From NCBI GenBank assembly GCA_017437755.1, contig JAFRXI010000071.1, positions 62,001 to 126,000 on the forward strand: a DNA stretch of 64,000 nucleotides, given 5' to 3'. Below the pieces are notes generated by a model, which was given only the letters and a program-made list of their open reading frames with translations, made no database searches and had not been told where the DNA came from. The DNA is from Bacteroidales bacterium (GTDB lineage: Bacteria > Bacteroidota > Bacteroidia > Bacteroidales > UBA932). Position 1 is the first letter of the stretch; the number at the start of each line of letters is the position of its first letter. The position numbers and the translations under genes are program-made. Positions 1-64,000 of the stretch are shown here, piece after piece.

Positions 1-2
1 AC

Positions 3-2273
3 CAGGCAGAGGGGCAATACTGGGTGGTCTCCGGCAGCCACTACAACGACGGATGCTGCTTCGATTACGGCAATGCCGAGATAGACAGCAATAACGACGG
101 TGACGGTACAATGGAGGCCGCCTACTTCGGCAATGCCCACAACTGGCACAGGGGTATGGGACCGGGACCGTGGATCCTGACGGACCAGGAAAACCACCTG
201 GCAGGCTGCTCCGAGGACCAGCCCGAAGCGGGATGCGACAATGTCCCTACGGTTCCCTGGCGCTTTGTCACCGCTACGGCTGACGGAGAGCCGCATCGCT
301 GGCGGATGATGGGCGGAGACGCCCGGGATGGCGGTCTGGAGACATATTACGACGGAGTCCGCATAATCAATGACAGGAACAGCTACGACCCCATGCGGAA
401 GCAGGGGGCGATCGTCCTGGGAAACGGCGGGGACAACAGCGTTTCCTCGCAGGGAACCTTCTACGAGGGAGCCATCACAATGGCCGGATTCTTTCCTTCC
501 GAGGAAACCAACCAGGCCGTCCAGGCCAATATAGTGGCCGCCGGATATGATGTCCGGCAGCTTACAATCGCAGGGAGCGCAGACATCGATGAACCCAAGG
601 GCCTCATGACCTTCGCCCCGGGAGAAGAGAAAACAGTTTCCGTAAAGTTCGTCAATACCGGAAAGTCCCTGATAAACGGACTGCGGGTGAAACTGGAACT
701 GCCGCGGGGCTGGAAATGCGCTGAAAAGGCCATTGCGGCAACCCAAACGGTTCTGCCGGGACAGGCCGTGATTACGGGGTTCAAGGTTACTGCCGGTAAG
801 CGGCCGCTCCAGGGGGACATTTCTGCCGAAGCCGTCTGGAGGGGCGGCTCAGTCAGCGCAGCCATGAAGGTAAGGTGCGCTCCCCCGGTCAAAATCAACG
901 AGTTCTGCCTTGACGGCGGGCGCAGGAGCGACAATTCCTATGTGGAATTGTACAACACTGGAGACTCGGAAGTGGATCTGTCGGGCTGGACGCTGGCCAT
1001 GAGACCGGTCCACATGCCGCTGTTTTCGCATGTAGTCCTTCCCGAGGGAACCGTACTCACACAGGGAGAGCACTATGTGATGGGGCTGGCTCCTTCCGGG
1101 CTTTCAGTAAAAGCATCCCGGGGTGACAGCATCCTGTATCTTCGCAGGGCCCAGGGCCTTGTCCCCGGCGATACCGTCATTGTTGGAACTGGGGCCGTCA
1201 GCGAGATCCGCATTGTAAAGAGCGTGCGGACACCGGAAAAGCGGCACCTTCCCACCAGCATCTGGCAACCCCTTCCGGACGGCCCGGTGCTAAGCATTCC
1301 CAAAGGCTCGTCAAACATCCCCGTCACCAATACCCAAGGGTTCCGTCCCGGAGACAGGATGGCCATAGGCTACGGCGCAAAGTATCCTGTGACATCCGGG
1401 GAAACTGAAGATTATGAGGTGGTTACCATTACCGGGACGGGGACTTGCGGCACCCAGGCATACCTGACTTATGACGCCCGGCCAGGGGACACCGTGCTCA
1501 GGGTGAGTTCCGTTGAAAACATCCGTCCCGGGGATGTGATCCGCCTTGACATCGACAGCCGGGGACATGGAATTGAAACCGTAAAGGTAAAGTCCGTAGG
1601 GACAGCGTCCGAGAAGAGACCTTTCTTCGGGCCCATGTCCCCTGAAGAGGCCGGAAGCGGTCTTCAGCTGGAGGAACCTCTGAAATTCGCCCATTCCGCC
1701 AACCTGCCTTTTTCAGTCAGGGGGCAGGGAATATCCTTTGAGCCGGCCACCGCACAAGTACACATTAGCAATGAGCCGGTGCTGGCTCTGGACTGCTACG
1801 TGGTGCTGGAGGAACCGCTGTCGCGCCGGCATCCCATTGACGAGCCGGTTTTTTCAACTAAGCTGAACTTCGGGTTTGACGGCAAAGCCGACCTTTACTA
1901 CGGCGGTCCGGCATTCCCCCTCGGCGGCAGCATGAGGGGACTCGACGGTAAAACCATCCACCGGGGCGGCCCGGGCAGTGCGGCGGCCGGAAGCATAATA
2001 CTGCGAACTCCTGGCGGAGTGGTGGCCGACGCGCTGAATTACGGCCTTATAGTGGATCCCTGGGCTGCAGAAGGCTACCAGGGGGCCTCAGGCAAAGGCG
2101 AGAGGGGCAACTGCGTGGGCCTGTATCCGCCGGAAATGAGCATGGGCCGTCTGCTCCGGATGCCCGGGGTCAGCTATTCCCGCGTTCCCGACGGGTGGGA
2201 CCAGGATGACAACCAGCGGGACTTCCGGATCAGCGTTCCCACCCCGGGTGAGACCAACATCGTCAAAGAGTGA
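3..2273 (+). CDS. GH54 alpha-L-arabinofuranosidase with NEW3-like and split lamin-tail domains (5' end missing)
   Basis: This secreted enzyme should release terminal alpha-L-arabinofuranose from arabinan or arabinoxylan side chains. The frame is open from base 3, so the gene starts before the window. Counting from the GTG at base 24, residues 1-178 match the catalytic half of GH54. They include CCFDYGNAE (vicinal cysteines, bases 54-59), TDQEN with the probable nucleophile Glu56, and GGDN with the probable acid/base Asp137, corresponding to C176-C177, E221 and D297 of Aspergillus AkAbfB. Residues 190-285 look like a NEW3 beta-sandwich. A lamin-tail domain starts at 287 (KINEF..SYVELYN) and appears to finish at 650-745 (DGWDQDDNQRDF, PTPGETN). 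About 290 residues with three PGD-type repeats lie between its halves. The CBM42 usual in fungal GH54 is not seen. Its stop overlaps the next start. The GH54 call is firm; the tail domains are less certain. Confidence 0.88.
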   Translation, partial: QAEGQYWVVSGSHYNDGCCFDYGNAEIDSNNDGDGTMEAAYFGNAHNWHRGMGPGPWILTDQENHLAGCSEDQPEAGCDNVPTVPWRFVTATADGEPHRWRMMGGDARDGGLETYYDGVRIINDRNSYDPMRKQGAIVLGNGGDNSVSSQGTFYEGAITMAGFFPSEETNQAVQANIVAAGYDVRQLTIAGSADIDEPKGLMTFAPGEEKTVSVKFVNTGKSLINGLRVKLELPRGWKCAEKAIAATQTVLPGQAVITGFKVTAGKRPLQGDISAEAVWRGGSVSAAMKVRCAPPVKINEFCLDGGRRSDNSYVELYNTGDSEVDLSGWTLAMRPVHMPLFSHVVLPEGTVLTQGEHYVMGLAPSGLSVKASRGDSILYLRRAQGLVPGDTVIVGTGAVSEIRIVKSVRTPEKRHLPTSIWQPLPDGPVLSIPKGSSNIPVTNTQGFRPGDRMAIGYGAKYPVTSGETEDYEVVTITGTGTCGTQAYLTYDARPGDTVLRVSSVENIRPGDVIRLDIDSRGHGIETVKVKSVGTASEKRPFFGPMSPEEAGSGLQLEEPLKFAHSANLPFSVRGQGISFEPATAQVHISNEPVLALDCYVVLEEPLSRRHPIDEPVFSTKLNFGFDGKADLYYGGPAFPLGGSMRGLDGKTIHRGGPGSAAAGSIILRTPGGVVADALNYGLIVDPWAAEGYQGASGKGERGNCVGLYPPEMSMGRLLRMPGVSYSRVPDGWDQDDNQRDFRISVPTPGETNIVKE

Positions 2274-3850
2274 TGGATGCCGTCAACAAGGTACAAAGGT
2301 TTGCCGCAATGTTGCTTTGCATTGCGGGAGGATGCCTTTGCCTCCTGTTGACACTCAAGGTCCCCGGCTGCTCCTCATGCGGGGATATAACCGTGAGCCA
2401 TTGGTCCATGCTTTTGGGGCGGTTACCGGTCAGTTCGGTGGCCCTTGGTGTCTATGCCGCCCTGCTGATATGCCTTCTAGCCCTCACCGACAGGGAACTG
2501 TCCCCGGTTGCCGGGGCAACTGCGCTGATACTGTCGGGGGCAATAGCCGGAAGCGCCCTGTGGTTCATGGCAGTACAGGCTTGGATCATCGGCAGCTGGT
2601 GCCGCCTCTGCGTTGCCGACCATATTGTTGGATTGCTGGTTTCAGCGCTGACAATCAGAATGATACGTATTAAAATGGTCAGAAAACTGCTTCTTTTCAT
2701 TGTGGGTCTGGGGCTGGCTGCCATCATGGCTGCCGCCCAGTATTCCTCCCGGCCGGTAATCGACAAAGACAGCTACAAAGCCATCTTTGAAGAGTCTCCC
2801 CTGCTTGGTAATCAGGATGCCAGGTACAAGCTGATACTGATTTATGACGAGCAATGTCCCCAGTGTATAAAGGTACGGGGTATGGCAGAAGAAATCGTGA
2901 ATGAGTATCCGGACAGGATGGCTTTCGCATTGTGCCCCAGCACTGCCGTAAAAGGGATCTCAACTGTACCGATGCTGGTTTCACCGGGGAAAGGCATAGT
3001 TCCAGAGGTTAAGGACAGGGAGGAGATGGTCAAGCTGATCGAGCGGGAATTCGGCATGGTGCTTAAGGTCAGCGGGGACTCTCCCGCATACGGCGATGTG
3101 CGCTATGCCCCAAAGCGGAAGGAGTTGCAGGACGAGGGCTCGACCTCGGACCGGCTGCTGGACATATACCTGCCGGATACTCCGAGGCCGGCTCAAGGCT
3201 ACCCTGTGATACTGTATGTTCACGGAGGCGGTTTCCATGAGGGAGACAAGCGGAAGAACCACATCGTCTTTGATCCCCTTGTCAAACTGGGCTATGCCGT
3301 AGTTACTGTCAACTACTATCTCTATGCCTTTGATAATGAAATAAATAAACAGACATGGGGCAGTGAACTTCCCTACTCTCCCCCGGCCGGTGGCCGATAC
3401 GCCGGCACTCTTCAGGCAGCTGTGGATGCTGCCACCGAAGATGCCGTGCTGGCCCTGAAATGGGTGCGGAAGAATGCTTCGGTCTATGGCCTTGACAAGT
3501 CAAGAATCGCCCTGTACGGCGGTTCCGCAGGGGCGATGACCATAATAAACATGGCCTATAACATCAGGCCGCGCAGGCCCCGGATACGGGCCGTGGTAAA
3601 CCTCTGGGGGGCCATTGACGACCCTGCCAGGATCCGCCGCGGAGATCCTCCCATGCTCACCATCCACGGGGACCGTGACGACCTGGTGTCCGTTGATTTC
3701 GCCTATGAGATACAGGAGCGGATGGACCAGCTGGGCATAGGGAAATCCCGGTTCATCCTTATGAAAGGGCGCCGACATGCCCAGTACAAATATGTCTCAA
3801 CTGACCTTATCCCTGAAATAGACTCCTTCCTGAGGGCCTGCCTCTTCTGA
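2273..3850 (+). CDS. VKOR-thioredoxin-alpha/beta hydrolase (esterase) fusion
   Basis: This 525-residue membrane protein combines three activities. Residues 10-155 form a VKOR module with about five membrane helices, a loop pair C33/C36 (CSSC) and the quinone-side pair C110/C113 (CRLC) in the fourth helix. Residues 165-262 are a thioredoxin-like domain with CPQC (C195/C198) and a probable cis-proline at STVP. Residues 275-525 are a carboxylesterase-type hydrolase with HGGG (317-320) as oxyanion hole, nucleophile Ser418 in GGSAG, Asp467 or Asp470 in GDRDD, and His502. VKOR re-oxidises its thioredoxin partner with quinone to make disulfides; the hydrolase could remove acetyl or feruloyl esters. 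Both soluble domains should face the periplasm. The ATG at 2273 shares a TGATG with the GH54 stop, so the two are translationally coupled; a GTG at 2270 is the alternative start. VKOR-Trx fusions are known, but this third domain is unusual. Confidence 0.88.
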   Translation: MDAVNKVQRFAAMLLCIAGGCLCLLLTLKVPGCSSCGDITVSHWSMLLGRLPVSSVALGVYAALLICLLALTDRELSPVAGATALILSGAIAGSALWFMAVQAWIIGSWCRLCVADHIVGLLVSALTIRMIRIKMVRKLLLFIVGLGLAAIMAAAQYSSRPVIDKDSYKAIFEESPLLGNQDARYKLILIYDEQCPQCIKVRGMAEEIVNEYPDRMAFALCPSTAVKGISTVPMLVSPGKGIVPEVKDREEMVKLIEREFGMVLKVSGDSPAYGDVRYAPKRKELQDEGSTSDRLLDIYLPDTPRPAQGYPVILYVHGGGFHEGDKRKNHIVFDPLVKLGYAVVTVNYYLYAFDNEINKQTWGSELPYSPPAGGRYAGTLQAAVDAATEDAVLALKWVRKNASVYGLDKSRIALYGGSAGAMTIINMAYNIRPRRPRIRAVVNLWGAIDDPARIRRGDPPMLTIHGDRDDLVSVDFAYEIQERMDQLGIGKSRFILMKGRRHAQYKYVSTDLIPEIDSFLRACLF

Positions 3851-3860
3851 GCAGGCCCTC
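3832..3860. terminator. Hairpin between convergent genes
   Basis: Ten-base perfect arms (3832-3841 and 3851-3860, GAGGGCCTGC) enclose a 9-base loop that contains the stop codon of the VKOR-esterase gene. It lies between that gene and the minus-strand remnant, so it could act on both strands. There is no T-tract on either side, so termination is inferred from position only. Confidence 0.5.
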
Positions 3861-3867
3861 CCTGGAG

Positions 3868-4530
3868 CTATGGCACCAGTTCAAACTTTATGGCGCTGGA
3901 ATGATTGGCCGTGTCATGGAAATAGAACACGGAGCTGTAGTCGCTGGTGGTGTAGTTGGGCAGTGAACTTCACCTTGGCCCCTGCGGGAAGATTCTTCAC
4001 CGGAATGACAAACTCAAACCAGTCGTCCGTCCACAGTCCGCGAAGTGCCGGCGTGGAAATCCCGTTATTTGTGTCGGTTGCGAAAGTGCGAGTAGGACAG
4101 GTTCAATGACATCGTTCTCATCCAACATCACCGTCCCTACATGATGCGTATATACCGGGGACACAGTGTATTTGCTCATGTCAGTTATCCTAAAGGGACT
4201 GTCATAGGCCTTCTGTACCGCTTCCAGAAGGATGGGACGGCTCTCTGAGGTGACCGGGGTGGAATACATGCTCTTATGGGGATAATACTCCTCAAAGCCG
4301 AAAGGGATATCCTCAACCTTGACGCCGGTGATGGGAGTGAACAATGGGGCCTTGACACGACTGAATTAACCACCCCGGACGGTCTTATGGACGAAAGTCC
4401 CTGCACCATCGAGGAGGAAGATGTCCTGAAGGTATGGGGGCCGGGATACAGGGGTATGCCCCGGGATGCCATCCACTCTCCTGCCGGATTCGCAGATCTG
4501 ATAGGATGGAAACAAAAACGGATCAGATAA
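3868..4530 (-). pseudogene. Decayed SusD-associated lipoprotein (C-terminal remnant, several frameshifts)
   Basis: Reading the minus strand gives coherent protein in changing frames. One frame (about 4366 to 4095) reads ITGVKVEDIPFGFEEYYPHK... A second (about 4105 to 3965) reads PALRGLWTDDWFEFVIPVK..AGAKVKF. A third ends SAIKFELVP and stops at TAG 3868-3870. At least two frameshifts, near 4095-4105 and 3960-3970, and an in-frame stop at 4366-4368 interrupt it. No signal peptide is visible, because the fragment begins right behind the TlpA stop. The GLWTDDWFEF..PVKNL.AG segment resembles GVWTGDYFEF..PVK.F.AGT in the two lipoproteins at 19.3-22.8 kb. It was probably a glycan-binding or accessory lipoprotein and the last gene of the SusC-SusD-TlpA operon. 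Sequencing error could mimic this, but several independent lesions make decay more likely. Confidence 0.72.
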
Positions 4531-4533
4531 CCC

Positions 4534-5553
4534 TCACTCCCCCAGATACCGGCCGATGACCACGTCCAGGGAGTCGTGTCTCATTTTGCCGATCATCTTC
4601 CCGTCGGGAGCGATGAGGAAGACAGTGGGAACGGCATGTACGCCATACATCGACGCCACACGCGAAGGCTTGTTCCTGACGGGAGTCTCGTCAATGACGT
4701 GTATCCACGGCGTTGCGTCTTCCTTGACCGCCTGCTTCCACCTCAGGGCATCGCTGTCGATGGAAACGCCCAGTATCTCAAGGCCCTTGCCGTGATAGCG
4801 GCCATAAATCTCCTTCAGATGGGGCATGCTCTCGCGGCAGGGTCGGCACCATGAGGCCCAGAAATCCAGCAGCAGGTATTTGCCCTGGAGTGATTCAAGC
4901 GATACGGGGTTCCCGTCCATGCCGTTCAGGGAAAACACCGGGGCCGGTATGCCGCCCATGGTAGCCTTGCGGGCGGCTATCTCCTCGCGGGCATTCTTTC
5001 CAAGGACGCTCTCCTGCACACGGGAAGTGAACTTGCCAAACCCCTCCTCATACTCCGCCAACGGGGTCTCACGGTTGAAAATGTAATACATGAAGGCAGC
5101 AGCCTCAACGTCGGGATGGGCGGCGAAGCACTCGTTCATTGCCTTTTTCAACTGCATGTGGTAGTCGGAGGCGGAGGTGTCCAGGGAGGCGCTGACCTTG
5201 TCCATGTCCAGCATGAAATCGTTGTTGGGGCCGCCCCTGAACTTGCCGTCCCTGAGGACCAGCCGGGCATTTTCAACATAAAGGAAAGTACGCTGCGGAA
5301 CGGGCCCTCCGTTGAAGACCAGGACCTCTCCCATCCTCACGTCATCCACCTTCCCGGTAAAGACAAAGCGCCCATTGTCAAGCACTGCGGTATCCCGGAC
5401 GCTCTCCCCTTCAGGAATCCATATGTTTAGAACCGCGTAGCCGTCACCGTCACTCTGTCCCTTGATGGTATAGCCTTGGCCGCTGCCGCAGGAGAAAACA
5501 CCCGCGGCAACGGCACAAAGACCGATTAATCCCAGTATCCTGTAGTTGATCAT
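4534..5553 (-). CDS. TlpA-family thiol-disulfide oxidoreductase lipoprotein (DUF4369-like N-terminus)
   Basis: This is a 339-residue lipoprotein with lipobox VFSC at residue 22. The N-terminal about 110 residues fit the DUF4369-type beta domain of Bacteroidota TlpA proteins. The C-terminal half is AhpC/TSA-Redoxin: PAPVFSLNGMDGNPVSLESL, then the active site WASWCRPC, and a cis-proline region HAVPTVF. Such proteins usually reduce periplasmic or envelope disulfides. Its start overlaps the SusD stop by four bases (ATGA), so it belongs to the SusC-SusD operon. TlpA genes behind SusCD pairs are common in this phylum, but their link to the imported nutrient is not settled. The partner that resupplies electrons is not seen here. 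Confidence 0.9.
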   Translation of the reverse strand: MINYRILGLIGLCAVAAGVFSCGSGQGYTIKGQSDGDGYAVLNIWIPEGESVRDTAVLDNGRFVFTGKVDDVRMGEVLVFNGGPVPQRTFLYVENARLVLRDGKFRGGPNNDFMLDMDKVSASLDTSASDYHMQLKKAMNECFAAHPDVEAAAFMYYIFNRETPLAEYEEGFGKFTSRVQESVLGKNAREEIAARKATMGGIPAPVFSLNGMDGNPVSLESLQGKYLLLDFWASWCRPCRESMPHLKEIYGRYHGKGLEILGVSIDSDALRWKQAVKEDATPWIHVIDETPVRNKPSRVASMYGVHAVPTVFLIAPDGKMIGKMRHDSLDVVIGRYLGE

Positions 5554-7037
5554 ATATTGTTGGTCAGGTTTGGATTGCTGTCAACCACGTTGACGGGGAA
5601 CGGGAAAGTCCACAACCTGGAATCCGGAGAGAGGCTGTAGTTGTATTCCTTGTCGGAGATTGCGAACTTCTTGGTTATGGTTTCCTTCATATCGTCCAGC
5701 TGGTTCCAGCGCTTGCGCTCGATAAAGTTGAATACGGAATAGACATTCTCGCCCAGGGCTGTGGACTTGAGGCATTCGATCGCCCTTGCCTTGTCGGATA
5801 CAGCGCCCTTGAGAGGAGCATATATTGCAGGGTCTATACGTTTTACACGTATAGCGTCCAGGTAATCCATGGCGACGCTGAAGTTGTCCTTGCGGATCTC
5901 GCACTCCGCAACTATCAGATACTGGTGGGTGGTCTTGAGGCCATAGGTGTTCCAGCTCTCATTGGCACCCGTCCCCATCGAACCGATTGAAGGATAAGGC
6001 AGTCCGTAGCTGGTTATACCCATGCTGAATCCCGGGGTAAGCATATGGTGGAAGGCCATGAAATCGGTGGGCATCCGGGTCATGGCCGAATGGCCTCTCT
6101 CAAGGGCATTCTCACATTCCGGGGTCAGAAGGGGGCCGAAAGTGAGTTCCGAATATGTATGGAACAAATCCTCCTCGCATTCAAGCGGTTTCCTGGTAGT
6201 GACCATCGTGGGCTCGAACGGCGGCATGAACGGCATCAGTGCGCGGGTGTATTCCGATGACCAGTAATCAGCAATGGCGTCATTTACCTTCAGGGACTCC
6301 TTGGCAGCTGTCTCCGCCTCGTCAAAACGCTGCATGCCCATCAGAGCCAGGGCCTTGATGGCATAGGGGCAGGCCTTGGACCAGCGCATCTGGTTTATAT
6401 TCTGTACAGGCAGGGAATTAAGTTCTATGGCCTTGGTGCAGTCGGCCACGATCTGGTCGTAAACCTTCTGTACGGTCCATTGGGAATAGGCCGAGACATA
6501 TCCCTCGTCCTCCATCGGGAAAGCGATTCCCGGAGTCGATGCCGCAGTGGCAGGATTATATGCCGGGGCGAACTTGTTCACAAGCAGGAAGGCCGACCAG
6601 GCGCGCAGGCAAAGGGCCTCTGCCTCGATCTGCCTGATCTTGGACTCGTCGCCGGTAGTAAAACCCATACCTATCGAATTCAGGATAGGGTTGGCAATCT
6701 TGCCGATGTAGCCATAAAACTTGTTGTAGTCCTCGTCAACCGCCGTCATCTCGGGGAGCTTATCAATATTGCTCTCGTCCCATAGGGTCAGGATGGACCA
6801 GCGTGTGGGAGTGGGACTCGCGATCATGTTGGCGATATTGGAATTATTGCACATCAGGTCACCGGTCAGGTGGAACAGGTCCAGCTGACGGTTGAAACTG
6901 TCATAATCAATATTAAGCAGCAGTTCCAGGTCATCGGCCGAAGAGAGCATGTTCTTACCCTTGGGCTTGAGGTCGGTGAACTTGGCGCATGAAACTGCCA
7001 GAAGGCCTAAAGCGATTAAAGTAAATATCTTTTTCAT
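5550..7037 (-). CDS. SusD/RagB-family outer-membrane nutrient-binding lipoprotein
   Basis: This 495-residue lipoprotein has signal MKKIFTLIALGLLAVSC with the lipid-anchored cysteine at 17, followed by the typical SusD opening (FTDLKPKGKNMLSSADDLELLL). Helix-rich TPR-like segments such as EAEALCLRAWSAFLLVNKF, and the C-terminal ERKRWNQLDDMKE stretch, support the family. It should form the lid over the SusC barrel encoded 12 bases upstream and present substrate for import. The substrate, glycan or peptide, cannot be read from the sequence. The presence of TlpA and the lack of any nearby glycoside hydrolase on this strand make a non-glycan cargo possible. Confidence 0.93.
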   Translation of the reverse strand: MKKIFTLIALGLLAVSCAKFTDLKPKGKNMLSSADDLELLLNIDYDSFNRQLDLFHLTGDLMCNNSNIANMIASPTPTRWSILTLWDESNIDKLPEMTAVDEDYNKFYGYIGKIANPILNSIGMGFTTGDESKIRQIEAEALCLRAWSAFLLVNKFAPAYNPATAASTPGIAFPMEDEGYVSAYSQWTVQKVYDQIVADCTKAIELNSLPVQNINQMRWSKACPYAIKALALMGMQRFDEAETAAKESLKVNDAIADYWSSEYTRALMPFMPPFEPTMVTTRKPLECEEDLFHTYSELTFGPLLTPECENALERGHSAMTRMPTDFMAFHHMLTPGFSMGITSYGLPYPSIGSMGTGANESWNTYGLKTTHQYLIVAECEIRKDNFSVAMDYLDAIRVKRIDPAIYAPLKGAVSDKARAIECLKSTALGENVYSVFNFIERKRWNQLDDMKETITKKFAISDKEYNYSLSPDSRLWTFPFPVNVVDSNPNLTNNI

Positions 7038-7049
7038 AACGGCAGTGTC

Positions 7050-10000
7050 TTAGAAGTTGATGTGAAGGCCAAAAATATAAGAGCTCCTCAGGGGGATTCC
7101 GCCGGTTTCGGGATCGAAAATGACGTTCTTGGCATAGTAGTCCATCTCCTTGCCGGGACGGAAAGCGGTCCAGACGGGAGGGATGTTGTCCACCTGGAAC
7201 TGCAGGTTGATGCGGTCGGCCTTGATGGCACGGGCCCATCTCTCGGGCAGTTCGTATCCGAACACTATGTTACGGATCTTGAGGAATGAAGCATTGCGTA
7301 CCGAAATGTCGCTATGGGAAGATTCAGCGCCGTAACTGCGGGTTCCGTAACGACCTATACCCGGAGTCAGGGTCTTGTTTCCGGGAGTCCATGCATTAGC
7401 GAAATAAGCCGGCAAAGGAGTGCTGTAGCCGATTCCGTTCTGGATCTCATCCTCGATGAGGGCACGCATCCTGTGCCCTCCGTAGTATGCCATCAATATG
7501 CTGAGACTGAATCCGTTCCATACAAAACGGTTGTCGAGTCCCGCAATGACCACGGGCTCGGTCTGACCGGAGAAGGTCAGCACGTCCACAGATGCGCCGG
7601 AAGCCGAGGTAGCTATCGTACGCTCCCCTGTCTCGGGATCCACCTCCCTGTACCATAACGTCTCACCCCTGTCTTCTTCATTGTCCGCTATGCCGGCAAA
7701 CCGGTAGCTCCAGATTGCGCTGGTGGGATAACCCTCGACATAAGGGTTGCTGAAGCGCTCATAGGCCTTGATGGCGGGATTGTCCACATTCGTAATCTTG
7801 TTGTGGTTGATTGCGAAGGTAACGGTGCTGCTCCAACCGAAATCGCCGCGACGGTTCTCGCGGAACCAGTCACCGGTGAACAGCAGCTCAAAACCATGGT
7901 TGAGCATGTCAGCGGAATTCACGAACATTGTGGCGAAACCGGTGGTAGGATCCATGTTCTTGTTGGAGAAGAGGTCCAGTCCCCGCTTGCGGTAGTAATC
8001 CAGGGAACCGCGGAAACGATTGTCAACCAATGAGAAATCCAGACCGGCATTGATGGTCTTGGTCCTCTCCCATTTCAGTTCGGGATTGGCCGGGGACTCG
8101 ATGTAACCATAGGGCAGCCCGGTATGTTCGTTCAATTCATCGGTCTGGGCCGTCATGTAACTGGTTGTACCCTGATAGATGTTTCCGGTCACACCGTAGC
8201 TGAGACGCAGCTTGAGGATATCGATCCAGCTGGCGCCCTTGACGAAACCTTCCTCACCGAGATTCCAGGCAACGCCGGCGGACCAGAGCGGACGGCCGCG
8301 GAGCTTGACATTCAGGCCATACACGTCGGCATAGTCCTTACGGAAGGACCCGAACACATTGTAACGCTTGTCAAACGTGTAAGTAAAGTTGGCGTAGGCC
8401 GACGCATAACGGTGATGCTGCTCTATTACAGGGCTCATGTTCCCGTCGATATACGCAAGGTAGACATTATTGTAGGCCATGTAGGAACTGGTCCCCGATT
8501 TCTGGTAGGAGGGACTGTTGGTCATCTTTCCCAGCGAACCGAAATCCACCAGCTGGGTAGCTGCATTCTGGAGCTGGTCGTCGTATCCTAGCATGAGGTT
8601 GCGGGTTCCGTTGGATAGCGTCTCACGGAACTCCATACCTGCGAGGGCAACGATCTCATGCTTTCCGAAGGTTCCCGAATAGTTCAGCTGCCCGCGGGCG
8701 GTCCAGTAACGGCCGTCCATATTGGTCACGTTGCGGAAGCCTCCGGTCTCGGGAGTATGATAGACTACCTTACCGGTATCCGGGTCGATCTCCTTATATG
8801 CATTGTAGATAATCTTGGAGACGTAACTGTCCTGGTTGGCCTGCCAGTCGGTGGTCCGGTGGTCGGTCTCATATACGAACTGGGTGTTGGCGGTCAGGCC
8901 TTTTACAATCTTGAAGAGAAGGTCGCCATGGTAGCGCATGTACTGCCTGGAAGTATTCTCGGAATTGTTGTAATACTCATCCACCACATTGATACCCACA
9001 TCCTTGAACAGTCCGCCGTCGGTATTGTCACGGTACTCGTTGAAACCTATGAGGCGGGTGGAGCCATCACTGTTCCTGAGGGTCTCATATGCGGGGAAGG
9101 ACCAGGGAGTGGTGAAATTATGCATATTGGCATAACCCTTCTCGCGCTGCTTGCCGTAAATGCCGTTGACGGCCACGGTGGCGGTGAGCCATTTGGCCAC
9201 GTCGTAGGAGCCCTTGTAGCTTATGGACATCTGCCTGTCAAAGCTGTTGATGGTCCCTGCGTTGTCGTTGCGGTAGTTGATCACGAAGTTGCTCTGGAAC
9301 TTGTCGCCACGGCTGCGGAGGGCCAGGTTGTACTGCTGGATCAGCTGGCGGCGGTACACCGCATCGCCGAATTCCTTTGCAAAATTATTCTGCGACAGCT
9401 TTTTGCATATATCTTCTACCTGGCTGGCGCTATACTCGCCCTTGGCCAGCTTGTAGTAGGCATACTCGATGGGAGATACACGGTTTATGCTGCTCTCCAG
9501 GGCGCCTTCAAACGCCGTGAAGGGATTCTCAACCTCGCCCTCGCTGTTGATGAACCAATAGTCATAGTAGTCCCTTTCCACCTGGACCTGCTGAGCCGGA
9601 GTAAGATAGAAGTTCTTGGCATAATCCAGGTTATGTTTCTGGTATACAGTGAAATTGGTGGAGAAATCCACGTCGATGCGGCCCTTCTCGCGAGCGCTCT
9701 TGGTAGTTATGACTATGATACCGTTGGAAGCGCGGGCGCCGTAGATGGCTGCCGCGGCAGCGTCCTTGAGGACGTTGACGCTCTCGATGTCATAGGGATT
9801 GAGGTCGTCGATGTCGCCCTCGATGGGAAGACCGTCCACAACCAGGAGAGGATTTGCCTCGGCATACATGGAACTGACACCTCGGATGGTGAGCTTCCCG
9901 CCATAGGTCGACAGACCGGCAACGCGGCCCTCGAGGTTCTGGAGGATGGAAGGATTGTACCGCTCCTCCATGGTCTTGGCACTGACCGTGGCGATGGAGC

Positions 10001-10409
10001 CGGTGACCTTGCGGATCTGGATCTCCTGGTAACCGGTAACCACCGAGCCCTCCAGGAAGGTGTCGCTTGAAGGCAGCACCACATCCAGCAGGGAACGGCC
10101 TGCAAGGGCCTGGGTGACGGTTTCCATTCCCAGGAAGGAGATTTCAATAGTCGCATCCCCGGGTTTTTTCACGAAGAGGGTGTAGGAACCGTCCCCTCCT
10201 GTGGAGGTAAAGGTTTTTTCCGTCAGGTTCTGTACGACGGCTCCAACCACGGGCTGTCCTTCGGAATCGGTTACACGGCCCTTCAGGTTGACTCCTGCAC
10301 TGCCGGAAGATGTGCCCTGCGCAAATGCCGGATAAAACGATGCAAGCATCAGCGCCGTAAGCAACATGGTCCATAAACTGGACATCAGACTTTTACGATT
10401 GACTGACAT
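7050..10409 (-). CDS. SusC/RagA-family TonB-dependent transporter
   Basis: This 1119-residue outer-membrane transporter has a signal peptide ending near YPAFAQG and a CarboxypepD_reg-like domain at about residues 42-115 (VNLKGRVTDSEGQPVVGAVV). The plug follows (PLLVVDGLPIEGDIDDLNP, YGARASNGIIVITTK), then a large beta barrel ending in HINF with a terminal aromatic residue. The TonB box region is probably GSVVTGYQEIQIRK. It imports the ligand bound by the SusD protein that follows, driven by TonB-ExbBD. It is the first gene of the SusC-SusD-TlpA operon. No regulator of the anti-sigma, HTCS or SusR type sits next to it, so its control is not visible here. Confidence 0.95.
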   Translation of the reverse strand: MSVNRKSLMSSLWTMLLTALMLASFYPAFAQGTSSGSAGVNLKGRVTDSEGQPVVGAVVQNLTEKTFTSTGGDGSYTLFVKKPGDATIEISFLGMETVTQALAGRSLLDVVLPSSDTFLEGSVVTGYQEIQIRKVTGSIATVSAKTMEERYNPSILQNLEGRVAGLSTYGGKLTIRGVSSMYAEANPLLVVDGLPIEGDIDDLNPYDIESVNVLKDAAAAAIYGARASNGIIVITTKSAREKGRIDVDFSTNFTVYQKHNLDYAKNFYLTPAQQVQVERDYYDYWFINSEGEVENPFTAFEGALESSINRVSPIEYAYYKLAKGEYSASQVEDICKKLSQNNFAKEFGDAVYRRQLIQQYNLALRSRGDKFQSNFVINYRNDNAGTINSFDRQMSISYKGSYDVAKWLTATVAVNGIYGKQREKGYANMHNFTTPWSFPAYETLRNSDGSTRLIGFNEYRDNTDGGLFKDVGINVVDEYYNNSENTSRQYMRYHGDLLFKIVKGLTANTQFVYETDHRTTDWQANQDSYVSKIIYNAYKEIDPDTGKVVYHTPETGGFRNVTNMDGRYWTARGQLNYSGTFGKHEIVALAGMEFRETLSNGTRNLMLGYDDQLQNAATQLVDFGSLGKMTNSPSYQKSGTSSYMAYNNVYLAYIDGNMSPVIEQHHRYASAYANFTYTFDKRYNVFGSFRKDYADVYGLNVKLRGRPLWSAGVAWNLGEEGFVKGASWIDILKLRLSYGVTGNIYQGTTSYMTAQTDELNEHTGLPYGYIESPANPELKWERTKTINAGLDFSLVDNRFRGSLDYYRKRGLDLFSNKNMDPTTGFATMFVNSADMLNHGFELLFTGDWFRENRRGDFGWSSTVTFAINHNKITNVDNPAIKAYERFSNPYVEGYPTSAIWSYRFAGIADNEEDRGETLWYREVDPETGERTIATSASGASVDVLTFSGQTEPVVIAGLDNRFVWNGFSLSILMAYYGGHRMRALIEDEIQNGIGYSTPLPAYFANAWTPGNKTLTPGIGRYGTRSYGAESSHSDISVRNASFLKIRNIVFGYELPERWARAIKADRINLQFQVDNIPPVWTAFRPGKEMDYYAKNVIFDPETGGIPLRSSYIFGLHINF

Positions 10410-10628
10410 AATAAAAGGGTTAGAATTGAATGATACTCATACCTGTCAGTTACAAAGTAAATATAAAATTTTTTAAAAACCTACAAAAAAGTATCAGAAA
10501 TGCAAGGATTGCCATTGCAACGGTCCGCAAGGCTACGATACCGGTTCAAACCTTATCGGACCGGAATGCCATGTGCCGCCGGGGAACAAAGAGAGGCCTT
10601 AATTATTTTTTTATTAGTTATTTATAAC

Positions 10629-10636
10629 TATTTTTG
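10629..10636 (+). promoter_or_regulatory. Probable -7 box of the YhhN operon
   Basis: TATTTTTG matches the Bacteroidota consensus TAnnTTTG and lies 15 bases before the ATG at 10652. The rest of the 10410-10628 spacer is AT-rich divergent promoter DNA between SusC (minus) and this operon. I see no other gene in it. A minus-strand TTTG and a weaker TACTTTG near 10450 may serve SusC. Confidence 0.6.
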
Positions 10637-10651
10637 CAGAATACAATAAAA

Positions 10652-11335
10652 ATGCACGGTATCATGGATGTCAAGAAATATTGGCCAGTCATCCCCCCGG
10701 TTATCCTGTATGTGTTATATGAAGCCACAGGGGTGTTCTGGTTCCGGTTCAGCATAATCGCATTCCTGCTGTGTTACGTCCTGCTGCTGATCTTTGCCAG
10801 GACCGACAACCGCACCCGCGGGAAATACCTGTTCATTCCCTGTGCCTTTTTCCTGTCAATAATAGGCGACCTTTTCCTGCATTACGACGAGGGCCGCGCC
10901 CCTCTCTTCATAGCCGGTGTGGTATTCTATTTCATCGCACATCTCTCCTATATCGGCTTCACTCTCCGTAAAGGCAAGGTAAACTGGTGGCTGATGCTGC
11001 TCCTGTGCATTGGTTTCGGGGTTTACTATATCCTCCTGCTCAGGCCCGGAATATCCAACCCGGCAATAAGGATCGCGGTGGTGGCATACATACTGGTATC
11101 ATCCCTGTCGCTTTCCACAGCTGCCGCGATGCCGGTCACCGCAGCTTTGTGGAGGACCACTAAAATCCTGATAATCTGCGGGATAGCCTCACTGGCTATA
11201 TCCGATGCCATCCTCGCCCTTCACGACTTTGGCGGGATCGGTACCGGGTATTTCCTGATGCTGCCGCTTTTCTACATGTCCCAGATACTGGTGACATGCG
11301 CCCTGATTCACCAATTAAAACCAACAATATCATGA
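10652..11335 (+). CDS. YhhN/TMEM86-family membrane protein (lysoplasmalogenase-like)
   Basis: This 227-residue protein has about eight hydrophobic helices. Family-typical acidic motifs sit at helix edges: FARTDNRTRGKYLF, then IIGDLFLHYDEG, and the late LAISDAILALHDF. YhhN relatives hydrolyse the vinyl-ether bond of lysoplasmalogens; whether this bacterium has plasmalogens is not shown by the sequence. I chose the ATG at 10652 (ATG 10664 also possible) because a TTG at 10634 that would extend the frame lies inside the -7 promoter box. Its stop overlaps the start of the TonB-domain lipoprotein by four bases (ATGA), so the two are cotranscribed. Confidence 0.85.
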   Translation: MHGIMDVKKYWPVIPPVILYVLYEATGVFWFRFSIIAFLLCYVLLLIFARTDNRTRGKYLFIPCAFFLSIIGDLFLHYDEGRAPLFIAGVVFYFIAHLSYIGFTLRKGKVNWWLMLLLCIGFGVYYILLLRPGISNPAIRIAVVAYILVSSLSLSTAAAMPVTAALWRTTKILIICGIASLAISDAILALHDFGGIGTGYFLMLPLFYMSQILVTCALIHQLKPTIS

Positions 11336-12183
11336 AAAGAATCCTCAGTATTGCAGCCGCTGTGGCCGCCGTCTTCGCGATAGCCTCCTGCAACGGCAAA
11401 CCCTCCGTGGAAGAAGTAGCCGCCGAGGCCGTCAAGAACGCCAACGCCCTTGTGCAGGCAGTTGCAGCCGCCGACAATGACGCCATCCACAACGCCCTTG
11501 TCGCCGATGTCAACGCCTTCAACGCCCTTGGCATCGATCCCGCCAAGGACACCGACCTCGTAAAGGTCTATGACGACAACTACGAGAACACCCTCGAGGA
11601 CAACGGTATCGACAAGGATGCCATCATCGCCCTCCTCAAGAAGAAGGGAATCGAGATTCCCGAGGCCCCCAAGCCCATAGAGGCAAAGGCCGAAACCGAG
11701 GCTGAGACTCCCGTCGAGGCCGCTGCCGACAGCCTTGCCGCCGATGCCGCCGCCGTGGTGGACGACGCCGAAGCAGCTGCCGAGAAGGTAAAGGAAACCC
11801 TCAACGACTATGTAGAGGACGTTGAGGAGGAAGAGGCCCTTGACGAGACCTTCCCCGAGGAAGTTCCCTATCTGGTGGTCGAGCAGAAGCCTTCGTTCAA
11901 CGGTGGCGACGCCAACGAGTTCTCAAAGTGGGTCAACAAGAACCTGACCTATCCCCAGGAGGCCCAGGACAAGGGTATCGAAGGCCGCGTGGTCCTCAAG
12001 TTCAAAGTTGACAAGGAAGGAAACGTAAAGGATGTCACCGTTCTCCGCGGTGTGGATCCCACTCTTGACGCCGAAGCTGTGAAGGTGGTTGAGAGCTCAC
12101 CCGCATGGACCCCCGGCATGCAGGGCGGAAAGGCGGTCGATGTTTCCTACACCTTCCCCGTTATTTACAAGATAGCGAAGTAA
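11332..12183 (+). CDS. Lipoprotein with C-terminal TonB domain
   Basis: This 283-residue protein carries a lipoprotein signal (MKRILSIAAAVAAVFAIASC, Cys20) instead of the inner-membrane helix of classical TonB. Residues 22-100 form a small helical region (SVEEVAAEAVKNANALVQAV). Residues 105-165 are an Ala/Glu/Asp-rich acidic linker. Residues about 185-283 are a TonB C-terminal domain (GIEGRVVLKFKVDKEG, VDPTLDAEAVKVVESSPAW, ending PVIYKIAK). The domain normally contacts TonB boxes of outer-membrane receptors or binds peptidoglycan. The Pro/Lys-rich spacer of true TonB is absent, so energy coupling is doubtful. Codon use is strongly biased to GCC, GAC and AAG, which suggests high expression. 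It is translationally coupled to the YhhN gene. Confidence 0.85.
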   Translation: MKRILSIAAAVAAVFAIASCNGKPSVEEVAAEAVKNANALVQAVAAADNDAIHNALVADVNAFNALGIDPAKDTDLVKVYDDNYENTLEDNGIDKDAIIALLKKKGIEIPEAPKPIEAKAETEAETPVEAAADSLAADAAAVVDDAEAAAEKVKETLNDYVEDVEEEEALDETFPEEVPYLVVEQKPSFNGGDANEFSKWVNKNLTYPQEAQDKGIEGRVVLKFKVDKEGNVKDVTVLRGVDPTLDAEAVKVVESSPAWTPGMQGGKAVDVSYTFPVIYKIAK

Positions 12184-12231
12184 AAACGCAAAAAATGGCG
12201 CAAGGATAACGTTTTTTTAGACAAGAACCGC

Positions 12232-12239
12232 TATCTTTG
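12232..12239 (+). promoter_or_regulatory. -7 box of tRNA-Gln
   Basis: TATCTTTG matches the consensus TAnnTTTG exactly and lies 11 bases before the tRNA. A T-rich stretch at 12212-12218 sits roughly where a -33 element belongs. Confidence 0.65.
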
Positions 12240-12250
12240 CGCTCCGGTAT

Positions 12251-12321
12251 TGAGATATGGTGTAATGGCAGCACTAGGGATTTTGGTTCCCTCAGTTCAG
12301 GTTCGAGTCCTGATATCTCAA
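12251..12321 (+). tRNA. tRNA-Gln (anticodon TTG)
   Basis: Acceptor arms TGAGATA (12251-12257) and TATCTCA (12314-12320) pair fully. The D-arm GTGTAATGGCAGCAC, an anticodon loop centred on TTG inside GGGATTTTGGTTCCC, and a T-arm with GTTCGAGTCC complete the cloverleaf. Position 12321 is the discriminator A. CCA is not encoded. Confidence 0.96.
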
Positions 12322-12344
12322 CTTCTTCTTAAACGGCATTACCA

Positions 12345-12914
12345 ATGAAAGGCGTCTACATTTTCCTTGCCGAGGGCTTCGAGCCGGTTGAGGCACTCGC
12401 TCCCCTTGACGTACTCCGCCGCGGCGGCATACCGGTAAAGACTGTCTCCATAGGCCCGGAGAGGACCGTAACCAGCGCCCACGGCATTCCCGTGGTGGCG
12501 GACCTGGGCATCGGGGAGATCGACCTTTACGGTGAGGCCTCGGCCCGGGATGCCATGATCTTTCCCGGAGGAATGCCCGGAGCGCTAAACCTCTCACGTT
12601 GCAAGGTATTGACCCACAGCCTCAAAGCCCACTTTGCACAGGGAGGGACGGTTGCAGCCATCTGCGCGGCCCCAGGGCTTGTGCTCTCTACGCTTGACGG
12701 ACTTGAAGGCGTGGATTTCACCTGTTACGACGGATTTGAGGACTACCTTATCGCAAAGGGCGCGAACCATATTCCGGAAGGCTGCGTCACAGACGGAAAC
12801 ATTATCACCGGCAGGGGCCCCGGATACGCCGTTGAGTTTGGCCTTGCAATACTCTCCCATCTCAAGGGAGAAGCAGTGGCGGAGGAAGTCCGCAGCGGAA
12901 TGTTCCTGAACTGA
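12345..12914 (+). CDS. DJ-1/PfpI (ThiJ/YajL) family protein
   Basis: This 189-residue protein covers a complete DJ-1 fold. The reactive cysteine is Cys107 in AAICAAP and the supporting glutamate is Glu16 in EGFEPVEAL. The motif FPGGMPGALNL and the late GRGPGYAVEFGLAI are also typical. Members are glyoxalase III/deglycase-like or chaperone-like stress proteins in the cytoplasm; the exact role cannot be decided from sequence. The gene lies 24 bases after tRNA-Gln and one base before a small ribbon-helix-helix gene, which it probably shares a transcript with. Confidence 0.9.
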   Translation: MKGVYIFLAEGFEPVEALAPLDVLRRGGIPVKTVSIGPERTVTSAHGIPVVADLGIGEIDLYGEASARDAMIFPGGMPGALNLSRCKVLTHSLKAHFAQGGTVAAICAAPGLVLSTLDGLEGVDFTCYDGFEDYLIAKGANHIPEGCVTDGNIITGRGPGYAVEFGLAILSHLKGEAVAEEVRSGMFLN

Positions 12915-12915
12915 T

Positions 12916-13146
12916 ATGGCAAGGAAACCCCGAATCAAAGGAGTCGATCCCGAATATCTGGACAGGGAGAGAGAGTCCCTCCTGAGACGCAACCGCCAGG
13001 TTATCTACTTGAACGACAAGGAGATGGCCGCAGTGGATGAGTATTGCTCCCGATTCAAGGTAAGAGCCAGGGCCTCCCTGATGAGGGAAGCCATCATGGA
13101 CAAGATCCTCTCCGAACTGGAAGAAAATCATCCGACGCTATTCTGA
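12916..13146 (+). CDS. Small ribbon-helix-helix-like protein
   Basis: This 76-residue basic protein opens MARKPRIKGVDPEYLDRE. A putative ribbon (NRQVIYLND) and two helices (KEMAAVDEYCSRF, SLMREAIMDKILSEL) follow in the layout of ribbon-helix-helix DNA-binding proteins. It starts one base after the DJ-1 stop, so the two are likely cotranscribed. Its target is unknown. I infer DNA binding from the pattern only. Confidence 0.7.
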   Translation: MARKPRIKGVDPEYLDRERESLLRRNRQVIYLNDKEMAAVDEYCSRFKVRARASLMREAIMDKILSELEENHPTLF

Positions 13147-13175
13147 TAGGGGCTGCCGCCCCAAACCGAAAAAAA

Positions 13176-13859
13176 CTAATTGCGGCGGAAGGCGAAGGAC
13201 AGGTAGTACAGAAGCGTGGACAGTGAGCCCAGCGCCGCGATAACGTATGTATACGCCGCCCATTTCAGGGCATCCTTTGCCATGGGGCGGGTGGCGTAAT
13301 CCACCAGCGAGGCGTCCTCCAGCCATGCCACCGCCCTGGCGCTTGCATTGATCTCCACCGGCAGGGTGATGAAACTGAAAAGGGTGGTCACGGCAAAAAG
13401 GGCTATGCCAGCCCACAGGAGCTGGGGGAACACCTCCACCAGCAGCACGCCGGCCAGAAGCACCCACGGCACCGTCTTTCCGGCAAAGTTCACCACGGGG
13501 ACAAGGGCCGTACGCATCCTCAGGGGAGCATAACCGGTGGCATGCTGCACAACGTGCCCGCATTCATGGGAGGCTACGGCAGCAGCCGAGACATTCCGTC
13601 CGTAATAGACGTCCCTGCTGAGGTTTACGGTCTTTGTCTGGGGGTTGTAATGGTCGGTGAGGGTTCCCTCTATGGAAACTATCTTGACATCGTTGATCCC
13701 GTGTTCCTGAAGCATCTTCTGTGCAACCTCGGCGCCTGAAAGCTGCACCGGGATGGCAGTATACTTTTCAAAACGGGAAGTGAGACGCCTCTGGACGAAT
13801 GAACTCAGAAGCATCACTACGAGGGATATAACCCAGATGAGTATGGTTGAAGGCTCCAT
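13176..13859 (-). CDS. Membrane zinc metallopeptidase (YugP/Zn_peptidase_2 family)
   Basis: This 227-residue protein has an N-terminal membrane helix (TILIWVISLVVMLLSSFV) and the zinc motif HECGH in ASHECGHVVQHATGY. Three more hydrophobic helices follow (WVLLAGVLLVEVFPQLLWAG; LFAVTTLFSFITLPVEI; WAAYTYVIAALGSLSTLLYY). The family is conserved in bacteria and presumed to be a membrane-bound neutral protease of unknown substrate. It stands alone, convergent with the small ribbon-helix-helix gene and divergent from alanine racemase. Confidence 0.88.
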   Translation of the reverse strand: MEPSTILIWVISLVVMLLSSFVQRRLTSRFEKYTAIPVQLSGAEVAQKMLQEHGINDVKIVSIEGTLTDHYNPQTKTVNLSRDVYYGRNVSAAAVASHECGHVVQHATGYAPLRMRTALVPVVNFAGKTVPWVLLAGVLLVEVFPQLLWAGIALFAVTTLFSFITLPVEINASARAVAWLEDASLVDYATRPMAKDALKWAAYTYVIAALGSLSTLLYYLSFAFRRN

Positions 13860-13898
13860 GGCAAGTATTTCTTATTATGCAAAATTATAAAAAAATGG

Positions 13899-13906
13899 TA
13901 ACTTTG
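13899..13906 (+). promoter_or_regulatory. -7 box of alanine racemase
   Basis: TAACTTTG fits TAnnTTTG and lies 19 bases before the alr start. The -33 element is weak (TATG at the expected distance). Confidence 0.6.
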
Positions 13907-13925
13907 CGTACTGTTTTGGTGAACA

Positions 13926-15035
13926 ATGACTAGAGAGGAAGAATTTTCACGCCTGGAGATCAATCTGCGCGCCTGCGTAGACAACTACAGGTATTTCCGT
14001 TCCAGGATACAATCGTCCACAAAGCTCCTGGTCCTGGTCAAGGCCAACGCCTACGGCCACGGCGCCGTTGAATTCGCTTCCATAATGCAGAATGCCGGTG
14101 CCGACTACCTTGCAGTAGCCACCCCCTTGGAAGGGATGGAACTCCGCAAGGCCGGTATCAGCATGCCCGTCCTGGTGCTGACAGCAGGCACCGACTATTT
14201 CCCGGAACTGATCTCGAGCCGGCTGGAGCCGGGAATACCCAACATGGAGTCGCTCCGGATACTGTGCGATACCCTTGAAGAAAAGGGTCTGAAGGACTTC
14301 CCGGTACACATCAAGCTGGATACCGGCATGCACCGGCTGGGATTCATGAAGTCGGAACTGGCAGAATTGCTGGACTTCCTGAAGGACAACCGCCAGGTGA
14401 AGGTAAAATCGGTCTATTCCCATCTAAGCGTCGCCGATGAACCGGACAAGGACGAGTTCACACTTGCCCAGATCCGTATGTTCACCGAAGGTGCCGACGC
14501 CATCACCTCCGCCCTCGGCTACAGGCCTGTACGGCACATCCTCAATTCCGCCGGAATCCAGCGGTTCCCGCAGTACCAGTTTGACATGGTGAGGCTGGGA
14601 GTTGGTGTATACGGCATAAGCGCAGTGCCGGGAGTAAAGCTTTCCCCAGCCGCATCACTTAAATGCAAAATCCTGCAAATCAAGCGGTTGAAGGAAGGCG
14701 ACGGTGCAATCGGCTACGGCCGGCACGGTTCCATCGCCCCTGAAGGGACAGTTATCGCCACAATTCCGGTGGGCTATGCCGACGGAATCGACCGCCATCT
14801 CGGATGCGGCAGGGCGTCGTTCTCGCTGAACGGCCACCGGGTGCCCACCATCGGGAACATCTGCATGGATATGTGCATGCTCGACATCACCGGCGTCCAG
14901 GCCTCCGTGGGCGACACCGTCACCATCTTTGGAGAAGACCCCACAGTTTCCGAACTCGCCTCCCTCCTTGGCACGATTCCCTATGAGATAATGACTTCCG
15001 TTCCAAGACGGATTCCCCGGGTGATAGTAAAATAA
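13926..15035 (+). CDS. alr: Alanine racemase
   Basis: A 369-residue PLP enzyme that interconverts L- and D-alanine for peptidoglycan. Lys39 in LVKANAYGHG carries PLP, and the second catalytic residue Tyr264 is in IGYGRHGS. HLGCGRASFSLNG, NICMDMCMLD and the C-terminal EIMTSVPRRIPRV are further family signatures. The length is normal for the monofunctional enzyme. It is not fused to MurF, which is a common Bacteroidales arrangement elsewhere. It has its own promoter. An imperfect GC-rich inverted repeat at 15038-15060 may end the transcript. Confidence 0.96.
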   Translation: MTREEEFSRLEINLRACVDNYRYFRSRIQSSTKLLVLVKANAYGHGAVEFASIMQNAGADYLAVATPLEGMELRKAGISMPVLVLTAGTDYFPELISSRLEPGIPNMESLRILCDTLEEKGLKDFPVHIKLDTGMHRLGFMKSELAELLDFLKDNRQVKVKSVYSHLSVADEPDKDEFTLAQIRMFTEGADAITSALGYRPVRHILNSAGIQRFPQYQFDMVRLGVGVYGISAVPGVKLSPAASLKCKILQIKRLKEGDGAIGYGRHGSIAPEGTVIATIPVGYADGIDRHLGCGRASFSLNGHRVPTIGNICMDMCMLDITGVQASVGDTVTIFGEDPTVSELASLLGTIPYEIMTSVPRRIPRVIVK

Positions 15036-15148
15036 CTCCAGGCTTCCTCTCCGAGGCTGGTTGTTGCGCCTTGACTGAATGATGCTTTATTGCAAGTATT
15101 TGACTGCATTTTGAAAGAAGCACCTCAAAAGGCAGGATATAAATACGC

Positions 15149-15156
15149 TATATTTG
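15149..15156 (+). promoter_or_regulatory. -7 box of the HTCS gene
   Basis: TATATTTG fits TAnnTTTG exactly. It ends nine bases before the ATG at 15166, leaving almost no leader. A TTG that would extend the reading frame lies within this box and should not be the start. Confidence 0.62.
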
Positions 15157-15165
15157 CAAAGGATT

Positions 15166-18100
15166 ATGATGAAAGCGCTGACCATATTGTGCGTATTCCT
15201 TGCTGCATGCCAAATAATGACGGCTGGCAGACAGTTCACCCATATCAATTCCTCCGGAGACCAGCTTTCTTCAGACTGCATCAAAGCCTTATGCCAGGAC
15301 TCCCGGGGCTATATTTGGATAGGCACAGTCAACGGGGTGAACCGTTACGACGGGACCAGGATAAGGACGTACTCACCGGAAGAACTCGGATTGAAATCCA
15401 ATTTCATAACTTGTATTGAAGAAGATCTAGCCGGTAACGTATGGGTAGCCACCAGCTATGGCGTCAGCAGATATGACTTCAAGAGGGACTGTTTCTTTCC
15501 TCTGACCACAACCGATGAAAATGGAGAAGGCATAGTCAATATGGTCAATACCATGGTGTGCGACCCACGGGGACTCATGTGGTTTTCAGTGAACAAGCAG
15601 GGTGTGTTCAGCTATGACACTTCCTCCGAGAAATTACGCAAGCATAATCTGTCGTTCCGTCGTTTTGCATTTGCCGGAGACGGGAGAATATGGTGCGGAA
15701 GCTACTACAGTGGCCTATATATAACTGATCCTGAAGTAACTACTATGGAGTCATTCAGCCGTTTCTCCGACTATTTCAACGGAGACCAGATCCAGATGCT
15801 CCGCTTCAGCAGCAGGGACCCGTCGTTACTGTATGTAGCCAGCCTCAACAAAGGACTCAGCATCGTCAATACGCTTGATTATACTGTCTCCCATTTGTGC
15901 ACGCTTCCCAAAGATGCGAATCTGAATTCCGCCATTATGGAGGATGAGAGCCGATGGTGGATAGCCACCTCAGACGGGGTCTATTGCTATAACTTCTCTA
16001 CCGGGGACCTGGAGAGTATTATCCACGATGACGACAAGTTCTCCCTCTCAGGCAACAACACCTTCAGTATAATGGTTGACCGCGAGGGCGGACTCTGGGT
16101 TGGGACGAAAGACGGCGGTGTTGATTATTCCGGAACTACCCATCCCCTGTTCACAAGGGTCTACGAGACCACCGACCGGACCCCTCTGGAAAAATATCTG
16201 GTGGGTGGTTTTACGGAAACCCCCGACGGTACTATCTGGGTAGCCACCGAACAGGGCGGTCTGTTGAAATATGATAAAGACACCCTCATGCAGGTAAAAT
16301 CGACGGATCTTCCAAAGAATATCTGCTCACTGGCAGCCGATGGCTATAATCTCTGGATAGGCTCCCTCAGCGGTCTTTTCAAGATGAATGCTCTAACCGG
16401 ATCTGTTAAGGCCTATGGTCCCCTACCCACTTTTGACAAGTTGAAAGACCCCCGTATTTATAATGTAATAAAGACTTCTTCGGGAGATATATATGCAACC
16501 CATACAAGGGGTATAGTCAAATACGACCCAAGGAGTGATTCATTCAGGCCGGTTAATTCCACCAGAGCTCTTTTCTATACCGATATAAAGGAGTCCGGAA
16601 CAGGAACTCTGTATCTGTCATCATTTTACGATGGTGTGTTCGAGATGGATCCTGCATCCGACCGTATAATCGGGTCATGGGACACCGATAAAGGACTTGG
16701 CGACATAAGAGTATCATCCATATTCATAGACGACACACATGATGTCTGGGCAATAGGATTCAGTTCAGGATTTGCACGTCTGGACAGGGAGAAAAACCGG
16801 TTTGTCGGTGTTAACCGTTCTACCCATGTGTCGCTTTCATCAGATATTTTCTATTCATGTGTAGAAGACAGCCATGGCCGAATGTGGCTTACCTCCGATA
16901 AGGGACTGGTCCTATACAACCCACTTACATCGGAGCCAACTGTATATCATGTATCCGATGGCATATTAGATGAGAAATTCACCCGTGGCGTCTTCCGCTC
17001 TCCCTCCTCCGGAAAGTTGTATTTCGGATCAGACAACGGATTCATAATCGTAACTCCCGATTGGGGTGAATTCGCAATTGAGACACCACAACTCGCTATT
17101 ACCGAAATGAGGGTAGGAAGTAGCCGCATACTGCCATCATCGCACTCAATCATAGACTCGAATATCGATATATGCCGCAAGGTTTTGCTTAAACCTGACC
17201 AGAATTCATTTGCTTTCTCTTTTGCTTCTCCAGGTCAGTATTCACGTGCTCCAAAATTCTCACAGTATCAACTGGAAGGATATTCGGACGTCTGGTACAC
17301 CATCCCTCCGGACGGGAATGTCATTCTTTATAATATTCCATCCGGCACATATACCCTCAAGATCAGAACCCGAAGCGACTCCGGAGAATGGGCTGAGAGC
17401 CATAAGCCGCTTACCGTAGTGGTGGGCAAGAGATTCTTTGAGAGCCTTCCAGGACTCATTATAATTATATTATGCATCCTTCTGATAATAGTTGCGGCCA
17501 TTCTGGTTTTCATGCGTATTACTGAGCACCACAGGCAGGTATCAGAGGCGGAATACAGGAAAAAGAAAGAGGAGGAGATGTTTTATGAGAAGATGAACTT
17601 TTTCTCACACGTGGTACATGAGATTAAAACCCCTCTTACCCTTATACACACTCCGCTTTCGGAGGTTCTGGACAAGCCCGACCTGCCGGATGATATCCTT
17701 TATGACCTGAAAGTAGTAAGTCAGAATACAGAATACCTGTCAGACCTTGTAAATGAACTCCTTGAATTTGTCCGGGTTGAGAAGAAAGGATATACTCTCA
17801 CCCCGATTCCCATCAATATATCCGAGAGGCTGGGATCACTGCTTTTCAACTACTCCGACACCATACGTGAAAAAGGCATAAATGTAGATTTCGACGGCGC
17901 CAGCACCCCCATATGGGTTTCTGCAGACAGTTCTGCACTTAACAAGATCCTCAACAACCTTCTCCTCAATGCCGTCAAGTATGCAGAGAAATCCATTTCC
18001 ATAAGCATCTCCAAGGGAACGGACATGACTATGACTCTGTTAATAGCAAATGACGGTCATACGATTCCGGCAGCAGAAAGGGACAACATATTTAAGCCAT

Positions 18101-19062
18101 TCGTGCGTTACAGCCACTCCGGCGGCGGCTTCGGAATAGGCCTTCCGCTTGCCCGCAACCTGGCTCAGATGCACTCCGGTTCGCTGGTGCTTCTGGATTC
18201 GGATCAAACTTGCTTTGCACTTACTTTACCGCTTTCGGGTGCTCCGGAAAAAGGCCGTGATGAGGAAGGGAACATGGAAGGCCCTGAAGACAAACCGGTC
18301 CTGCTGGTAGTGGATGACAACGGAGACCTGCGAAATTTCCTCTCCCGCAAGCTCTCAGACAATTATTCCGTCCTTGCTGCGGGAGCTGCTGAAGAAGCCC
18401 TAAGAATTCTCCATGTCAAGAATATCGACCTGATGATTACCGATATTTCGATGTCCGGAATGAACGGACTTGAATTGTGCTCCACCATTCGCTCAGACAT
18501 TGAAATATCGCATCTCCCCATCATAGTCCTGTCCGCACGTACCAGTGTGGAATCCAAGATTCAGGCGATGGAAAGCGGAGCAGACCTGTATGTGGAAAAG
18601 CCTTTCAACATGGATTTCCTGCGCGTGAGCATAGGTAATATCCTGGACCGCCGCTCGCTCATGAAGAAAGCTCTGACCGGCGGATCTGTCCATACCGACA
18701 TTAAACTGTTTGGCCTGCCAAGCCGCGACAGCGAGTTCTTCCGTCGCTTTGACCAGTTGATAGCTGACAATATATCTTCCACGGAACTGTCCAATGATTT
18801 CCTTGCTTCAAACCTGGCAGTTAGTGAAGCAACACTGCTTCGCAAGATACGCAAACTACTGGATACCACACCTGTGGATTACATACGCACCAAGAGGTTG
18901 AACATAGCTGCTGCCCGCCTGAAGTCTGGAGGTGTAAACATTTCAGAAATAGCTTATGACCTTGGATTCAACACCCCGTCATATTTCTCAAAATGCTTCA
19001 AGGACCATTTTGGCTGCTCGCCGAGCGAATACACCCAGTCGCCGTCGCAACCAATCTCTTGA
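15166..19062 (+). CDS. Hybrid two-component system sensor/regulator (HTCS)
   Basis: This 1298-residue one-protein signalling system sits in the inner membrane. After a signal peptide (MMKALTILCVFLAACQIMTA), residues about 25-755 hold two-propeller reg_prop repeats (GYIWIGTVNGVNRYDG and many similar) and a Y_Y_Y domain (GNVILYNIPSGTYTLKI) that bind glycan in the periplasm. One helix near 762-785 crosses the membrane. The kinase has phosphoacceptor His818 (SHVVHEIKTPL), N-box NKILNNLLLNAVKYA and G-box GGGFGIGLPLARN. The receiver has VVDDN and Asp1093 in MITDISM. The C-terminal AraC domain ends in IAYDLGFNTPSYFSKCFKDHFG. It should activate the PUL that begins at 19.1 kb. No residue known to be essential is missing. 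Confidence 0.96.
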   Translation: MMKALTILCVFLAACQIMTAGRQFTHINSSGDQLSSDCIKALCQDSRGYIWIGTVNGVNRYDGTRIRTYSPEELGLKSNFITCIEEDLAGNVWVATSYGVSRYDFKRDCFFPLTTTDENGEGIVNMVNTMVCDPRGLMWFSVNKQGVFSYDTSSEKLRKHNLSFRRFAFAGDGRIWCGSYYSGLYITDPEVTTMESFSRFSDYFNGDQIQMLRFSSRDPSLLYVASLNKGLSIVNTLDYTVSHLCTLPKDANLNSAIMEDESRWWIATSDGVYCYNFSTGDLESIIHDDDKFSLSGNNTFSIMVDREGGLWVGTKDGGVDYSGTTHPLFTRVYETTDRTPLEKYLVGGFTETPDGTIWVATEQGGLLKYDKDTLMQVKSTDLPKNICSLAADGYNLWIGSLSGLFKMNALTGSVKAYGPLPTFDKLKDPRIYNVIKTSSGDIYATHTRGIVKYDPRSDSFRPVNSTRALFYTDIKESGTGTLYLSSFYDGVFEMDPASDRIIGSWDTDKGLGDIRVSSIFIDDTHDVWAIGFSSGFARLDREKNRFVGVNRSTHVSLSSDIFYSCVEDSHGRMWLTSDKGLVLYNPLTSEPTVYHVSDGILDEKFTRGVFRSPSSGKLYFGSDNGFIIVTPDWGEFAIETPQLAITEMRVGSSRILPSSHSIIDSNIDICRKVLLKPDQNSFAFSFASPGQYSRAPKFSQYQLEGYSDVWYTIPPDGNVILYNIPSGTYTLKIRTRSDSGEWAESHKPLTVVVGKRFFESLPGLIIIILCILLIIVAAILVFMRITEHHRQVSEAEYRKKKEEEMFYEKMNFFSHVVHEIKTPLTLIHTPLSEVLDKPDLPDDILYDLKVVSQNTEYLSDLVNELLEFVRVEKKGYTLTPIPINISERLGSLLFNYSDTIREKGINVDFDGASTPIWVSADSSALNKILNNLLLNAVKYAEKSISISISKGTDMTMTLLIANDGHTIPAAERDNIFKPFVRYSHSGGGFGIGLPLARNLAQMHSGSLVLLDSDQTCFALTLPLSGAPEKGRDEEGNMEGPEDKPVLLVVDDNGDLRNFLSRKLSDNYSVLAAGAAEEALRILHVKNIDLMITDISMSGMNGLELCSTIRSDIEISHLPIIVLSARTSVESKIQAMESGADLYVEKPFNMDFLRVSIGNILDRRSLMKKALTGGSVHTDIKLFGLPSRDSEFFRRFDQLIADNISSTELSNDFLASNLAVSEATLLRKIRKLLDTTPVDYIRTKRLNIAAARLKSGGVNISEIAYDLGFNTPSYFSKCFKDHFGCSPSEYTQSPSQPIS

Positions 19063-19104
19063 CGAATGCAAGAAAAATGAAAGCAATTGAGGATTTTGTG
19101 TAAA

Positions 19105-19126
19105 CCCCGCTCAAGAGAGCGGGGTA
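19105..19126 (+). terminator. Perfect hairpin after HTCS (terminator or operator)
   Basis: Nine-base arms (ACCCCGCTC, 19105-19113, and its complement 19118-19126) enclose AAGA. It lies 42 bases after the HTCS stop and looks like a terminator, but AAATTTG rather than a T-tract follows. The last base is the first base of a TAAATTTG promoter box, so it could instead be a regulator site for the PUL promoter. Confidence 0.6.
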
Positions 19127-19133
19127 AATTTGT
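19126..19133 (+). promoter_or_regulatory. Probable -7 box of the PUL operon
   Basis: TAAATTTG fits TAnnTTTG and lies 31 bases before the start of the 55-aa peptide gene. A TTTG at 19096-19099 is 26 bases away, longer than the usual 19-20, with the hairpin filling the gap. This promoter would be a natural target of the adjacent HTCS. Confidence 0.5.
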
Positions 19134-19164
19134 GCATTGGAATAAAATATCATTATTATAAGCC

Positions 19165-19332
19165 ATGACCAGAAAAAAGACAATCAGCAGGGACGGAAAG
19201 ACACCTTACCTGAATCCTGGCCTGTCATGTTTCAATATGGACATGCAGGAGAACTTCTGCTTCTCAACAAACACTTCTTCCATTCCGTCACTTGAGGAAT
19301 CGGAGGAAGATGAATTCAACTGGATTCCATAG
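19165..19332 (+). CDS. Small 55-residue peptide, first gene of the PUL
   Basis: An ATG opens a 55-codon frame that ends at TAG 19330-19332. The peptide starts with basic MTRKKTISRDGK, passes through a Cys/Phe/Met-containing middle (LSCFNMDMQENFCF), and ends acidic and aromatic (EESEEDEFNWIP). It has no signal peptide. Its layout resembles the many short Bacteroidota peptides ending in E/D-rich -NW found before fimbrillin-like lipoprotein genes; their function is unknown. It is placed between the HTCS and the first PUL lipoprotein, 22 bases upstream of the latter. The call rests on position, open frame and composition, with no recognised domain. Confidence 0.55.
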   Translation: MTRKKTISRDGKTPYLNPGLSCFNMDMQENFCFSTNTSSIPSLEESEEDEFNWIP

Positions 19333-19354
19333 CCACTAACGTGAGGACAAGACA

Positions 19355-21055
19355 ATGAAAAGAACATTATTTATCGCCGGCGTATGCCTTGCCGCATTAT
19401 TATCCTGCACCAGGGAGCATATTGAGACCAACGGAGCCCCTGCAACTCTGACGATGATCCAGGCCTTCTGCCCTGATGATCCACTGGTTCGTACCTGTAT
19501 GGGCGAGAAGGATTCCGAAGGAAAGTATCCGGTAACATGGGAATCTTCCGACCGCATAGTCGTCAATGGTTCCCTCGCCTCTTCTATAGACATAAAGGAT
19601 CCAGCCAGCAGTGCAGTCTTCAGTTTCGACTCTATGATTGATGCCCCTTACTGCGCGGTATACCCTTCATCGGCTTATGTCAACGGATCGTACAATTCTT
19701 CAGACAAAACCGTAAAGGTGACAATTCCTGCTACGCAAAACTACGTTGCCGGCTCCTTTGACCCCTCCGCGGGCATTATGATAGGATATGGCACGGAAGA
19801 CGGCTCAGTAACCTTCAAGCATGCTGTGGCCTACATAAAAATGACTGTGAGTGGAGGTTCAACCAGTTCCAATATCCGTTCCATACTTATCTGGAGCGAG
19901 GACCATAGCCAGATCAGTGGAGAGTTTACCGCCAAATGCGACGATGACAATCCAATTATTTACGATAATGAGATTGGCAATACTTCCATCACACTGGACT
20001 GCGGGACATCAGGGGTCCCACAAGGCACACCTGTTATTATCGCCCTTCCAGCAAGGAATTATCCCAGCGGCATTAAGATGAAGATTACCGACATTGACGG
20101 CAATTATCAGGAGGTTACTTCATGGGCTAACCAGTGGGGAGCGAGCAACGACAACAAGCCCATGAACCTTTCGGCGGGGAAAGTCTATCCCACAACTGTC
20201 CCCTATACCGCCACCGCACTTGTCCCCGTATCGTTCCCTGTATATTTCCCAATCGGATACTCCTCGGATAATATTGACATGTCAACATTTAAATCAACCG
20301 GAATCGGTTATTGCAACAGCGCCAACCAAACACTCTGGCGCGGAACGAGCGGGAATGCAGCAGATGGAATCCATATTGACCAGATAAACCCTGCAAAAGG
20401 CGTATTCATCAGCTTGCAGCAAGAACAAGCACGCGCCAAATGGCACTGGATTAATTCGGTGGAGCATTATCGTCCTTCCGGAAAGACATACCGCCCTTTC
20501 CTTGAGTTTACCGGAGGAGGAAGCGGCTCAACCACTTTGATCAGCGGCCTTGGAGTCAAGGGAATCTGGACAGGCGACTACTTCGAGTTCGACCTTCCGG
20601 TCAGAAACTTCGAAGCAGGGACAAAATTACAGTTCACTTTTGCCATTTGTAATAAGAACGCTCCAGTTTTCTGGAAGGTAGACTACCTTGACGGAGATAC
20701 TTGGAAAACCACTGCCGCTCCCGGCTGCACCGCTCCGGACGGAGAAACCACAGCCACTGCTACCTGGGCTATACCTTACAACTACTCCCCTAAACTCAGC
20801 ACCACCATGACCTTTACCAATGCGGTTGATCTCGGTCATCTGTATATAAGGCTGGTATGCGTTGACGGCTCCATCTGTGCTTCTGGATTGGAAACCGTTT
20901 CACAATTATCAAATGCCTATTGCACCACCAAATGTGACGCACCGTTCTACTTCTGCGAAAAGAGTGCAGAACGTAACCCGGGCAAGACCCAGGATGCATG
21001 GGGCAACGGCAATGTCGACCAGTCCCAGAGCATATCATTTACAATCGTTCCTTAA
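19355..21055 (+). CDS. Fimbrillin-like PUL lipoprotein A (putative surface glycan-binding protein)
   Basis: This 566-residue lipoprotein has its lipobox at LLSC (Cys18). Residues about 25-285 look like the fimbrillin/Mfa-like fold used by Bacteroidota surface lipoproteins (ITWESSDRIVVNG-like strand pattern, TVKVTIPATQNYVAG, TFKHAVAYIKMTV). Residues about 290-566 form a second domain (FPVYFPIGYSSDNIDM, KGVFISLQQEQARAKWHW, IWTGDYFEFDLPV, FYFCEKSAERNPGK) nearly repeated in the next gene. Several tryptophans and aromatic residues suit a glycan-binding face. In PULs a gene at this place often encodes a surface glycan-binding protein, so I infer that role. It is upstream of its paralogue by 22 bases. 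Confidence 0.78.
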   Translation: MKRTLFIAGVCLAALLSCTREHIETNGAPATLTMIQAFCPDDPLVRTCMGEKDSEGKYPVTWESSDRIVVNGSLASSIDIKDPASSAVFSFDSMIDAPYCAVYPSSAYVNGSYNSSDKTVKVTIPATQNYVAGSFDPSAGIMIGYGTEDGSVTFKHAVAYIKMTVSGGSTSSNIRSILIWSEDHSQISGEFTAKCDDDNPIIYDNEIGNTSITLDCGTSGVPQGTPVIIALPARNYPSGIKMKITDIDGNYQEVTSWANQWGASNDNKPMNLSAGKVYPTTVPYTATALVPVSFPVYFPIGYSSDNIDMSTFKSTGIGYCNSANQTLWRGTSGNAADGIHIDQINPAKGVFISLQQEQARAKWHWINSVEHYRPSGKTYRPFLEFTGGGSGSTTLISGLGVKGIWTGDYFEFDLPVRNFEAGTKLQFTFAICNKNAPVFWKVDYLDGDTWKTTAAPGCTAPDGETTATATWAIPYNYSPKLSTTMTFTNAVDLGHLYIRLVCVDGSICASGLETVSQLSNAYCTTKCDAPFYFCEKSAERNPGKTQDAWGNGNVDQSQSISFTIVP

Positions 21056-21077
21056 TTAAACCCAATAACGAAAAGAA

Positions 21078-22799
21078 ATGAGAAGGACAGCAATCATTCT
21101 CTCAGTCTTATCCCTGTCCATGTTGTCCGTTTCCTGTAACAAGAACACGGACAACAATCGGGGTTATGATGCAACCGAGTATGAGGTGAACTTCAGTGCC
21201 TCATCCATCGCGGAGATTCCAGAAGGGGCCGTTTTCGGCATCGCAGCCACATGCACAAGGGATGAAGTTGAACGGACCGTAATGTCCGGTAAGCAAATTG
21301 CCGCATTCCGTGCAGTGGAAGCAGGAACAACTACCAGGCTTGTCCCCGACGGTGAAGCAGACAAGGTAATATCAATGAAAGGTGACCATGCCTATTCGTT
21401 CGTGGCAGCATATCCTTTCCCTGATGGAGCCACAAGCCTCACCGACATCCCTGTAAGCGTACCGGCAAACCAGAGTTTCTCAGATGGCATCATGTCATTC
21501 ATGCCCATGATTGCCTCAGGGAATGCTTCCAACGTAGTCCCCACCATCAATCTTGCTTTTAAAAGCGTATTCAGCGTAATAGAATTTGCCATACCATCCG
21601 ACCCTGTTTTCGAAGATGAAGGATCCACTCTGAAAAAAATGGTGTTCCGCACCGGTGACAAGTCTATTCCACTTACCATCAGCGGCAGTATCAATGCCCT
21701 TACAGGGGATTTCACCCCCGGAAGTAACTCCGGAGAGACTGAAATTTGCATCGATTTCGGCAATGAGGGCTGGAGAGTACCGGCCGAAGGGGGAACAGTC
21801 CAGATGCTAGTCGCTCCATTTACAGTACCCGATGGTGGTATGGAACTGGAATTCACGGACATGGACGGGGCTTCCAATGTAATGTCGGTATTCTCATCTG
21901 ATAGTGGCCTTGATGTCAAGTCGGGTGAATCGGTGGCCATACAGGTCAGTCGCATCGACGATGGGATCGTGCCTGTCACATTCCCGGTTTATTTCCCTAT
22001 AGGCTACGCACCTGAAAATATAGATATGGAGACCTTGAAATCCACGGCAGTCGGATATACGAATGCAGCTAACCAACCGTTGTGGAGAGGAACTAACGGC
22101 ACCCCCGGAGACGGCATTTATATCGACGATCTGCACCCCGACAAGGGCGTATTCATTAGCAAACAGCAGGAACAGGCCCGAGCCAAATGGCATTGGGCTA
22201 ATCCGATAGACAGCTACCGGCCAGAGGGGAAAACATACCGTCCCTTCCTGGAGTTTGCCGGAGGCAGTAACAACTCCTCCACCCTCCTAGGCGGACTAGG
22301 CATCAAGGGCGTATGGACGGGCGATTACTTTGAGTTTGATCTACCGGTAAAGAAATTCCGCGCCGGGACGAGGCTGCAATTCACCTTTGCTGTATGTAAC
22401 AAGAACGCTCCCACCTTCTGGGAAGTAACTTACCTTGACGGAGATACTTGGAAAACCACCGCCAATGACGGATGCCTTGCGCCTGACGGTTCAACAACCA
22501 GCAAAGCCACATGGGCCATACCGTATAACTCCTCTCCCAAACTGAGCACTATACTCACATATGAAAAGCCTGTAGCAAGTGGTCATCTCCTGATCCGTCT
22601 TGTCTGCGTTGACGGCAGCATAATTTCCACCGGTTTAGGAACCGTCGGTACTGTAAGTGTCCCTTACGGCAACGGCAAATGCGAGGCGAATTTTTACCTA
22701 TGCGAAAAGAGCGCCGAGCGTAATCCCGGAAAGAGCGAGGACACATGGGGCAATGCCAATATCGACCAAACCAAGTCCATATCATTCACCATTCTTTAA
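21078..22799 (+). CDS. Fimbrillin-like PUL lipoprotein B (paralogue of A)
   Basis: This 573-residue lipoprotein has signal and lipobox LSVSC (Cys20). The N-terminal fimbrillin-like region (residues about 30-290) differs strongly from that of its neighbour. The last about 275 residues (VTFPVYFPIGYAPENIDM onward) match it at roughly two residues in three by eye, including GVFIS.QQEQARAKWHW, GDYFEFDLPV and CEKSAERNPGK. Tandem duplication with divergence of the N-terminal half is the simplest history. The same C-terminal motif appears in the broken gene at 3.9-4.5 kb. It lies 15 bases before susC, as surface glycan-binding proteins often do. Confidence 0.78.
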   Translation: MRRTAIILSVLSLSMLSVSCNKNTDNNRGYDATEYEVNFSASSIAEIPEGAVFGIAATCTRDEVERTVMSGKQIAAFRAVEAGTTTRLVPDGEADKVISMKGDHAYSFVAAYPFPDGATSLTDIPVSVPANQSFSDGIMSFMPMIASGNASNVVPTINLAFKSVFSVIEFAIPSDPVFEDEGSTLKKMVFRTGDKSIPLTISGSINALTGDFTPGSNSGETEICIDFGNEGWRVPAEGGTVQMLVAPFTVPDGGMELEFTDMDGASNVMSVFSSDSGLDVKSGESVAIQVSRIDDGIVPVTFPVYFPIGYAPENIDMETLKSTAVGYTNAANQPLWRGTNGTPGDGIYIDDLHPDKGVFISKQQEQARAKWHWANPIDSYRPEGKTYRPFLEFAGGSNNSSTLLGGLGIKGVWTGDYFEFDLPVKKFRAGTRLQFTFAVCNKNAPTFWEVTYLDGDTWKTTANDGCLAPDGSTTSKATWAIPYNSSPKLSTILTYEKPVASGHLLIRLVCVDGSIISTGLGTVGTVSVPYGNGKCEANFYLCEKSAERNPGKSEDTWGNANIDQTKSISFTIL

Positions 22800-22814
22800 G
22801 AAACAGTCAAGATA

Positions 22815-25800
22815 ATGATACGTACAAAACTAATAGGGACTGTAATCTCGGTTATCCTCCTGATCTCCACCTCATTGGCAATGCATGCCCAGGAGGCCGC
22901 CGTAAGGGGCCGTGTTCTGGATCAGGACAACAATCCCCTTCCCGGAGCCGCAGTTACAGTCAAGGGAACCCACAATGGAGTGACAACCGACCCGGATGGC
23001 AATTATGAAATCAAAGTCCGTCCCGATGCGGTGCTTACCGCCCAGTTTATCGGATATTCAGAACAGGAAATCACGGTAGGAAAACAATCCGTCATCAATT
23101 TTGTCCTTTCATTAGACAACAACTATCTGGAAGAAGTTGTAGTGGTAGGTTACGGTGTCCAGAAGAAGGTCAACATGACTGGTTCTGTATCCACTGTAAA
23201 CTATGAAGAAGCCATGAAGTCCAGGCCCATACAAACCACCCAGCAGGTACTCGCCGGTGCAAGCGCAGGAGTAGTGGTCAACCAGGGCTCCGGAAAACCC
23301 GGACAGGAAGACATCACTGTCCGCATCAGGGGAATCGGCACCTTGAACGACAGTTCGCCGTTGGTAATCGTGGATGGTTTTGAATCCACAATGTCCGCGG
23401 TGAATCCAGATGATATTGCCACCATTTCCATCCTGAAAGATGCCGCCTCCTGCGCCATTTATGGCAACAGAGGCGCAAACGGCGTCATTCTCATCACCAC
23501 CAAAGATGGCGCCAGTAAGGGCAAAAACACCACATCAGTAACCTATAGCGGAATGGTTTCGCTAAATACCCCGGTGGATGTTTACCACGCTATTTCCAAT
23601 TACGCCGACTATATGAGCGTGATGAATGAAGCGGCCGAGAATATCGGACAAGCCGACCTGTTCTCCCAAGCAATGATTGATCTTTGGAGAGAAAAGGAAA
23701 AAGACCCCAACGGCATCTCCGAATCGGGATATCCCAACTATGTAGCCTATCCAAACACCGACTGGTTCCGAGCCATCTGCCGCAATGCTGTTCTCCAGAA
23801 ACATAACGTTACCGCCACAGGTTCCACTGGTCGCAACAGCTACCTTATCTCAGCATCGTATCTGAATAATCCCGGAATCATGGATAAAACCGGGATGCGC
23901 AAATACAAGTTAAGAGCAAACATTTCATCCAAACTGACTGACTGGTTGGAGATAGGCACCAAACTATGGGGATATCTGACTGACAGGGATCTCTGCGACA
24001 TCGACGGGGCATCCGACTACATGACTAGGGGCATTCCCGGAATCTATCCCTACTATGACGGTAAATACGGCTGGATGGAGAACCCGGAGCAGAACACCAA
24101 TTCCAGGAACAACCTCTATTTCATCAACAGGTTTGACGGAGAAGAGAAGCAGCATCACATAAATGCAACGCTTTTCGCCAACATCACCCTACCATTCGGC
24201 ATAAAGTCACGCACGGCCTTCAATTACAGGTATTACAATACCAAACGGCGTTATTGGGGAGATGTTTGCAACGCCTATTCGTTCCGCGTAGGAGACTGGA
24301 CTTATTTCTATAACGATCTGAGTCGCCCTACCCAGACGGCGAAGCACACCGACACCTTCGCCTGGACCCTCCAGAGCGACCTGTTCTGGGCAAAGACCAT
24401 TGCCGGGAAGCACGACATTTCCGCACTGGCGGGCTTCGAGTCAATGTATTACAACACCGGATATACCGAAGCGCAGAAGAAAGGCTGGTCCAACGACCAG
24501 CTTCGGGAACTCAACAACATGATTGACATGAAGGATATCAAGGGTACCGAGGAAGACTATGCCTCGATGTCCTGGTATGGCCGCGTAACATATGCCTATG
24601 ACAAACGCTACCTTTTCGAGGCCAATCTCCGTTACGACGGGTCTTCCCGTTTCGCTCCCGAATCACGCTGGGGCCTGTTCCCATCCTTCTCGGCCGGATG
24701 GAGGATTTCTCAGGAGCCATGGATGAAGGACTCAGGATTCGATAACCTTAAACTACGCGCATCCTGGGGCAAGCTAGGGAACAACGCCATAGACAACTAC
24801 GAATACCAGTCCACCTATACCTCTTCCATTACCTATCCCATGGGAGGAGGCGACATCCTGACATCCGGACTGGTAAGCACCTTGTCGAACTACGCACTCA
24901 CCTGGGAAACCACCACTTCTTACGACCTCGGCCTGGAAATAGCCCTTTTGAAGAACCGGCTAACCCTCGAGGCGGACGGATATTACCGCCTGACCGACGG
25001 TATACTTTACAAGGCGGCCATACCGGCAACGGTCGGTACCAAAAGCGCTCCTTACCAGAACCTTTGCCAAGTCAGCAACAAGGGATTTGAGATTACTCTT
25101 GGATGGAAAGACAGCATAGGCGACTTCCATTACGGTTTTGAAGGGAACTTCACCCGCAACTGGAACCGTGTAGATAAATACAAGGGGCGCCTGGATGCAG
25201 GATGGAAGACTGATGAGTTCGGACACCGATATTATGACACCAATCTTGGTTCCGTCTCCACCGGAACATATAATAGGGTTATGGAAGGGAAGATAATCAA
25301 CGAGTTCTATAATCTTGACATCTATTCCGGTGACGGCAGCCATTTCTATGCAGATGGATCGGTGAATCCCGGAGGAGGCCCCAGGGACGGTATGATAAGG
25401 ACTCCTGAAGACATGGACTGGCTCCAGGCGATGATCGCCGCCGGCAATTCCTTCCTACCTCTCAAGAACATCGGCAAGGACGGCATATGGTATGGTGACA
25501 TGATATATGCCGACCTTAACGGCGACGGCATATATGGAAACGACGATGATTTCCGGTTCATGGGAATATCAAAGACGCCAAAATTCTTCTATGGATTCAA
25601 CATCAACATGGAATGGAAGAACTTTGACTTTTCCGCCCAGTTTGCCGGAGCCGGCGGATACGCCATACATCTGAAGTATACCGCAATAAACAGTTACGGA
25701 GCACGTGCCGACCTTTCACTCCCCTACGAGATTGCTTATGACCACTATTTCTATGATCCCGAGAATCCTTCCGACCCGCGCACGAATACCACGTCAAAGC

Positions 25801-26096
25801 ACGGCCGAATCACGTTGAACAACGGATCTGAGCAAAATGGCGGCGGAGCATACTCAAACTCCACGCACTGGCTCTATCGTGGCGATTATCTCAAAATCAA
25901 GAACATAACGCTGGGTTACAGCCTTCCATACAAGATTGCCGCAAAGGCCCGCATGCAGTCTTTCAGGGTATTTCTGAGCGGTGACAACATATGGACCTTC
26001 ACAAAATACCCTGGGATGGATCCGGAAATCAAAGAAGAGAAGGTATTCTATCCCCTTATGCGCCAGTGGACACTTGGACTTTCCGTCACTTTTTAA
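22815..26096 (+). CDS. SusC-family TonB-dependent transporter of the PUL
   Basis: This 1093-residue protein has a signal peptide (cleavage near LAMHAQ) and a CarboxypepD_reg-like domain (RGRVLDQDNNPLPGAAVTV). A typical TonB-box/plug start follows (YLEEVVVVGYGVQKKVNMTG) with plug motifs IRGIGTLNDSSPLVIVDG and AIYGNRGANGVILITT, then a barrel ending WTLGLSVTF. It transports the oligosaccharide captured by the following SusD. It is in the same operon as the two lipoproteins upstream and SusD 12 bases downstream. It is not a close copy of the SusC at 7-10 kb; the TonB-box region differs. Confidence 0.96.
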   Translation: MIRTKLIGTVISVILLISTSLAMHAQEAAVRGRVLDQDNNPLPGAAVTVKGTHNGVTTDPDGNYEIKVRPDAVLTAQFIGYSEQEITVGKQSVINFVLSLDNNYLEEVVVVGYGVQKKVNMTGSVSTVNYEEAMKSRPIQTTQQVLAGASAGVVVNQGSGKPGQEDITVRIRGIGTLNDSSPLVIVDGFESTMSAVNPDDIATISILKDAASCAIYGNRGANGVILITTKDGASKGKNTTSVTYSGMVSLNTPVDVYHAISNYADYMSVMNEAAENIGQADLFSQAMIDLWREKEKDPNGISESGYPNYVAYPNTDWFRAICRNAVLQKHNVTATGSTGRNSYLISASYLNNPGIMDKTGMRKYKLRANISSKLTDWLEIGTKLWGYLTDRDLCDIDGASDYMTRGIPGIYPYYDGKYGWMENPEQNTNSRNNLYFINRFDGEEKQHHINATLFANITLPFGIKSRTAFNYRYYNTKRRYWGDVCNAYSFRVGDWTYFYNDLSRPTQTAKHTDTFAWTLQSDLFWAKTIAGKHDISALAGFESMYYNTGYTEAQKKGWSNDQLRELNNMIDMKDIKGTEEDYASMSWYGRVTYAYDKRYLFEANLRYDGSSRFAPESRWGLFPSFSAGWRISQEPWMKDSGFDNLKLRASWGKLGNNAIDNYEYQSTYTSSITYPMGGGDILTSGLVSTLSNYALTWETTTSYDLGLEIALLKNRLTLEADGYYRLTDGILYKAAIPATVGTKSAPYQNLCQVSNKGFEITLGWKDSIGDFHYGFEGNFTRNWNRVDKYKGRLDAGWKTDEFGHRYYDTNLGSVSTGTYNRVMEGKIINEFYNLDIYSGDGSHFYADGSVNPGGGPRDGMIRTPEDMDWLQAMIAAGNSFLPLKNIGKDGIWYGDMIYADLNGDGIYGNDDDFRFMGISKTPKFFYGFNINMEWKNFDFSAQFAGAGGYAIHLKYTAINSYGARADLSLPYEIAYDHYFYDPENPSDPRTNTTSKHGRITLNNGSEQNGGGAYSNSTHWLYRGDYLKIKNITLGYSLPYKIAAKARMQSFRVFLSGDNIWTFTKYPGMDPEIKEEKVFYPLMRQWTLGLSVTF

Positions 26097-26108
26097 ACTC
26101 TGCAGGAT

Positions 26109-27848
26109 ATGAAAAAGACTATAATTCTGGCTGTCGCCTCATTGCTCATGTCTTCATGCTCAGGATTTCTTAACCGCTATCCCTATGATGAGGTGAGTTC
26201 ACAGACCGTTTACTCCAGCGCCAGCATGGCGGAAGCCGCGGTGATTGGCGTATACAGTAACGTCCGACATGATTATGTAAGTACAGACAACATCTCATTG
26301 GACGCCTACTCTTCAGTGATGGATCCCAATACCCTGATCAATTATTCAGACTATCCCATGTTGATGGGAAGCGTTCGTCCTTCCAGCGGCGTGTTCCTGA
26401 ACAGGTGGAAAAGGCTTTATGAGACCATAAACAGGGCAAATGACGTAATCAACAACCTGGCATCGGTCCCGGATATGACTGACGCTGTCAAATCTTGCCG
26501 CATATCGGAATGCAAGTTCCTTCGCGCCTGGACATATTACCAGCTGAACTGCCTCTGGAGGGGTGTTCCCGTATATCTGGAAAACCTGGCTCCATCGCAG
26601 TACATGAAGCCGCGGACGGATGTTGACGGCGTGTGGCAGGTAATAATCGATGACTGTACCGACTGCATCAATGACGTAAACCTTCCCATAAAATATTCAA
26701 AGACCTCTGCCGACATGGGCAGGGTAACCAAAGCCGCTGCCTACTTCCTCAGGGCCAGGGCATATATGTGGGAAAAGCAGTGGGCCCTAGCCGAGCAGGA
26801 TCTCAGGGCCATAGGGCAGGGAGGATACTCGCTTTTCAACGGCAGCTATGCCGATATGTTCACACTTGCAAATGAGAAGAGCGACGAAATGGTATACTTC
26901 CTCAATATGACCGAGGACTCCGGGAACGGCAGCGTATATCCGTATATGTACGGGAGTACACGTACCGCAGGCGGCGGCTGGAACAGGTATTTTGTCAACA
27001 CGGCCTTCTGCGACAGCTTCCAGTGGGCCGACGGACGGCCATTCTCCTTCTCCGACATCATTCCCGGATATGATGCACTTTCTCCAAAGGAGCGCAGCGT
27101 ATACTTCTACAGGGACAACATGACTGAAGGCGAGATCCGAGAAAGGACAGAATACGGTGCAAAGATGTCAGAGTATCTTCCAAGCGGCAACGAAGCCCGC
27201 ATCAAAGCTGCCTATACGGGTCGCGACCCCAGGCTCGATGCAACGGTCATAACCCCCTATGAAGCCTATCACGGAGGTACTCCTTCAGATGGAATGTATA
27301 CCTGCCGCTATCCCTTCAGGGCAACTGAGGAAAGCGATCTCAAAACCCAGTTCAACCAATACTGCATCTACTGTATCCAGAAGTTCGTAACCAATGGCAG
27401 AGATTGTATGAATCCCTCATACAGTCCTGTCGATGTTCCTGTCTTCAGGTATGCCGACGTCCTGCTGTCTCTGGCCGAGTGCCTCAACGAGCAGGGCAGC
27501 TCTAGAATGGCCGAGGCCGTAGAGCTTGTAAACCAGGTTCGTACACGTGCAGGAGTAGCCGCCCTCAACGACGGAAAGGAATGGAATGCAGTGAACACGC
27601 AGGACCAGTTGCGAACCCGAATCAGGCAGGAGAAGCATTGGGAGCTTGCATGCGAGAACCAACTTTACTTTGAAGAGTTGCGGTGGGGAAGTTGGAAGAC
27701 CGACAAATACGATAATGCCATAGGCCTAACCCAGATGTGGGGGGATCCAGTATACAGGTACAAATGGGATGATGCCTATTACAAGTGGGCAATCCCTTCC
27801 ACGGAAAGAGAGAAGAACAAAAATCTTACTCAAAATGAAAATTGGTAG
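26109..27848 (+). CDS. SusD/RagB-family lipoprotein of the PUL
   Basis: This 579-residue outer-membrane lipoprotein has the lipobox LLMSSC (Cys17) and the SusD start (GFLNRYPYDEVSSQTVYSS). Further support comes from ECKFLRAWTYYQLNCLWRG, the TPR-like VTKAAAYFLRARAYMWEKQ, and the C-terminal RIRQEKHWELACENQLYFEE with the closing RYKWDDAYYKWAIPSTE. It binds glycan at the cell surface and pairs with the SusC upstream. Its last 14 bases overlap the start of the next gene, which indicates translational coupling. Confidence 0.96.
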   Translation: MKKTIILAVASLLMSSCSGFLNRYPYDEVSSQTVYSSASMAEAAVIGVYSNVRHDYVSTDNISLDAYSSVMDPNTLINYSDYPMLMGSVRPSSGVFLNRWKRLYETINRANDVINNLASVPDMTDAVKSCRISECKFLRAWTYYQLNCLWRGVPVYLENLAPSQYMKPRTDVDGVWQVIIDDCTDCINDVNLPIKYSKTSADMGRVTKAAAYFLRARAYMWEKQWALAEQDLRAIGQGGYSLFNGSYADMFTLANEKSDEMVYFLNMTEDSGNGSVYPYMYGSTRTAGGGWNRYFVNTAFCDSFQWADGRPFSFSDIIPGYDALSPKERSVYFYRDNMTEGEIRERTEYGAKMSEYLPSGNEARIKAAYTGRDPRLDATVITPYEAYHGGTPSDGMYTCRYPFRATEESDLKTQFNQYCIYCIQKFVTNGRDCMNPSYSPVDVPVFRYADVLLSLAECLNEQGSSRMAEAVELVNQVRTRAGVAALNDGKEWNAVNTQDQLRTRIRQEKHWELACENQLYFEELRWGSWKTDKYDNAIGLTQMWGDPVYRYKWDDAYYKWAIPSTEREKNKNLTQNENW

Positions 27849-29700
27849 GAAGACAGTCTTTGCAACAGCTGTCACATTTCTGGCACTCATTTCCTGCAGC
27901 GGTACACAACCCCATAGTCCGTACCCCGGAAGAGATCCTTCCGGGGGCGGGGACGAGCAACAGGGAGAAGTACCCGCGTCCACTCAACTTAATATAGTTC
28001 CGATATGGCAACTAAATCAGGGGAAAGATGTTATAAATTCTCACAAAGGAGCCACTGGACGGTCGCATCTGATGCGAGACCTTAGGAGTTATACTGCATT
28101 TGAAGGCGTCCCGCTCGGCGGGGATTATCCGATTTACCCCAGGATCACCCGGGCAAAGAACGGAAAGTACATACTCGTCTATCACCAAGGGAATTCTTCA
28201 ACCTGGGCAGGAGACCAGACATACATGCTCTCCAGCGACGATCTTGCCACCTGGCGAAGTCACGGTATGTTCAACGGGAAAGTTGCAATTACAGATGACT
28301 TCGGTTATTCAAATTCCCGGGGGTATGCCGGGCCCAATATCCTTACCCTATCCAACGGCGATATACTCAGTTCCGTGTCGTATCGCGCAATTTCAGGCAA
28401 GGGGGGACATTCTTTCCGGGAAAACCACAATTCAGCCGGCATCCTGATCCGTCGCAGCAAGGATAATGGGGTCACCTGGGACGATGGGATTTCAATATTT
28501 AAGGGGATAAACTGGGAGACACATCTGGTTGAGACTAAAAACGGAGACATTCATTGCTACTTCACGAATTCAGACCCGTATCTTGCAGGAGTAGTTTCCG
28601 AATGGCCTGATGTTACCAACAATTCAGGAACAGCGATGGTCAAGAGTACCGACGGCGGTTACTCTTGGCAGTACCAGGGTTATGTAGTCCGTCAGTCCAG
28701 AGGTGCTTCTGGTGATATCGTCCTGTTTACCGACCAGATGCCCGTGGTGATATCGCTTAACGAAACCGGCGAAATGGCAGGGGCTTTCGAGTCCCAAATG
28801 AAACCCCCTACCGGGACTCAATCCAATTACTGGGTTTCCCTGGCGTATTCCGGAAGGAACAATACAGAGTATCCCATCCTTACCGGCAACCAACTCGGTC
28901 CGTCAGACAGGCAAAGTTCATATGTCAAGGGGGCATCACCTTTTCTGGTACAATTCCCCTCCGGCGAGACTGCCCTTTCTTACAACGATAACAATATCAT
29001 TTACCTCAGGATAGGTGACGAAACCGCCCGAACCTTCGCAGAGGCTTTGACCCCCTTACAAAAAAAAGGGTTCTGGAGCGGAATGTACGTGGATGGTGGA
29101 CACAGATTGTTGCTTTCATCTGGAGGAACCAACAAGACCCTCCAGTTGGTCTGTCTGTATCTTAACCACGACATCTCGGTCACAAACCGCTCAGTTGTGA
29201 TGGATGGAGTCAATTCAGAGTGGCAGAACACCGACGACGCACTTTTCGTGGGCTCCAAGTCACAGGCACAGGCCACCCTTAGATGCAGTGCCGACAAAGA
29301 TAACCTTTACTTCCTGGTCGAGGTCCTTGATAACAATATTTCCGTATCCGATTACGCGACGATTACCCTCGCAACTCCTGGCAGTTCATCCGTCGGAAAC
29401 GGTTCAGTACGCATACAGGTATCTCCAGCCGGGCTAAAATCCCAGGCTGTATACAAGAGCTCATGGTTCCAGGAAAAGCTTGGCATAGAGGCCGTCCCGG
29501 GCATTGAGGGCTCTGCCGGGAATGCCCAGGATACTGATAAGGGATGGCTCTGCGAGATTAAAGTCCCAAAATCCTCCCTGCCCGAGCAAACCGACGCCGC
29601 TATTTCTCTTGATTTCTCGCTGTTCGATATGCTTGGGGGAGAAGATATAGTAGCTCCTGTTGCCAAGCCTTCACAGTGGCCTCATTTAAAAGGTTTTTAG
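27835..29700 (+). CDS. Asp-box (sialidase-fold) propeller lipoprotein with CBM9-like domain
   Basis: This 621-residue lipoprotein (lipobox ALISC, Cys21) has a six-bladed-propeller catalytic region at residues about 80-470. Asp-boxes are visible as SKDNGVTW and STDGGYSW, and the opening blade reads YPRITRAKNGKYILVYH. Residues about 480-610 resemble a CBM9-like sandwich (VVMDGVNSEWQ, DNLYFLVEVLDN, GWLCEIKVPKSSL). Candidate activities are exo-arabinanase (GH93) or sialidase (GH33); both share this fold, and I cannot choose without comparison. I chose the ATG at 27835, inside the SusD end, because it gives a clean lipoprotein signal. A second enzyme of the same layout lies three genes on. Confidence 0.75.
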   Translation: MKIGRKTVFATAVTFLALISCSGTQPHSPYPGRDPSGGGDEQQGEVPASTQLNIVPIWQLNQGKDVINSHKGATGRSHLMRDLRSYTAFEGVPLGGDYPIYPRITRAKNGKYILVYHQGNSSTWAGDQTYMLSSDDLATWRSHGMFNGKVAITDDFGYSNSRGYAGPNILTLSNGDILSSVSYRAISGKGGHSFRENHNSAGILIRRSKDNGVTWDDGISIFKGINWETHLVETKNGDIHCYFTNSDPYLAGVVSEWPDVTNNSGTAMVKSTDGGYSWQYQGYVVRQSRGASGDIVLFTDQMPVVISLNETGEMAGAFESQMKPPTGTQSNYWVSLAYSGRNNTEYPILTGNQLGPSDRQSSYVKGASPFLVQFPSGETALSYNDNNIIYLRIGDETARTFAEALTPLQKKGFWSGMYVDGGHRLLLSSGGTNKTLQLVCLYLNHDISVTNRSVVMDGVNSEWQNTDDALFVGSKSQAQATLRCSADKDNLYFLVEVLDNNISVSDYATITLATPGSSSVGNGSVRIQVSPAGLKSQAVYKSSWFQEKLGIEAVPGIEGSAGNAQDTDKGWLCEIKVPKSSLPEQTDAAISLDFSLFDMLGGEDIVAPVAKPSQWPHLKGF

Positions 29701-29710
29701 AGTATTAAGT

Positions 29711-32700
29711 GTGAAAAGATTGATTATTATTCTGGCTGTTTCCGTTCTTTCGGCCATCATTGCATCAGCACAAGAAAGTACTGTGAAGATGTGGGAAGGC
29801 AAGTTGGAGTTGCCATCATATATCTTGGAGGCACCTGAAACGGCACCGATATTCGACCGCGCGTATTCATACCAGCGGGCAAGGCGAAGCATATATCCAT
29901 ATCCGCTCAACGACAACATGACACGGCGTCGGGAGATACAGGCATTTCAGGCACTATTCCTTGAAAACGAATATATCCAGCTATGCATATTGCCTCAGAT
30001 AGGTGGTCGTCTCTTCTATGCCCTGGACAAGACCGACGGCTATGACATCTTTTATCGAAACGACTGTATCAAGCCTGCCAACGTAGGAATGACTGGGGCG
30101 TGGATCAGCGGAGGCGTGGAATGGAATGTTTTCCATCACCACCGCAGCACATCCCACACACCTTGTGACTGGCGAATGGTTGAGGATGCAGACGGCAGCA
30201 AAACAATTTGGGTTGGAGAAACCGAACTCCGCCACCGCATGTCTTGGGCAATAGGGGTCACCCTTCATCCCGGGATATCATATATTGAGGTTACAGGCCG
30301 TCTGATCAACTCCACTCCTGACGCCAACTCCATGCTATACTGGTCGAACATTGCCACGAAAGTGGATGAGAACTATCAGATTATCTATCCGCAAAGCGTT
30401 GATTTCGGCACATACCACTGCAAGGAAGCAATGATTCACTGGCCGGTTTCCCAGGAAGCCTTCCGCGGAAATGATGACTACATAGGTGTAGACGTCAGTT
30501 GGTGGAAGAACCTCCCCACATCGAATTCAATCTTTATTTTCGACCAGAAGGATGACTTCTTCGGGGGGTATGACCACGGCGCCGATGCGGGTACTGTCCT
30601 GGTGGGCAACCATCACATCGTAAAAGGAGGAAAGTTCTGGCTCTGGGGGCCCAATAGCGAATGGGATACCAGGATCCTGTCCGAGCATGCCGGGCACTAT
30701 TGTGAACTTATGCAGGGAGCATATTCCGACAATCAGCCGGATTATAACTGGACCATGCCCTACGAGGTGAAGGAATTCAAGCAATACTGGTACGGAGTGC
30801 AAAAGATGGGCGGATTCAAGGCTGCAGATGCCCATGCAGCCATCAACCTGGATTTGAAGGCTCCAGGGAAGGCTTTTATCGCCGCAAATGCCACCAGTCA
30901 AACCGCCGCGACAATAGTCCTTAAAGCACCGGGGCACACACTCTTTTCACACTCCCTGACGCTTGCTCCTGACGCCCCGTTCTCAGAAACCGTATCCATC
31001 GACAAAACGTTGACAGATACCGACCTTACACTCGAACTGCTTGACGCCGAAGGCAGGGTAATGCTGACCTTCACCCCGGTAGAAAAGGACTATGGCAAAC
31101 CATTGCCGGAGATTGTAAGAGCCCCTGCCCTCCCTCAGGATATCCCCAACAATGAAGAGTGTTATTACGTGGGTATGCGTAACCTTCAGTTCCATAATCC
31201 ATATGTCAATCCCACAGACTATTTCCTTGAGGTTCTCAGACGGGATCCTGACGATGTAAGATGTAACACCGCCATGGGTATATGGTACAGACAACGTGGA
31301 GATTATGAACGGGCTAAGACTCATCTCCGTCGCGCTATCCGTCGTCAAACCCACGATTATACCAGGCCCAAAGATACTGAAGCCTTATACAACCTGGGGC
31401 TCATCCTGAAGGAAGAAGGCCAGTTGGAGGCAGCGATGGATACTCTTTATCGGGCTGTTTGGGCATACGAATACAATTCTGCCGGCAACTATCAACTTGC
31501 ACAGATTTATTCTTGCATGGGAGATACAAAGATGGCCCTGAATCTCTTGGAAGAAGCCATAACCTACAATGGGAACAACTTCAGTGCTTTGGGGATGAAA
31601 GCCTCGCTGCTGCGTCATGCAGGTGATTCAACAGAGGCGTTGTCATGCGTTGACGCCATACTGTCAAAGGATCCCCTAAACGCGTATGCCACCTATGAGA
31701 AGATGCTGCTTATCGGAGAAGACGGCTTCCATTCACTGATGCGAGATGTTCCAGAGTCATACCTCGAACTGTCGCTTGAATACCGTCACAACGGCTTCCC
31801 CACTGAGGCAGATGCCATACTCAGGGATATTGATTCCCGTGTCGCATACCCTACCGTAAAGCTATACCTAGGTAACTACGCTGACGCTCTTGCTCTGCCA
31901 ACTGACTATTGCAATGTCTTCCGTTTGGAAACCGTTCACCCTCTGGAAGCAGCCTCAGCAGCATTCCCGGACAGTTGGAAACCGGACTACTATCTTGGTA
32001 ACCTTTGGTACGATAAGCAACCCGGGAAGGCCATTGAATGCTGGAAGCGATGCCTCTCCAAGAATCCTTCCATTGACCTCGCATGGAGAAATCTCGGATG
32101 GGCGAACTGGCTTTATACCAAGGATTTGGACGAGGCTCTGCGTTGCTATAGAAAGGCTGTGGAGCTGAACCCCACCAAGGCTATTTACCTTGAGGAACTG
32201 GATCAGCTCAGCGAAGAGGCGAAGGTACCCGTGTGCGAGCGTTATTCCATGCTGAAGAGCCATCACGAGACGGCGGTCAAGCGTTATACTCCGCTTGCCA
32301 ACGAAGTGATTACGGGGACTTTCTGCGGAGACTACGACTATGTGCTGCAACTGCTTCAAGACTGCTACTTCCCCACGAGGGAAGGGGTGGCGAATTTCCA
32401 TGATGCATATGCCGACGCCTTGATGATGGCAGGACTGGACAAGGAATCGAAAGGCTTGTACAAGGAAGCCCTGTCTCTTTATGCGCGGGCTTTTGAGTAC
32501 CCGGAAAACCAGCAGGTGTTCCTGGTGGATAAGAGGGTTCCTCGCGACGCCCAGACCTGGTATATGATGGGCCATGCCTCTGAGAAGGCCGGAATGAGAT
32601 CAAAGGCACGCGAGTACTATAAAAACGCCTCGGAAGTGCGGGTAAAAAAGACCGAATACCGTTATTGGCAGGCTATGGCCTTGCGCAAGATTGGCCGCAG

Positions 32701-32956
32701 TGCTGAAGCGGAAGACCTTTTCCGTGATTTGGAGTCGAACGGCAGTGGGGCAATCGTGGAATCCGTGTTCAACTTCTATGGAGCAGAAGGGACTACCGGC
32801 CAAACGGTGGAAACAGTAAACACCAAGGCGTACTATATGAAGGGACTGGGGATGCTGGGCTTGGGAGACCAGGCCGGAGCGGCTGAATGCTTCAGGAAAG
32901 CACTGAAATGCCGTCCCAATAACCTCTGGGCCGATTATATGCTTAAAAACCTTTAA
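29711..32956 (+). CDS. DUF5107 and TPR-repeat protein
   Basis: This protein of 1081 residues starts at GTG with signal MKRLIIILAVSVLSAIIASAQ, so it is periplasmic. Residues about 35-360 are a DUF5107 domain with mutarotase-like features (NDNMTRRREIQAFQALFLEN, GGVEWNVFHHHRSTSHTPCD, SMLYWSNIATKVDE). Residues about 500-1080 are tetratricopeptide repeats (NTAMGIWYRQRGDYERAKTH, YNLGLILKEEGQLEAAMDT, AWRNLGWANWLYTKDLDEAL). DUF5107-TPR proteins occur in glycan loci, probably acting on oligosaccharides, but I know of no settled reaction. Placed between the two propeller enzymes in one operon, with 10 and 2 base gaps. Reading the fold as galactose-mutarotase-like is inference. Confidence 0.82.
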   Translation: MKRLIIILAVSVLSAIIASAQESTVKMWEGKLELPSYILEAPETAPIFDRAYSYQRARRSIYPYPLNDNMTRRREIQAFQALFLENEYIQLCILPQIGGRLFYALDKTDGYDIFYRNDCIKPANVGMTGAWISGGVEWNVFHHHRSTSHTPCDWRMVEDADGSKTIWVGETELRHRMSWAIGVTLHPGISYIEVTGRLINSTPDANSMLYWSNIATKVDENYQIIYPQSVDFGTYHCKEAMIHWPVSQEAFRGNDDYIGVDVSWWKNLPTSNSIFIFDQKDDFFGGYDHGADAGTVLVGNHHIVKGGKFWLWGPNSEWDTRILSEHAGHYCELMQGAYSDNQPDYNWTMPYEVKEFKQYWYGVQKMGGFKAADAHAAINLDLKAPGKAFIAANATSQTAATIVLKAPGHTLFSHSLTLAPDAPFSETVSIDKTLTDTDLTLELLDAEGRVMLTFTPVEKDYGKPLPEIVRAPALPQDIPNNEECYYVGMRNLQFHNPYVNPTDYFLEVLRRDPDDVRCNTAMGIWYRQRGDYERAKTHLRRAIRRQTHDYTRPKDTEALYNLGLILKEEGQLEAAMDTLYRAVWAYEYNSAGNYQLAQIYSCMGDTKMALNLLEEAITYNGNNFSALGMKASLLRHAGDSTEALSCVDAILSKDPLNAYATYEKMLLIGEDGFHSLMRDVPESYLELSLEYRHNGFPTEADAILRDIDSRVAYPTVKLYLGNYADALALPTDYCNVFRLETVHPLEAASAAFPDSWKPDYYLGNLWYDKQPGKAIECWKRCLSKNPSIDLAWRNLGWANWLYTKDLDEALRCYRKAVELNPTKAIYLEELDQLSEEAKVPVCERYSMLKSHHETAVKRYTPLANEVITGTFCGDYDYVLQLLQDCYFPTREGVANFHDAYADALMMAGLDKESKGLYKEALSLYARAFEYPENQQVFLVDKRVPRDAQTWYMMGHASEKAGMRSKAREYYKNASEVRVKKTEYRYWQAMALRKIGRSAEAEDLFRDLESNGSGAIVESVFNFYGAEGTTGQTVETVNTKAYYMKGLGMLGLGDQAGAAECFRKALKCRPNNLWADYMLKNL

Positions 32957-32958
32957 CT

Positions 32959-34788
32959 ATGCTTAAGAGAATAATTCCTTTCCTCGCTGCTGCGGCACTT
33001 GCATGCGGTTGCAGTCATCACTGTAATGATAATATTCAGGTCAGGGTGTCCTGGGACGGTGCTTCTTTTGAAGAACTGACTTCATTCGAAGTGGAAGGAC
33101 ATGATTTTATGGAGAATAACCTCTATTATCCTCGGATCCGCTCCCTTTCAGACGGCTCCCTGATGATGACATTCATGAACCACAAGTTCGGCTGGGACAT
33201 ATATGTTACCAAGAGTTTCAACGGCGGAGTCAGTTGGACTCCGGCCAAGTTGGTTCGCGAGAGTGGCTGGGTGGACAGTCCTTTCGGGCGTGACATACGC
33301 TCGTCGGTTAACCCAGACTTCCTGGAACTGACCAGCGGACGCATCATTATGGCATTCCAGACCCGCTATCTGGACCATTATCACGACTTTTCAGTGACAA
33401 ATGACGCCTGCTGGATAGAGGTTATGTTTTCGGATGACAAAGGCGAGACCTGGAGTGAACCGCATGAGGTGTTCCGCGGGCGCTGCTGGGAGCCCGCATT
33501 CCTGGAACTTCCTTCAGGGGAACTGCAGATGTATATTACGGACAGCGGTGTCATCGTAGACAACGATCATACTCTTTCCTGTACTGCAATCCTCCGTTCT
33601 TTCGACGGCGGCATTACATGGCAAAATAAGGAGTTATGCCGCTGGGAAGACCTTGAACCTATCTCAGCGACCGTAACCAGAAACAGGCGCCTAAACGGAA
33701 TGGCCTCAGCAGTTCAGGTTGAGAACGGGGATATCATATGCCCTTTGGAAGTATTCAGCCATTCCATGATACAGGCACAGACTCCTATCGTGGTACGATC
33801 TTCCCAAGCTTTGAACTGGAAGCGCGATACTGACAGGATCCTAACAGTCGGGGGGCCGGAATATCCTGATAACAGGCAGTTGAACAAGGATTTCTATGGA
33901 TATGCCCCATACTGCTGCATACTTCCTACCGGAGAGCCCCTTGTGGCGTCAAATGGCAAATATAAGGGTATTAACGGTTTCTGGGTTTTCATAGGTGACC
34001 GTCGCGGCGAGGTGTATTCGCATGCGACATCTCCTTTCACCGGATTCTGGGGTGACATAACTTATATCGGAAACAGCAAAGTGATGGCGGCTGCCACCGT
34101 CGAAGTGAAAAAGGACCCATCAATCAAGGATTCCCGAACTTCCATATCACCTAATTCAGCAGGCTGGCATAACCCTTCCGACAATATCCTCGGACACATC
34201 CGCACCTGCATAGGACATCTCAATTATTCAAAGGAAATAAAGCGTGGTGAGATTGAAATGACCCCGCTGGCGGAGTTCTCAACCGAAGGGTTCTGGTTCC
34301 TCGGAAAGGATGGCAAAGGACAGCTTTGGTCCGATTTCGGATATACCCGGGAAGGCTTTATATTCGCATCTTACCTCTTTGACAAAAAGCTTTGCGCATA
34401 TATCGCCGAGAATGGTGATGCCCCCGTGCTGCTTCTCGACCGCGAACGAAAAGGAACATACAAAATAGTAGCCTCCGCAACAGGAGCGGTGCAGGTCTCC
34501 CGGTTGGAGATGAATGCGTGGCATATCATATATGATGCAACAGATGCCATTGTTGAACTGGCGGGGACCTTGAATGACCATAGCGATGTTGATACCGGAT
34601 TCAGCGTTAAAGCAACAGTGCCTTGGAACGTGCTGGGTGGCAATCCTTGCAATAATGAAGTCCTGCACGCACATCTGCGTCATAACTACAAGGACGGAAT
34701 CCGCGAGAAACCGGCCTGGCAATATGAAGACATCGAGGGAGAGAATACCGACTATCCTTCCGAATGGCTAACCTTGACCTTGAAATGA
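32959..34788 (+). CDS. Second Asp-box propeller lipoprotein with CBM9-like domain
   Basis: This 609-residue lipoprotein (lipobox LACGC, cysteines 16 and 18) shows Asp-boxes SFNGGVSW, SDDKGETW and SFDGGITW in a propeller at residues about 45-430, with blade openings YYPRIRSLSDGSLMMTF and NPDFLELTSGRIIMAFQ. A C-terminal CBM9-like part is suggested by GFIFASYLFDKKLCAYI and GFSVKATVPWNVLGG. It shares overall design with the protein at 27.8 kb but is clearly divergent, so the pair may split a substrate in order. Exo-acting hydrolase activity (GH93 or GH33 type) is inferred from fold only. It overlaps the epimerase gene by four bases. Confidence 0.73.
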   Translation: MLKRIIPFLAAAALACGCSHHCNDNIQVRVSWDGASFEELTSFEVEGHDFMENNLYYPRIRSLSDGSLMMTFMNHKFGWDIYVTKSFNGGVSWTPAKLVRESGWVDSPFGRDIRSSVNPDFLELTSGRIIMAFQTRYLDHYHDFSVTNDACWIEVMFSDDKGETWSEPHEVFRGRCWEPAFLELPSGELQMYITDSGVIVDNDHTLSCTAILRSFDGGITWQNKELCRWEDLEPISATVTRNRRLNGMASAVQVENGDIICPLEVFSHSMIQAQTPIVVRSSQALNWKRDTDRILTVGGPEYPDNRQLNKDFYGYAPYCCILPTGEPLVASNGKYKGINGFWVFIGDRRGEVYSHATSPFTGFWGDITYIGNSKVMAAATVEVKKDPSIKDSRTSISPNSAGWHNPSDNILGHIRTCIGHLNYSKEIKRGEIEMTPLAEFSTEGFWFLGKDGKGQLWSDFGYTREGFIFASYLFDKKLCAYIAENGDAPVLLLDRERKGTYKIVASATGAVQVSRLEMNAWHIIYDATDAIVELAGTLNDHSDVDTGFSVKATVPWNVLGGNPCNNEVLHAHLRHNYKDGIREKPAWQYEDIEGENTDYPSEWLTLTLK

Positions 34789-35894
34789 TAAAGCCGTCCT
34801 GCCGTTGCTTTCTGTTGGGTGCCGTCCTTTTATTTGCAGGATGCTCAACCGCCGGACTAAAGGTTACTGCTTTCGGTAACCTTTCCACCGGAGAAAATGT
34901 CATGCTATATACCATTACCAACTCATCCGGGGCAAGTGTCTCAGTGACAGACTACGGTCTCAGGATAGTAAGCGTTATGGTTCCTGACCGGAATGGGCGG
35001 CTCGAGGATGTTGTAGTAGGCTACGGAGACATAGGGAGTTTCGAGAACAAGGACCGCTTTGTGGGCTGCGTTCTTGGGCGTTATGCAAACCGGGTGGATT
35101 CTTCCGCCGTTTCAATCGACGGGAAATACTGGCCACTGGAATCCAATGAATTCCGTGATAATGTGCCAGTGCAACTCCACGGTGGTCCTATGGGATTCGA
35201 CCGGTTTGTGTGGGGTGCCGATTCCTTAGGCAATGATGCCGTACGCTTCCATCGCGTAAGCCCTGACGGAGAAATGGGGTTCCCGGGGAATATGGACTGC
35301 CATGTTACATATACATGGACAGAGGAGAATACCTTGAGAATTGAGTATGAGGCATCCACTGATGCACCGACCTACGTTAACTTGTCAAACCATACCTATT
35401 TCAACCCGCGGGGTGCAGGCGGTGAATACGTAATGTCCTGTATCCTTTTAGTGAATGCCGACAGTTGCATCCTGAATAACGCAAGATATATTCCGGATCG
35501 GATTATCCCCGTGGAAGGGACTCCGCTCGATTTCAGGGAGCCACGCCGGATGGATTCATTGATTGAACAGGACCTTGGCTATAAAGTCCCTGTTGGATCA
35601 TGGCTGGTAAAGAACTGGGATGGAAGCCTGCGAAAGGTAGCATCACTGAAGGATCCCCGAAGCGGTCGTATCATAGAAGACTGGACAACTGAACCCAACG
35701 TACTGACTTTCGCCGCCAGGTCATGGACGGGGACCATTCCCGGGAAATACGGTCCGCTGGAAAAATTCAGCGGAATGCTTTTGGAGAACCTTCATCCAGC
35801 TGATTCCCCTCATCAGTCCCGTTTTCCGTCCACTCTCCTCCGTCCCGGTGAAAAATACTACTCCTGCACAGAGTACCGCTTCCGGACTGAATAG
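34785..35894 (+). CDS. galM: Lipoprotein aldose 1-epimerase (mutarotase)
   Basis: This 369-residue protein catalyses alpha/beta anomer exchange of an aldose. GRYANRV, LHGG with the first histidine, SNHTYFN with the second, and LLENLHPADSPHQS carrying the catalytic glutamate are in order. Unlike cytosolic GalM it starts with a lipoprotein signal (LLGAVLLFAGC), so it acts in the periplasm or at the outer membrane. The ATG at 34785 (MIKPSC...) overlaps the previous stop as ATGA; an upstream in-frame ATG at 34764 lies within the previous gene and is less likely. It is the last gene of the PUL and would ready freed sugars for uptake. Confidence 0.92.
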   Translation: MIKPSCRCFLLGAVLLFAGCSTAGLKVTAFGNLSTGENVMLYTITNSSGASVSVTDYGLRIVSVMVPDRNGRLEDVVVGYGDIGSFENKDRFVGCVLGRYANRVDSSAVSIDGKYWPLESNEFRDNVPVQLHGGPMGFDRFVWGADSLGNDAVRFHRVSPDGEMGFPGNMDCHVTYTWTEENTLRIEYEASTDAPTYVNLSNHTYFNPRGAGGEYVMSCILLVNADSCILNNARYIPDRIIPVEGTPLDFREPRRMDSLIEQDLGYKVPVGSWLVKNWDGSLRKVASLKDPRSGRIIEDWTTEPNVLTFAARSWTGTIPGKYGPLEKFSGMLLENLHPADSPHQSRFPSTLLRPGEKYYSCTEYRFRTE

Positions 35895-35937
35895 CCCGTA
35901 AATGTCCCGTAAGTATTGTTTTTTGTTATATTTGCGC

Positions 35938-35964
35938 TATCTTTGCAGTACTTATTTAAGTACT
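35938..35964 (+). promoter_or_regulatory. Promoter and paired-palindrome operator of YefM/YoeB module 1
   Basis: TATCTTTG at 35938-35945 is a consensus -7 box, with ATTG 19 bases upstream (35915-35918). Right after it, 35947-35964 holds two AGTACT palindromes whose centres are 12 bp apart, together forming an inverted repeat with 8-base arms. E. coli YefM binds paired TGTACA cores at the same spacing, so this is the likely autoregulatory operator. A second -7-like box (TATATTTG) lies at 35927-35934. Confidence 0.72.
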
Positions 35965-35970
35965 TATATT

Positions 35971-36225
35971 ATGATTACAGCAACATATACAGACCTTCGA
36001 TCAAACCTGAAAGGCTTCCTTGACAGGGTTGTTAAGGATTCAGATAATGTTATCGTGAATCGCGGTAACGGTTCAGCCGTGGTTATCATGTCCTTGGAGG
36101 AATACGAATCCCTGATGGAAACGGCATATATCATGTCCCAGCCAGACATCGTTGAAGCTATTCGTCAGGGAGACGAGGACGTAAAAAAAGAAAACTATGA
36201 AATTGTCGATGTAGATGAGCTATAA
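35971..36225 (+). CDS. YefM/Phd-family antitoxin (module 1)
   Basis: This 84-residue antitoxin neutralises the YoeB-like toxin that follows and represses the operon. The N-terminal Phd/YefM fold is clear: MITATYTDLRSNLKGFLDRV, then DNVIVNRGNGSAVVIMSLEEYESL. The C-terminal acidic tail (EAIRQGDEDVKKENYEIVDV) would wrap the toxin. The frame can extend to a start at 35902, but ATG 35971 fits the family length and lies just behind the operator. It overlaps the toxin gene by 11 bases. Confidence 0.93.
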   Translation: MITATYTDLRSNLKGFLDRVVKDSDNVIVNRGNGSAVVIMSLEEYESLMETAYIMSQPDIVEAIRQGDEDVKKENYEIVDVDEL

Positions 36226-36490
36226 GATTGCTTTTCTCCCTCGCGCAAGAAAGGATTTCGACGAGTGGAAACGGAATGACGGGAAGACGGTCGAAAGAAT
36301 AAAAGAGATCCTTCGTGATATCGCAGAGCATCCTTATTCCGGCATAGGAAAACCAGAACCTTTGAAACATAATCTCACAGGCAAATGGTCCCGCCGGATC
36401 AATAAGACAGACAGGATTGTATATTCTGTCGATGGCGATAAGATCCTGGTCTATGTATTCTCGATGATGGGGCACTATCAGAAAAAATGA
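36215..36490 (+). CDS. YoeB-family mRNA interferase toxin (module 1)
   Basis: This 91-residue RelE-fold toxin cleaves mRNA in the ribosomal A site when freed from antitoxin. GIGKPEPLKHNLTGKWSRRI is the YoeB hallmark, with the catalytic Glu in PEPLK and Arg in WSRRI. The C-terminus MMGHYQKK carries the catalytic His followed by Tyr. All key residues are present, so it should be active. It is translationally coupled to the antitoxin and is followed within 10 bases by a strong terminator. Confidence 0.94.
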   Translation: MSYKIAFLPRARKDFDEWKRNDGKTVERIKEILRDIAEHPYSGIGKPEPLKHNLTGKWSRRINKTDRIVYSVDGDKILVYVFSMMGHYQKK

Positions 36491-36499
36491 AATAAAAAA

Positions 36500-36530
36500 G
36501 GGGACAAGCCTCAAAGCTTGTCCCCTTTTT
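36500..36530. terminator. Bidirectional terminator between toxin and rng
   Basis: Perfect 10-base arms (GGGGACAAGC 36500-36509 and its complement 36516-36525) with loop CTCAAA are flanked by A-tract and T-tract. It works for the toxin on plus and for rng on minus. The last rng codons lie inside the hairpin. Confidence 0.9.
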
Positions 36531-38073
36531 CATCGTAGAACTCATATTGCAGGACTGAGAAATCGGATACTTCCAGGAGGTCGAGCCTGCACTTGAACTT
36601 CTTCCTCCATTTGGAAAGATAGGAGCTGAAGAATCCCCTTTTGAGGAAAGCCCCGAGGATGGGGCTGGTCTTGAGCGTAAGCGTCTTGATATTCCGGTCA
36701 TTGACATGGTACGCGAGCTGCCTTTCAATCTGCTCGTCAATCACCACCGACGACTGGATCTTACCCGTGCCGTGGCAGAGGGGGCAGACCTCGGTTGTGT
36801 TGATCTCCGTAACTGGACGGATCCTCTGGCGGGTAATCTGCATCAGGCCGAATTTGGTCAAGGGCAGCACGTTATGCTTTGCCCTGTCGTTTTCCATAAG
36901 CTCCTGCATGTACTTGTGGAGGGCATTCCGGTGATCCACGGACTCCATGTCGATGAAGTCAACGATGATGATCCCTCCCATGTCCCGGAGCCTGAGCTGC
37001 CGCGCGATTTCCTCGGCGGCGTGCTTGTTCACCTCGAAGGTGTTCTCTTCCTGGTCGGAAGTCTTGGCCCTGATGCCGCTGTTGACGTCGATTACGTTCA
37101 GCGCCTCGGTTGTTTCAATCACAAGGTACGCGCCCTGCTTGATGGGCACCACTTTCCCGAACGAGCTCTTTATCTGCCTGGTGACCTCGAAATGGTCGAA
37201 AATAGGCTGCTTGTCTCCATACAGGTGCACTATCTTCTCCTGTTCGGGAGAAATCAGCGAGATGTATTTGCGGGTTTCTTCAAAGACCTTGTCATCGTTG
37301 ATCCAGATGTTGGAGAACGACTCGTTTAGGAGGTCCCTGAGGATTGTGGTGGTCTTGCTGTATTCGTTGAACAGCAGCTGGACGCCCTTGTTTTTGGCGA
37401 TCTTGGCCCAGGAGCCTTCCCATTTGTCAATCAGCGACTGGACCTCTCCCACGAGTACGGCAGCGTTCTTGCCTTCAGCAGCCGTGCGGATTATGGCCCC
37501 GTAATTCTTGGGGAGGATGCTCCTGAGGAGTGTCTCAAGCCTTCGCTTCTCCTCTTTAGATTCGATTTTCTGTGATACGCTCACCTTCTCGGCGAAGGGG
37601 AGCAGTACAATGTTCCGTCCTGCTAATGAAATTTCCGCATTCAGACGCGATCCCTTTGTGGAGATGGGTTCCTTGACGATTTGTACGGCTATCATCTGCC
37701 CGGGCTTAAGCACGCTTTCAATGCGCCCTTCCTTGGGCAGTACGTCACCAAGCTTTATTCCGGAATAGAGTCCTTTGAGGTCCGTATTGGGATTGCTCCT
37801 GCGGATGAACTCATCGAACGCCCGGAAATATAGCCCGAGATCCAGATAGTGAACGAAACCTTCCTTCTGGTCCCCTATGTCCACAAAAGCCGCGTTCAGG
37901 GCAGGGAGTAGTTTCTTTACCTTGCCGAGATATACGTCTCCGACTGTGAAATGCTCGCCCTGACTGGACTCTTTGTTGAGTTCGATAAGCCGGTGATTCT
38001 CCATCAGGGCTATCTGAACTTCAGTTGACGATACGTCAACAACAAGGTCCTTGTCGGGTTTTTCTGACTCCAT
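36511..38073 (-). CDS. rng: Ribonuclease E/G family endoribonuclease
   Basis: This 520-residue RNase processes rRNA and degrades mRNA. Residues about 35-130 are an S1-like domain (GDVYLGKVKKLLPALNAAFVD). Mg-binding aspartates of the DNase I-like fold are seen in NVIDVNSG and IIVDFIDM, and the zinc link is CPLCHG. The length is that of RNase G, without the RNase E scaffold tail. It starts just after the terminator that follows the mS38-like gene and probably has a promoter near 38080. The C-terminal codons overlap a bidirectional terminator. Confidence 0.95.
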   Translation of the reverse strand: MESEKPDKDLVVDVSSTEVQIALMENHRLIELNKESSQGEHFTVGDVYLGKVKKLLPALNAAFVDIGDQKEGFVHYLDLGLYFRAFDEFIRRSNPNTDLKGLYSGIKLGDVLPKEGRIESVLKPGQMIAVQIVKEPISTKGSRLNAEISLAGRNIVLLPFAEKVSVSQKIESKEEKRRLETLLRSILPKNYGAIIRTAAEGKNAAVLVGEVQSLIDKWEGSWAKIAKNKGVQLLFNEYSKTTTILRDLLNESFSNIWINDDKVFEETRKYISLISPEQEKIVHLYGDKQPIFDHFEVTRQIKSSFGKVVPIKQGAYLVIETTEALNVIDVNSGIRAKTSDQEENTFEVNKHAAEEIARQLRLRDMGGIIIVDFIDMESVDHRNALHKYMQELMENDRAKHNVLPLTKFGLMQITRQRIRPVTEINTTEVCPLCHGTGKIQSSVVIDEQIERQLAYHVNDRNIKTLTLKTSPILGAFLKRGFFSSYLSKWRKKFKCRLDLLEVSDFSVLQYEFYDEKGDKL

Positions 38074-38096
38074 AAGGAAATTTATTATAGAACAAA

Positions 38097-38130
38097 TAAA
38101 AAAGGGGCTTCCGGCTCTCCCGGTCGCCCC
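38097..38130 (-). terminator. Terminator after the mS38-like gene
   Basis: On the minus strand GGGGC (38130-38126) pairs with GCCCC (38108-38104), with an inner CCGG stem and GAGA-type loop, followed by TTTTTT. It separates the mS38-like/HU genes from rng. Confidence 0.78.
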
Positions 38131-38172
38131 CTTCCTTTCAGCAGACTGCTAAAATGGCAGACACGGGGAAGT

Positions 38173-38262
38173 CTACTTCTTCTTGTGCCTGTTCTTGCGC
38201 AAACGTTTTTTACGTTTGTGCGTCGCCATTTTATGCCTTTTTCTCTTTTTACCGCTGGGCAT
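38173..38262 (-). CDS. AURKAIP1/COX24-domain (mS38-like) small ribosomal peptide
   Basis: This 29-residue peptide is almost entirely Lys, Arg and His (MPSGKKRKRHKMATHKRKKR, then LRKNRHKKK). The same short sequence is found across Bacteroidota and annotated as an AURKAIP1/COX24 (DUF1713) domain protein, related to mitochondrial small-subunit protein mS38. It probably binds the small ribosomal subunit. It sits 18 bases downstream of the HU gene and is followed by a terminator. It is shorter than usual gene-calling limits; the start ATG at 38262 gives the canonical N-terminus. Confidence 0.9.
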   Translation of the reverse strand: MPSGKKRKRHKMATHKRKKRLRKNRHKKK

Positions 38263-38280
38263 AGTTTGAAAGATTAAATG

Positions 38281-38556
38281 TTATTTCTTGACCGATGCGA
38301 CGAAGACCTTAGCGGGTTTGAAGGCGGGAATATCGTGGGCGGGAATGGTCATGGTTGTCTGCCTGGTGATGTTGCGGGCAGCTTTCTGGGCCCTATGCTT
38401 GATGATGAAGCTTCCAAAGCCACGGAGATAAACCGGATTGCCCTTAGCGAGAGAATCCTTCACGGACTCCATGAATGCCTCTACCACTGTCTGAACCTGA
38501 ACCTTTTCAATGCCCGTTGCCTTTGCAACCTCATTGACGATCTCTGCTTTTGTCAT
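38281..38556 (-). CDS. HU-family DNA-binding protein
   Basis: This 91-residue histone-like protein bends and compacts DNA as a dimer. MTKAEIVNEVAKATGI, the GFGSF signature in YLRGFGSFIIKHRAQKAARN, the arm TRQTTMTIPAHDIPAFKP and the C-terminal helix are all present. The family includes HU and IHF; this is HU-like. A clear promoter lies upstream (38610-38640) and the mS38-like gene follows. Confidence 0.96.
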   Translation of the reverse strand: MTKAEIVNEVAKATGIEKVQVQTVVEAFMESVKDSLAKGNPVYLRGFGSFIIKHRAQKAARNITRQTTMTIPAHDIPAFKPAKVFVASVKK

Positions 38557-38609
38557 AATTAAATAAGTTTATTAAATATATGTATAGTAATCCTTTCGTA
38601 ATCGAGGCA

Positions 38610-38640
38610 CAAAATTAGGCTTAATTTTTTTATAATCAAA
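38610..38640 (-). promoter_or_regulatory. Full -33/-7 promoter of the HU gene
   Basis: On the minus strand TTTG (38640-38637) and TAATTTTG (38617-38610) are separated by exactly 19 bases, the canonical Bacteroidota spacing. A leader of about 50 bases follows. Confidence 0.82.
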
Positions 38641-38708
38641 ATTCTGCACCGGTTTTTTTGGCATAAAGATTGACTATATACCCCCGCGTAACAAAGGTTT
38701 AGCGCTTA

Positions 38709-38723
38709 ATGACATTTTGTCAT
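38709..38723. promoter_or_regulatory. Inverted repeat upstream of lon
   Basis: ATGACA and TGTCAT enclose TTT, 24 bases before the lon start. It could be an operator for a stress regulator. No convincing -7 box was found for lon, although TTTG occurs at 38657-38660. Confidence 0.4.
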
Positions 38724-38747
38724 GCCTAATAAGGATTCGTTTTTTTT

Positions 38748-41150
38748 ATGAAAGAATACGACAACATATTTTCCCCACACGGGACAGAAGTAAACATAAT
38801 TCCGGTAGTCCAGGGCGACATGGTTCCAAAGATCGAGGCCGCCGAACTGCCTGACGCCCTCCCCATCCTGACACTGAGGAACGCCGTGATTTTCCCCGGG
38901 ACGGTATATCCCGTGACCATCGGACGTGAAAAATCCATCAGGCTCATCAGGGAGGTGGAGGAGAAGAACGGACTGCTGGGTGCGGTGCCCCAGCTGGACG
39001 TGACCGTAGAAGACCCCTCCGGGGCCGACCTGTGCCACTATGGAACGGTATGCAAGATCATAAAGACCCTGGAAATGCCCGACGGCAGCCTGACCGCCAT
39101 CCTTCAGGGCTTCAAGAAACTCGCCGTGGAGGCCATTCTCCACACCGAGCCGTATATCATTGCAAGGGTCTCATACATAGATGATTATGTTCCGGAAATC
39201 GACGAAAAGACACTGAAGATCCTCTCCGATTCGCTGAAGGAGAAAGCCGCCTCGATAGTCAAGTCGTCGTCGTTCGCCCCCAAGGAGGCGATAGGCGCCC
39301 TCAGGGCGATCGAGGGCTTTGAGTTCCTGGTGAATTTCATCGCCACAACCATCGAGGTAGAGGACTTCGGGGGCAAGGTGGAACTCCTTGGCTACTCCAA
39401 TCTCCAGGAAAGGTGCATGGCCCTGCTGTCGCTCCTCGAGAAGCAGCTGGAACTCATCAAGATAAAGCAGGAGATAAACCAGAAGGTCAAGAACGACATC
39501 GACCAGCAGCAAAGGGAATACTACCTCAACAACCAGCTCAAGACCATCCAAGAAGAGTTGGGCATGGACGGCGAGGAGGATTTTGCCAAGTTCCGCAGCC
39601 GCGCCTCGGAGAAGAAATGGTCCAAGGAAGTCGGGGAAATCTTCGACAAGGAGATGGCAAAGCTGGAGAAGTACAACCCCAGCTCGCCCGACTACAGCAT
39701 ACAGTACAACTTCATCCAGTTCATGCTGGACCTCCCCTGGGGCGAGAAATCCGACGACAACCTCGACCTTCGCAACGCCCAGAAGGTACTGGACGAAGAC
39801 CACTTTGGGCTGGACACCGTCAAGGACAGGATCATCGAATACCTGGCGGTCCTGAAGCTGAAGGGGAACATGAAGTCCCCCATCCTCTGCCTCTACGGTC
39901 CTCCGGGAGTAGGCAAGACCAGCCTGGGCAAGTCGATAGCAAGGGCCCTGGGGCGCAAGTACGTGAGGATTTCCCTGGGAGGAATGCACGACGAGGCCGA
40001 GATACGCGGACACCGCAAGACCTACGTCGGAGCCCTGCCCGGAAGGATACTCAGCGGCATCCAGAGAGCCGGGACATCAAACCCCGTGATAGTGCTGGAC
40101 GAGATAGACAAACTGGCCAGCGACTTCAAGGGCGACCCGTCTTCTGCGCTGCTGGAAGTACTTGACCCTGAGCAGAACTCCACCTTCCACGACAACTACC
40201 TCGACATCGATTACGACCTCTCCGACGTGATGTTCATCACCACGGCCAACGAGGTCTCCACAGTCCAGCCGGCCCTCAAGGACAGGATGGAAATGATAAA
40301 CGTAACCGGATACCTCGCCGAGGAGAAACTGGAAATCGCAAGGAACTTCCTCCTGCCCAAGCAGCTCAGGGAGCACGGGCTCAAGGAAGGCGAGATGTCA
40401 ATCGACGACGAGGCCCTGCGCGAGATAATCGACAGCTACACCCACGAATCAGGGGTGCGCGGCCTCGAGAAGCAGATAGCAAAGATAGCGAGGGTGACTG
40501 CAAAGAAAATCGCACTCGAGGAGAAGCATCCGGAAGTGATCGGGAAGGAGCACCTCAAGGAATACCTCGGCCTGCCCACCGCCTTCCATGACACCCAGAA
40601 GGGCAACGAGGTCCCCGGTGTCGTGACCGGTCTCGCCTGGACCCAGATGGGAGGGGAAATCCTCTTTGTGGAGAGTTCGGTCAGCAAGGGGAAGGGCGTG
40701 CTTTCCATGACCGGCAGCCTGGGTGACGTGATGAAGGAAAGCGCCCAGATAGCCTATCAGTACATCAAGGCCCATCCCGAGCTGGCAAAAACCACCTCCG
40801 AGGAGTTCGCCGCCAAGGACCTCCACGTCCATGTCCCGGAGGGAGCGGTCCCCAAGGACGGTCCTTCCGCCGGCATAACCATGGTCAGTTCAATGGTTTC
40901 CGCATTGAGGGGACAGGCCATTAAAAGCGGCATCGCCATGACCGGCGAGATGACCCTCCGCGGACGCGTACTGCCCGTTGGCGGAATCAAGGAGAAGATA
41001 CTCGCGGCCAAGCGGGCCGGGGTGAAAACCATAGTCATTTCAGAAGAAAACAGGAAGGATATCGAGGATATCAAGGATATTTACGTAAAAGGTCTTACCT
41101 TTGTCTATGTAAAGTCTATCGACGACGTGATAGGCTGCATATTCGACTGA
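38748..41150 (+). CDS. lon: ATP-dependent Lon protease
   Basis: This 800-residue cytoplasmic protease degrades damaged and regulatory proteins. The N-terminal substrate domain starts LPILTLRNAVIFPGTVYPV. The AAA+ module has Walker A GPPGVGKTSLGKS and Walker B VIVLDEIDKL. The Ser-Lys dyad is Ser707 (KDGPSAGI) and Lys750 (GGIKEKILAAK). The length and order are those of bacterial LonA. It is followed three bases later by ung, with which it may be cotranscribed. Confidence 0.98.
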   Translation: MKEYDNIFSPHGTEVNIIPVVQGDMVPKIEAAELPDALPILTLRNAVIFPGTVYPVTIGREKSIRLIREVEEKNGLLGAVPQLDVTVEDPSGADLCHYGTVCKIIKTLEMPDGSLTAILQGFKKLAVEAILHTEPYIIARVSYIDDYVPEIDEKTLKILSDSLKEKAASIVKSSSFAPKEAIGALRAIEGFEFLVNFIATTIEVEDFGGKVELLGYSNLQERCMALLSLLEKQLELIKIKQEINQKVKNDIDQQQREYYLNNQLKTIQEELGMDGEEDFAKFRSRASEKKWSKEVGEIFDKEMAKLEKYNPSSPDYSIQYNFIQFMLDLPWGEKSDDNLDLRNAQKVLDEDHFGLDTVKDRIIEYLAVLKLKGNMKSPILCLYGPPGVGKTSLGKSIARALGRKYVRISLGGMHDEAEIRGHRKTYVGALPGRILSGIQRAGTSNPVIVLDEIDKLASDFKGDPSSALLEVLDPEQNSTFHDNYLDIDYDLSDVMFITTANEVSTVQPALKDRMEMINVTGYLAEEKLEIARNFLLPKQLREHGLKEGEMSIDDEALREIIDSYTHESGVRGLEKQIAKIARVTAKKIALEEKHPEVIGKEHLKEYLGLPTAFHDTQKGNEVPGVVTGLAWTQMGGEILFVESSVSKGKGVLSMTGSLGDVMKESAQIAYQYIKAHPELAKTTSEEFAAKDLHVHVPEGAVPKDGPSAGITMVSSMVSALRGQAIKSGIAMTGEMTLRGRVLPVGGIKEKILAAKRAGVKTIVISEENRKDIEDIKDIYVKGLTFVYVKSIDDVIGCIFD

Positions 41151-41153
41151 GAG

Positions 41154-41822
41154 ATGGACGTAAAGATCGAGCAAAGCTGGAAACAGGCGCTGGAGGCGGA
41201 ATTCGACAAGCCGTACTTCCGCTCCCTGGTGGAATTCCTCCACGGCGAGAAGGCCGGCGGGAAGGTGATCTATCCTCCCGGAAGCCAGATATTCAACGCT
41301 TTCCGGCTGACCCCGGTACAGGACGTGAAGGTGGTGATACTGGGTCAGGACCCTTATCACGGACCCGGCCAGGCCATGGGCCTGTCGTTCTCCGTACCCG
41401 ACGGAATACCCGCCCCGCCCTCGCTCAGGAACATTTTCAAGGAGATCCACGACGACCTCGGGATTACCATGAGCGGGAGTCCCAACCTGGAAAAGTGGGC
41501 CCGCCAGGGAGTACTCCTCCTGAACGCCGTACTCACCGTAAGGGCCTCCGAGGCAGCGTCCCACAGCAATATCGGATGGCAGGAGTTCACCGATGCGGTA
41601 ATACGCTATATATCAGAGCATTGCAGTGGAGTCGTATTCCTCCTGTGGGGTAATTTCGCAAGGCGGAAGAAAGACCTTATCGACACCTCCAGGCACACTG
41701 TGCTGGAAGCCGCACACCCCTCCCCCCTCGCAGGCGGCGCCTTCTTCGGATGCAGGCATTTCTCAAAGACCAACCAGATTCTCGCCAGCGAGGGTAAAAC
41801 CCCGATAGACTGGCAGTTATGA
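41154..41822 (+). CDS. ung: Uracil-DNA glycosylase (family 1)
   Basis: This 222-residue enzyme removes uracil from DNA. The water-activating Asp66 lies in GQDPYHG, the uracil pocket follows (AMGLSFSVP), and His188 is in the minor-groove loop HPSPLA. The length is typical. The gene sits between lon and coaD with a 3-base gap and an ATGA overlap, so all three are probably one operon. Confidence 0.97.
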   Translation: MDVKIEQSWKQALEAEFDKPYFRSLVEFLHGEKAGGKVIYPPGSQIFNAFRLTPVQDVKVVILGQDPYHGPGQAMGLSFSVPDGIPAPPSLRNIFKEIHDDLGITMSGSPNLEKWARQGVLLLNAVLTVRASEAASHSNIGWQEFTDAVIRYISEHCSGVVFLLWGNFARRKKDLIDTSRHTVLEAAHPSPLAGGAFFGCRHFSKTNQILASEGKTPIDWQL

Positions 41823-42292
41823 AAGACATGGAACATACTACAAAAGCCCTATTCCCGGGGTCGTTCGACCCCTTCACCGCAGGGCATCTCAACATCCTCA
41901 GGCGCGCCCTCACCATGTTTGACGAAGTGGTGGTAGCAGTGGGTATCAACCAGGACAAGAGGGGCTTCTTTGAAATGGACAAGAGGATCTCCATTATCCG
42001 GCAGGCCACATCCGGCATCAAAGGGGTGTCAATCATCAAATACGACAACCTTACCATCGACACCTGCCGGGAGCTGGGAATCCGGCATATAGTCCGCGGG
42101 GTGAGGAACATGATCGACTTTGAGACCGAACGGTCCATCGCCGACGCCAACCGCAGGCTCGCTCCGGAAATCGAGACCATAATCATCCCCACCGCCCAGG
42201 AATTCGCCCACATCTCATCTTCCGCAGTACGCGATATCCTCAAGCATCACGGCGACTATTCTGAATTCATCCCCAAAGGTGTAATTCTCTAG
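41819..42292 (+). CDS. coaD: Phosphopantetheine adenylyltransferase
   Basis: This 157-residue enzyme joins ATP and 4'-phosphopantetheine to dephospho-CoA in CoA synthesis. The nucleotidyltransferase motif is GSFDPFTAGH, and the second conserved stretch is AQEFAHISSSAVRDI, with RGVRNMIDFE between. The start ATG 41819 overlaps the ung stop; ATG 41828 (MEHTTK) is an alternative. Confidence 0.97.
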   Translation: MKDMEHTTKALFPGSFDPFTAGHLNILRRALTMFDEVVVAVGINQDKRGFFEMDKRISIIRQATSGIKGVSIIKYDNLTIDTCRELGIRHIVRGVRNMIDFETERSIADANRRLAPEIETIIIPTAQEFAHISSSAVRDILKHHGDYSEFIPKGVIL

Positions 42293-42294
42293 CG

Positions 42295-43791
42295 ATGAGG
42301 CGTTTCCTTGCAATATTGGGATTCGTTTGGACCTGTTTCCACGCCGCCGTGGCTCAGACGGGTCCGGATTTTGACGCCCTGGGTGCCAAACTCGACGGTT
42401 ACGTAGGCGCAATAGCGGCCGAAAGCGCCGCGACCAAGGCCGGCGAATGCGACTTCCTGATATCCACCTGCAAGGACTCTCTGGTAAGGCAGTTCACCGC
42501 ACTGAAGCTGTACGGGCACTACATGTCGTCCAAACTCATGGGTGACGACGCCGTGGCCGTCCATATCGCCGACGAGTGGTTCATTCCCGGAAAGGTCGCG
42601 ATGAAAAGCGAGCTGGACCTGATGAACGCAAAGGTATTCGCCGGATTCAACCGCTCTTCCCTGATAGGGATGAAGGCTCCCTCCCTCGTCCTGAAGGACC
42701 ATTCGATGCAGGATGTCCGCCTCTTTGACGGGATCGGAGACAGCCGTACTATCCTCTATTTCTACGACACGGGATGCTCGACGTGCCGCCTTGAAAGCCC
42801 CAGGCTCAAGGAGTTGATGTCGACATGCCGCGAGGCCGGGGAAAATGTGCGGCTGGTTGCGGTTTATACCGGGAACGACGAGGGCGCATGGGCACGGTAC
42901 AGGGTGACCTCCCTCCAGGTCGACGGGGCCGTCCATCTATGGGACCCCGACATGGAATCCGGGTTCCAGAAACTCTACGGCGTACTATCCACCCCAAAGT
43001 TGTTCCTCATTTCCCCCGACGGTACCATCGAGGGCAGAGGACTGGACACCGTATCGCTCAAAGCACTGCTGGACAAGATATTGCAAAGGGACAGGCATAT
43101 ATGGGGCGGAAATGAGGCGATGGCCCTTTTCGACGGGATATTCTCATCGTACGGCGACACCCTCAAGCCGGCCCATGTACTGGAAGTGGCAGGGCTGCTT
43201 TCCAATGCCACCATCGCAAAGGGCGATACCCTCTCTTACCGGAACCTGGAAGGCGACCTCCTCTACTACCTGTATTCCAGGAAGGACGGCGCCTTCAAGG
43301 AGGCTGCAGGGCCATTCATCGACGGGTTCATCCTTTCCAGGCCTGTCTGGACGGAAAGGGACTCCTCCGACGTGCTCCCGCTCGCAGGGATGATGCATTC
43401 GCTCTGGGAACTCAATCCTGTGGGAGGCAAGGTAGCGGCCATGAAGATAAAGGGCACCCTGCTGAGGAAGGGCCGCCCCGACAAGGAAGGCTGGTTCAAT
43501 ACCGGCAGGCTCCGCGGCAGGGAGTCGTGGCTGGTATTCTACACCCGGGGATGCGCCTCGTGCCGGGAAACCCTGGACGCAGCCCGGGAACTATCGTCCC
43601 GGAAGCGGACCAGAGTACTGCTGATAAACATGGACTCCCTCTTCGAGGAAGCCCCGGAAACAGCACACAAGGCATTGGAAATGTTTGACCTGTCGTTACT
43701 TCCCCACACGGTTGCGCTTAACCGCAGGGGCATTGTCCAACGTCGTTACGTCTCTCTTGACAAAGGCCCGGACCAGGGCGGCCAGCAGTAG
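42295..43791 (+). CDS. DUF5106-type protein with two thioredoxin-like modules
   Basis: This 498-residue secreted protein has a signal peptide ending near AVAQTG. Residues 20-120 are a DUF5106-like helical region. Residues about 125-260 are a thioredoxin/AhpC-like module with DTGCSTCR and a cis-proline at STPKLFL. A long helical stretch (260-390) follows, then a second thioredoxin-like segment (residues 400-498) with TRGCASCR and LLPHTVALN. Such proteins are likely envelope thiol reductases; electron donor and target are not seen. It starts two bases after coaD and its 3' end overlaps the convergent lnt gene by 96 bases, coding on both strands. Confidence 0.82.
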   Translation: MRRFLAILGFVWTCFHAAVAQTGPDFDALGAKLDGYVGAIAAESAATKAGECDFLISTCKDSLVRQFTALKLYGHYMSSKLMGDDAVAVHIADEWFIPGKVAMKSELDLMNAKVFAGFNRSSLIGMKAPSLVLKDHSMQDVRLFDGIGDSRTILYFYDTGCSTCRLESPRLKELMSTCREAGENVRLVAVYTGNDEGAWARYRVTSLQVDGAVHLWDPDMESGFQKLYGVLSTPKLFLISPDGTIEGRGLDTVSLKALLDKILQRDRHIWGGNEAMALFDGIFSSYGDTLKPAHVLEVAGLLSNATIAKGDTLSYRNLEGDLLYYLYSRKDGAFKEAAGPFIDGFILSRPVWTERDSSDVLPLAGMMHSLWELNPVGGKVAAMKIKGTLLRKGRPDKEGWFNTGRLRGRESWLVFYTRGCASCRETLDAARELSSRKRTRVLLINMDSLFEEAPETAHKALEMFDLSLLPHTVALNRRGIVQRRYVSLDKGPDQGGQQ

Positions 43792-45357
43792 CATCAACCC
43801 CATGAAGACGGATATGCGTCCTATGATATCGCCCCAGCGCACATAGAACGTTTCCTTCCGGTTCAGGTTGACCGTACCGCTCAGTTCGGCCTGCTCCCAC
43901 CAGGGAGTCCTCTCCAATATACGCCCCCTCTGGTCGATGACAGCCGATATTCCGGTATTGGCGCACCTGGCAATGTCCCTCCGGGTTTCCACGGCCCTGA
44001 GGGATGAATAACTCAGGTGCTGGACATAGCCCGGGGTATCGCCCCACCAGGCGTCGTTGGTTATTACGGCAAGCACGTCAGCTCCGGCCCTGACATAACC
44101 GGTGCAGTACTCCCCGTAGATTGATTCATAGCAGATTGCGCATCCTACGGAGGCTTCCCTGCCGGCTGCACTGAACCTCAGGACCGATATGCTGTCCTGT
44201 CCCACGTCCCGTCCCATCACTCCGCCCAGCATATCGTCTATCCTGGTGAAGAAAGCCGGATAAGGGGTCATCTCCACGCCCACCACCAGCTTGCTCTTAT
44301 GGAAAATCTGGTGATTTCCCCGGCCGTCCAGCATAAGGGCCGAATTGTGCGACTCCCTCCAATATCCGTCACCGGCAGGCCTCGCCGTATGGGAAGGCTT
44401 TGACTGTGAGGCGATAAAGTCACGGGTGGACGCACCCAGAATCATGTTTGCCCAGGGATGGTCGGAAAGGAAGGACGACATCCTGCGGAAAGTCCTGCTA
44501 CCCTCTACGTTTCCGGTTACGATGTCGGAGGTGAATGTTTCCGGGGTGAGTATAAGGAGCGCGGAACTGTCACGCCCCCGAAGCGACCGTTCCATCTGGT
44601 CCAGCAGGATGGCGTTCTGCTGCTGCTGGGTCATTGCGGTAAACTTGTTGTAAGGGTCGATATTCGGCTGGACTATAAGTACTTCCAGCGGATCGTCGGT
44701 CTCCTTGTAAGTGAACCAGATACCCAGCGACAACGCTATGGGGGCCACTACGGCAAGCGCCGCAGACGTTATGGCCGCCACCCTGGTCCGGGGAAGCCAC
44801 CGGCCGAAAGACCCGTCGGAGAGTGCCACCATGAGTCCGAAGAGCAAGAGGTTCACGGTCCAAACCCAAAGGCTTCCGCCAAGGGTACCGGTATATTCGT
44901 ACCACTGCACCAGAGGCAGTGTCCTTGCAAAGGAATTGCCAAGCACCAGCCAAGGCCACGATATCTGGGCCACGGTGAGGTAACACCTCTCCCACGCAAT
45001 CCACATGAAGGCGAGGAAGATATACGGGAGAACCCCCTTCCAGCGCTTTTTAACCCATCGGAACAGCCCGAATACCAGCGACATCTGCAGGGCGTTTGCG
45101 AATGAGGCGAAGAGCCCGCCGCCAACAGTTGCGTTGCAGACCCAGAAAGTGGTGACCAGGTTCCAGGCCAGGAAGGTGGAATAATGGCAGATCCAGAAAT
45201 GCCGGCCGCCTCTGAGAAAGCTGAGCCTCTCGGCCACAAGGAGAGGGATGAAAGCCACCAGCGAAAACGCCCCGCACCCGGGAACCAGGTACGGAATGCT
45301 CAGCAGAACCGCCGTCAGGGCGGCACAAACCCACAATTGAAGCCTCTCTCTTTTCAT
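43696..45357 (-). CDS. lnt: Apolipoprotein N-acyltransferase
   Basis: This 553-residue inner-membrane enzyme adds the third acyl chain to lipoproteins. Six or more N-terminal helices (LQLWVCAALTAVLLSIPYLV onward) are followed by a nitrilase domain with Glu in LILTPETFTSD, Lys in HKSKLVVGVE and nucleophile Cys in GCAICYESIYG. The final helix is ISVFMGLMLLLAALVRAF. I chose ATG 45357 because the frame extension to 45366 uses a TTG lying in the promoter. The 3' end overlaps the DUF5106 gene tail-to-tail. Confidence 0.95.
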   Translation of the reverse strand: MKRERLQLWVCAALTAVLLSIPYLVPGCGAFSLVAFIPLLVAERLSFLRGGRHFWICHYSTFLAWNLVTTFWVCNATVGGGLFASFANALQMSLVFGLFRWVKKRWKGVLPYIFLAFMWIAWERCYLTVAQISWPWLVLGNSFARTLPLVQWYEYTGTLGGSLWVWTVNLLLFGLMVALSDGSFGRWLPRTRVAAITSAALAVVAPIALSLGIWFTYKETDDPLEVLIVQPNIDPYNKFTAMTQQQQNAILLDQMERSLRGRDSSALLILTPETFTSDIVTGNVEGSRTFRRMSSFLSDHPWANMILGASTRDFIASQSKPSHTARPAGDGYWRESHNSALMLDGRGNHQIFHKSKLVVGVEMTPYPAFFTRIDDMLGGVMGRDVGQDSISVLRFSAAGREASVGCAICYESIYGEYCTGYVRAGADVLAVITNDAWWGDTPGYVQHLSYSSLRAVETRRDIARCANTGISAVIDQRGRILERTPWWEQAELSGTVNLNRKETFYVRWGDIIGRISVFMGLMLLLAALVRAFVKRDVTTLDNAPAVKRNRVGK

Positions 45358-45363
45358 CCAGTG

Positions 45364-45371
45364 CAAAGATA
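45364..45371 (-). promoter_or_regulatory. -7 box of lnt
   Basis: TATCTTTG on the minus strand ends six bases before the lnt ATG. Transcription would start at or next to the first codon, suggesting a leaderless mRNA. Confidence 0.6.
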
Positions 45372-45385
45372 TGAATTTATTTTCT

Positions 45386-45393
45386 TATCTTTG
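45386..45393 (+). promoter_or_regulatory. -7 box of the PASTA gene
   Basis: TATCTTTG on the plus strand lies 30 bases before the ATG at 45424. It is divergent to the lnt box 14 bp away, so RNA polymerase may compete for the two. Confidence 0.62.
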
Positions 45394-45423
45394 AAGGATT
45401 GTTATCCTCATTACTGTAAAGAC

Positions 45424-46200
45424 ATGGCATCCGACAACAAGCGAAAGATTCTCTCAAATATAATAGCGGCAGTGGTGGTTCTGCTGCTGCTCATCATAGG
45501 TGCAAGGATACTCCTTTCCGTCATCACCAGGCACAACCGGACGGTGACCGTGCCCGATTTCACCAACATGGACCTCAGGACCGCCTCGGCGGCGGCTTCC
45601 GAAGCCGACGTAAAAGTGAAGGTGATTGACTCGGTGTTCCTCCGCAGGCTCGACGCAGGAGTTGTCTACCGCCAGTCGCCAAAGGCCGGAAGCCGGGTGA
45701 AGAAAGGCAGGAGCATATTCATAACAATCAATTCCGTTGTGCCCAGGAAGACCCTCATGCCCAACCTGGTGGGGTATTCCCTTATGGAGGCGAAAGCCGA
45801 GATATCCAACCACGGACTGCTGCTGGGACGGCTCAACTACGTTCCCGACCTCGCCACCAACAATGTCCTTGACCAGAAATACCGCGGAAGGTCGGTACCG
45901 GCCGGATCGCAGATAATAAGCGGTTCGGAAATCGACCTCACCCTGGGCCTCAGCCCCGACGACAACCGCACCGCAGTGCCTTATGTGGTGGGAATGAAGT
46001 ACATAAGCGCCATGGATGCGCTCCACAACAATTACCTGAATTCCGGGAAGGCCACCTTCGACAAGGGGATAAAGTCCTATGCCGACACCGTGGATGCAAT
46101 AGTATACAGGCAGGAATTCGCCAAGGGCACACCAAAGGCCATGGGATCCCCCGTCGCCCTCTGGCTCACCCTTGACGAGAGCAAAATCCCCGCAAAATGA
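45424..46200 (+). CDS. PASTA-domain membrane protein
   Basis: This 258-residue protein has one membrane helix (ILSNIIAAVVVLLLLIIGARI) and then three PASTA domains outside the cytoplasm: VTVPDFTNMDLRTASAAA, KTLMPNLVGYSLMEAKAEI and TAVPYVVGMKYISAMDAL. PASTA binds peptidoglycan or beta-lactam-like ligands; no kinase or transpeptidase domain is attached. The reading frame is open further upstream, but ATG 45424 is the first sensible start and follows a promoter. It overlaps rluD by four bases, a pairing common in Bacteroidota. Confidence 0.92.
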   Translation: MASDNKRKILSNIIAAVVVLLLLIIGARILLSVITRHNRTVTVPDFTNMDLRTASAAASEADVKVKVIDSVFLRRLDAGVVYRQSPKAGSRVKKGRSIFITINSVVPRKTLMPNLVGYSLMEAKAEISNHGLLLGRLNYVPDLATNNVLDQKYRGRSVPAGSQIISGSEIDLTLGLSPDDNRTAVPYVVGMKYISAMDALHNNYLNSGKATFDKGIKSYADTVDAIVYRQEFAKGTPKAMGSPVALWLTLDESKIPAK

Positions 46201-47237
46201 CGGACGATCTCCTCGAGCTGGAAGACCAGCAGGAGATGTTCGAGCATTTCCGTCTGGTTGCCGACAAGGGCCAGGCGCCCGTCAGGGTGGACAAATACCT
46301 TTCCACCCACGTTGAAGGCACTTCCCGCCACCGTGTCCAGCTTGCCATCAAGCAGGGCTATGTGCTGGTGGACGACTCCCCCGCCAAGGCCAACACCATA
46401 ATCCGCCCGGGAAACGTCATCCGCTTTGTCATGCCGTACCAGAGAAGGGGCGTGGAGATCCTTCCGGAAGACATCCCTCTGGACATAACCTATGAGGACG
46501 ACGACCTCCTGGTGGTGAACAAGGCCGCCGGGATGGTGGTTCATCCCGGACACGGAAACTTCAGCGGCACCCTCATAAACGCCCTGGCGTTCCACCTGGG
46601 CCTGACCCAGGCTCCCGACGCCGACGACGAGAGGATGGGTATCCTGGTCCACAGGATAGACAAGGATACTTCCGGGCTGCTGGTCGTGGCCAAGAACGAC
46701 GGGGCGCAGGCCGACCTGGCAAGGCAGTTTTTCTACCATACCATCGACAGGAAGTACATCGCCGTGGTATGGGGAAACGTAAAGGAGGATTCCGGAACCA
46801 TCGAGGGAATCATCGGCCGCGATCCATCGGACCGCCTGAGATTCAAGGTGACAGACGATCCCGAGAAAGGCAAGCATGCCGTAACCCACTACAGGGTTCT
46901 GGAGCGCTTTGGCTTCATCACGGTAGTGGAATGCATACTGGAAACCGGGCGTACCCACCAGATAAGGGTGCACATGTCCTCGATAGGCCACCCCCTGTTC
47001 AACGACGAGCGCTACGGCGGGTCGGAGATCCGCAAGGGAACCATCTATACCAAATACCGCCAGTTCATAGAAAACTGCTTCAAGGTCTGCCCCAGGCAGG
47101 CCCTCCATGCCAAGACCCTGGGGTTCACCCATCCCCGTACCGGGGAGCGCGTCTTCTTCGACTCCCCCGTCCCTGCGGACATGACCGCCCTGATAGAAAA
47201 ATGGCGGACATATACGTCCGCCATGTCTGAAGGATAG
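46197..47237 (+). CDS. rluD: RluA-family 23S rRNA pseudouridine synthase
   Basis: This 346-residue enzyme isomerises uridines to pseudouridine. An N-terminal S4 domain (VRVDKYLSTHVEGTSRHRVQ) is followed by the synthase, with catalytic Asp155 in HRIDKDTSGLLVVAK, the LVVNKAAGMVVHP stretch and GRTHQIRVHMSSIGHPL. RluD is the best fit for length and S4 presence; other RluA-family specificity is possible. The overlap ATGA with the PASTA gene suggests coupling. Confidence 0.93.
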   Translation: MTDDLLELEDQQEMFEHFRLVADKGQAPVRVDKYLSTHVEGTSRHRVQLAIKQGYVLVDDSPAKANTIIRPGNVIRFVMPYQRRGVEILPEDIPLDITYEDDDLLVVNKAAGMVVHPGHGNFSGTLINALAFHLGLTQAPDADDERMGILVHRIDKDTSGLLVVAKNDGAQADLARQFFYHTIDRKYIAVVWGNVKEDSGTIEGIIGRDPSDRLRFKVTDDPEKGKHAVTHYRVLERFGFITVVECILETGRTHQIRVHMSSIGHPLFNDERYGGSEIRKGTIYTKYRQFIENCFKVCPRQALHAKTLGFTHPRTGERVFFDSPVPADMTALIEKWRTYTSAMSEG

Positions 47238-47240
47238 GGC

Positions 47241-50200
47241 TTACCGCCGTCCGCCTCCCATAGGCATACCCATGGGGCCCCTGGGGCCGCCGGGACGTCC
47301 GCCATACCGTTCCTGCATCTGCCGCCCCGCCTTTCCGAAATTACCGAAACGCCATGTAAGCGAGAGGATTATGTACCTGCCGAGGGTGTTGTTATACACT
47401 TCCTGATGGTAGTTGGAGGCATCGGTCACGCTGATATTCTTGGCCTGGTCAAAGATGTCGTAGGCCTTGAGGGCTATTGTCATGGTGTTCTTGAGCAGGA
47501 GCTTGGATATCTCCGCGTTCAGGACATACTCGGGAGTATAGCGGGACATGTCGGCATAACCGGCGTACCAGTTGTAGTCAAAGTCGGACTTGAACACGAT
47601 TCCGGTGCGGCCTATGGTCCAGTTCACCGTGGTTCCCAGCTGGTTGTTCCAGGTGGTGTTGACGTTGGCGGTGGTGATGGTGTACCAGGGCTTTGACATC
47701 CTGGTCCTGGCGGTTGCCGTAACTTCCAGGTTGTCAATCCTGTAGGTAAACCTTACGCGCTCGGTGAAGGACAGCTGGCGGACCACGTTCGCCGTGAAGA
47801 AGTCATTGCAGACCGTACTCCTGCTGAATTTGGTATTCTCGCTGTCGTCCTTGGACGAGAGGAACTTCTCATAGTCCAGGTCACCCTCGGAATCCAGGTA
47901 CTCATCCATCTTGAAGGTGGAGGATCCCACGTAACTGCCTGAGGAGCTGTAGGATACCCTGTTCATCCAGGAGACGGAGAAGTTGGACTTTGCGATGGGT
48001 GAATTCAGGAACATCCTCAGGTTCACGTTTCCGGACGTCCGGCCATTGACGGGCAGGGAGTAGGCCACCCCGGAAGGATCGTACCAGGAGGCGCTGACGA
48101 TTGGATTCTGTACCAGGGAACCGTCCAGGTTGGCCCTCAGCGAGAAGAAGGTCTTCTTGTTGGTATAGCCGAACTCGCTGCGGAAGCCATGGTCGAAGTA
48201 AGGCTCCAGGGTGGGGTTACCGAAGGAAATGCTCAGCGGGTTGGAATTGTCCTTGACCGCCATCAGCTGCTGGGTTGACGGCTGCGAGGAACGTCCGCGG
48301 TAGAACAGCCTGATATTGGCGTTGTCGTTGAAATCGTGGAAGAGCATGGCCTGGGGGGCCCAGTTGACCACCTTGTTGTCGTAGGTCTTCTCGGTTCCTC
48401 CGTCAACCGTGGTGTTGTGGGTGATGGTGGGATTGACCGAGACACCCAGCTGGGCCCTGGTCTTTCCCTCCTGATAGGCCAGGTTCACCCCGGCGCTGTG
48501 GGCCAGGGAACGGTTCTTTATACTGTTGGAATAAAGTGCATTAGGGGTTTCGCCAACACGGTTGTAGGCATGGTCGTCAAGGGTGAACACCTCGGGCTCG
48601 GGGAGACCGCTGTCGTAGGTGTCCTTGTTGGAGGTGTTGTAGTTCCAGCGGAGGGAGTAATTGCCTTCCAGGTAAAGGTTGCGGCCGAGGGGCTCGGTAT
48701 AAACCAGCCTTCCGGACAGTGATCTGTTCCTGGCGTTCCGGTCATAGCGCTGGTTCACCCGTTCAGTGCGCCCCTCGCCTTCGAAATACGTAGTACCGGA
48801 CTGGTTGAATCCCTCCACGACATTGTTGCTGAAATTCCAGTTCCCCATGAACGACAGGGTCCTTCCGGGGATTCCGAGCCTCTGGCGGAAGAGCATGAAA
48901 CCGTTGGTGGTGACATTCTTGTTACGGCCGTTGGACGATGAGAAGCCCCTGTTGGTCTGTACCCCGTTCCTGCTAGTGGAAAAGTCCGATGTCTCAAGGA
49001 AATTGCCTCCGCCGAAGTTCAGCTGTGGCTGGATGAGGATGGATGTGTTCTCCGAGAACTTGTGGTCCAGCCTCATTCCAAACCGGTGCCCCCAGCTCTT
49101 CTGCTCGTTCAACCCGTCCTCGTCGTAAGTGAGGGTAGTGGACTCGTCCAGATAGGTATCCTTGGTGCTCCTTTCAAGCACCACCTTGTCGGTCTGGTTG
49201 TAGAGATAGTTGGCCGAGAGCTCCATCTTGTCGTCCAGGAGGTCCCATGCGCCGTTGAGTCCGCCCATCCAGGTGGTGGAAATGCCGTTTCCGCTTCCCC
49301 AGCCGCCCTGTCCGCGCCCCATTCCGCGTCCTCCGCCGGAACCTCCCATCATGGAGTTCATCATGCTGCCGGAGAGGTCGTTGAAACCACGGTCGTTGGT
49401 GTTGTTTCCGTTGGCGATGAAACTGATCTGGCTCTTGTCGGTGAACCGGCCAACCATGGTCGCACCCTGGAAACGCCAGTCATTGGGAGCGTCAACCTTG
49501 GACTTTGACGGCAGGTCGTGACCTCCGCCGGCCATCACGTTCCCGAACAATCCGTTCATCATACCCTTCTTCACCGAAAGGTCTATCACGGTCTCGTCAT
49601 TGCCGTCGTCGATGCCGGTAAACTCGGCCTGCTCGGACTTCTTCTTCACCACCTTGACCTTCTCTATTATCTTGGCAGGCAGGTTGTTGGATGCCAGCTG
49701 GGGATCGTCCAGGAAGAAAGTCTTGCCGTCGATGGTGATCTTGGAGATGGTCTCGCCGTTGGATGTGATGCTGCCGTCCTCCCCCACCTCTATGCCGGGA
49801 AGTTTCTTGAGGAGGTCGACCAGCATGTCGTTGTCGGTGGTCTTGAACGACGAAGCGTTGTACTCCACCGTATCCTTCTTTATCACGATCGGGTTGCCCA
49901 CCGCCGACACCGCGGCAGCGTCGAGCACCTGGGTATCGAGTTCCATCTTCAGCTGCCCGAGGTCCTCGGACTTCGTGAGTTCCATCTCCTTGGTAATGGT
50001 CTTGTAACCCATTATCTCGGCCTTGAGGGTATACTTGCCGGCCTTGACCTTCTCAAGCGACGCCTTGCCTTCGCCGTCGGACAGGGTGTACTTGGCGGCC
50101 TTGTCCGCGCCCTCGGGGGTAAGCGACACGGTGGCAAATCCCACAGCATCGCCGCTGGTGGCGTCTACCAGGTGAAGCGTGACGTTTACATTCTGGGAAT

Positions 50201-50261
50201 ATGCTGCTGCACAAAGCCCCAACCAGGCCAGTGTCGCAATAACTATCTTCTTAAAGGTCAT
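47241..50261 (-). CDS. Outer-membrane beta-barrel protein, TonB-receptor-like, with Gly/Met-rich segments
   Basis: This 1006-residue protein has a signal peptide (MTFKKIVIATLAWLGLCAAA, cleavage near YSQ) and a CarboxypepD_reg-like domain (VNVTLHLVDATSGDAVGFAT). A plug follows (LVDLLKKLPGIEVGEDGSIT, ISKITIDGKTFFLDDPQLAS), then a barrel. It is not a SusC, since no SusD follows. A Gly/Met segment (SMMNSMMGGSGGGRGMGRGQ) sits early in the barrel, and the C-terminus is Gly/Pro/Met/Arg-rich (GGPRGPMGMPMGGGRR). Both may bind metal or other molecules. I use the ATG at 50261, as the frame extension to 50330 lacks a signal. It is a single-gene unit, convergent with rluD. Confidence 0.85.
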   Translation of the reverse strand: MTFKKIVIATLAWLGLCAAAYSQNVNVTLHLVDATSGDAVGFATVSLTPEGADKAAKYTLSDGEGKASLEKVKAGKYTLKAEIMGYKTITKEMELTKSEDLGQLKMELDTQVLDAAAVSAVGNPIVIKKDTVEYNASSFKTTDNDMLVDLLKKLPGIEVGEDGSITSNGETISKITIDGKTFFLDDPQLASNNLPAKIIEKVKVVKKKSEQAEFTGIDDGNDETVIDLSVKKGMMNGLFGNVMAGGGHDLPSKSKVDAPNDWRFQGATMVGRFTDKSQISFIANGNNTNDRGFNDLSGSMMNSMMGGSGGGRGMGRGQGGWGSGNGISTTWMGGLNGAWDLLDDKMELSANYLYNQTDKVVLERSTKDTYLDESTTLTYDEDGLNEQKSWGHRFGMRLDHKFSENTSILIQPQLNFGGGNFLETSDFSTSRNGVQTNRGFSSSNGRNKNVTTNGFMLFRQRLGIPGRTLSFMGNWNFSNNVVEGFNQSGTTYFEGEGRTERVNQRYDRNARNRSLSGRLVYTEPLGRNLYLEGNYSLRWNYNTSNKDTYDSGLPEPEVFTLDDHAYNRVGETPNALYSNSIKNRSLAHSAGVNLAYQEGKTRAQLGVSVNPTITHNTTVDGGTEKTYDNKVVNWAPQAMLFHDFNDNANIRLFYRGRSSQPSTQQLMAVKDNSNPLSISFGNPTLEPYFDHGFRSEFGYTNKKTFFSLRANLDGSLVQNPIVSASWYDPSGVAYSLPVNGRTSGNVNLRMFLNSPIAKSNFSVSWMNRVSYSSSGSYVGSSTFKMDEYLDSEGDLDYEKFLSSKDDSENTKFSRSTVCNDFFTANVVRQLSFTERVRFTYRIDNLEVTATARTRMSKPWYTITTANVNTTWNNQLGTTVNWTIGRTGIVFKSDFDYNWYAGYADMSRYTPEYVLNAEISKLLLKNTMTIALKAYDIFDQAKNISVTDASNYHQEVYNNTLGRYIILSLTWRFGNFGKAGRQMQERYGGRPGGPRGPMGMPMGGGRR

Positions 50262-50317
50262 GGAATTATACACTACTAAAAAAACGGCGTAAATATAACA
50301 AAAAAAATGCCCTGTGA

Positions 50318-50339
50318 CATTATTATCCAATTAATAATG
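50318..50339. repeat. AT-rich inverted repeat upstream of the barrel gene
   Basis: CATTATTA (50318-50325) and TAATAATG (50332-50339) flank TCCAAT. It lies 57 bases before the start of the minus-strand barrel gene and after ruvC, where an operator is plausible. No named regulator matches. Confidence 0.4.
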
Positions 50340-50379
50340 ATGCACAAGGCACCCTGATGTTAAAAAAGGGCGGGGAAAA

Positions 50380-50934
50380 TCACTTGATACGGCCCGGATT
50401 CTCGCGTACGAACTTTTCCCAGCTTCCACCCCCGGAAACCCCTGAAAGGGGCGACGTGACCTTGTAGAAGTGGCACATCGCAAGCGCCAGGGCGTCGGTG
50501 GCGTCCAGGAACCGCTCGTCGAGGTCCACTCCAAGGGTCTGGCGGAGCATCATGCTCACCTGCTCCTTGGATGCTGCGCCGTTTCCGGTTATGGCCTCCT
50601 TGGCCGCACGGGGGGCGTATTCAAATATTTCCATATCCCTCCCGGCAGCCGCGATTATAGCTGCTCCCTGGGCCCTCCCGAGCTTGAAGATTACCTGGGC
50701 GTTCCTGCCGTAAAAAGGCGATTCAATGGCCATTACGTCAGGATGATACGATTCGCATACCTGGTCTATGGTCTCATGGATGATACGCAGTTTGCTGTAA
50801 TGCGTCTTCTCTTTCCTGAGGTCCACCACCCCCATGTCCTCGTAATGGGGCTTGCCTCCTGATACACGGATTACCCCGAAGCCAAGTATATTGGTTCCGG
50901 GGTCGATTCCGAGTATGGTGCAATCCTTTACCAT
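50380..50934 (-). CDS. ruvC: Crossover junction endodeoxyribonuclease RuvC
   Basis: This 184-residue resolvase cuts Holliday junctions with RuvAB. Acidic catalytic residues appear in LGIDPGTNILGFG (Asp11), MAIESPFYGRNAQ (Glu), and the C-terminal DATDALALAMCH. A C-terminal tail of about 15 residues goes beyond the usual end. Its start overlaps the serS stop by one base, so it is the last gene of the rplU-rpmA-serS-ruvC set. Confidence 0.97.
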   Translation of the reverse strand: MVKDCTILGIDPGTNILGFGVIRVSGGKPHYEDMGVVDLRKEKTHYSKLRIIHETIDQVCESYHPDVMAIESPFYGRNAQVIFKLGRAQGAAIIAAAGRDMEIFEYAPRAAKEAITGNGAASKEQVSMMLRQTLGVDLDERFLDATDALALAMCHFYKVTSPLSGVSGGGSWEKFVRENPGRIK

Positions 50935-52205
50935 CAGTCTATCCGGTCAAAGCCGGTATAGGGCCTGAGAACCTCGGGAATGACAATGCAGTCATCCTTC
51001 TGGTTGTCTTCCAGCAGGGCGGCGACCACCCTGGGAAGGGCGAGGGAACTTCCGTTGAGGGTATGGCAGAGCTGGATCCTGCCGTTCTCGTCGCGATAAC
51101 GGAGATGGAGCCTGTTGGCCTGGAAACTCTCGAAATTGGAAACCGACGAAATCTCCAGCCAGCGGCCCTGGGCTGCCGACCAAAGCTCGAAGTCGTATGT
51201 GATTGCCGACGTGAAGCTCATGTCGCCGCCGCAGAGGCGGAGTATCCTGTACTTGAGCCCGAGGTCGCGGACCAGACCCTCCACATGTGCGATCATCTCA
51301 TCCAGAGCGGCGTAGCTGTCCTCCGGCCTTTCAACCCTGACGATCTCCACCTTGTCGAACTGATGGAGGCGGTTGAGCCCGCGGACATCCTTGCCGTAGG
51401 AACCGGCCTCGCGGCGGAAGCATGGGGTATAGGCCGTCATCTTCTGGGGAAGTGACTGGAGATCAAGTATTTCGTCACGGAAAATGTTGGTGACGGGGAC
51501 CTCGGCGGTGGGGACCAGATAAAAATCGTCAAGTCCCACGTAGTACATCTGGGCCTCCTTGTCGGGAAGCTGGCCTGTACCGAATCCGGAAGCGGCGTTC
51601 ACCATCACAGGGGGCTCCACCTCGCGGTAACCCGCGGCGGTGTTGCGGTCAAGGAAGAAGTTGATGAGCGCCCTCTGGAGCTTGGCGCCCTTGCCCTTGT
51701 AGACCGGGAATCCGGCTCCGGTGAGCTTTACGCCCAGGTCGAAGTCGATGATGTCGTACTTCTTGGCGAGTTCCCAGTGAGGAAGGGCACCTTCAGGAAG
51801 TGCGGGATCCTCTCCCCCGGTCTTCACCACCAGGTTGTCCTCGGCTCCCTTTCCGGGAGGGACGAGCGGGCAGGGCAGGTTGGGAAGCAGGACCAGCTGG
51901 GCCTGGAGTTCCTTGTTGTTTTCCTCGGCCTGGGCCAGGAGAGCGTTTGAACGGGCCTTGAGCTCAGCCACTTCCTTCTTGGCCTCCTCAGCCTCCTCGC
52001 GGCGGCCTTCCTTCATGAGGGCGCCGATCATGGAAGCCATCTTCTTCTGTTCGCCCAGAAGGGCGTCGGACTCTCTCTGGAGAGCCTTGCGGTTGTCGTC
52101 CAGGGCGATTACCCTGTCAACTATTGCCCGTGCGTCGAAATTCTTTACTGCAAGGCGGCTTACCACCATTTCGGGGTCGTCGCGAAGTACCTTTAATGTA
52201 AGCAT
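50934..52205 (-). CDS. serS: Serine--tRNA ligase
   Basis: This 423-residue class II synthetase has the N-terminal coiled-coil arm (residues 30-105, with KKMASMIGALMKEGRREEAE) that grips tRNA-Ser. The class II core shows YREVEPPVMVNAASGFGTGQ (motif 1 area), TPCFRREAGSYGKDVRGLNR (motif 2) and the closing NGSSLALPRVVAALLEDNQ (motif 3). The length is normal. A long hairpin lies in the spacer before its start. Confidence 0.98.
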   Translation of the reverse strand: MLTLKVLRDDPEMVVSRLAVKNFDARAIVDRVIALDDNRKALQRESDALLGEQKKMASMIGALMKEGRREEAEEAKKEVAELKARSNALLAQAEENNKELQAQLVLLPNLPCPLVPPGKGAEDNLVVKTGGEDPALPEGALPHWELAKKYDIIDFDLGVKLTGAGFPVYKGKGAKLQRALINFFLDRNTAAGYREVEPPVMVNAASGFGTGQLPDKEAQMYYVGLDDFYLVPTAEVPVTNIFRDEILDLQSLPQKMTAYTPCFRREAGSYGKDVRGLNRLHQFDKVEIVRVERPEDSYAALDEMIAHVEGLVRDLGLKYRILRLCGGDMSFTSAITYDFELWSAAQGRWLEISSVSNFESFQANRLHLRYRDENGRIQLCHTLNGSSLALPRVVAALLEDNQKDDCIVIPEVLRPYTGFDRID

Positions 52206-52224
52206 ATCCTTTTATTCAATGACA

Positions 52225-52265
52225 GGAGAGGACATTGCCACAGTTTAATGGTGCAAGTCCTCTCC
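52225..52265 (-). ncRNA. Long stem-loop between rpmA and serS
   Basis: GGAGAGGAC (52225-52233) and its perfect complement (52257-52265) form a nine-base stem, extended inward by TTGC/GCAA with one bulge. The stem lies 20 bases upstream of the serS start (in mRNA sense) and 24 bases after the rpmA stop. No T-tract follows, so it may be a processing site, attenuator or mRNA-stability element rather than a classical terminator. Confidence 0.55.
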
Positions 52266-52288
52266 CAATCCTGACAAAACCTCCGGAC

Positions 52289-52549
52289 CTAGTTCTCGAA
52301 CGGAATTACGGAAACGTAGGATTTGTCTTCTCTTTTCCTGGTAAACTTTACGGTACCGTCTACAAGGGCGTAAAGGGTGTGATCCTTGCCCATACCCACA
52401 TTCCTGTCGGGATTGTGGACGGTGCCCCTCTGGCGGACGATAATGTTTCCGGCCTTTACGACCTCGCCGCCGAACTTCTTCAGACCCAGACGTTTGCTAT
52501 GTGATTCACGTCCGTTCTTGGAACTACTCTGACCTTTTTTGTGTGCCAT
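52289..52549 (-). CDS. rpmA: 50S ribosomal protein L27
   Basis: This 86-residue protein of the large subunit has the hallmark N-terminus [20 protein letters not shown], then [21 protein letters not shown]27's N-terminal tail reaches the peptidyl-transferase centre. No firmicute-style cleavable extension is present. It follows rplU by 18 bases. Confidence 0.99.
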
Positions 52550-52567
52550 AATGAATCCTCCTGAAAA

Positions 52568-52879
52568 TTAAGCGATAGCGTCGATGTGGATCTTGGTAAG
52601 CTTCTGACGGTGTCCGTTCAGAGTCTGGAAGCCCTTGCGACGTATTTTCTTGAAAACGAGCACCTTCTTTGCCTTGGCATCGTCGTCCACGACGGTTGCC
52701 TTGACAACTGCGCCCTCGATGTAGGGGGATCCGACGGTCACGGCACCTTCATTATCGAGGAGCAGGACCTTGTCGAATGAAACAGCCTCTCCGTTCTTCG
52801 CCTTGAGGCGGTTCACGAAGATCTCCATGCCAGCTTCCACTTTAAACTGCTGGCTTGCAATGTCTACGATTGCGTACAT
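52568..52879 (-). CDS. rplU: 50S ribosomal protein L21
   Basis: This 103-residue protein opens MYAIVDIASQQFKVEAGMEI and ends with the KKIRRKGFQTLNGHRQKLTK signature. It is the first gene of the operon rplU-rpmA-serS-ruvC, with a canonical promoter at 52974-53004 and a structured leader. Confidence 0.99.
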   Translation of the reverse strand: MYAIVDIASQQFKVEAGMEIFVNRLKAKNGEAVSFDKVLLLDNEGAVTVGSPYIEGAVVKATVVDDDAKAKKVLVFKKIRRKGFQTLNGHRQKLTKIHIDAIA

Positions 52880-52884
52880 AAATA

Positions 52885-52930
52885 AACTTTATTCTAAAGT
52901 TCCGGCCGCAAGCGTCCGTCCCCGGGACGG
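52885..52930 (-). promoter_or_regulatory. Structured leader of rplU
   Basis: Two hairpins sit between promoter and start. AACTTTA/TAAAGTT (52885-52901, loop TTC) lies five bases before the start codon, and a GC-rich CCGTC/GACGG stem (52916-52930) lies above it. Ribosomal protein operons often use such leaders for feedback by their own product; that is inference here. Confidence 0.5.
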
Positions 52931-52973
52931 CTCTTAATACCTGGCTTGACGGTCATCTCAAATTTTGGGACTG

Positions 52974-53004
52974 CAAAAATAGTGTTTTTGAATAAAAATG
53001 CAAA
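52974..53004 (-). promoter_or_regulatory. Full -33/-7 promoter of rplU
   Basis: On the minus strand TTTG (53004-53001) and TATTTTTG (52981-52974) are 19 bases apart, the ideal spacing. Confidence 0.83.
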
Positions 53005-53020
53005 ATATTGCCGACGTTTT

Positions 53021-53051
53021 TTTGGCGCTCCCGAAAGATTTGTTAATTTTG
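53021..53051 (+). promoter_or_regulatory. Full -33/-7 promoter of the AAA ATPase-sirtuin operon
   Basis: TTTG (53021-53024) and TAATTTTG (53044-53051) are 19 bases apart. The ATG follows at 53078. It is back to back with the rplU promoter. Confidence 0.82.
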
Positions 53052-53077
53052 GGAAACTGTTTTGTTACAAAAACATC

Positions 53078-54226
53078 ATGGATTCTCCTTTCATCTATGA
53101 TAAATACGTGACCGGCAAGAACTTCATAGGCCGGAAGGGCGACTGCGCCATCCTATCCAACATGCTTGTCCAGGGCGAGAACATCTGTATCTACGAGCCC
53201 CCCAGGAGCGGGAAGACATCGCTTGTCCAGCAGACCCTCTTCAACATGCGTATGTCTGGGAAGCAGTTCCTGGCCGGGGAGTTCTCCGCGCTCAGCATCC
53301 GGACTGCCGAGGCGTTCGTCTGCGCCCTGGGATCCACCGTGGTGAGGATGCTGGCCGCCACGCCGTCGGAATACGGCGAGATCATTGGGAGGTACCTCGG
53401 AGGCACCCATTTCGTGTTCGATCCGGGGAATTTCTCGGACCATGACGAGGTGGTATCGATGAACTGGGACCTGGAGCCCTCCGACATCGAGGCCATGCTC
53501 CGGCTCCCCTACCGCCTGGCCAGGGACCGCAGGACCAGGATGATACTGATTATCGACGAGTTCCAGGACATTCTCCTCGCCGACGGGGGCGATGACCTGC
53601 TCCGCGAGATGGACCGGATAGTGAAGGACGAGTCCCCGGGCAGCGGTTTCTCATACATCTTCTCCGGCTCCATGGTCAATGCCATGAAGGACATCTTCGA
53701 GGTGAAGGGCCGCTTCTACCGTCACGTGGAAAGGGTTACCCTCCAGAAGGTGGACGAGCGGGAAATCGCCGACCACGTGATAAAGGGTTTCCTGTCCAGC
53801 GGGAAGGTGATGGAGAGGAACCTCCTCCTGGGAGCCTGCCGGCTGCTCAGGAACAATCTCTGGTACATTAACCATTTTGTTGCAATATGTGACTCAAAAT
53901 CAAAGGGTTACATAATGGAGCCCGTACTGGTTGAGGCATTGTCGTCAATCATCTCGCTCCACGAATGGAGGTTCCGCGACATGATGAACGGACTTACCAC
54001 CCACCAGGTCAACCTGCTGAGGGCCATCGTTGACGGCTGCACCAAGTTCAGCGGCTCGGAAGTGGTGAGGAAATACTCCCTCAATTCGTCGGCCAACGTC
54101 AAGAGGGTCAAGGACGCGCTCATGAAAAAGGAGATAGTCACGTTCACCAGGGAGGATGAGCCGGTGATCCTGGACCCCCTGTTCGAGTATTGGGTAAAGA
54201 AGCATTACTTTGGAATAAAAGACTGA
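53078..54226 (+). CDS. AAA/archaeal-type ATPase
   Basis: This 382-residue cytosolic ATPase has Walker A EPPRSGKTSL (near residue 46) and Walker B MILIIDEFQDI. The N-terminus MDSPFIYDKYVTGKNFIGRK is the usual opening of the family in Bacteroidota. The C-terminal third has winged-helix-like sequence (MNGLTTHQVNLLRAIVDGCT, KRVKDALMKKEIVTFTREDE). Its cellular role is not known. An upstream frame extension to 52946 runs through the promoter and is rejected. The stop shares one base with the next start (TGATG), so it is coupled to the sirtuin. Confidence 0.87.
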   Translation: MDSPFIYDKYVTGKNFIGRKGDCAILSNMLVQGENICIYEPPRSGKTSLVQQTLFNMRMSGKQFLAGEFSALSIRTAEAFVCALGSTVVRMLAATPSEYGEIIGRYLGGTHFVFDPGNFSDHDEVVSMNWDLEPSDIEAMLRLPYRLARDRRTRMILIIDEFQDILLADGGDDLLREMDRIVKDESPGSGFSYIFSGSMVNAMKDIFEVKGRFYRHVERVTLQKVDEREIADHVIKGFLSSGKVMERNLLLGACRLLRNNLWYINHFVAICDSKSKGYIMEPVLVEALSSIISLHEWRFRDMMNGLTTHQVNLLRAIVDGCTKFSGSEVVRKYSLNSSANVKRVKDALMKKEIVTFTREDEPVILDPLFEYWVKKHYFGIKD

Positions 54227-54930
54227 TGAAGAAGAAGATAGCTGTGCTCACCGGCGCCGGGGTAAGCGCCGAGAGCGGGATTTCCACGTTCCGTGACAAC
54301 GGAGGCCTCTGGGACAAATACGACGTAAACGACGTGGCCTCCATCGAGGGCTGGTACAGGAACCGCAAGCTGGTGCTGGATTTCTATAACATCAGGAGGG
54401 AGGAACTAGAAAAGGTCCGTCCAAACGGCGCCCACCTGGCGATAGCCGGCCTGGAGAAGGACTACGACGTCTCCGTCATCACCCAGAACGTCGACAACCT
54501 CCACGAGAAGGCTGGAAGCACCAGGGTTCTCCACCTGCACGGGGAACTCACCAAGGTCAGGCCGGAATACGGCATCTACGACGAGACATATTCCGAGAAG
54601 GAAGTGATCGACGTGGGTTACGGGAAGGTCTTCCTGGGCGACAAGGCCCCCAACGGGTCGCAGCTGAGGCCGCACATAGTGTTCTTCGGCGAGGCGGTTC
54701 CCAACATAGGCAAGGCCGTGAACATAGTGGAGGCCGCCGACATACTCCTGATAGTGGGAACTTCGCTTCAGGTATATCCCGCAGCAGGCCTATACCGGTA
54801 CGCCGGAAATTCAACCCCCATCTATATAATTGACCCCAAGGATGTTCCGGTACACGACCGAAGGATAACCCATATCCGCGATGTCGCCACCTCCGGAATG
54901 GAGAAATTCAAAAAAATCCTTGGAATTTGA
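54226..54930 (+). CDS. NAD-dependent protein deacylase (sirtuin, zinc-site cysteines absent)
   Basis: This 234-residue sirtuin removes acyl groups from lysines with NAD. GAGVSAESGISTFR and TQNVDNLHEKAG bind NAD, and the catalytic histidine is His105 in LHLHGE. Tyr54 and Arg57 in FYNIRREE match the YxxR pair that gives E. coli CobB and SIRT5 desuccinylase activity. The four cysteines that bind structural zinc are missing; the region after HLHGE has none (EYGIYDETYSEKEV). The protein is otherwise complete, so it is likely an active, zinc-free form. Confidence 0.92.
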   Translation: MKKKIAVLTGAGVSAESGISTFRDNGGLWDKYDVNDVASIEGWYRNRKLVLDFYNIRREELEKVRPNGAHLAIAGLEKDYDVSVITQNVDNLHEKAGSTRVLHLHGELTKVRPEYGIYDETYSEKEVIDVGYGKVFLGDKAPNGSQLRPHIVFFGEAVPNIGKAVNIVEAADILLIVGTSLQVYPAAGLYRYAGNSTPIYIIDPKDVPVHDRRITHIRDVATSGMEKFKKILGI

Positions 54931-54941
54931 AAAATCTTTGA

Positions 54942-54949
54942 TACCTTTG
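54942..54949 (+). promoter_or_regulatory. -7 box of rpsU
   Basis: TACCTTTG fits TAnnTTTG, with CTTG 19 bases upstream inside the end of the sirtuin gene. A short leader of about 27 bases with a strong ribosome-binding site results. Confidence 0.68.
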
Positions 54950-54963
54950 CACCCTCAAAAGAA

Positions 54964-54973
54964 AAAGGAGGTG
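54964..54973 (+). promoter_or_regulatory. Strong Shine-Dalgarno of rpsU
   Basis: AAAGGAGGTG contains a nine-base match to the 16S anti-SD, seven bases before the ATG. Most genes in this window lack an SD, as is usual for Bacteroidota. It is a candidate for feedback control by bS21. Confidence 0.88.
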
Positions 54974-54980
54974 TAAAACC

Positions 54981-55175
54981 ATGATCATAGTTCCCATAAA
55001 GGAAGGCGAAAACATAGAGAGGGCCCTCAAGAAATTCAAGAGGAAATTCGAGAAGACCGGGACCATCCGCGAGCTCCGTTCCAGGAAGAATTTCGAGAAG
55101 CCGTCCGTCAAGAAGAGGATCGCCCACCAGAAGGCTGTCTATGTCCAGCATCTCCAGCTTCAGGAAGAGCAATAA
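54981..55175 (+). CDS. rpsU: 30S ribosomal protein S21
   Basis: This 64-residue protein reads MIIVPIKEGENIERALKKFK, then RELRSRKNFEKPSVKKRIAH, a normal bS21. In Bacteroidota bS21, with bS18 and bS6, covers the 3' end of 16S rRNA and hides the anti-SD, so bS21 levels should control SD use. The gene has its own promoter and terminator, consistent with separate regulation. Confidence 0.98.
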   Translation: MIIVPIKEGENIERALKKFKRKFEKTGTIRELRSRKNFEKPSVKKRIAHQKAVYVQHLQLQEEQ

Positions 55176-55209
55176 GATTGTGGGCCTTCGGCCTCCAATT
55201 TTTAACATG

Positions 55210-55239
55210 AAAAGGTACCGTTTTACGGCACCTTTTTTT
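55210..55239 (+). terminator. Terminator of rpsU
   Basis: GGTACCG (55214-55220) pairs with CGGCACC (55226-55232) with one mismatch. Flanking A- and T-tracts extend the stem, and seven Ts follow. A smaller GGCC hairpin lies just upstream at 55183-55193. Confidence 0.8.
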
Positions 55240-55246
55240 ATATTTG
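55239..55246 (+). promoter_or_regulatory. -7 box of the AsmA-like gene
   Basis: TATATTTG begins at the last T of the rpsU terminator and ends five bases before the ATG at 55252. A leaderless transcript is likely. Confidence 0.6.
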
Positions 55247-55251
55247 CAATC

Positions 55252-58200
55252 ATGAAAGTCTTACGGGTCCTGAAAGGTGTGGCCATAGGCATCGTGGCTC
55301 TCATCGTCCTTGTCTTCCTGGCCATACAGATAGCGCTCAATTCCAGGGTGCTGACCCGGATTGTGAACAAGGTGGCCGCCACCCTGGTCGACGGGGAAGT
55401 CTCCTTCGGGAAGGTCCGGGCCTCGGTTTTCACCAGTTTCCCCCATCTCAGCGTCACCGCCGACGATTTCTCCCTTATTTATCCCCACGACAAGTTCGCC
55501 GCATACGACAGCCTGTCCGCCAAAAGCGCAATACCTTCCAGGAGAAACCTCATGGAGGCCGGCCGGGGAGAGGTCATGGACACCCTTGCATCTTTCTCAA
55601 GCCTCTCGGCATCAATCAATTACATGGACCTTCTGAAAGGAAGGTACACAATCCGGCATGCCTCGCTGTCGCATCCGAGGATCTTCGCCCACATGTATAC
55701 CGTCGACGAGGCCAACTGGAACATACTGAAATTCCTGGGCGGGGAAAAGACCGATACCACCGCCTCTCCCCTTCCCCCGGTTTCCGTCCGGAGAGTAACC
55801 CTTGACGACAGGTCGCATATAGTCTTCACCGACCCTGTGGATACCATATTCGCGGTGCTCGGAATGAAGACACTGTCGTTTGCCGGCAAGATTGAAACCC
55901 CCGAGTGGAAGCGGTCGAAGGTCAAGATCGCCGCCGACAGCCTGTTCGTGGCAGGAAGGCTCCCGTCCGACACCCTGGCCCTGGCCCTTCCTTCGCTCCG
56001 GCTGGACGGAGACAGGGAATGCCTGGACTTCTCGGCCACCGCAAAAGCCTTCCTCGCAACCGGCGGGATGGGCAGGATGCGTCTCCCCATAGAACTGTCA
56101 GGCCAGGCCTGCCTTCCCGACCATCCGGACAGCGCCCTGGCCGTTTCCGTCAAGGACCTCTCGCTCTCCGTAGCGACAATCGCGCTCAACGCCTTTGGCG
56201 ATGCCGTCTTCTACAAGGACAGCACCTTCATCCAGGCCGAGGCTTCAATAGACAAGACACCGGTGGGCGACTTTGTGGCTTACTTCGGTGACAACTTCCC
56301 TTTCCTCAAGAAGATACACACCAACGCCCTGCTTTCCCTCGATGCCATGTGCGAGGGCTACCTGAACCCGTCCAGGAATACGCTCCCGGAAATAGTCGCC
56401 CAGATAGTGGTCCCGCAGGCGAAACTCGCCCACGACGACATTCCAAGGAAAGGCATCGTGGGACTCAACATCCTGGCCGAGACCGATCCGCACGGGAAGC
56501 TTGACGTTTCGGTCAAAGAGGCCACCATCGACGCCGGAGGAGGCCTCCTGCTCAAGGCGAAGGGCGATGCGGCCGACATCCTCGGCAAAGACCCTCTCCT
56601 CAACGCCGACGGCATTTTCCAAGGCGACGTAAAGACACTGACCGACGCCTTCACATCCTCCATGGGTATCTCAGGTACCGGATCGGTCACCGCCTCCATC
56701 AACGGAAAGGCCCGCCTGTCACAGCTTTCGCTGGAAAAGATAGCCAGGGCCGATATCAGTGCCGACATCGACGTCAGGGACCTCCGGATCCACGACCTGC
56801 CGGATACGATAAGCGCCGCCGTGGACCATGCCCGGATCAAAATCGCGGCCAGAGGCAACAAGATCGACCCTTCCATGAAAAAGGGGGCAAGGGTACTGGG
56901 GCTGTCTGCTGACATCGATACCCTTAACGTGGTATACGCCGACAACACCTTCATCAGAGCCGGCGGGCTCTCGCTCCTGGCCCAGAATTCGGCAGAGATA
57001 CTGAAAGCAGGAACCTCGTACACCCCGTTCATGGGCATACTCAAGGGGAACCGGGTTTCCTTGAGGGACGCATCGGACCTGGGGATACTCATCGCCGGCA
57101 CCCAGGAGACGTTCCGGATTACTCCTGCCATGGACGACAGTCCCGTAACACTGAAACTCACCAGCAAGAATGAAAGGGTGGGAGTAAAGAGCGGCGTGGA
57201 CAGGTATGGTCTCAAGGGCTTTGATTTCAATGTTTCGGCTTCCATGCGCAGCAGCACGGCATCGGCACAGATGCGCTCCCGCATGAAGCATTTCCTGGAT
57301 TCCCTGCAAAGGGTGTATCCCGATATCCCAAGGGATTCCCTGCTGAGGCACTCCATGCGCAACCGTCCCCTTCCGTCATGGTTGCAGGACGAGCAGTTCC
57401 GCAAGAGCGACATCCATATCGACCTTGGGGAAAGCATCAAGAAGTATTTCCGCGAATGGGACTTCACCGGCAGCCTGAAGCTTGAAAGCGGCAGGGTGAT
57501 GACTCCCTACTTCCCTCTAAAGACCAGGATATCCAACGTCTCAGGCAATTTCAACAACGACTCCGTATCCCTTGGGAATGTAACCATAAACTCCGGAGAA
57601 TCAGATATTTCCGCCAAGGCCACATTGTCCGGTCTCAGAAGGGTCATACTCGGGAGGGGTATTATAAACCTCGATGCAGAAATCAATTCCGAATACATCG
57701 ACGCCAACGAGCTGATGAGGGCATATGCCGCCGGTACCACTTACACCCCGGACAAATCGTCCGGGCACATGAACGACATGGCTTCAGACTCGGCATATGA
57801 GAAGATGATAGGTGAAAAGGCCGCTTCCGACACCACAGTCAGCCAGCTGATCGTCATACCAGCCAATCTCGTTGCCAAGATTTCGCTGAATGCCAACCGG
57901 ATAAAGTACGACAGCCTGATGGTTACCTGGGCCGCCGCCGACCTTGCCATGAAGCAGCGATGCCTCCAGATAACCAACACCGTGGCCACGTCGAACATGG
58001 GCGACATCTATTTCGAGGGATTCTATTCAACCCGTACCCGGAAAGACATCAAGGCGGGATTCGACCTCAACATGGTGGACATAACGGCAGAAAAGGTCAT
58101 AACCCTCTTCCCGGCGGTGGATACCCTCATGCCGATACTCCGTTCCTTCGGGGGCATGCTGGACTGCGAACTGGCCGCCACCACCGACCTGGATACGGAA

Positions 58201-59046
58201 ATGAACCTTGTCCTGCCGTCTATTGACGGAGTGATGAAGATTTCCGGGAAGGACCTCACCCTCCAGGACAGCGAGGAGTTCACACAGATCGCCAAGATCC
58301 TGATGTTCAAGAACAAGAAGAAAGGGACAGTGGACAAGATGAATGTCACCGGTATGATCCGGAACAACTCCATAGAGATATTCCCCTTTGTCCTGAAGAT
58401 CGACCGGTACACCCTGGCTGCAAGCGGGATCCAGCACCTGGACGAATCCTACAAGTACCATATCTCGGTCATACGCTCGCCGCTGATCCTCAAGTTCGGC
58501 ATCAATGTATTCGGCAATGACTTTGACCACATGAAGTTCAGGGTGGGCAAGGCCAAGTACAAGAATACCAACGTCCCCGTATTCACCAAGCAGCTGGACA
58601 CCGTCCAGTACAGCCTTATAAATTCCATCCACAACATCTTTGAGAAAGGGGTTGAAAAGGCCATACGCGAGAACCAGGACCAGAACCTCATCCAGGACAG
58701 GATGCAGACGATCGGGTATAACGTTGAATCGGAGGTGGACACTCTCACTGCCGTGCAGCTGGATTCCCTCAGGACAATGCAGGACAGCCTTTCAAAGCCC
58801 GTGGAAGAGAGGATAGGGGTAAAGCTGGATTCCCTGCAGGCCCAGGTCAAGGACGCCGGCGACGTCCTTGACGACGCCGATGAAATGACCGTTTCAGGAA
58901 AGCTCAAGACAATCGTCCAGGGGAGGAAAGCCGAGAAGGCCGTTGAAAAGGCCATCCGCAAGGAGGAACGGGCGGCACGGCGGGCGGAAAAAGCCGCAAG
59001 ACGGGAAGAAAAGGCAGCAGCAAAGCAGCAAGGCAAGGATTCTTGA
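55252..59046 (+). CDS. AsmA/TamB-like inner-membrane-anchored protein
   Basis: This 1264-residue protein has an N-terminal helix (VLKGVAIGIVALIVLVFLAI) with the family start ALNSRVLTRIVNKVAATLVD, then a very long periplasmic beta region. The AsmA-like repeat signature is seen in several places (VTIDAGGGLLLKAKGDA-type strands). AsmA-like proteins bridge inner and outer membrane and move lipids. The last about 50 residues are a charged Ala/Lys/Arg/Glu helix (KAIRKEERAARRAEKAARRE). The frame extends upstream to 55141, but the start at 55252 follows the terminator and promoter of this gene. It is followed by tRNA-Leu. Confidence 0.88.
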   Translation: MKVLRVLKGVAIGIVALIVLVFLAIQIALNSRVLTRIVNKVAATLVDGEVSFGKVRASVFTSFPHLSVTADDFSLIYPHDKFAAYDSLSAKSAIPSRRNLMEAGRGEVMDTLASFSSLSASINYMDLLKGRYTIRHASLSHPRIFAHMYTVDEANWNILKFLGGEKTDTTASPLPPVSVRRVTLDDRSHIVFTDPVDTIFAVLGMKTLSFAGKIETPEWKRSKVKIAADSLFVAGRLPSDTLALALPSLRLDGDRECLDFSATAKAFLATGGMGRMRLPIELSGQACLPDHPDSALAVSVKDLSLSVATIALNAFGDAVFYKDSTFIQAEASIDKTPVGDFVAYFGDNFPFLKKIHTNALLSLDAMCEGYLNPSRNTLPEIVAQIVVPQAKLAHDDIPRKGIVGLNILAETDPHGKLDVSVKEATIDAGGGLLLKAKGDAADILGKDPLLNADGIFQGDVKTLTDAFTSSMGISGTGSVTASINGKARLSQLSLEKIARADISADIDVRDLRIHDLPDTISAAVDHARIKIAARGNKIDPSMKKGARVLGLSADIDTLNVVYADNTFIRAGGLSLLAQNSAEILKAGTSYTPFMGILKGNRVSLRDASDLGILIAGTQETFRITPAMDDSPVTLKLTSKNERVGVKSGVDRYGLKGFDFNVSASMRSSTASAQMRSRMKHFLDSLQRVYPDIPRDSLLRHSMRNRPLPSWLQDEQFRKSDIHIDLGESIKKYFREWDFTGSLKLESGRVMTPYFPLKTRISNVSGNFNNDSVSLGNVTINSGESDISAKATLSGLRRVILGRGIINLDAEINSEYIDANELMRAYAAGTTYTPDKSSGHMNDMASDSAYEKMIGEKAASDTTVSQLIVIPANLVAKISLNANRIKYDSLMVTWAAADLAMKQRCLQITNTVATSNMGDIYFEGFYSTRTRKDIKAGFDLNMVDITAEKVITLFPAVDTLMPILRSFGGMLDCELAATTDLDTEMNLVLPSIDGVMKISGKDLTLQDSEEFTQIAKILMFKNKKKGTVDKMNVTGMIRNNSIEIFPFVLKIDRYTLAASGIQHLDESYKYHISVIRSPLILKFGINVFGNDFDHMKFRVGKAKYKNTNVPVFTKQLDTVQYSLINSIHNIFEKGVEKAIRENQDQNLIQDRMQTIGYNVESEVDTLTAVQLDSLRTMQDSLSKPVEERIGVKLDSLQAQVKDAGDVLDDADEMTVSGKLKTIVQGRKAEKAVEKAIRKEERAARRAEKAARREEKAAAKQQGKDS

Positions 59047-59056
59047 AAAAAGTGAT

Positions 59057-59064
59057 TATATTTG
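59057..59064 (+). promoter_or_regulatory. -7 box of tRNA-Leu
   Basis: TATATTTG lies 13 bases before the tRNA. A -33 element is not clear. Confidence 0.6.
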
Positions 59065-59077
59065 CACCGCAATCCTT

Positions 59078-59159
59078 GCGGGTGTGTTGGAATTGGTAGA
59101 CAACCCAGACTTAGGATCTGGTGCCTCACGGCGTATGGGTTCGAGTCCCTTCACCCGCA
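59078..59159 (+). tRNA. tRNA-Leu (anticodon TAG)
   Basis: Acceptor arms GCGGGTG (59078-59084) and CACCCGC (59152-59158) pair fully, with discriminator A 59159. The anticodon stem CCAGA/TCTGG holds CTTAGGA with TAG. A long variable arm (GTGCCTCACGGCGT) marks class II tRNA-Leu. CCA is not encoded. Confidence 0.96.
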
Positions 59160-59167
59160 CGTAAGCT

Positions 59168-59197
59168 GCCTGGCTTTATTGCCAGGCGCTTTTCGTT
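59168..59197 (+). terminator. Terminator after tRNA-Leu
   Basis: GCCTGGC (59168-59174) and GCCAGGC (59181-59187) enclose TTTATT and are followed by the T-rich GCTTTTCGTTT. Confidence 0.8.
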
Positions 59198-59201
59198 TGC
59201 T

Positions 59202-59214
59202 GGTGAAGGGACTC
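59202..59214. repeat. Inverted 13-bp copy of the tRNA-Leu T-arm
   Basis: GGTGAAGGGACTC is the exact reverse complement of 59143-59155 in the tRNA. It sits 43 bases after the tRNA end. It may be a remnant of an integration event at this tRNA, or chance. No integrase is seen. Confidence 0.35.
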
Positions 59215-59282
59215 CGACATCTCGCTGACGTTCCGCCACGGCGGCTGATGTCGACATCGGCCCATATAGGCCCCTAAAAATG

Positions 59283-59322
59283 TGTACAAATTTGGTACAT
59301 TATAAGAAAATGATTATAATTG
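59283..59322 (+). promoter_or_regulatory. Promoter and paired GTAC operator of module 2
   Basis: TGTACA (59283-59288) and GGTACA (59294-59299) have centres 11 bp apart. The -33 TTTG (59291-59294) lies between them, and TATAATTG (59315-59322) follows 20 bases later as the -7 box. A repressor bound here would block the -33 element. ATG is at 59342. Confidence 0.68.
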
Positions 59323-59341
59323 CAACGTTAAACTTTTTATT

Positions 59342-59608
59342 ATGGTCATAGTTAGCAGCAGAGAATTCAGGGCTAACCAGCGGAAATATTTTGACTTGGC
59401 CCGCGTCAATGATGTCGTGATTACTTCAAGGTCTCACGGCAGCTATCGTCTTGTGCCCATTGCGGAAGATGATACGCTGATAGACAGGGCGACTCTTGAT
59501 GCCAAAATCCGCCAGGGAATCGCCGATTATGAAGCCGGCAAGGTGCACAGAATGAAGGATGGGGAGAGCAGCGAGGAGTTCCTAGGCCGGCTGATTAATG
59601 AGGCGTGA
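59342..59608 (+). CDS. YefM/Phd-like antitoxin (module 2)
   Basis: This 88-residue protein opens MVIVSSREFRANQRKYFDLA, with DVVITSRSHGSYRLVPIAED forming the Phd-like core. The tail (DYEAGKVHRMKDGESSEEFL) probably caps the toxin. It is only distantly like the antitoxin at 36 kb, so the modules are probably not cross-neutralised. The stop overlaps the toxin's possible start. Confidence 0.88.
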   Translation: MVIVSSREFRANQRKYFDLARVNDVVITSRSHGSYRLVPIAEDDTLIDRATLDAKIRQGIADYEAGKVHRMKDGESSEEFLGRLINEA

Positions 59609-59876
59609 GATGTACACTATAGTATTTACCGACGATGCAAAGAAAGACTTGAAGGAACTTCAGAGGAAGGCTCCTCAGGCAATTGCCAAGTTGGCCAAAC
59701 TTCTGGATGAACTCAAGGAGCATCCCAGAACCAGAACAGGACAAGTAGAGCCGCTAAAGGGCTATGATGGGACCGTGTATTCTAGACGTATCACAAAAGA
59801 GCATCGTCTTGTCTATAAGATCTACGATGAAGTGGTAGAGGTCTTGGTCCTATCCGCTTTCGGACATTTTAGATAA
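59598..59876 (+). CDS. YoeB-family toxin (module 2)
   Basis: This protein of 92 residues (or 88 from ATG 59610, MYTIVF, one base after the antitoxin stop) has the RelE fold. VEPLKGYDGTVYSRRITKEH contains the catalytic Glu and Arg, and FGHFR at the C-terminus the catalytic His. YoeB usually ends His-Tyr; here Phe replaces Tyr. All other key residues are present. It is a ribosome-dependent mRNA endonuclease by family. Confidence 0.9.
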   Translation: MRREMYTIVFTDDAKKDLKELQRKAPQAIAKLAKLLDELKEHPRTRTGQVEPLKGYDGTVYSRRITKEHRLVYKIYDEVVEVLVLSAFGHFR

Positions 59877-59956
59877 CTGTAGGCCAAATAGATACACAGC
59901 CCAAAAGTCCTCAAAACAGGTTCGATAATTGTCAACGGCCCCGCACTTGGCTAGGC

Positions 59957-59991
59957 GCGCCTAATGGTCTTGTTTTTGGGCCATTAGGCGC
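59957..59991. repeat. Long inverted repeat between toxin and TIGR04076 gene
   Basis: GCGCCTAATGG (59957-59967) and CCATTAGGCGC (59981-59991) are perfect 11-base arms around a 13-base T/G-rich loop. It lies 81 bases after the toxin stop. No T-tract follows on the plus strand. It may be a terminator or a small repeat element. The rest of 59877-60044 holds no gene. Confidence 0.55.
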
Positions 59992-60044
59992 ACATTGGGC
60001 TTTGTGGTGGATGAATCGGGGAATTTCATTATCTTCGCAGTATC

Positions 60045-60347
60045 ATGAACAAAGTCCAAATCACAGTAATCAGAAAAGCCTCATACCCCGACTTGATGGC
60101 CAGGTACGAAAATCCCATCGAGCATACTTGTGATGTAGTGGAAGGTCAGCAATGGATTTCGGTAGATGGTAAGTGTCCGGAGGGTATGTGTCATGAAGCG
60201 TGGAAGTCTATGAGGGAATTTGTCGAAGCCCTGGCACGTGGAGAGGGTAATTTCTTCGATGGCTGGATGAAGAACCCCATGAGCGCCATGATCAGCTGCA
60301 ATGACGGATTCAGACCAGTGAGTTTCTATCTGGAAGTTATGGAGTAA
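60045..60347 (+). CDS. TIGR04076-family protein
   Basis: This 100-residue protein has the family pattern: MNKVQITVIRKASYPDLMAR, the Cys-containing HTCDVVEGQQW and PEGMCHEAWKSM, and the closing MISCNDGFRPVSFYLEVME. The cysteines suggest metal or redox chemistry, but the function is not known. It lies 42 bases before the flavodoxin-like gene and may share a transcript. Confidence 0.8.
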   Translation: MNKVQITVIRKASYPDLMARYENPIEHTCDVVEGQQWISVDGKCPEGMCHEAWKSMREFVEALARGEGNFFDGWMKNPMSAMISCNDGFRPVSFYLEVME

Positions 60348-60388
60348 AATGTATTAGATATATCGGAATTACAAAGAATACGGAAGAA

Positions 60389-61006
60389 ATGAAAGTACTG
60401 ATTATAAACGGGAGCCCACGTCTTATAGGGAACACCTCCATCGCGCTTGCAGAAATTGCAAAGACGCTCGGAGAAGAGGGTATCGACAGCGAAACTGTAT
60501 GGATTGGCAATAAACCGATAAGGGGCTGCATAGCTTGCAACCAGTGTGGCAAGAAACCAGGAGCATGCATCTTCAATGACGATATATGCAATGAAATAAG
60601 TGCAGAATTCGCCTCTGCTGATGCCCTCATCGTAGGCTCTCCTGTCTATTACGGACAGCCTAATGGCGCACTTTTATCCATCATCCAACGTTCTTTCTAT
60701 TCCAACGGCGGGAATATCGCCGGAAAACCGGCCGCAGCGGTAGCTGTATGCCGAAGAGGAGGAGCGACGGCAGCCTTTGAGACGCTCAACCTCCCGTTCC
60801 AGATGATGAACATGCCCGTTCTCGGTTCTCAGTATTGGAACATTGTCTATGGACGTGAGCCCGGTCAGGCCGCCCTTGACCAAGAGGGCCTTCAGACTAT
60901 GCGGGCTTTGGCTCACAACATGGCCTGGCTGCTGAAGGCAACTGGAGGCAGGCCAGCTCCGGGACGTGGTGACGAACCGTGGACTCCAATGCATTTTATC
61001 AGGTAG
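60389..61006 (+). CDS. Flavodoxin/NADPH-dependent FMN reductase family protein
   Basis: This 205-residue flavoprotein begins KVLIINGSPRLIGNTSIALA, the FMN-phosphate loop. CIACNQCGKKPGAC at about residues 47-60 is the cysteine cluster seen in iron-sulfur flavoprotein relatives, and GSPVYYGQPNGALLSIIQR follows. It is likely a small NAD(P)H-dependent reductase in the cytosol; its substrate is unknown. Confidence 0.9.
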   Translation: MKVLIINGSPRLIGNTSIALAEIAKTLGEEGIDSETVWIGNKPIRGCIACNQCGKKPGACIFNDDICNEISAEFASADALIVGSPVYYGQPNGALLSIIQRSFYSNGGNIAGKPAAAVAVCRRGGATAAFETLNLPFQMMNMPVLGSQYWNIVYGREPGQAALDQEGLQTMRALAHNMAWLLKATGGRPAPGRGDEPWTPMHFIR

Positions 61007-61042
61007 TTGCAGTCTGACAAATAATCCCTGTATTTCTTTTAG

Positions 61043-61249
61043 ATGACCCTCCCCGAAGCCATAGTCTATCTCCTGGCCTCATCCAACCACGGTATGAGGA
61101 CTGAAGTGATTGCACAGCTGATCAACGAGAAAGGTCTGTATCTGCGTCGGGACAAGCAGCCGGTGACTGGGAAACAGGTCTATGCTGTCGTTATGGCTCA
61201 TCCGGATACCTTCGTCAAGAGTGAAGGGTTGATAAGGCTGATAATATAA
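61043..61249 (+). CDS. Small HTH-like (HARE-HTH-type) protein
   Basis: This 68-residue protein has the layout of a winged-helix HARE-type domain: MTLPEAIVYLLASSNHGMRT, EVIAQLINEKGLYLRRDKQP, then GKQVYAVVMAHPDTF. It lies 13 bases before the next hypothetical gene. DNA or protein binding is inferred from the pattern. Confidence 0.65.
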   Translation: MTLPEAIVYLLASSNHGMRTEVIAQLINEKGLYLRRDKQPVTGKQVYAVVMAHPDTFVKSEGLIRLII

Positions 61250-61262
61250 TTGAGAAGAATGT

Positions 61263-61619
61263 ATGGAAGATTATTTAATCAGAGAAATAGACCGTCTGGG
61301 CGAAATGCTGATGCTGATTGCCAAGAGATTAGGACTCATAGAACTGGACACGCCGGATTATTCATTGTCGGACGTGAAGGAGGAATTTGAAAAGAATTAC
61401 GTGCCTCTTGACCTGGATGCCATCCTGCAGCAGGAGAATCCCGTCTGGTATCTTGTCGAGAAAGAAAAGATGACGGAACAGGCCCTGGAGACATTTATCG
61501 ACATTCTTTTCCATTCAGACCTGGAGGATCCCGTCAAGACATCCCTTCTTGCCGATGCCCTTGCATATCTGGACAACAATGGGTACTTCTCGTTCAAACT
61601 CCATTCTCTGGAGTCATGA
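61263..61619 (+). CDS. Hypothetical helical protein
   Basis: This acidic, helix-rich protein of 118 residues (MEDYLIREIDRLGEMLMLIA, EEFEKNYVPLDLDAILQQEN, ADALAYLDNNGYFSF) has no motif I can name with confidence. A DUF6483-like relation is possible. It has no signal peptide or membrane segment. It probably forms a unit with the small HTH-like gene just upstream. Confidence 0.68.
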   Translation: MEDYLIREIDRLGEMLMLIAKRLGLIELDTPDYSLSDVKEEFEKNYVPLDLDAILQQENPVWYLVEKEKMTEQALETFIDILFHSDLEDPVKTSLLADALAYLDNNGYFSFKLHSLES

Positions 61620-61652
61620 AACAGTCGCAATACATAGCGGTCCGTTGCTTTG

Positions 61653-61683
61653 ATTGTTAAAATATTTATATATATTTAACAAT
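61653..61683. repeat. AT-rich inverted repeat before pgeF
   Basis: ATTGTTAAA (61653-61661) and TTTAACAAT (61675-61683) flank a 13-base AT loop. It may end the preceding transcript or be an operator. A 17-codon frame at 61702-61755 is too short to support. Confidence 0.4.
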
Positions 61684-61759
61684 TAATTCTTTCTAATAGA
61701 AATGAAGTTACATGCAATCCTCGCGGCCATAAAAGCTTCAGGATTGGTTCGATAATCAC

Positions 61760-61767
61760 TAACTTTG
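61760..61767 (+). promoter_or_regulatory. -7 box of pgeF
   Basis: TAACTTTG fits TAnnTTTG and ends ten bases before the GTG start, giving a near-leaderless transcript. Confidence 0.55.
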
Positions 61768-61777
61768 CAATAGTACC

Positions 61778-62467
61778 GTGTCTGACGACCTGTTATATTA
61801 TCCATTGGATCCCGGAGTCGAGGCTTTTACCACACGACGGGACTCCCCCCTGCCCTATCCTGTCATTCAGGGACATCAGGTACACGGTTCGGAAGTCGCA
61901 GTCATAGAAAGGCCTTGGATGACAAGGGATGAACTTGAGGGATATGATGCCCTGGTGACTGACCTTCCCGGTGTTGCGATCGGAGTAAGGACGGCTGATT
62001 GTGTCCCCATCCTCCTCCATGACCCCCAGAACCGTGTTATCGCCGCCATCCATTCCGGCTGGAAAGGGACCGTACGGAAGATCGCCATGAAAACGGTCAG
62101 GGTCATGGCGGCAAGATTCAACAGCCGCCCTGAAGATATCATCGCCGCAATAGGCCCTGCAATCGGCCCGGGGAGTTTTCAGGTGGGAGAGGAAGTCGTA
62201 GCAAAGTTCAAGGATGCGGGCTTCCCGCTGGACGCCGTGTGGTCTTTTCAAGGCCCCGGTGACGGCAGTCCCATGTCCGGCGGTCATCATATCGACCTTC
62301 CCCTTGCAAACAAATGGATCCTGCAGGAGAGCGGTGTCAGGGAGGGGCGTATCCTGGTTTCAGGGATCGACACATATCTTGACAAGTCCTTTTTCTCCGC
62401 ACGCCGTGAGGGAATCGGGTGTGGACGGAACATAAACTCAATCAGGATGGATCCGAGCGATGAATAG
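61778..62467 (+). CDS. pgeF: PgeF/YfiH (LACC1-like) family protein
   Basis: This 229-residue protein belongs to the zinc-dependent family once called polyphenol oxidase. Members act as purine nucleoside phosphorylase/adenosine deaminase or in peptidoglycan quality control. Zinc residues appear in IQGHQVHGS, RTADCVPILL and AIHSGWKGT. The start is GTG at 61778. All key residues are intact. Confidence 0.92.
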   Translation: MSDDLLYYPLDPGVEAFTTRRDSPLPYPVIQGHQVHGSEVAVIERPWMTRDELEGYDALVTDLPGVAIGVRTADCVPILLHDPQNRVIAAIHSGWKGTVRKIAMKTVRVMAARFNSRPEDIIAAIGPAIGPGSFQVGEEVVAKFKDAGFPLDAVWSFQGPGDGSPMSGGHHIDLPLANKWILQESGVREGRILVSGIDTYLDKSFFSARREGIGCGRNINSIRMDPSDE

Positions 62468-62482
62468 GAGTATCATTTTGAT

Positions 62483-62490
62483 TATATTTG
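62483..62490 (+). promoter_or_regulatory. -7 box of the AraC regulator gene
   Basis: TATATTTG fits TAnnTTTG and lies 25 bases before the ATG at 62516. A TTTG just upstream is too close to serve as -33. Confidence 0.6.
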
Positions 62491-62515
62491 CACAAAAGCC
62501 ATAAATCATTCAGGT

Positions 62516-63394
62516 ATGCCAAAAGTGCTCAGGGAGGTAACTCCGATAACGGACCGGGACTGCTTCTATATCGTGGAGCGGCACAAGAGCGAGTTCGTTT
62601 ATCCTATCCACTCACATAAAGAGTTTGAACTCAATTTCATAGAGAACGGGAAAGGAGTAAAGCGTGTAGTCGGGGACAGTATAGAGGAAATTGGCGACCT
62701 GGAGCTTACGCTTGTAACCGGGGATGGACTGGAACATGCCTGGGAACAGGGGAATTGCTCATCGGCCGACATACGGGAGATCACCATCCAGTTCTCGGAC
62801 ACGCTGATGGACGAGCACCTTCTGAACCGCAACCAGTTCGCTTCTATCCGGAAGATGTTTGAAAACGCCAGGCTAGGGGTCACTTTCTCTCTCACGGCCA
62901 TCGCAAAGGTATACTATCTTCTGGACACGCTGTCCTCCCAGGAAGAGCGCTTTGACCAGTTCCTGAACATGCTCAAGATCCTGTATGAGCTCTCTCAGGA
63001 CAAAGGGGCCAGAACCCTTGCGTCCACATCTTTCGCCAACACCAGGCACGAAAGCGAGAGCCGTCGCGTCCTCCGCGTAAAGGAATACATATCAATTCAT
63101 TATGCCGAGCAATTGCGTCTTGAAGACCTCTCCGCACTGGTAGGTATGGCACCCAGCGCCTTCAGCCGGTTCTTCAAACAGCATACAACCAGGAACCTGC
63201 AGGATTATATAATTGATGTCCGTCTGGGAAGCGCAGCCAGGATGCTGGTCGACACCACTACCGGCATATCAGAGATATGCTATGCCTGCGGATTCAACAA
63301 CCTGTCCAATTTCAACCGCGCATTCAAGAACCGGCGCGGTTATACACCCAGGGATTTCAGGGCCCTTTTCACCAAGAACAAGGTATTTGTGTAG
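62516..63394 (+). CDS. AraC-family regulator with cupin-like sensor
   Basis: This 292-residue regulator has a cupin-type N-terminal half (HSHKEFELNFIENGKGVKRV, then LVTGDGLEHAWEQGN) and two helix-turn-helix units at residues about 190-285. SALVGMAPSAFSRFFKQHT and ISEICYACGFNNLSNFNRAF are typical AraC signatures. It is 20 bases upstream of a GPH symporter, so it probably controls sugar uptake from that gene on. The ligand is unknown. Confidence 0.93.
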   Translation: MPKVLREVTPITDRDCFYIVERHKSEFVYPIHSHKEFELNFIENGKGVKRVVGDSIEEIGDLELTLVTGDGLEHAWEQGNCSSADIREITIQFSDTLMDEHLLNRNQFASIRKMFENARLGVTFSLTAIAKVYYLLDTLSSQEERFDQFLNMLKILYELSQDKGARTLASTSFANTRHESESRRVLRVKEYISIHYAEQLRLEDLSALVGMAPSAFSRFFKQHTTRNLQDYIIDVRLGSAARMLVDTTTGISEICYACGFNNLSNFNRAFKNRRGYTPRDFRALFTKNKVFV

Positions 63395-63414
63395 CCGATT
63401 TCAATTTAAAAACC

Positions 63415-64000
63415 ATGGCCAGACTGTCAGAAAAGATCGGATATGGGATGGGCGATTTTGCCTCCTCCATGTTCTGGAAAATATTCTCCTACTATCTTCC
63501 CATTTTTTATTCGGACGTCTTTGGGCTCAAGCCCGTCCATGCGGCTACGCTGCTGCTGGTGACCAAACTCTATGACGCGGTCTCCGATCCCGTGATGGGC
63601 CTGATAGCAGACCGCACTGAAACCCGTTGGGGGAAATACCGGCCCTACCTGCTCTGGATGGCCGTGCCTTTTGCCGCAATCGGCATTCTGTCATTCTATG
63701 TGCCGGACAGCACGTATGCCGTCAAGCATGTATATGCCTACGTGATGTACATTCTGATGATGACCGCATACACGGCCGTGAACGTGCCTTACGGAGCCAT
63801 GCTTGGGGTAATGACGGACGATTCCAAGGAGAAAAGCGTTTTTTCCAGTTTCCGGATGTTCTTTGCCTACATCGGAAGTTTCATCGCAATGGGTATATTC
63901 GGTCTGTTCGAGAAGAGCATAATCGGCAAGACCAACGCCGCGGGCCGGGTCATGAAAGGTGTCGGCGATGCCGATCCGATGTCATGGACCATGGTGGTCT
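63415..64000 (+). CDS. GPH (MelB-like) sugar:cation symporter, 3' end cut by window
   Basis: The 195 visible codons start MARLSEKIGYGMGDFASSMF and include the GPH/MelB cation and sugar motif (KLYDAVSDPVMGLIADRT, RWGKYRPYLLWMAVPFA). About four of the expected twelve helices lie before the window end. Family members import glycosides, pentosides or hexuronides with Na+ or H+. It follows the AraC regulator, which probably controls it. Confidence 0.93.
   Translation, partial: MARLSEKIGYGMGDFASSMFWKIFSYYLPIFYSDVFGLKPVHAATLLLVTKLYDAVSDPVMGLIADRTETRWGKYRPYLLWMAVPFAAIGILSFYVPDSTYAVKHVYAYVMYILMMTAYTAVNVPYGAMLGVMTDDSKEKSVFSSFRMFFAYIGSFIAMGIFGLFEKSIIGKTNAAGRVMKGVGDADPMSWTMVV

Follow-up and report, generated by a model that had tools for sequence, protein, structure and literature searches.

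A probable dedicated disulfide oxidase of the VKOR–DsbA type encoded behind GH54 genes, and its fusion to an esterase in one Bacteroidales genome

Envelope disulfide formation in gut Bacteroidales has, to our knowledge, been little studied. In the window analysed here, a stretch of 64,000 nucleotides from a Bacteroidales contig, the gene for a glycoside hydrolase of family 54 (GH54) with a pair of adjacent cysteines runs directly into a gene that joins a VKOR domain, a thioredoxin/DsbA-like domain and an esterase. Does the second protein form the disulfides of the first, and does the esterase belong to the arrangement?

The two genes and their products

The features of the locus are collected in Table 1. 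The GH54 gene is cut by the left edge of the window; the whole gene (G000:C41:61466-64273, 935 aa) starts 534 bases to the left of it and not at position 24, as the first-pass annotation had it. The product combines a catalytic domain with NEW3-type and LTD domains (Pfam) and further repeats. The catalytic domain belongs to PF09206 (ArabFuran-catal), scoring 399.3 bits for the whole gene against a curated cut-off of 25 (E = 7.8e-59 and 199.7 bits for the part inside the window), and Aspergillus AbfB is matched through 6sxt (341 bits) and also 1wd3; arabinofuranosidase activity is predicted. The overlap of its stop codon with the start of the next gene was read correctly at the outset.

Table 1 Features of the GH54–VKOR locus (window coordinates)
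Feature	Position	Strand	Basis or detail
Predicted GH54 alpha-L-arabinofuranosidase gene	1..2273	+	Pfam; Aspergillus AbfB match
Adjacent cysteines Cys197-Cys198 (vicinal disulfide site)	54..59	+	Aligned to AbfB CC
Extra cysteine pair Cys248/Cys257 of GH54	207..236	+	Alignment
TGATG stop-start overlap, GH54 / fusion gene	2271..2275	+	Sequence
VKOR-thioredoxin-esterase fusion gene	2273..3850	+	525 aa from ATG
VKOR domain	2273..2674	+	CSSC 2369-2380, loop cysteines; CRLC 2600-2611, membrane CxxC
Fifth membrane segment, VKOR to predicted periplasmic part	2687..2743	+	Hydropathy; model helix 136-159
Shortened thioredoxin/DsbA-like domain	2774..3058	+	CPQC 2855-2866; Val-Pro residues 232-233
BD-FAE alpha/beta-hydrolase esterase domain	3068..3847	+	Pfam; 38% to stand-alone esterase
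Esterase sites	HGGG 3221-3232; Ser418 3524-3526; HGDRDD 3665-3682; His502 3776-3778	+	

The three-domain fusion stands as first described, with the original residue numbering: counted from the ATG, CSSC lies at 33, CRLC at 110, CPQC at 195 and HGGG at 317, and the esterase would have Ser418, an Asp within HGDRDD (465–470) and His502 as its candidate catalytic set. The VKOR domain is above the Pfam cut-off (PF07884, E = 3.3e-8) and has the VKOR fold in the structural model; CRLC (110–113) and both loop cysteines (C33 and C36) are present, the latter with a spacing of 2 instead of 5. BD-FAE is matched at 81 bits (E = 1.1e-22) against a cut-off of 26.8. The thioredoxin part falls below the Pfam cut-off (Thioredoxin_4, E = 0.15) and is assigned as putative from CPQC, the later Val-Pro, its alignment to relatives and a strand–helix–strand modelled with good confidence at residues 178–223. 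It lacks the DsbA helical insert that is present, by motif, in 57 of 60 relatives. Hydrophobic segments at approximately residues 10–28, 53–71, 83–101, 110–136 and 139–157 match the five long helices that the model shows, and the fifth is preceded by a stretch rich in Lys and Arg, which would place the thioredoxin and esterase parts on the periplasmic side. The model (526 residues from a GTG, 30 alignment rows, mean pLDDT 62) is of good quality across VKOR and into the beginning of the thioredoxin part but poor from residue 265 onwards, the esterase being covered by no more than two alignment rows, and it is therefore silent on both the esterase and the junction. Neither of its fold-match lists contains an alpha/beta-hydrolase, which, given the low confidence of this part, is no evidence against one.

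Alignment to AbfB bears out that GH54 keeps both vicinal cysteines, as do 98 of 99 compared sequences, the sole exception being a fragment without the site. A further pair, in the sequence GCSEDQPEAGC, had been thought to add to the need for oxidation. The pair is real, occurring in 87 of the 99 aligned rows, whilst it does not follow the presence of a VKOR gene, occurring in 37 of 38 VKOR-adjacent rows and in 34 of 38 non-adjacent ones; the idea that it marks a need for VKOR was borne out in ten GH54s and failed over the 99 rows. The window GH54 has 15 cysteines, an odd number, with six outside the catalytic domain, the most among the 37 VKOR-adjacent GH54s counted, as if the constraint on cysteines had been relaxed.

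Gene order across genomes and the case for a dedicated oxidase

A contig profile search with the fusion protein alone as query gave no match. The locus set was collected using the GH54 alignment as a profile over contigs, keeping the best 80 of at least 569 relatives, and thus leans towards the GH54 type of the window. In 30 of these best 80 loci the frame immediately following GH54 encodes VKOR–DsbA, 16 others being unjudgeable; the remaining 34 of the 64 judgeable loci have no VKOR there, though the same cysteines are kept. The carriers belong to Bacteroidota, Planctomycetota (one named strain), Verrucomicrobiota and Ignavibacteriota. Within the window's genus, a VKOR homologue directly follows GH54 in 23 of 28 fetched neighbourhoods. 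GH54 is found in nine of 199 genomes of the family, each time with VKOR beside it; 181 of the 199 have no VKOR match, and the nine VKORs of the DsbA-fused class all occur with GH54. Of 393 genomes sampled from the order, 373 have no VKOR match, and a fourth GH54 call there (G489, a 79-position match) is without VKOR. The locus, family and genus sets share some genomes. Homologues of the fusion thus do adjoin disulfide-containing hydrolases, and the gene order, with an overlap in the window, suggests an operon.

We consider it probable that the two genes form a unit in which a VKOR-based oxidase is dedicated to GH54. GH54 would be secreted with reduced cysteines; the membrane VKOR part would hand electrons to quinone and so keep the fused DsbA-like part oxidised, and this in turn would introduce the GH54 disulfides, that between the adjacent cysteines included. 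In 18 of 20 genomes examined that have VKOR beside GH54, this VKOR is the only one, and DsbB is absent from all 20. The loci that keep the cysteines without a VKOR behind GH54 speak against such a unit, as do G489 and the absence, by the models used, of both VKOR and DsbB from seven of 30 GH54 genomes without an adjacent VKOR. Co-occurrence, the absence of other oxidases and cysteine parity bear indirectly on whether GH54 would be the specific client. The proposal of a folding catalyst dedicated to GH54 is supported in part, by comparison of genomes, as regards the partnership of oxidase and hydrolase.

The lack of other oxidases in most of these genomes would also suit a VKOR–DsbA that is the sole envelope oxidase, serving all exported proteins and placed in the GH54 operon with GH54 as a paying client or through joint acquisition. 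VKOR–DsbA also lies beside carboxylesterase-like genes, and not GH54, at five loci (and beside neither at one), and other exported proteins of the window cluster have cysteines (GH51-like 12 and SusD-like six, after residue 30). We nevertheless find such a general role rather unlikely, as most of the family sample does without VKOR and every DsbA-fused VKOR in it accompanies GH54. Nor is there an even-cysteine excess in the exported proteins of two carriers, a comparison of low power: carriers do not differ in this respect from congeners in which no VKOR was matched (proteins with 1–8 cysteines, 63 and 57 in number, from crude ORF and signal calls). Even cysteine numbers were discarded as an oxidase signature, given that carriers did not differ and the non-exported control was itself 61% even (68/111).

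Could the thioredoxin part instead reduce or isomerise wrong disulfides in GH54, which has eight or nine cysteines and one adjacent pair? With an adjacent pair among its eight cysteines, GH54 might depend on isomerisation, and the window's CPQC lacks the His of CxHC. However, CxHC is found in 59 of 60 relatives, and bacterial VKOR is described, in a part of PMC12453122, as regenerating DsbA with quinone; we regard this role as very improbable.

The esterase extension of the window copy

The proposed dedicated oxidase in the window appears to be a derived form. No redox domain in the compared set is more divergent; it departs from its relatives at three redox landmarks, and the window has the longest terminal branch in both trees. 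The helical insert would have disappeared from the DsbA part, and an esterase for carbohydrates, itself secreted, would have been joined in frame at a domain boundary. At the other fetched loci the VKOR frame contains no esterase match, and among 350 genomes of the genus the fusion occurs in the window only; the esterase, which had been taken as part of the arrangement, is thus not supported as such.

This single occurrence, the long branch and the three landmark changes would fit an in-frame join or assembly artefact in a decaying VKOR–thioredoxin gene, nonfunctional as a unit. Against this, the junction has on one side the last residues of the thioredoxin helix, the point at which relatives end, and on the other the beginning of the mature part of a stand-alone esterase, whose signal peptide (judged by eye) is left out; the frame is open, with the CxxC pairs and esterase residues kept; and the gene lies inside a 210-kb contig with similar third-position GC on either side of the join (0.63 and 0.66). 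We consider a nonfunctional fusion unlikely. As to the source of the esterase, the neighbouring cluster is unsupported, the nearest relatives lying elsewhere (L188, L172 and L189), and the fragment at 4276-4530 is ruled out as a member of another esterase family (GCE_fung-like). A 29% relative adjoins one GH54–VKOR pair (L197).

If functional, the fused periplasmic protein could also de-esterify oligosaccharides that bear arabinose, taking off acetyl or feruloyl groups. It is possible, if doubtful, that GH54 and VKOR–DsbA make up a horizontally moving, cross-phylum client-plus-oxidase unit for bacteria without other envelope disulfide machinery, and that the window oxidase is bifunctional, maturing GH54 and de-esterifying its substrate.

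Comparison with known systems

GH54 with VKOR–DsbA behind it is found in many gut and environmental bacteria, and the helper appears capable of making disulfides. A pair of one oxidase and one client makes the question of disulfides in Bacteroidales testable with two proteins, suggests co-expressing the VKOR–DsbA partner when bacterial GH54s are produced, and would mark carbohydrate genes that carry their own folding enzyme.

Within the window's family and order, VKOR–thioredoxin fusions also occur with an extra N-terminal domain, which we take to be peptidase-C39-like; these proteins are scored by another profile, with no GH54 in the fetched stretches. VKOR fusions to thioredoxin or DsbA are known from Synechococcus (PDB 3kp9/4nv5/4nv6) and Clostridium sp., without a named client gene in the literature searched; the window copy differs from them in its C-x2-C, shortened thioredoxin part and C-terminal esterase. 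The main text of a VKOR phylogeny (PMC4555120) contains none of the terms fusion, fused, Bacteroid-, hydrolase or esterase. Aspergillus AbfB (PDB 1wd3/1wd4) shares with the window GH54 the catalytic domain and six cysteines, including the adjacent pair, whose disulfide contacts bound arabinofuranose in the Aspergillus enzyme. Most bacterial GH54s compared add a fourth cysteine pair, and NEW3/LTD domains are added, whereas the fungal enzyme carries CBM42 (as given in a part of PMC8155123).

The closest parallel is the assT-dsbL-dsbI operon of uropathogenic E. coli and Salmonella, in which, according to a part of PMC3526765, one secreted enzyme, an arylsulfate sulfotransferase, likewise has its own DsbA/DsbB pair. 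There DsbA and DsbB are separate, whereas here the place of DsbB is taken by VKOR, in one chain with the DsbA part; the client is a sulfotransferase there and, we propose, a glycoside hydrolase here; and the carriers are Bacteroidota, Planctomycetota, Verrucomicrobiota and Ignavibacteriota. Our best reading is thus of a unit that resembles the DsbL–DsbI/sulfotransferase operon but is built on VKOR.

Layout of the window locus

The window spans G000:C41:62001-126000 in an assembly that amounts to 2.88 Mb in 76 contigs and is 84.9% complete. The GH54 gene is cut by the left edge of the window and encodes in full a protein of 935 residues. The fusion product of 525 residues begins with VKOR and continues through a fifth membrane segment and a short thioredoxin-like part to a BD-FAE esterase. 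Since SusD-like, GH51-like and esterase genes lie upstream on the same strand, the GH54 and fusion genes close a polysaccharide utilisation cluster. The GH51-like tandem (72% identity over 474 bases) is a duplication within that cluster. An 84-codon frame beyond the fusion gene matches residues 415–474 of the upstream GCE_fung-like esterase (65% over 60 residues) and is a fragment of a second copy; the GH54 and fusion genes thus have an intact copy of that gene on one side and a partial one on the other. The DUF4369 protein ends a convergent run of SusD-/SusC-like genes and is possibly a thiol-active neighbour of the oxidase.

Features of the window locus, with one related locus
Feature	Position	Strand	Remark
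SusD-like gene	upstream of GH54	same as GH54	by eye
Gene with no Pfam match	upstream of GH54	same as GH54	
Two GH51-like genes (ASD1 domain)	L002 (fetched locus):3573-8437, left of window, upstream of GH54	+, same as GH54	
Metallophosphoesterase	upstream of GH54	same as GH54	
GCE_fung-like esterase	upstream of GH54	same as GH54	
GH54 gene	start at C41:61466		
TGATG	window 2271-2275		ATG of fusion gene overlaps GH54 stop
84-codon frame	window 4276-4530	+	
DUF4369 and TlpA/AhpC-like thioredoxin protein	window 4534-5553	-	
906-residue protein	L189 (fetched locus):6833-9553	-	tail related to window esterase

VKOR-DsbA genes behind GH54

The first-pass annotation had read the fusion as a dedicated folding catalyst for GH54, a reading that would fail if homologues never lay next to disulfide-containing hydrolases. 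A GH54 alignment was searched against genome contigs of 84,980 species, and VKOR-DsbA was called adjacent where its open frame, in the same orientation, started no more than 100 bases after the GH54 frame ended. Homologues do lie directly behind GH54 in 30 of the best 80 of at least 569 loci; because VKOR-adjacent members are frequent in the alignment whose top hits these are, 30/80 is not a rate for all GH54. One of the 30 (L119) holds only the first 67 VKOR-DsbA residues, at a contig end. Another 16 of the 80 have less than 1 kb behind GH54, too short to judge, and 34 have room and no VKOR there. Many of the genomes are metagenome-assembled, and record titles may be wrong; by title the 30 comprise 21 Bacteroidota, 5 Planctomycetota (including a named strain, Aeoliella straminimaris, L098), 3 Opitutae/Opitutaceae (Verrucomicrobiota) and 1 Melioribacter (Ignavibacteriota); adjacency was found in none of the Acidobacteria, Proteobacteria, Gemmatimonadetes or Actinomycetes titles, or titles of groups within these, among the best 80 of at least 569. 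Its recurrence at 30 loci in several phyla means that the gene order is not an artefact of a single assembly.

The trees of 45 GH54/VKOR pairs are concordant (r 0.71, with 0 of 2000 permutations as high). Planctomycete, Opitutae and Melioribacter GH54 sequences are interspersed with those of Bacteroidota, with modest support, and this mixed-phylum tree hints at possible horizontal transfer. At three loci (L080, L088, L181), one VKOR-DsbA gene is flanked on both sides by GH54 genes.

Closer to the window, the family and genus sets overlap with each other and with the 80 loci, so that their counts are not additive. Among 199 genomes of the family, VKOR occurs in 18 and GH54 in 9, all within the 18. 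In seven of the nine, VKOR stands behind a whole GH54 gene; the other two are G161, where a contig opens with a C-terminal GH54 piece ahead of VKOR, and G181, whose GH54 is without its start and whose VKOR is truncated at the contig end. Of the remaining nine family VKORs, which are fragments or belong to another class, six carry an additional N-terminal domain, a 405-residue one adjoins an ABC transporter, one is interrupted by a stop, and one is partial with a stop. GH54 was called in 4 of 393 genomes of the order; all three full genes, the window's among them, have VKOR directly behind, and the fourth call (G489) matches over 79 positions within a frame of 1999 codons, in a genome with no VKOR. 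VKOR occurs at 26 places in 20 of the 393. Of the 23 places other than the three GH54 neighbours, six were fetched: the extra-domain profile matches five of them, and neither profile matches the sixth, G507:C270. This second Bacteroidales class (L044, L046, L047, L054, L056, L057, L166–L169) carries an extra N-terminal domain, probably C39-like, and the stretches fetched for it hold no GH54.

In 350 genomes of the window genus, 27 have a match to the fusion protein with E no higher than 1e-20, and only the window matches end to end, as was also the case with 151 genomes. The VKOR-DsbA/GH54 adjacency recurs; the esterase-fused VKOR-Trx is one of a kind so far. An esterase of this type is also joined to another enzyme, as the tail of the L189 protein. 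Of 28 genus neighbourhoods, 23 have VKOR-DsbA behind GH54, one of them (L201) behind a C-terminal part at a contig start; in three (L177, L180, L186) it adjoins carboxylesterase-like genes, in L178 neither, and L193 is cut. With L159 and L160, five loci have one or two such genes in GH54's place, assigned to COesterase by Pfam for the two in L159 and by resemblance in the others. Secreted esterases therefore seem to be another, less common neighbour, and the loci with carboxylesterase-like genes in GH54's place suggest a second type of client. Six of these proteins have 3 to 10 cysteines after residue 30. GH54 lies within the same stretch in L157/L177 and L159.

Cysteines, proposed oxidation of GH54 and other oxidases

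GH54 residues 35–386 match Aspergillus AbfB (E about 1e-100), and all six catalytic-domain cysteines align. The adjacent pair was indeed kept, as first noted, and is present in 98 of 99 compared sequences, the sole exception being a fragment. In 1wd4 this vicinal disulfide contacts the bound arabinofuranose, according to a paper on cis peptides (PMC12102755). The extra cysteine pair is real (87 of 99 rows) but occurs whether VKOR adjoins or not. LTD and NEW3-type domains in bacterial GH54s are already described (PMC8155123).

A profile of the window protein and relatives hits the solved VKOR-Trx of Synechococcus at E 2.8e-13 and, at 4e-7, a DsbA-like protein. The basic residues that precede the fifth helix would place thioredoxin and esterase in the periplasm. 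A clostridial VKOR-DsbA is reported to complement E. coli lacking dsbA and dsbB (PMC12453122). VKOR-DsbA would oxidise GH54 at the inner membrane. Gene adjacency alone does not prove that GH54 is the client. Even cysteine counts were found in 32/63 exported proteins in stretches of two carriers, 26/57 from two members of the genus that gave no VKOR match and 68/111 non-exported controls, a noisy measure; carriers' exported proteins show no even-cysteine preference, and nothing therefore indicates a general oxidase. Arabinoxylan, with its feruloyl or acetyl groups, may be what the esterase acts on, judging from its family and its GH54 neighbour.

VKOR and DsbB were surveyed in 50 GH54 genomes, covering 20 of the 30 loci with adjacency and 30 of the 34 that have room but no VKOR behind GH54. 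All 20 adjacent genomes have a VKOR of the same frame length as the adjacent gene; a second VKOR is absent in 18 and DsbB in all 20. The 30 non-adjacent genomes have VKOR in 17, DsbB in 7 (one with both) and neither in 7; in one (G223) VKOR sits behind a second GH54. This fits the unit being carried where a general oxidase is absent, but phylum is confounded with oxidase type.

Relation to known oxidase systems

In literature searched outside most subscription journals and all bioRxiv preprints, no joint treatment of VKOR, arabinofuranosidase and GH54 was found, and no paper on VKOR, polysaccharide utilization and disulfide. Within the same scope, VKOR with arabinofuranosidase returned only an unrelated reindeer rumen paper, and vitamin K epoxide reductase with glycoside hydrolase and operon only a Streptomyces paper. 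Client-dedicated oxidases are already known; what we rate as new would be a VKOR-based one for a glycoside hydrolase, across phyla. As a precedent, the assT-dsbL-dsbI operon comes nearest: its oxidase pair serves one enzyme (PMC3526765), as is proposed for VKOR-DsbA and GH54.
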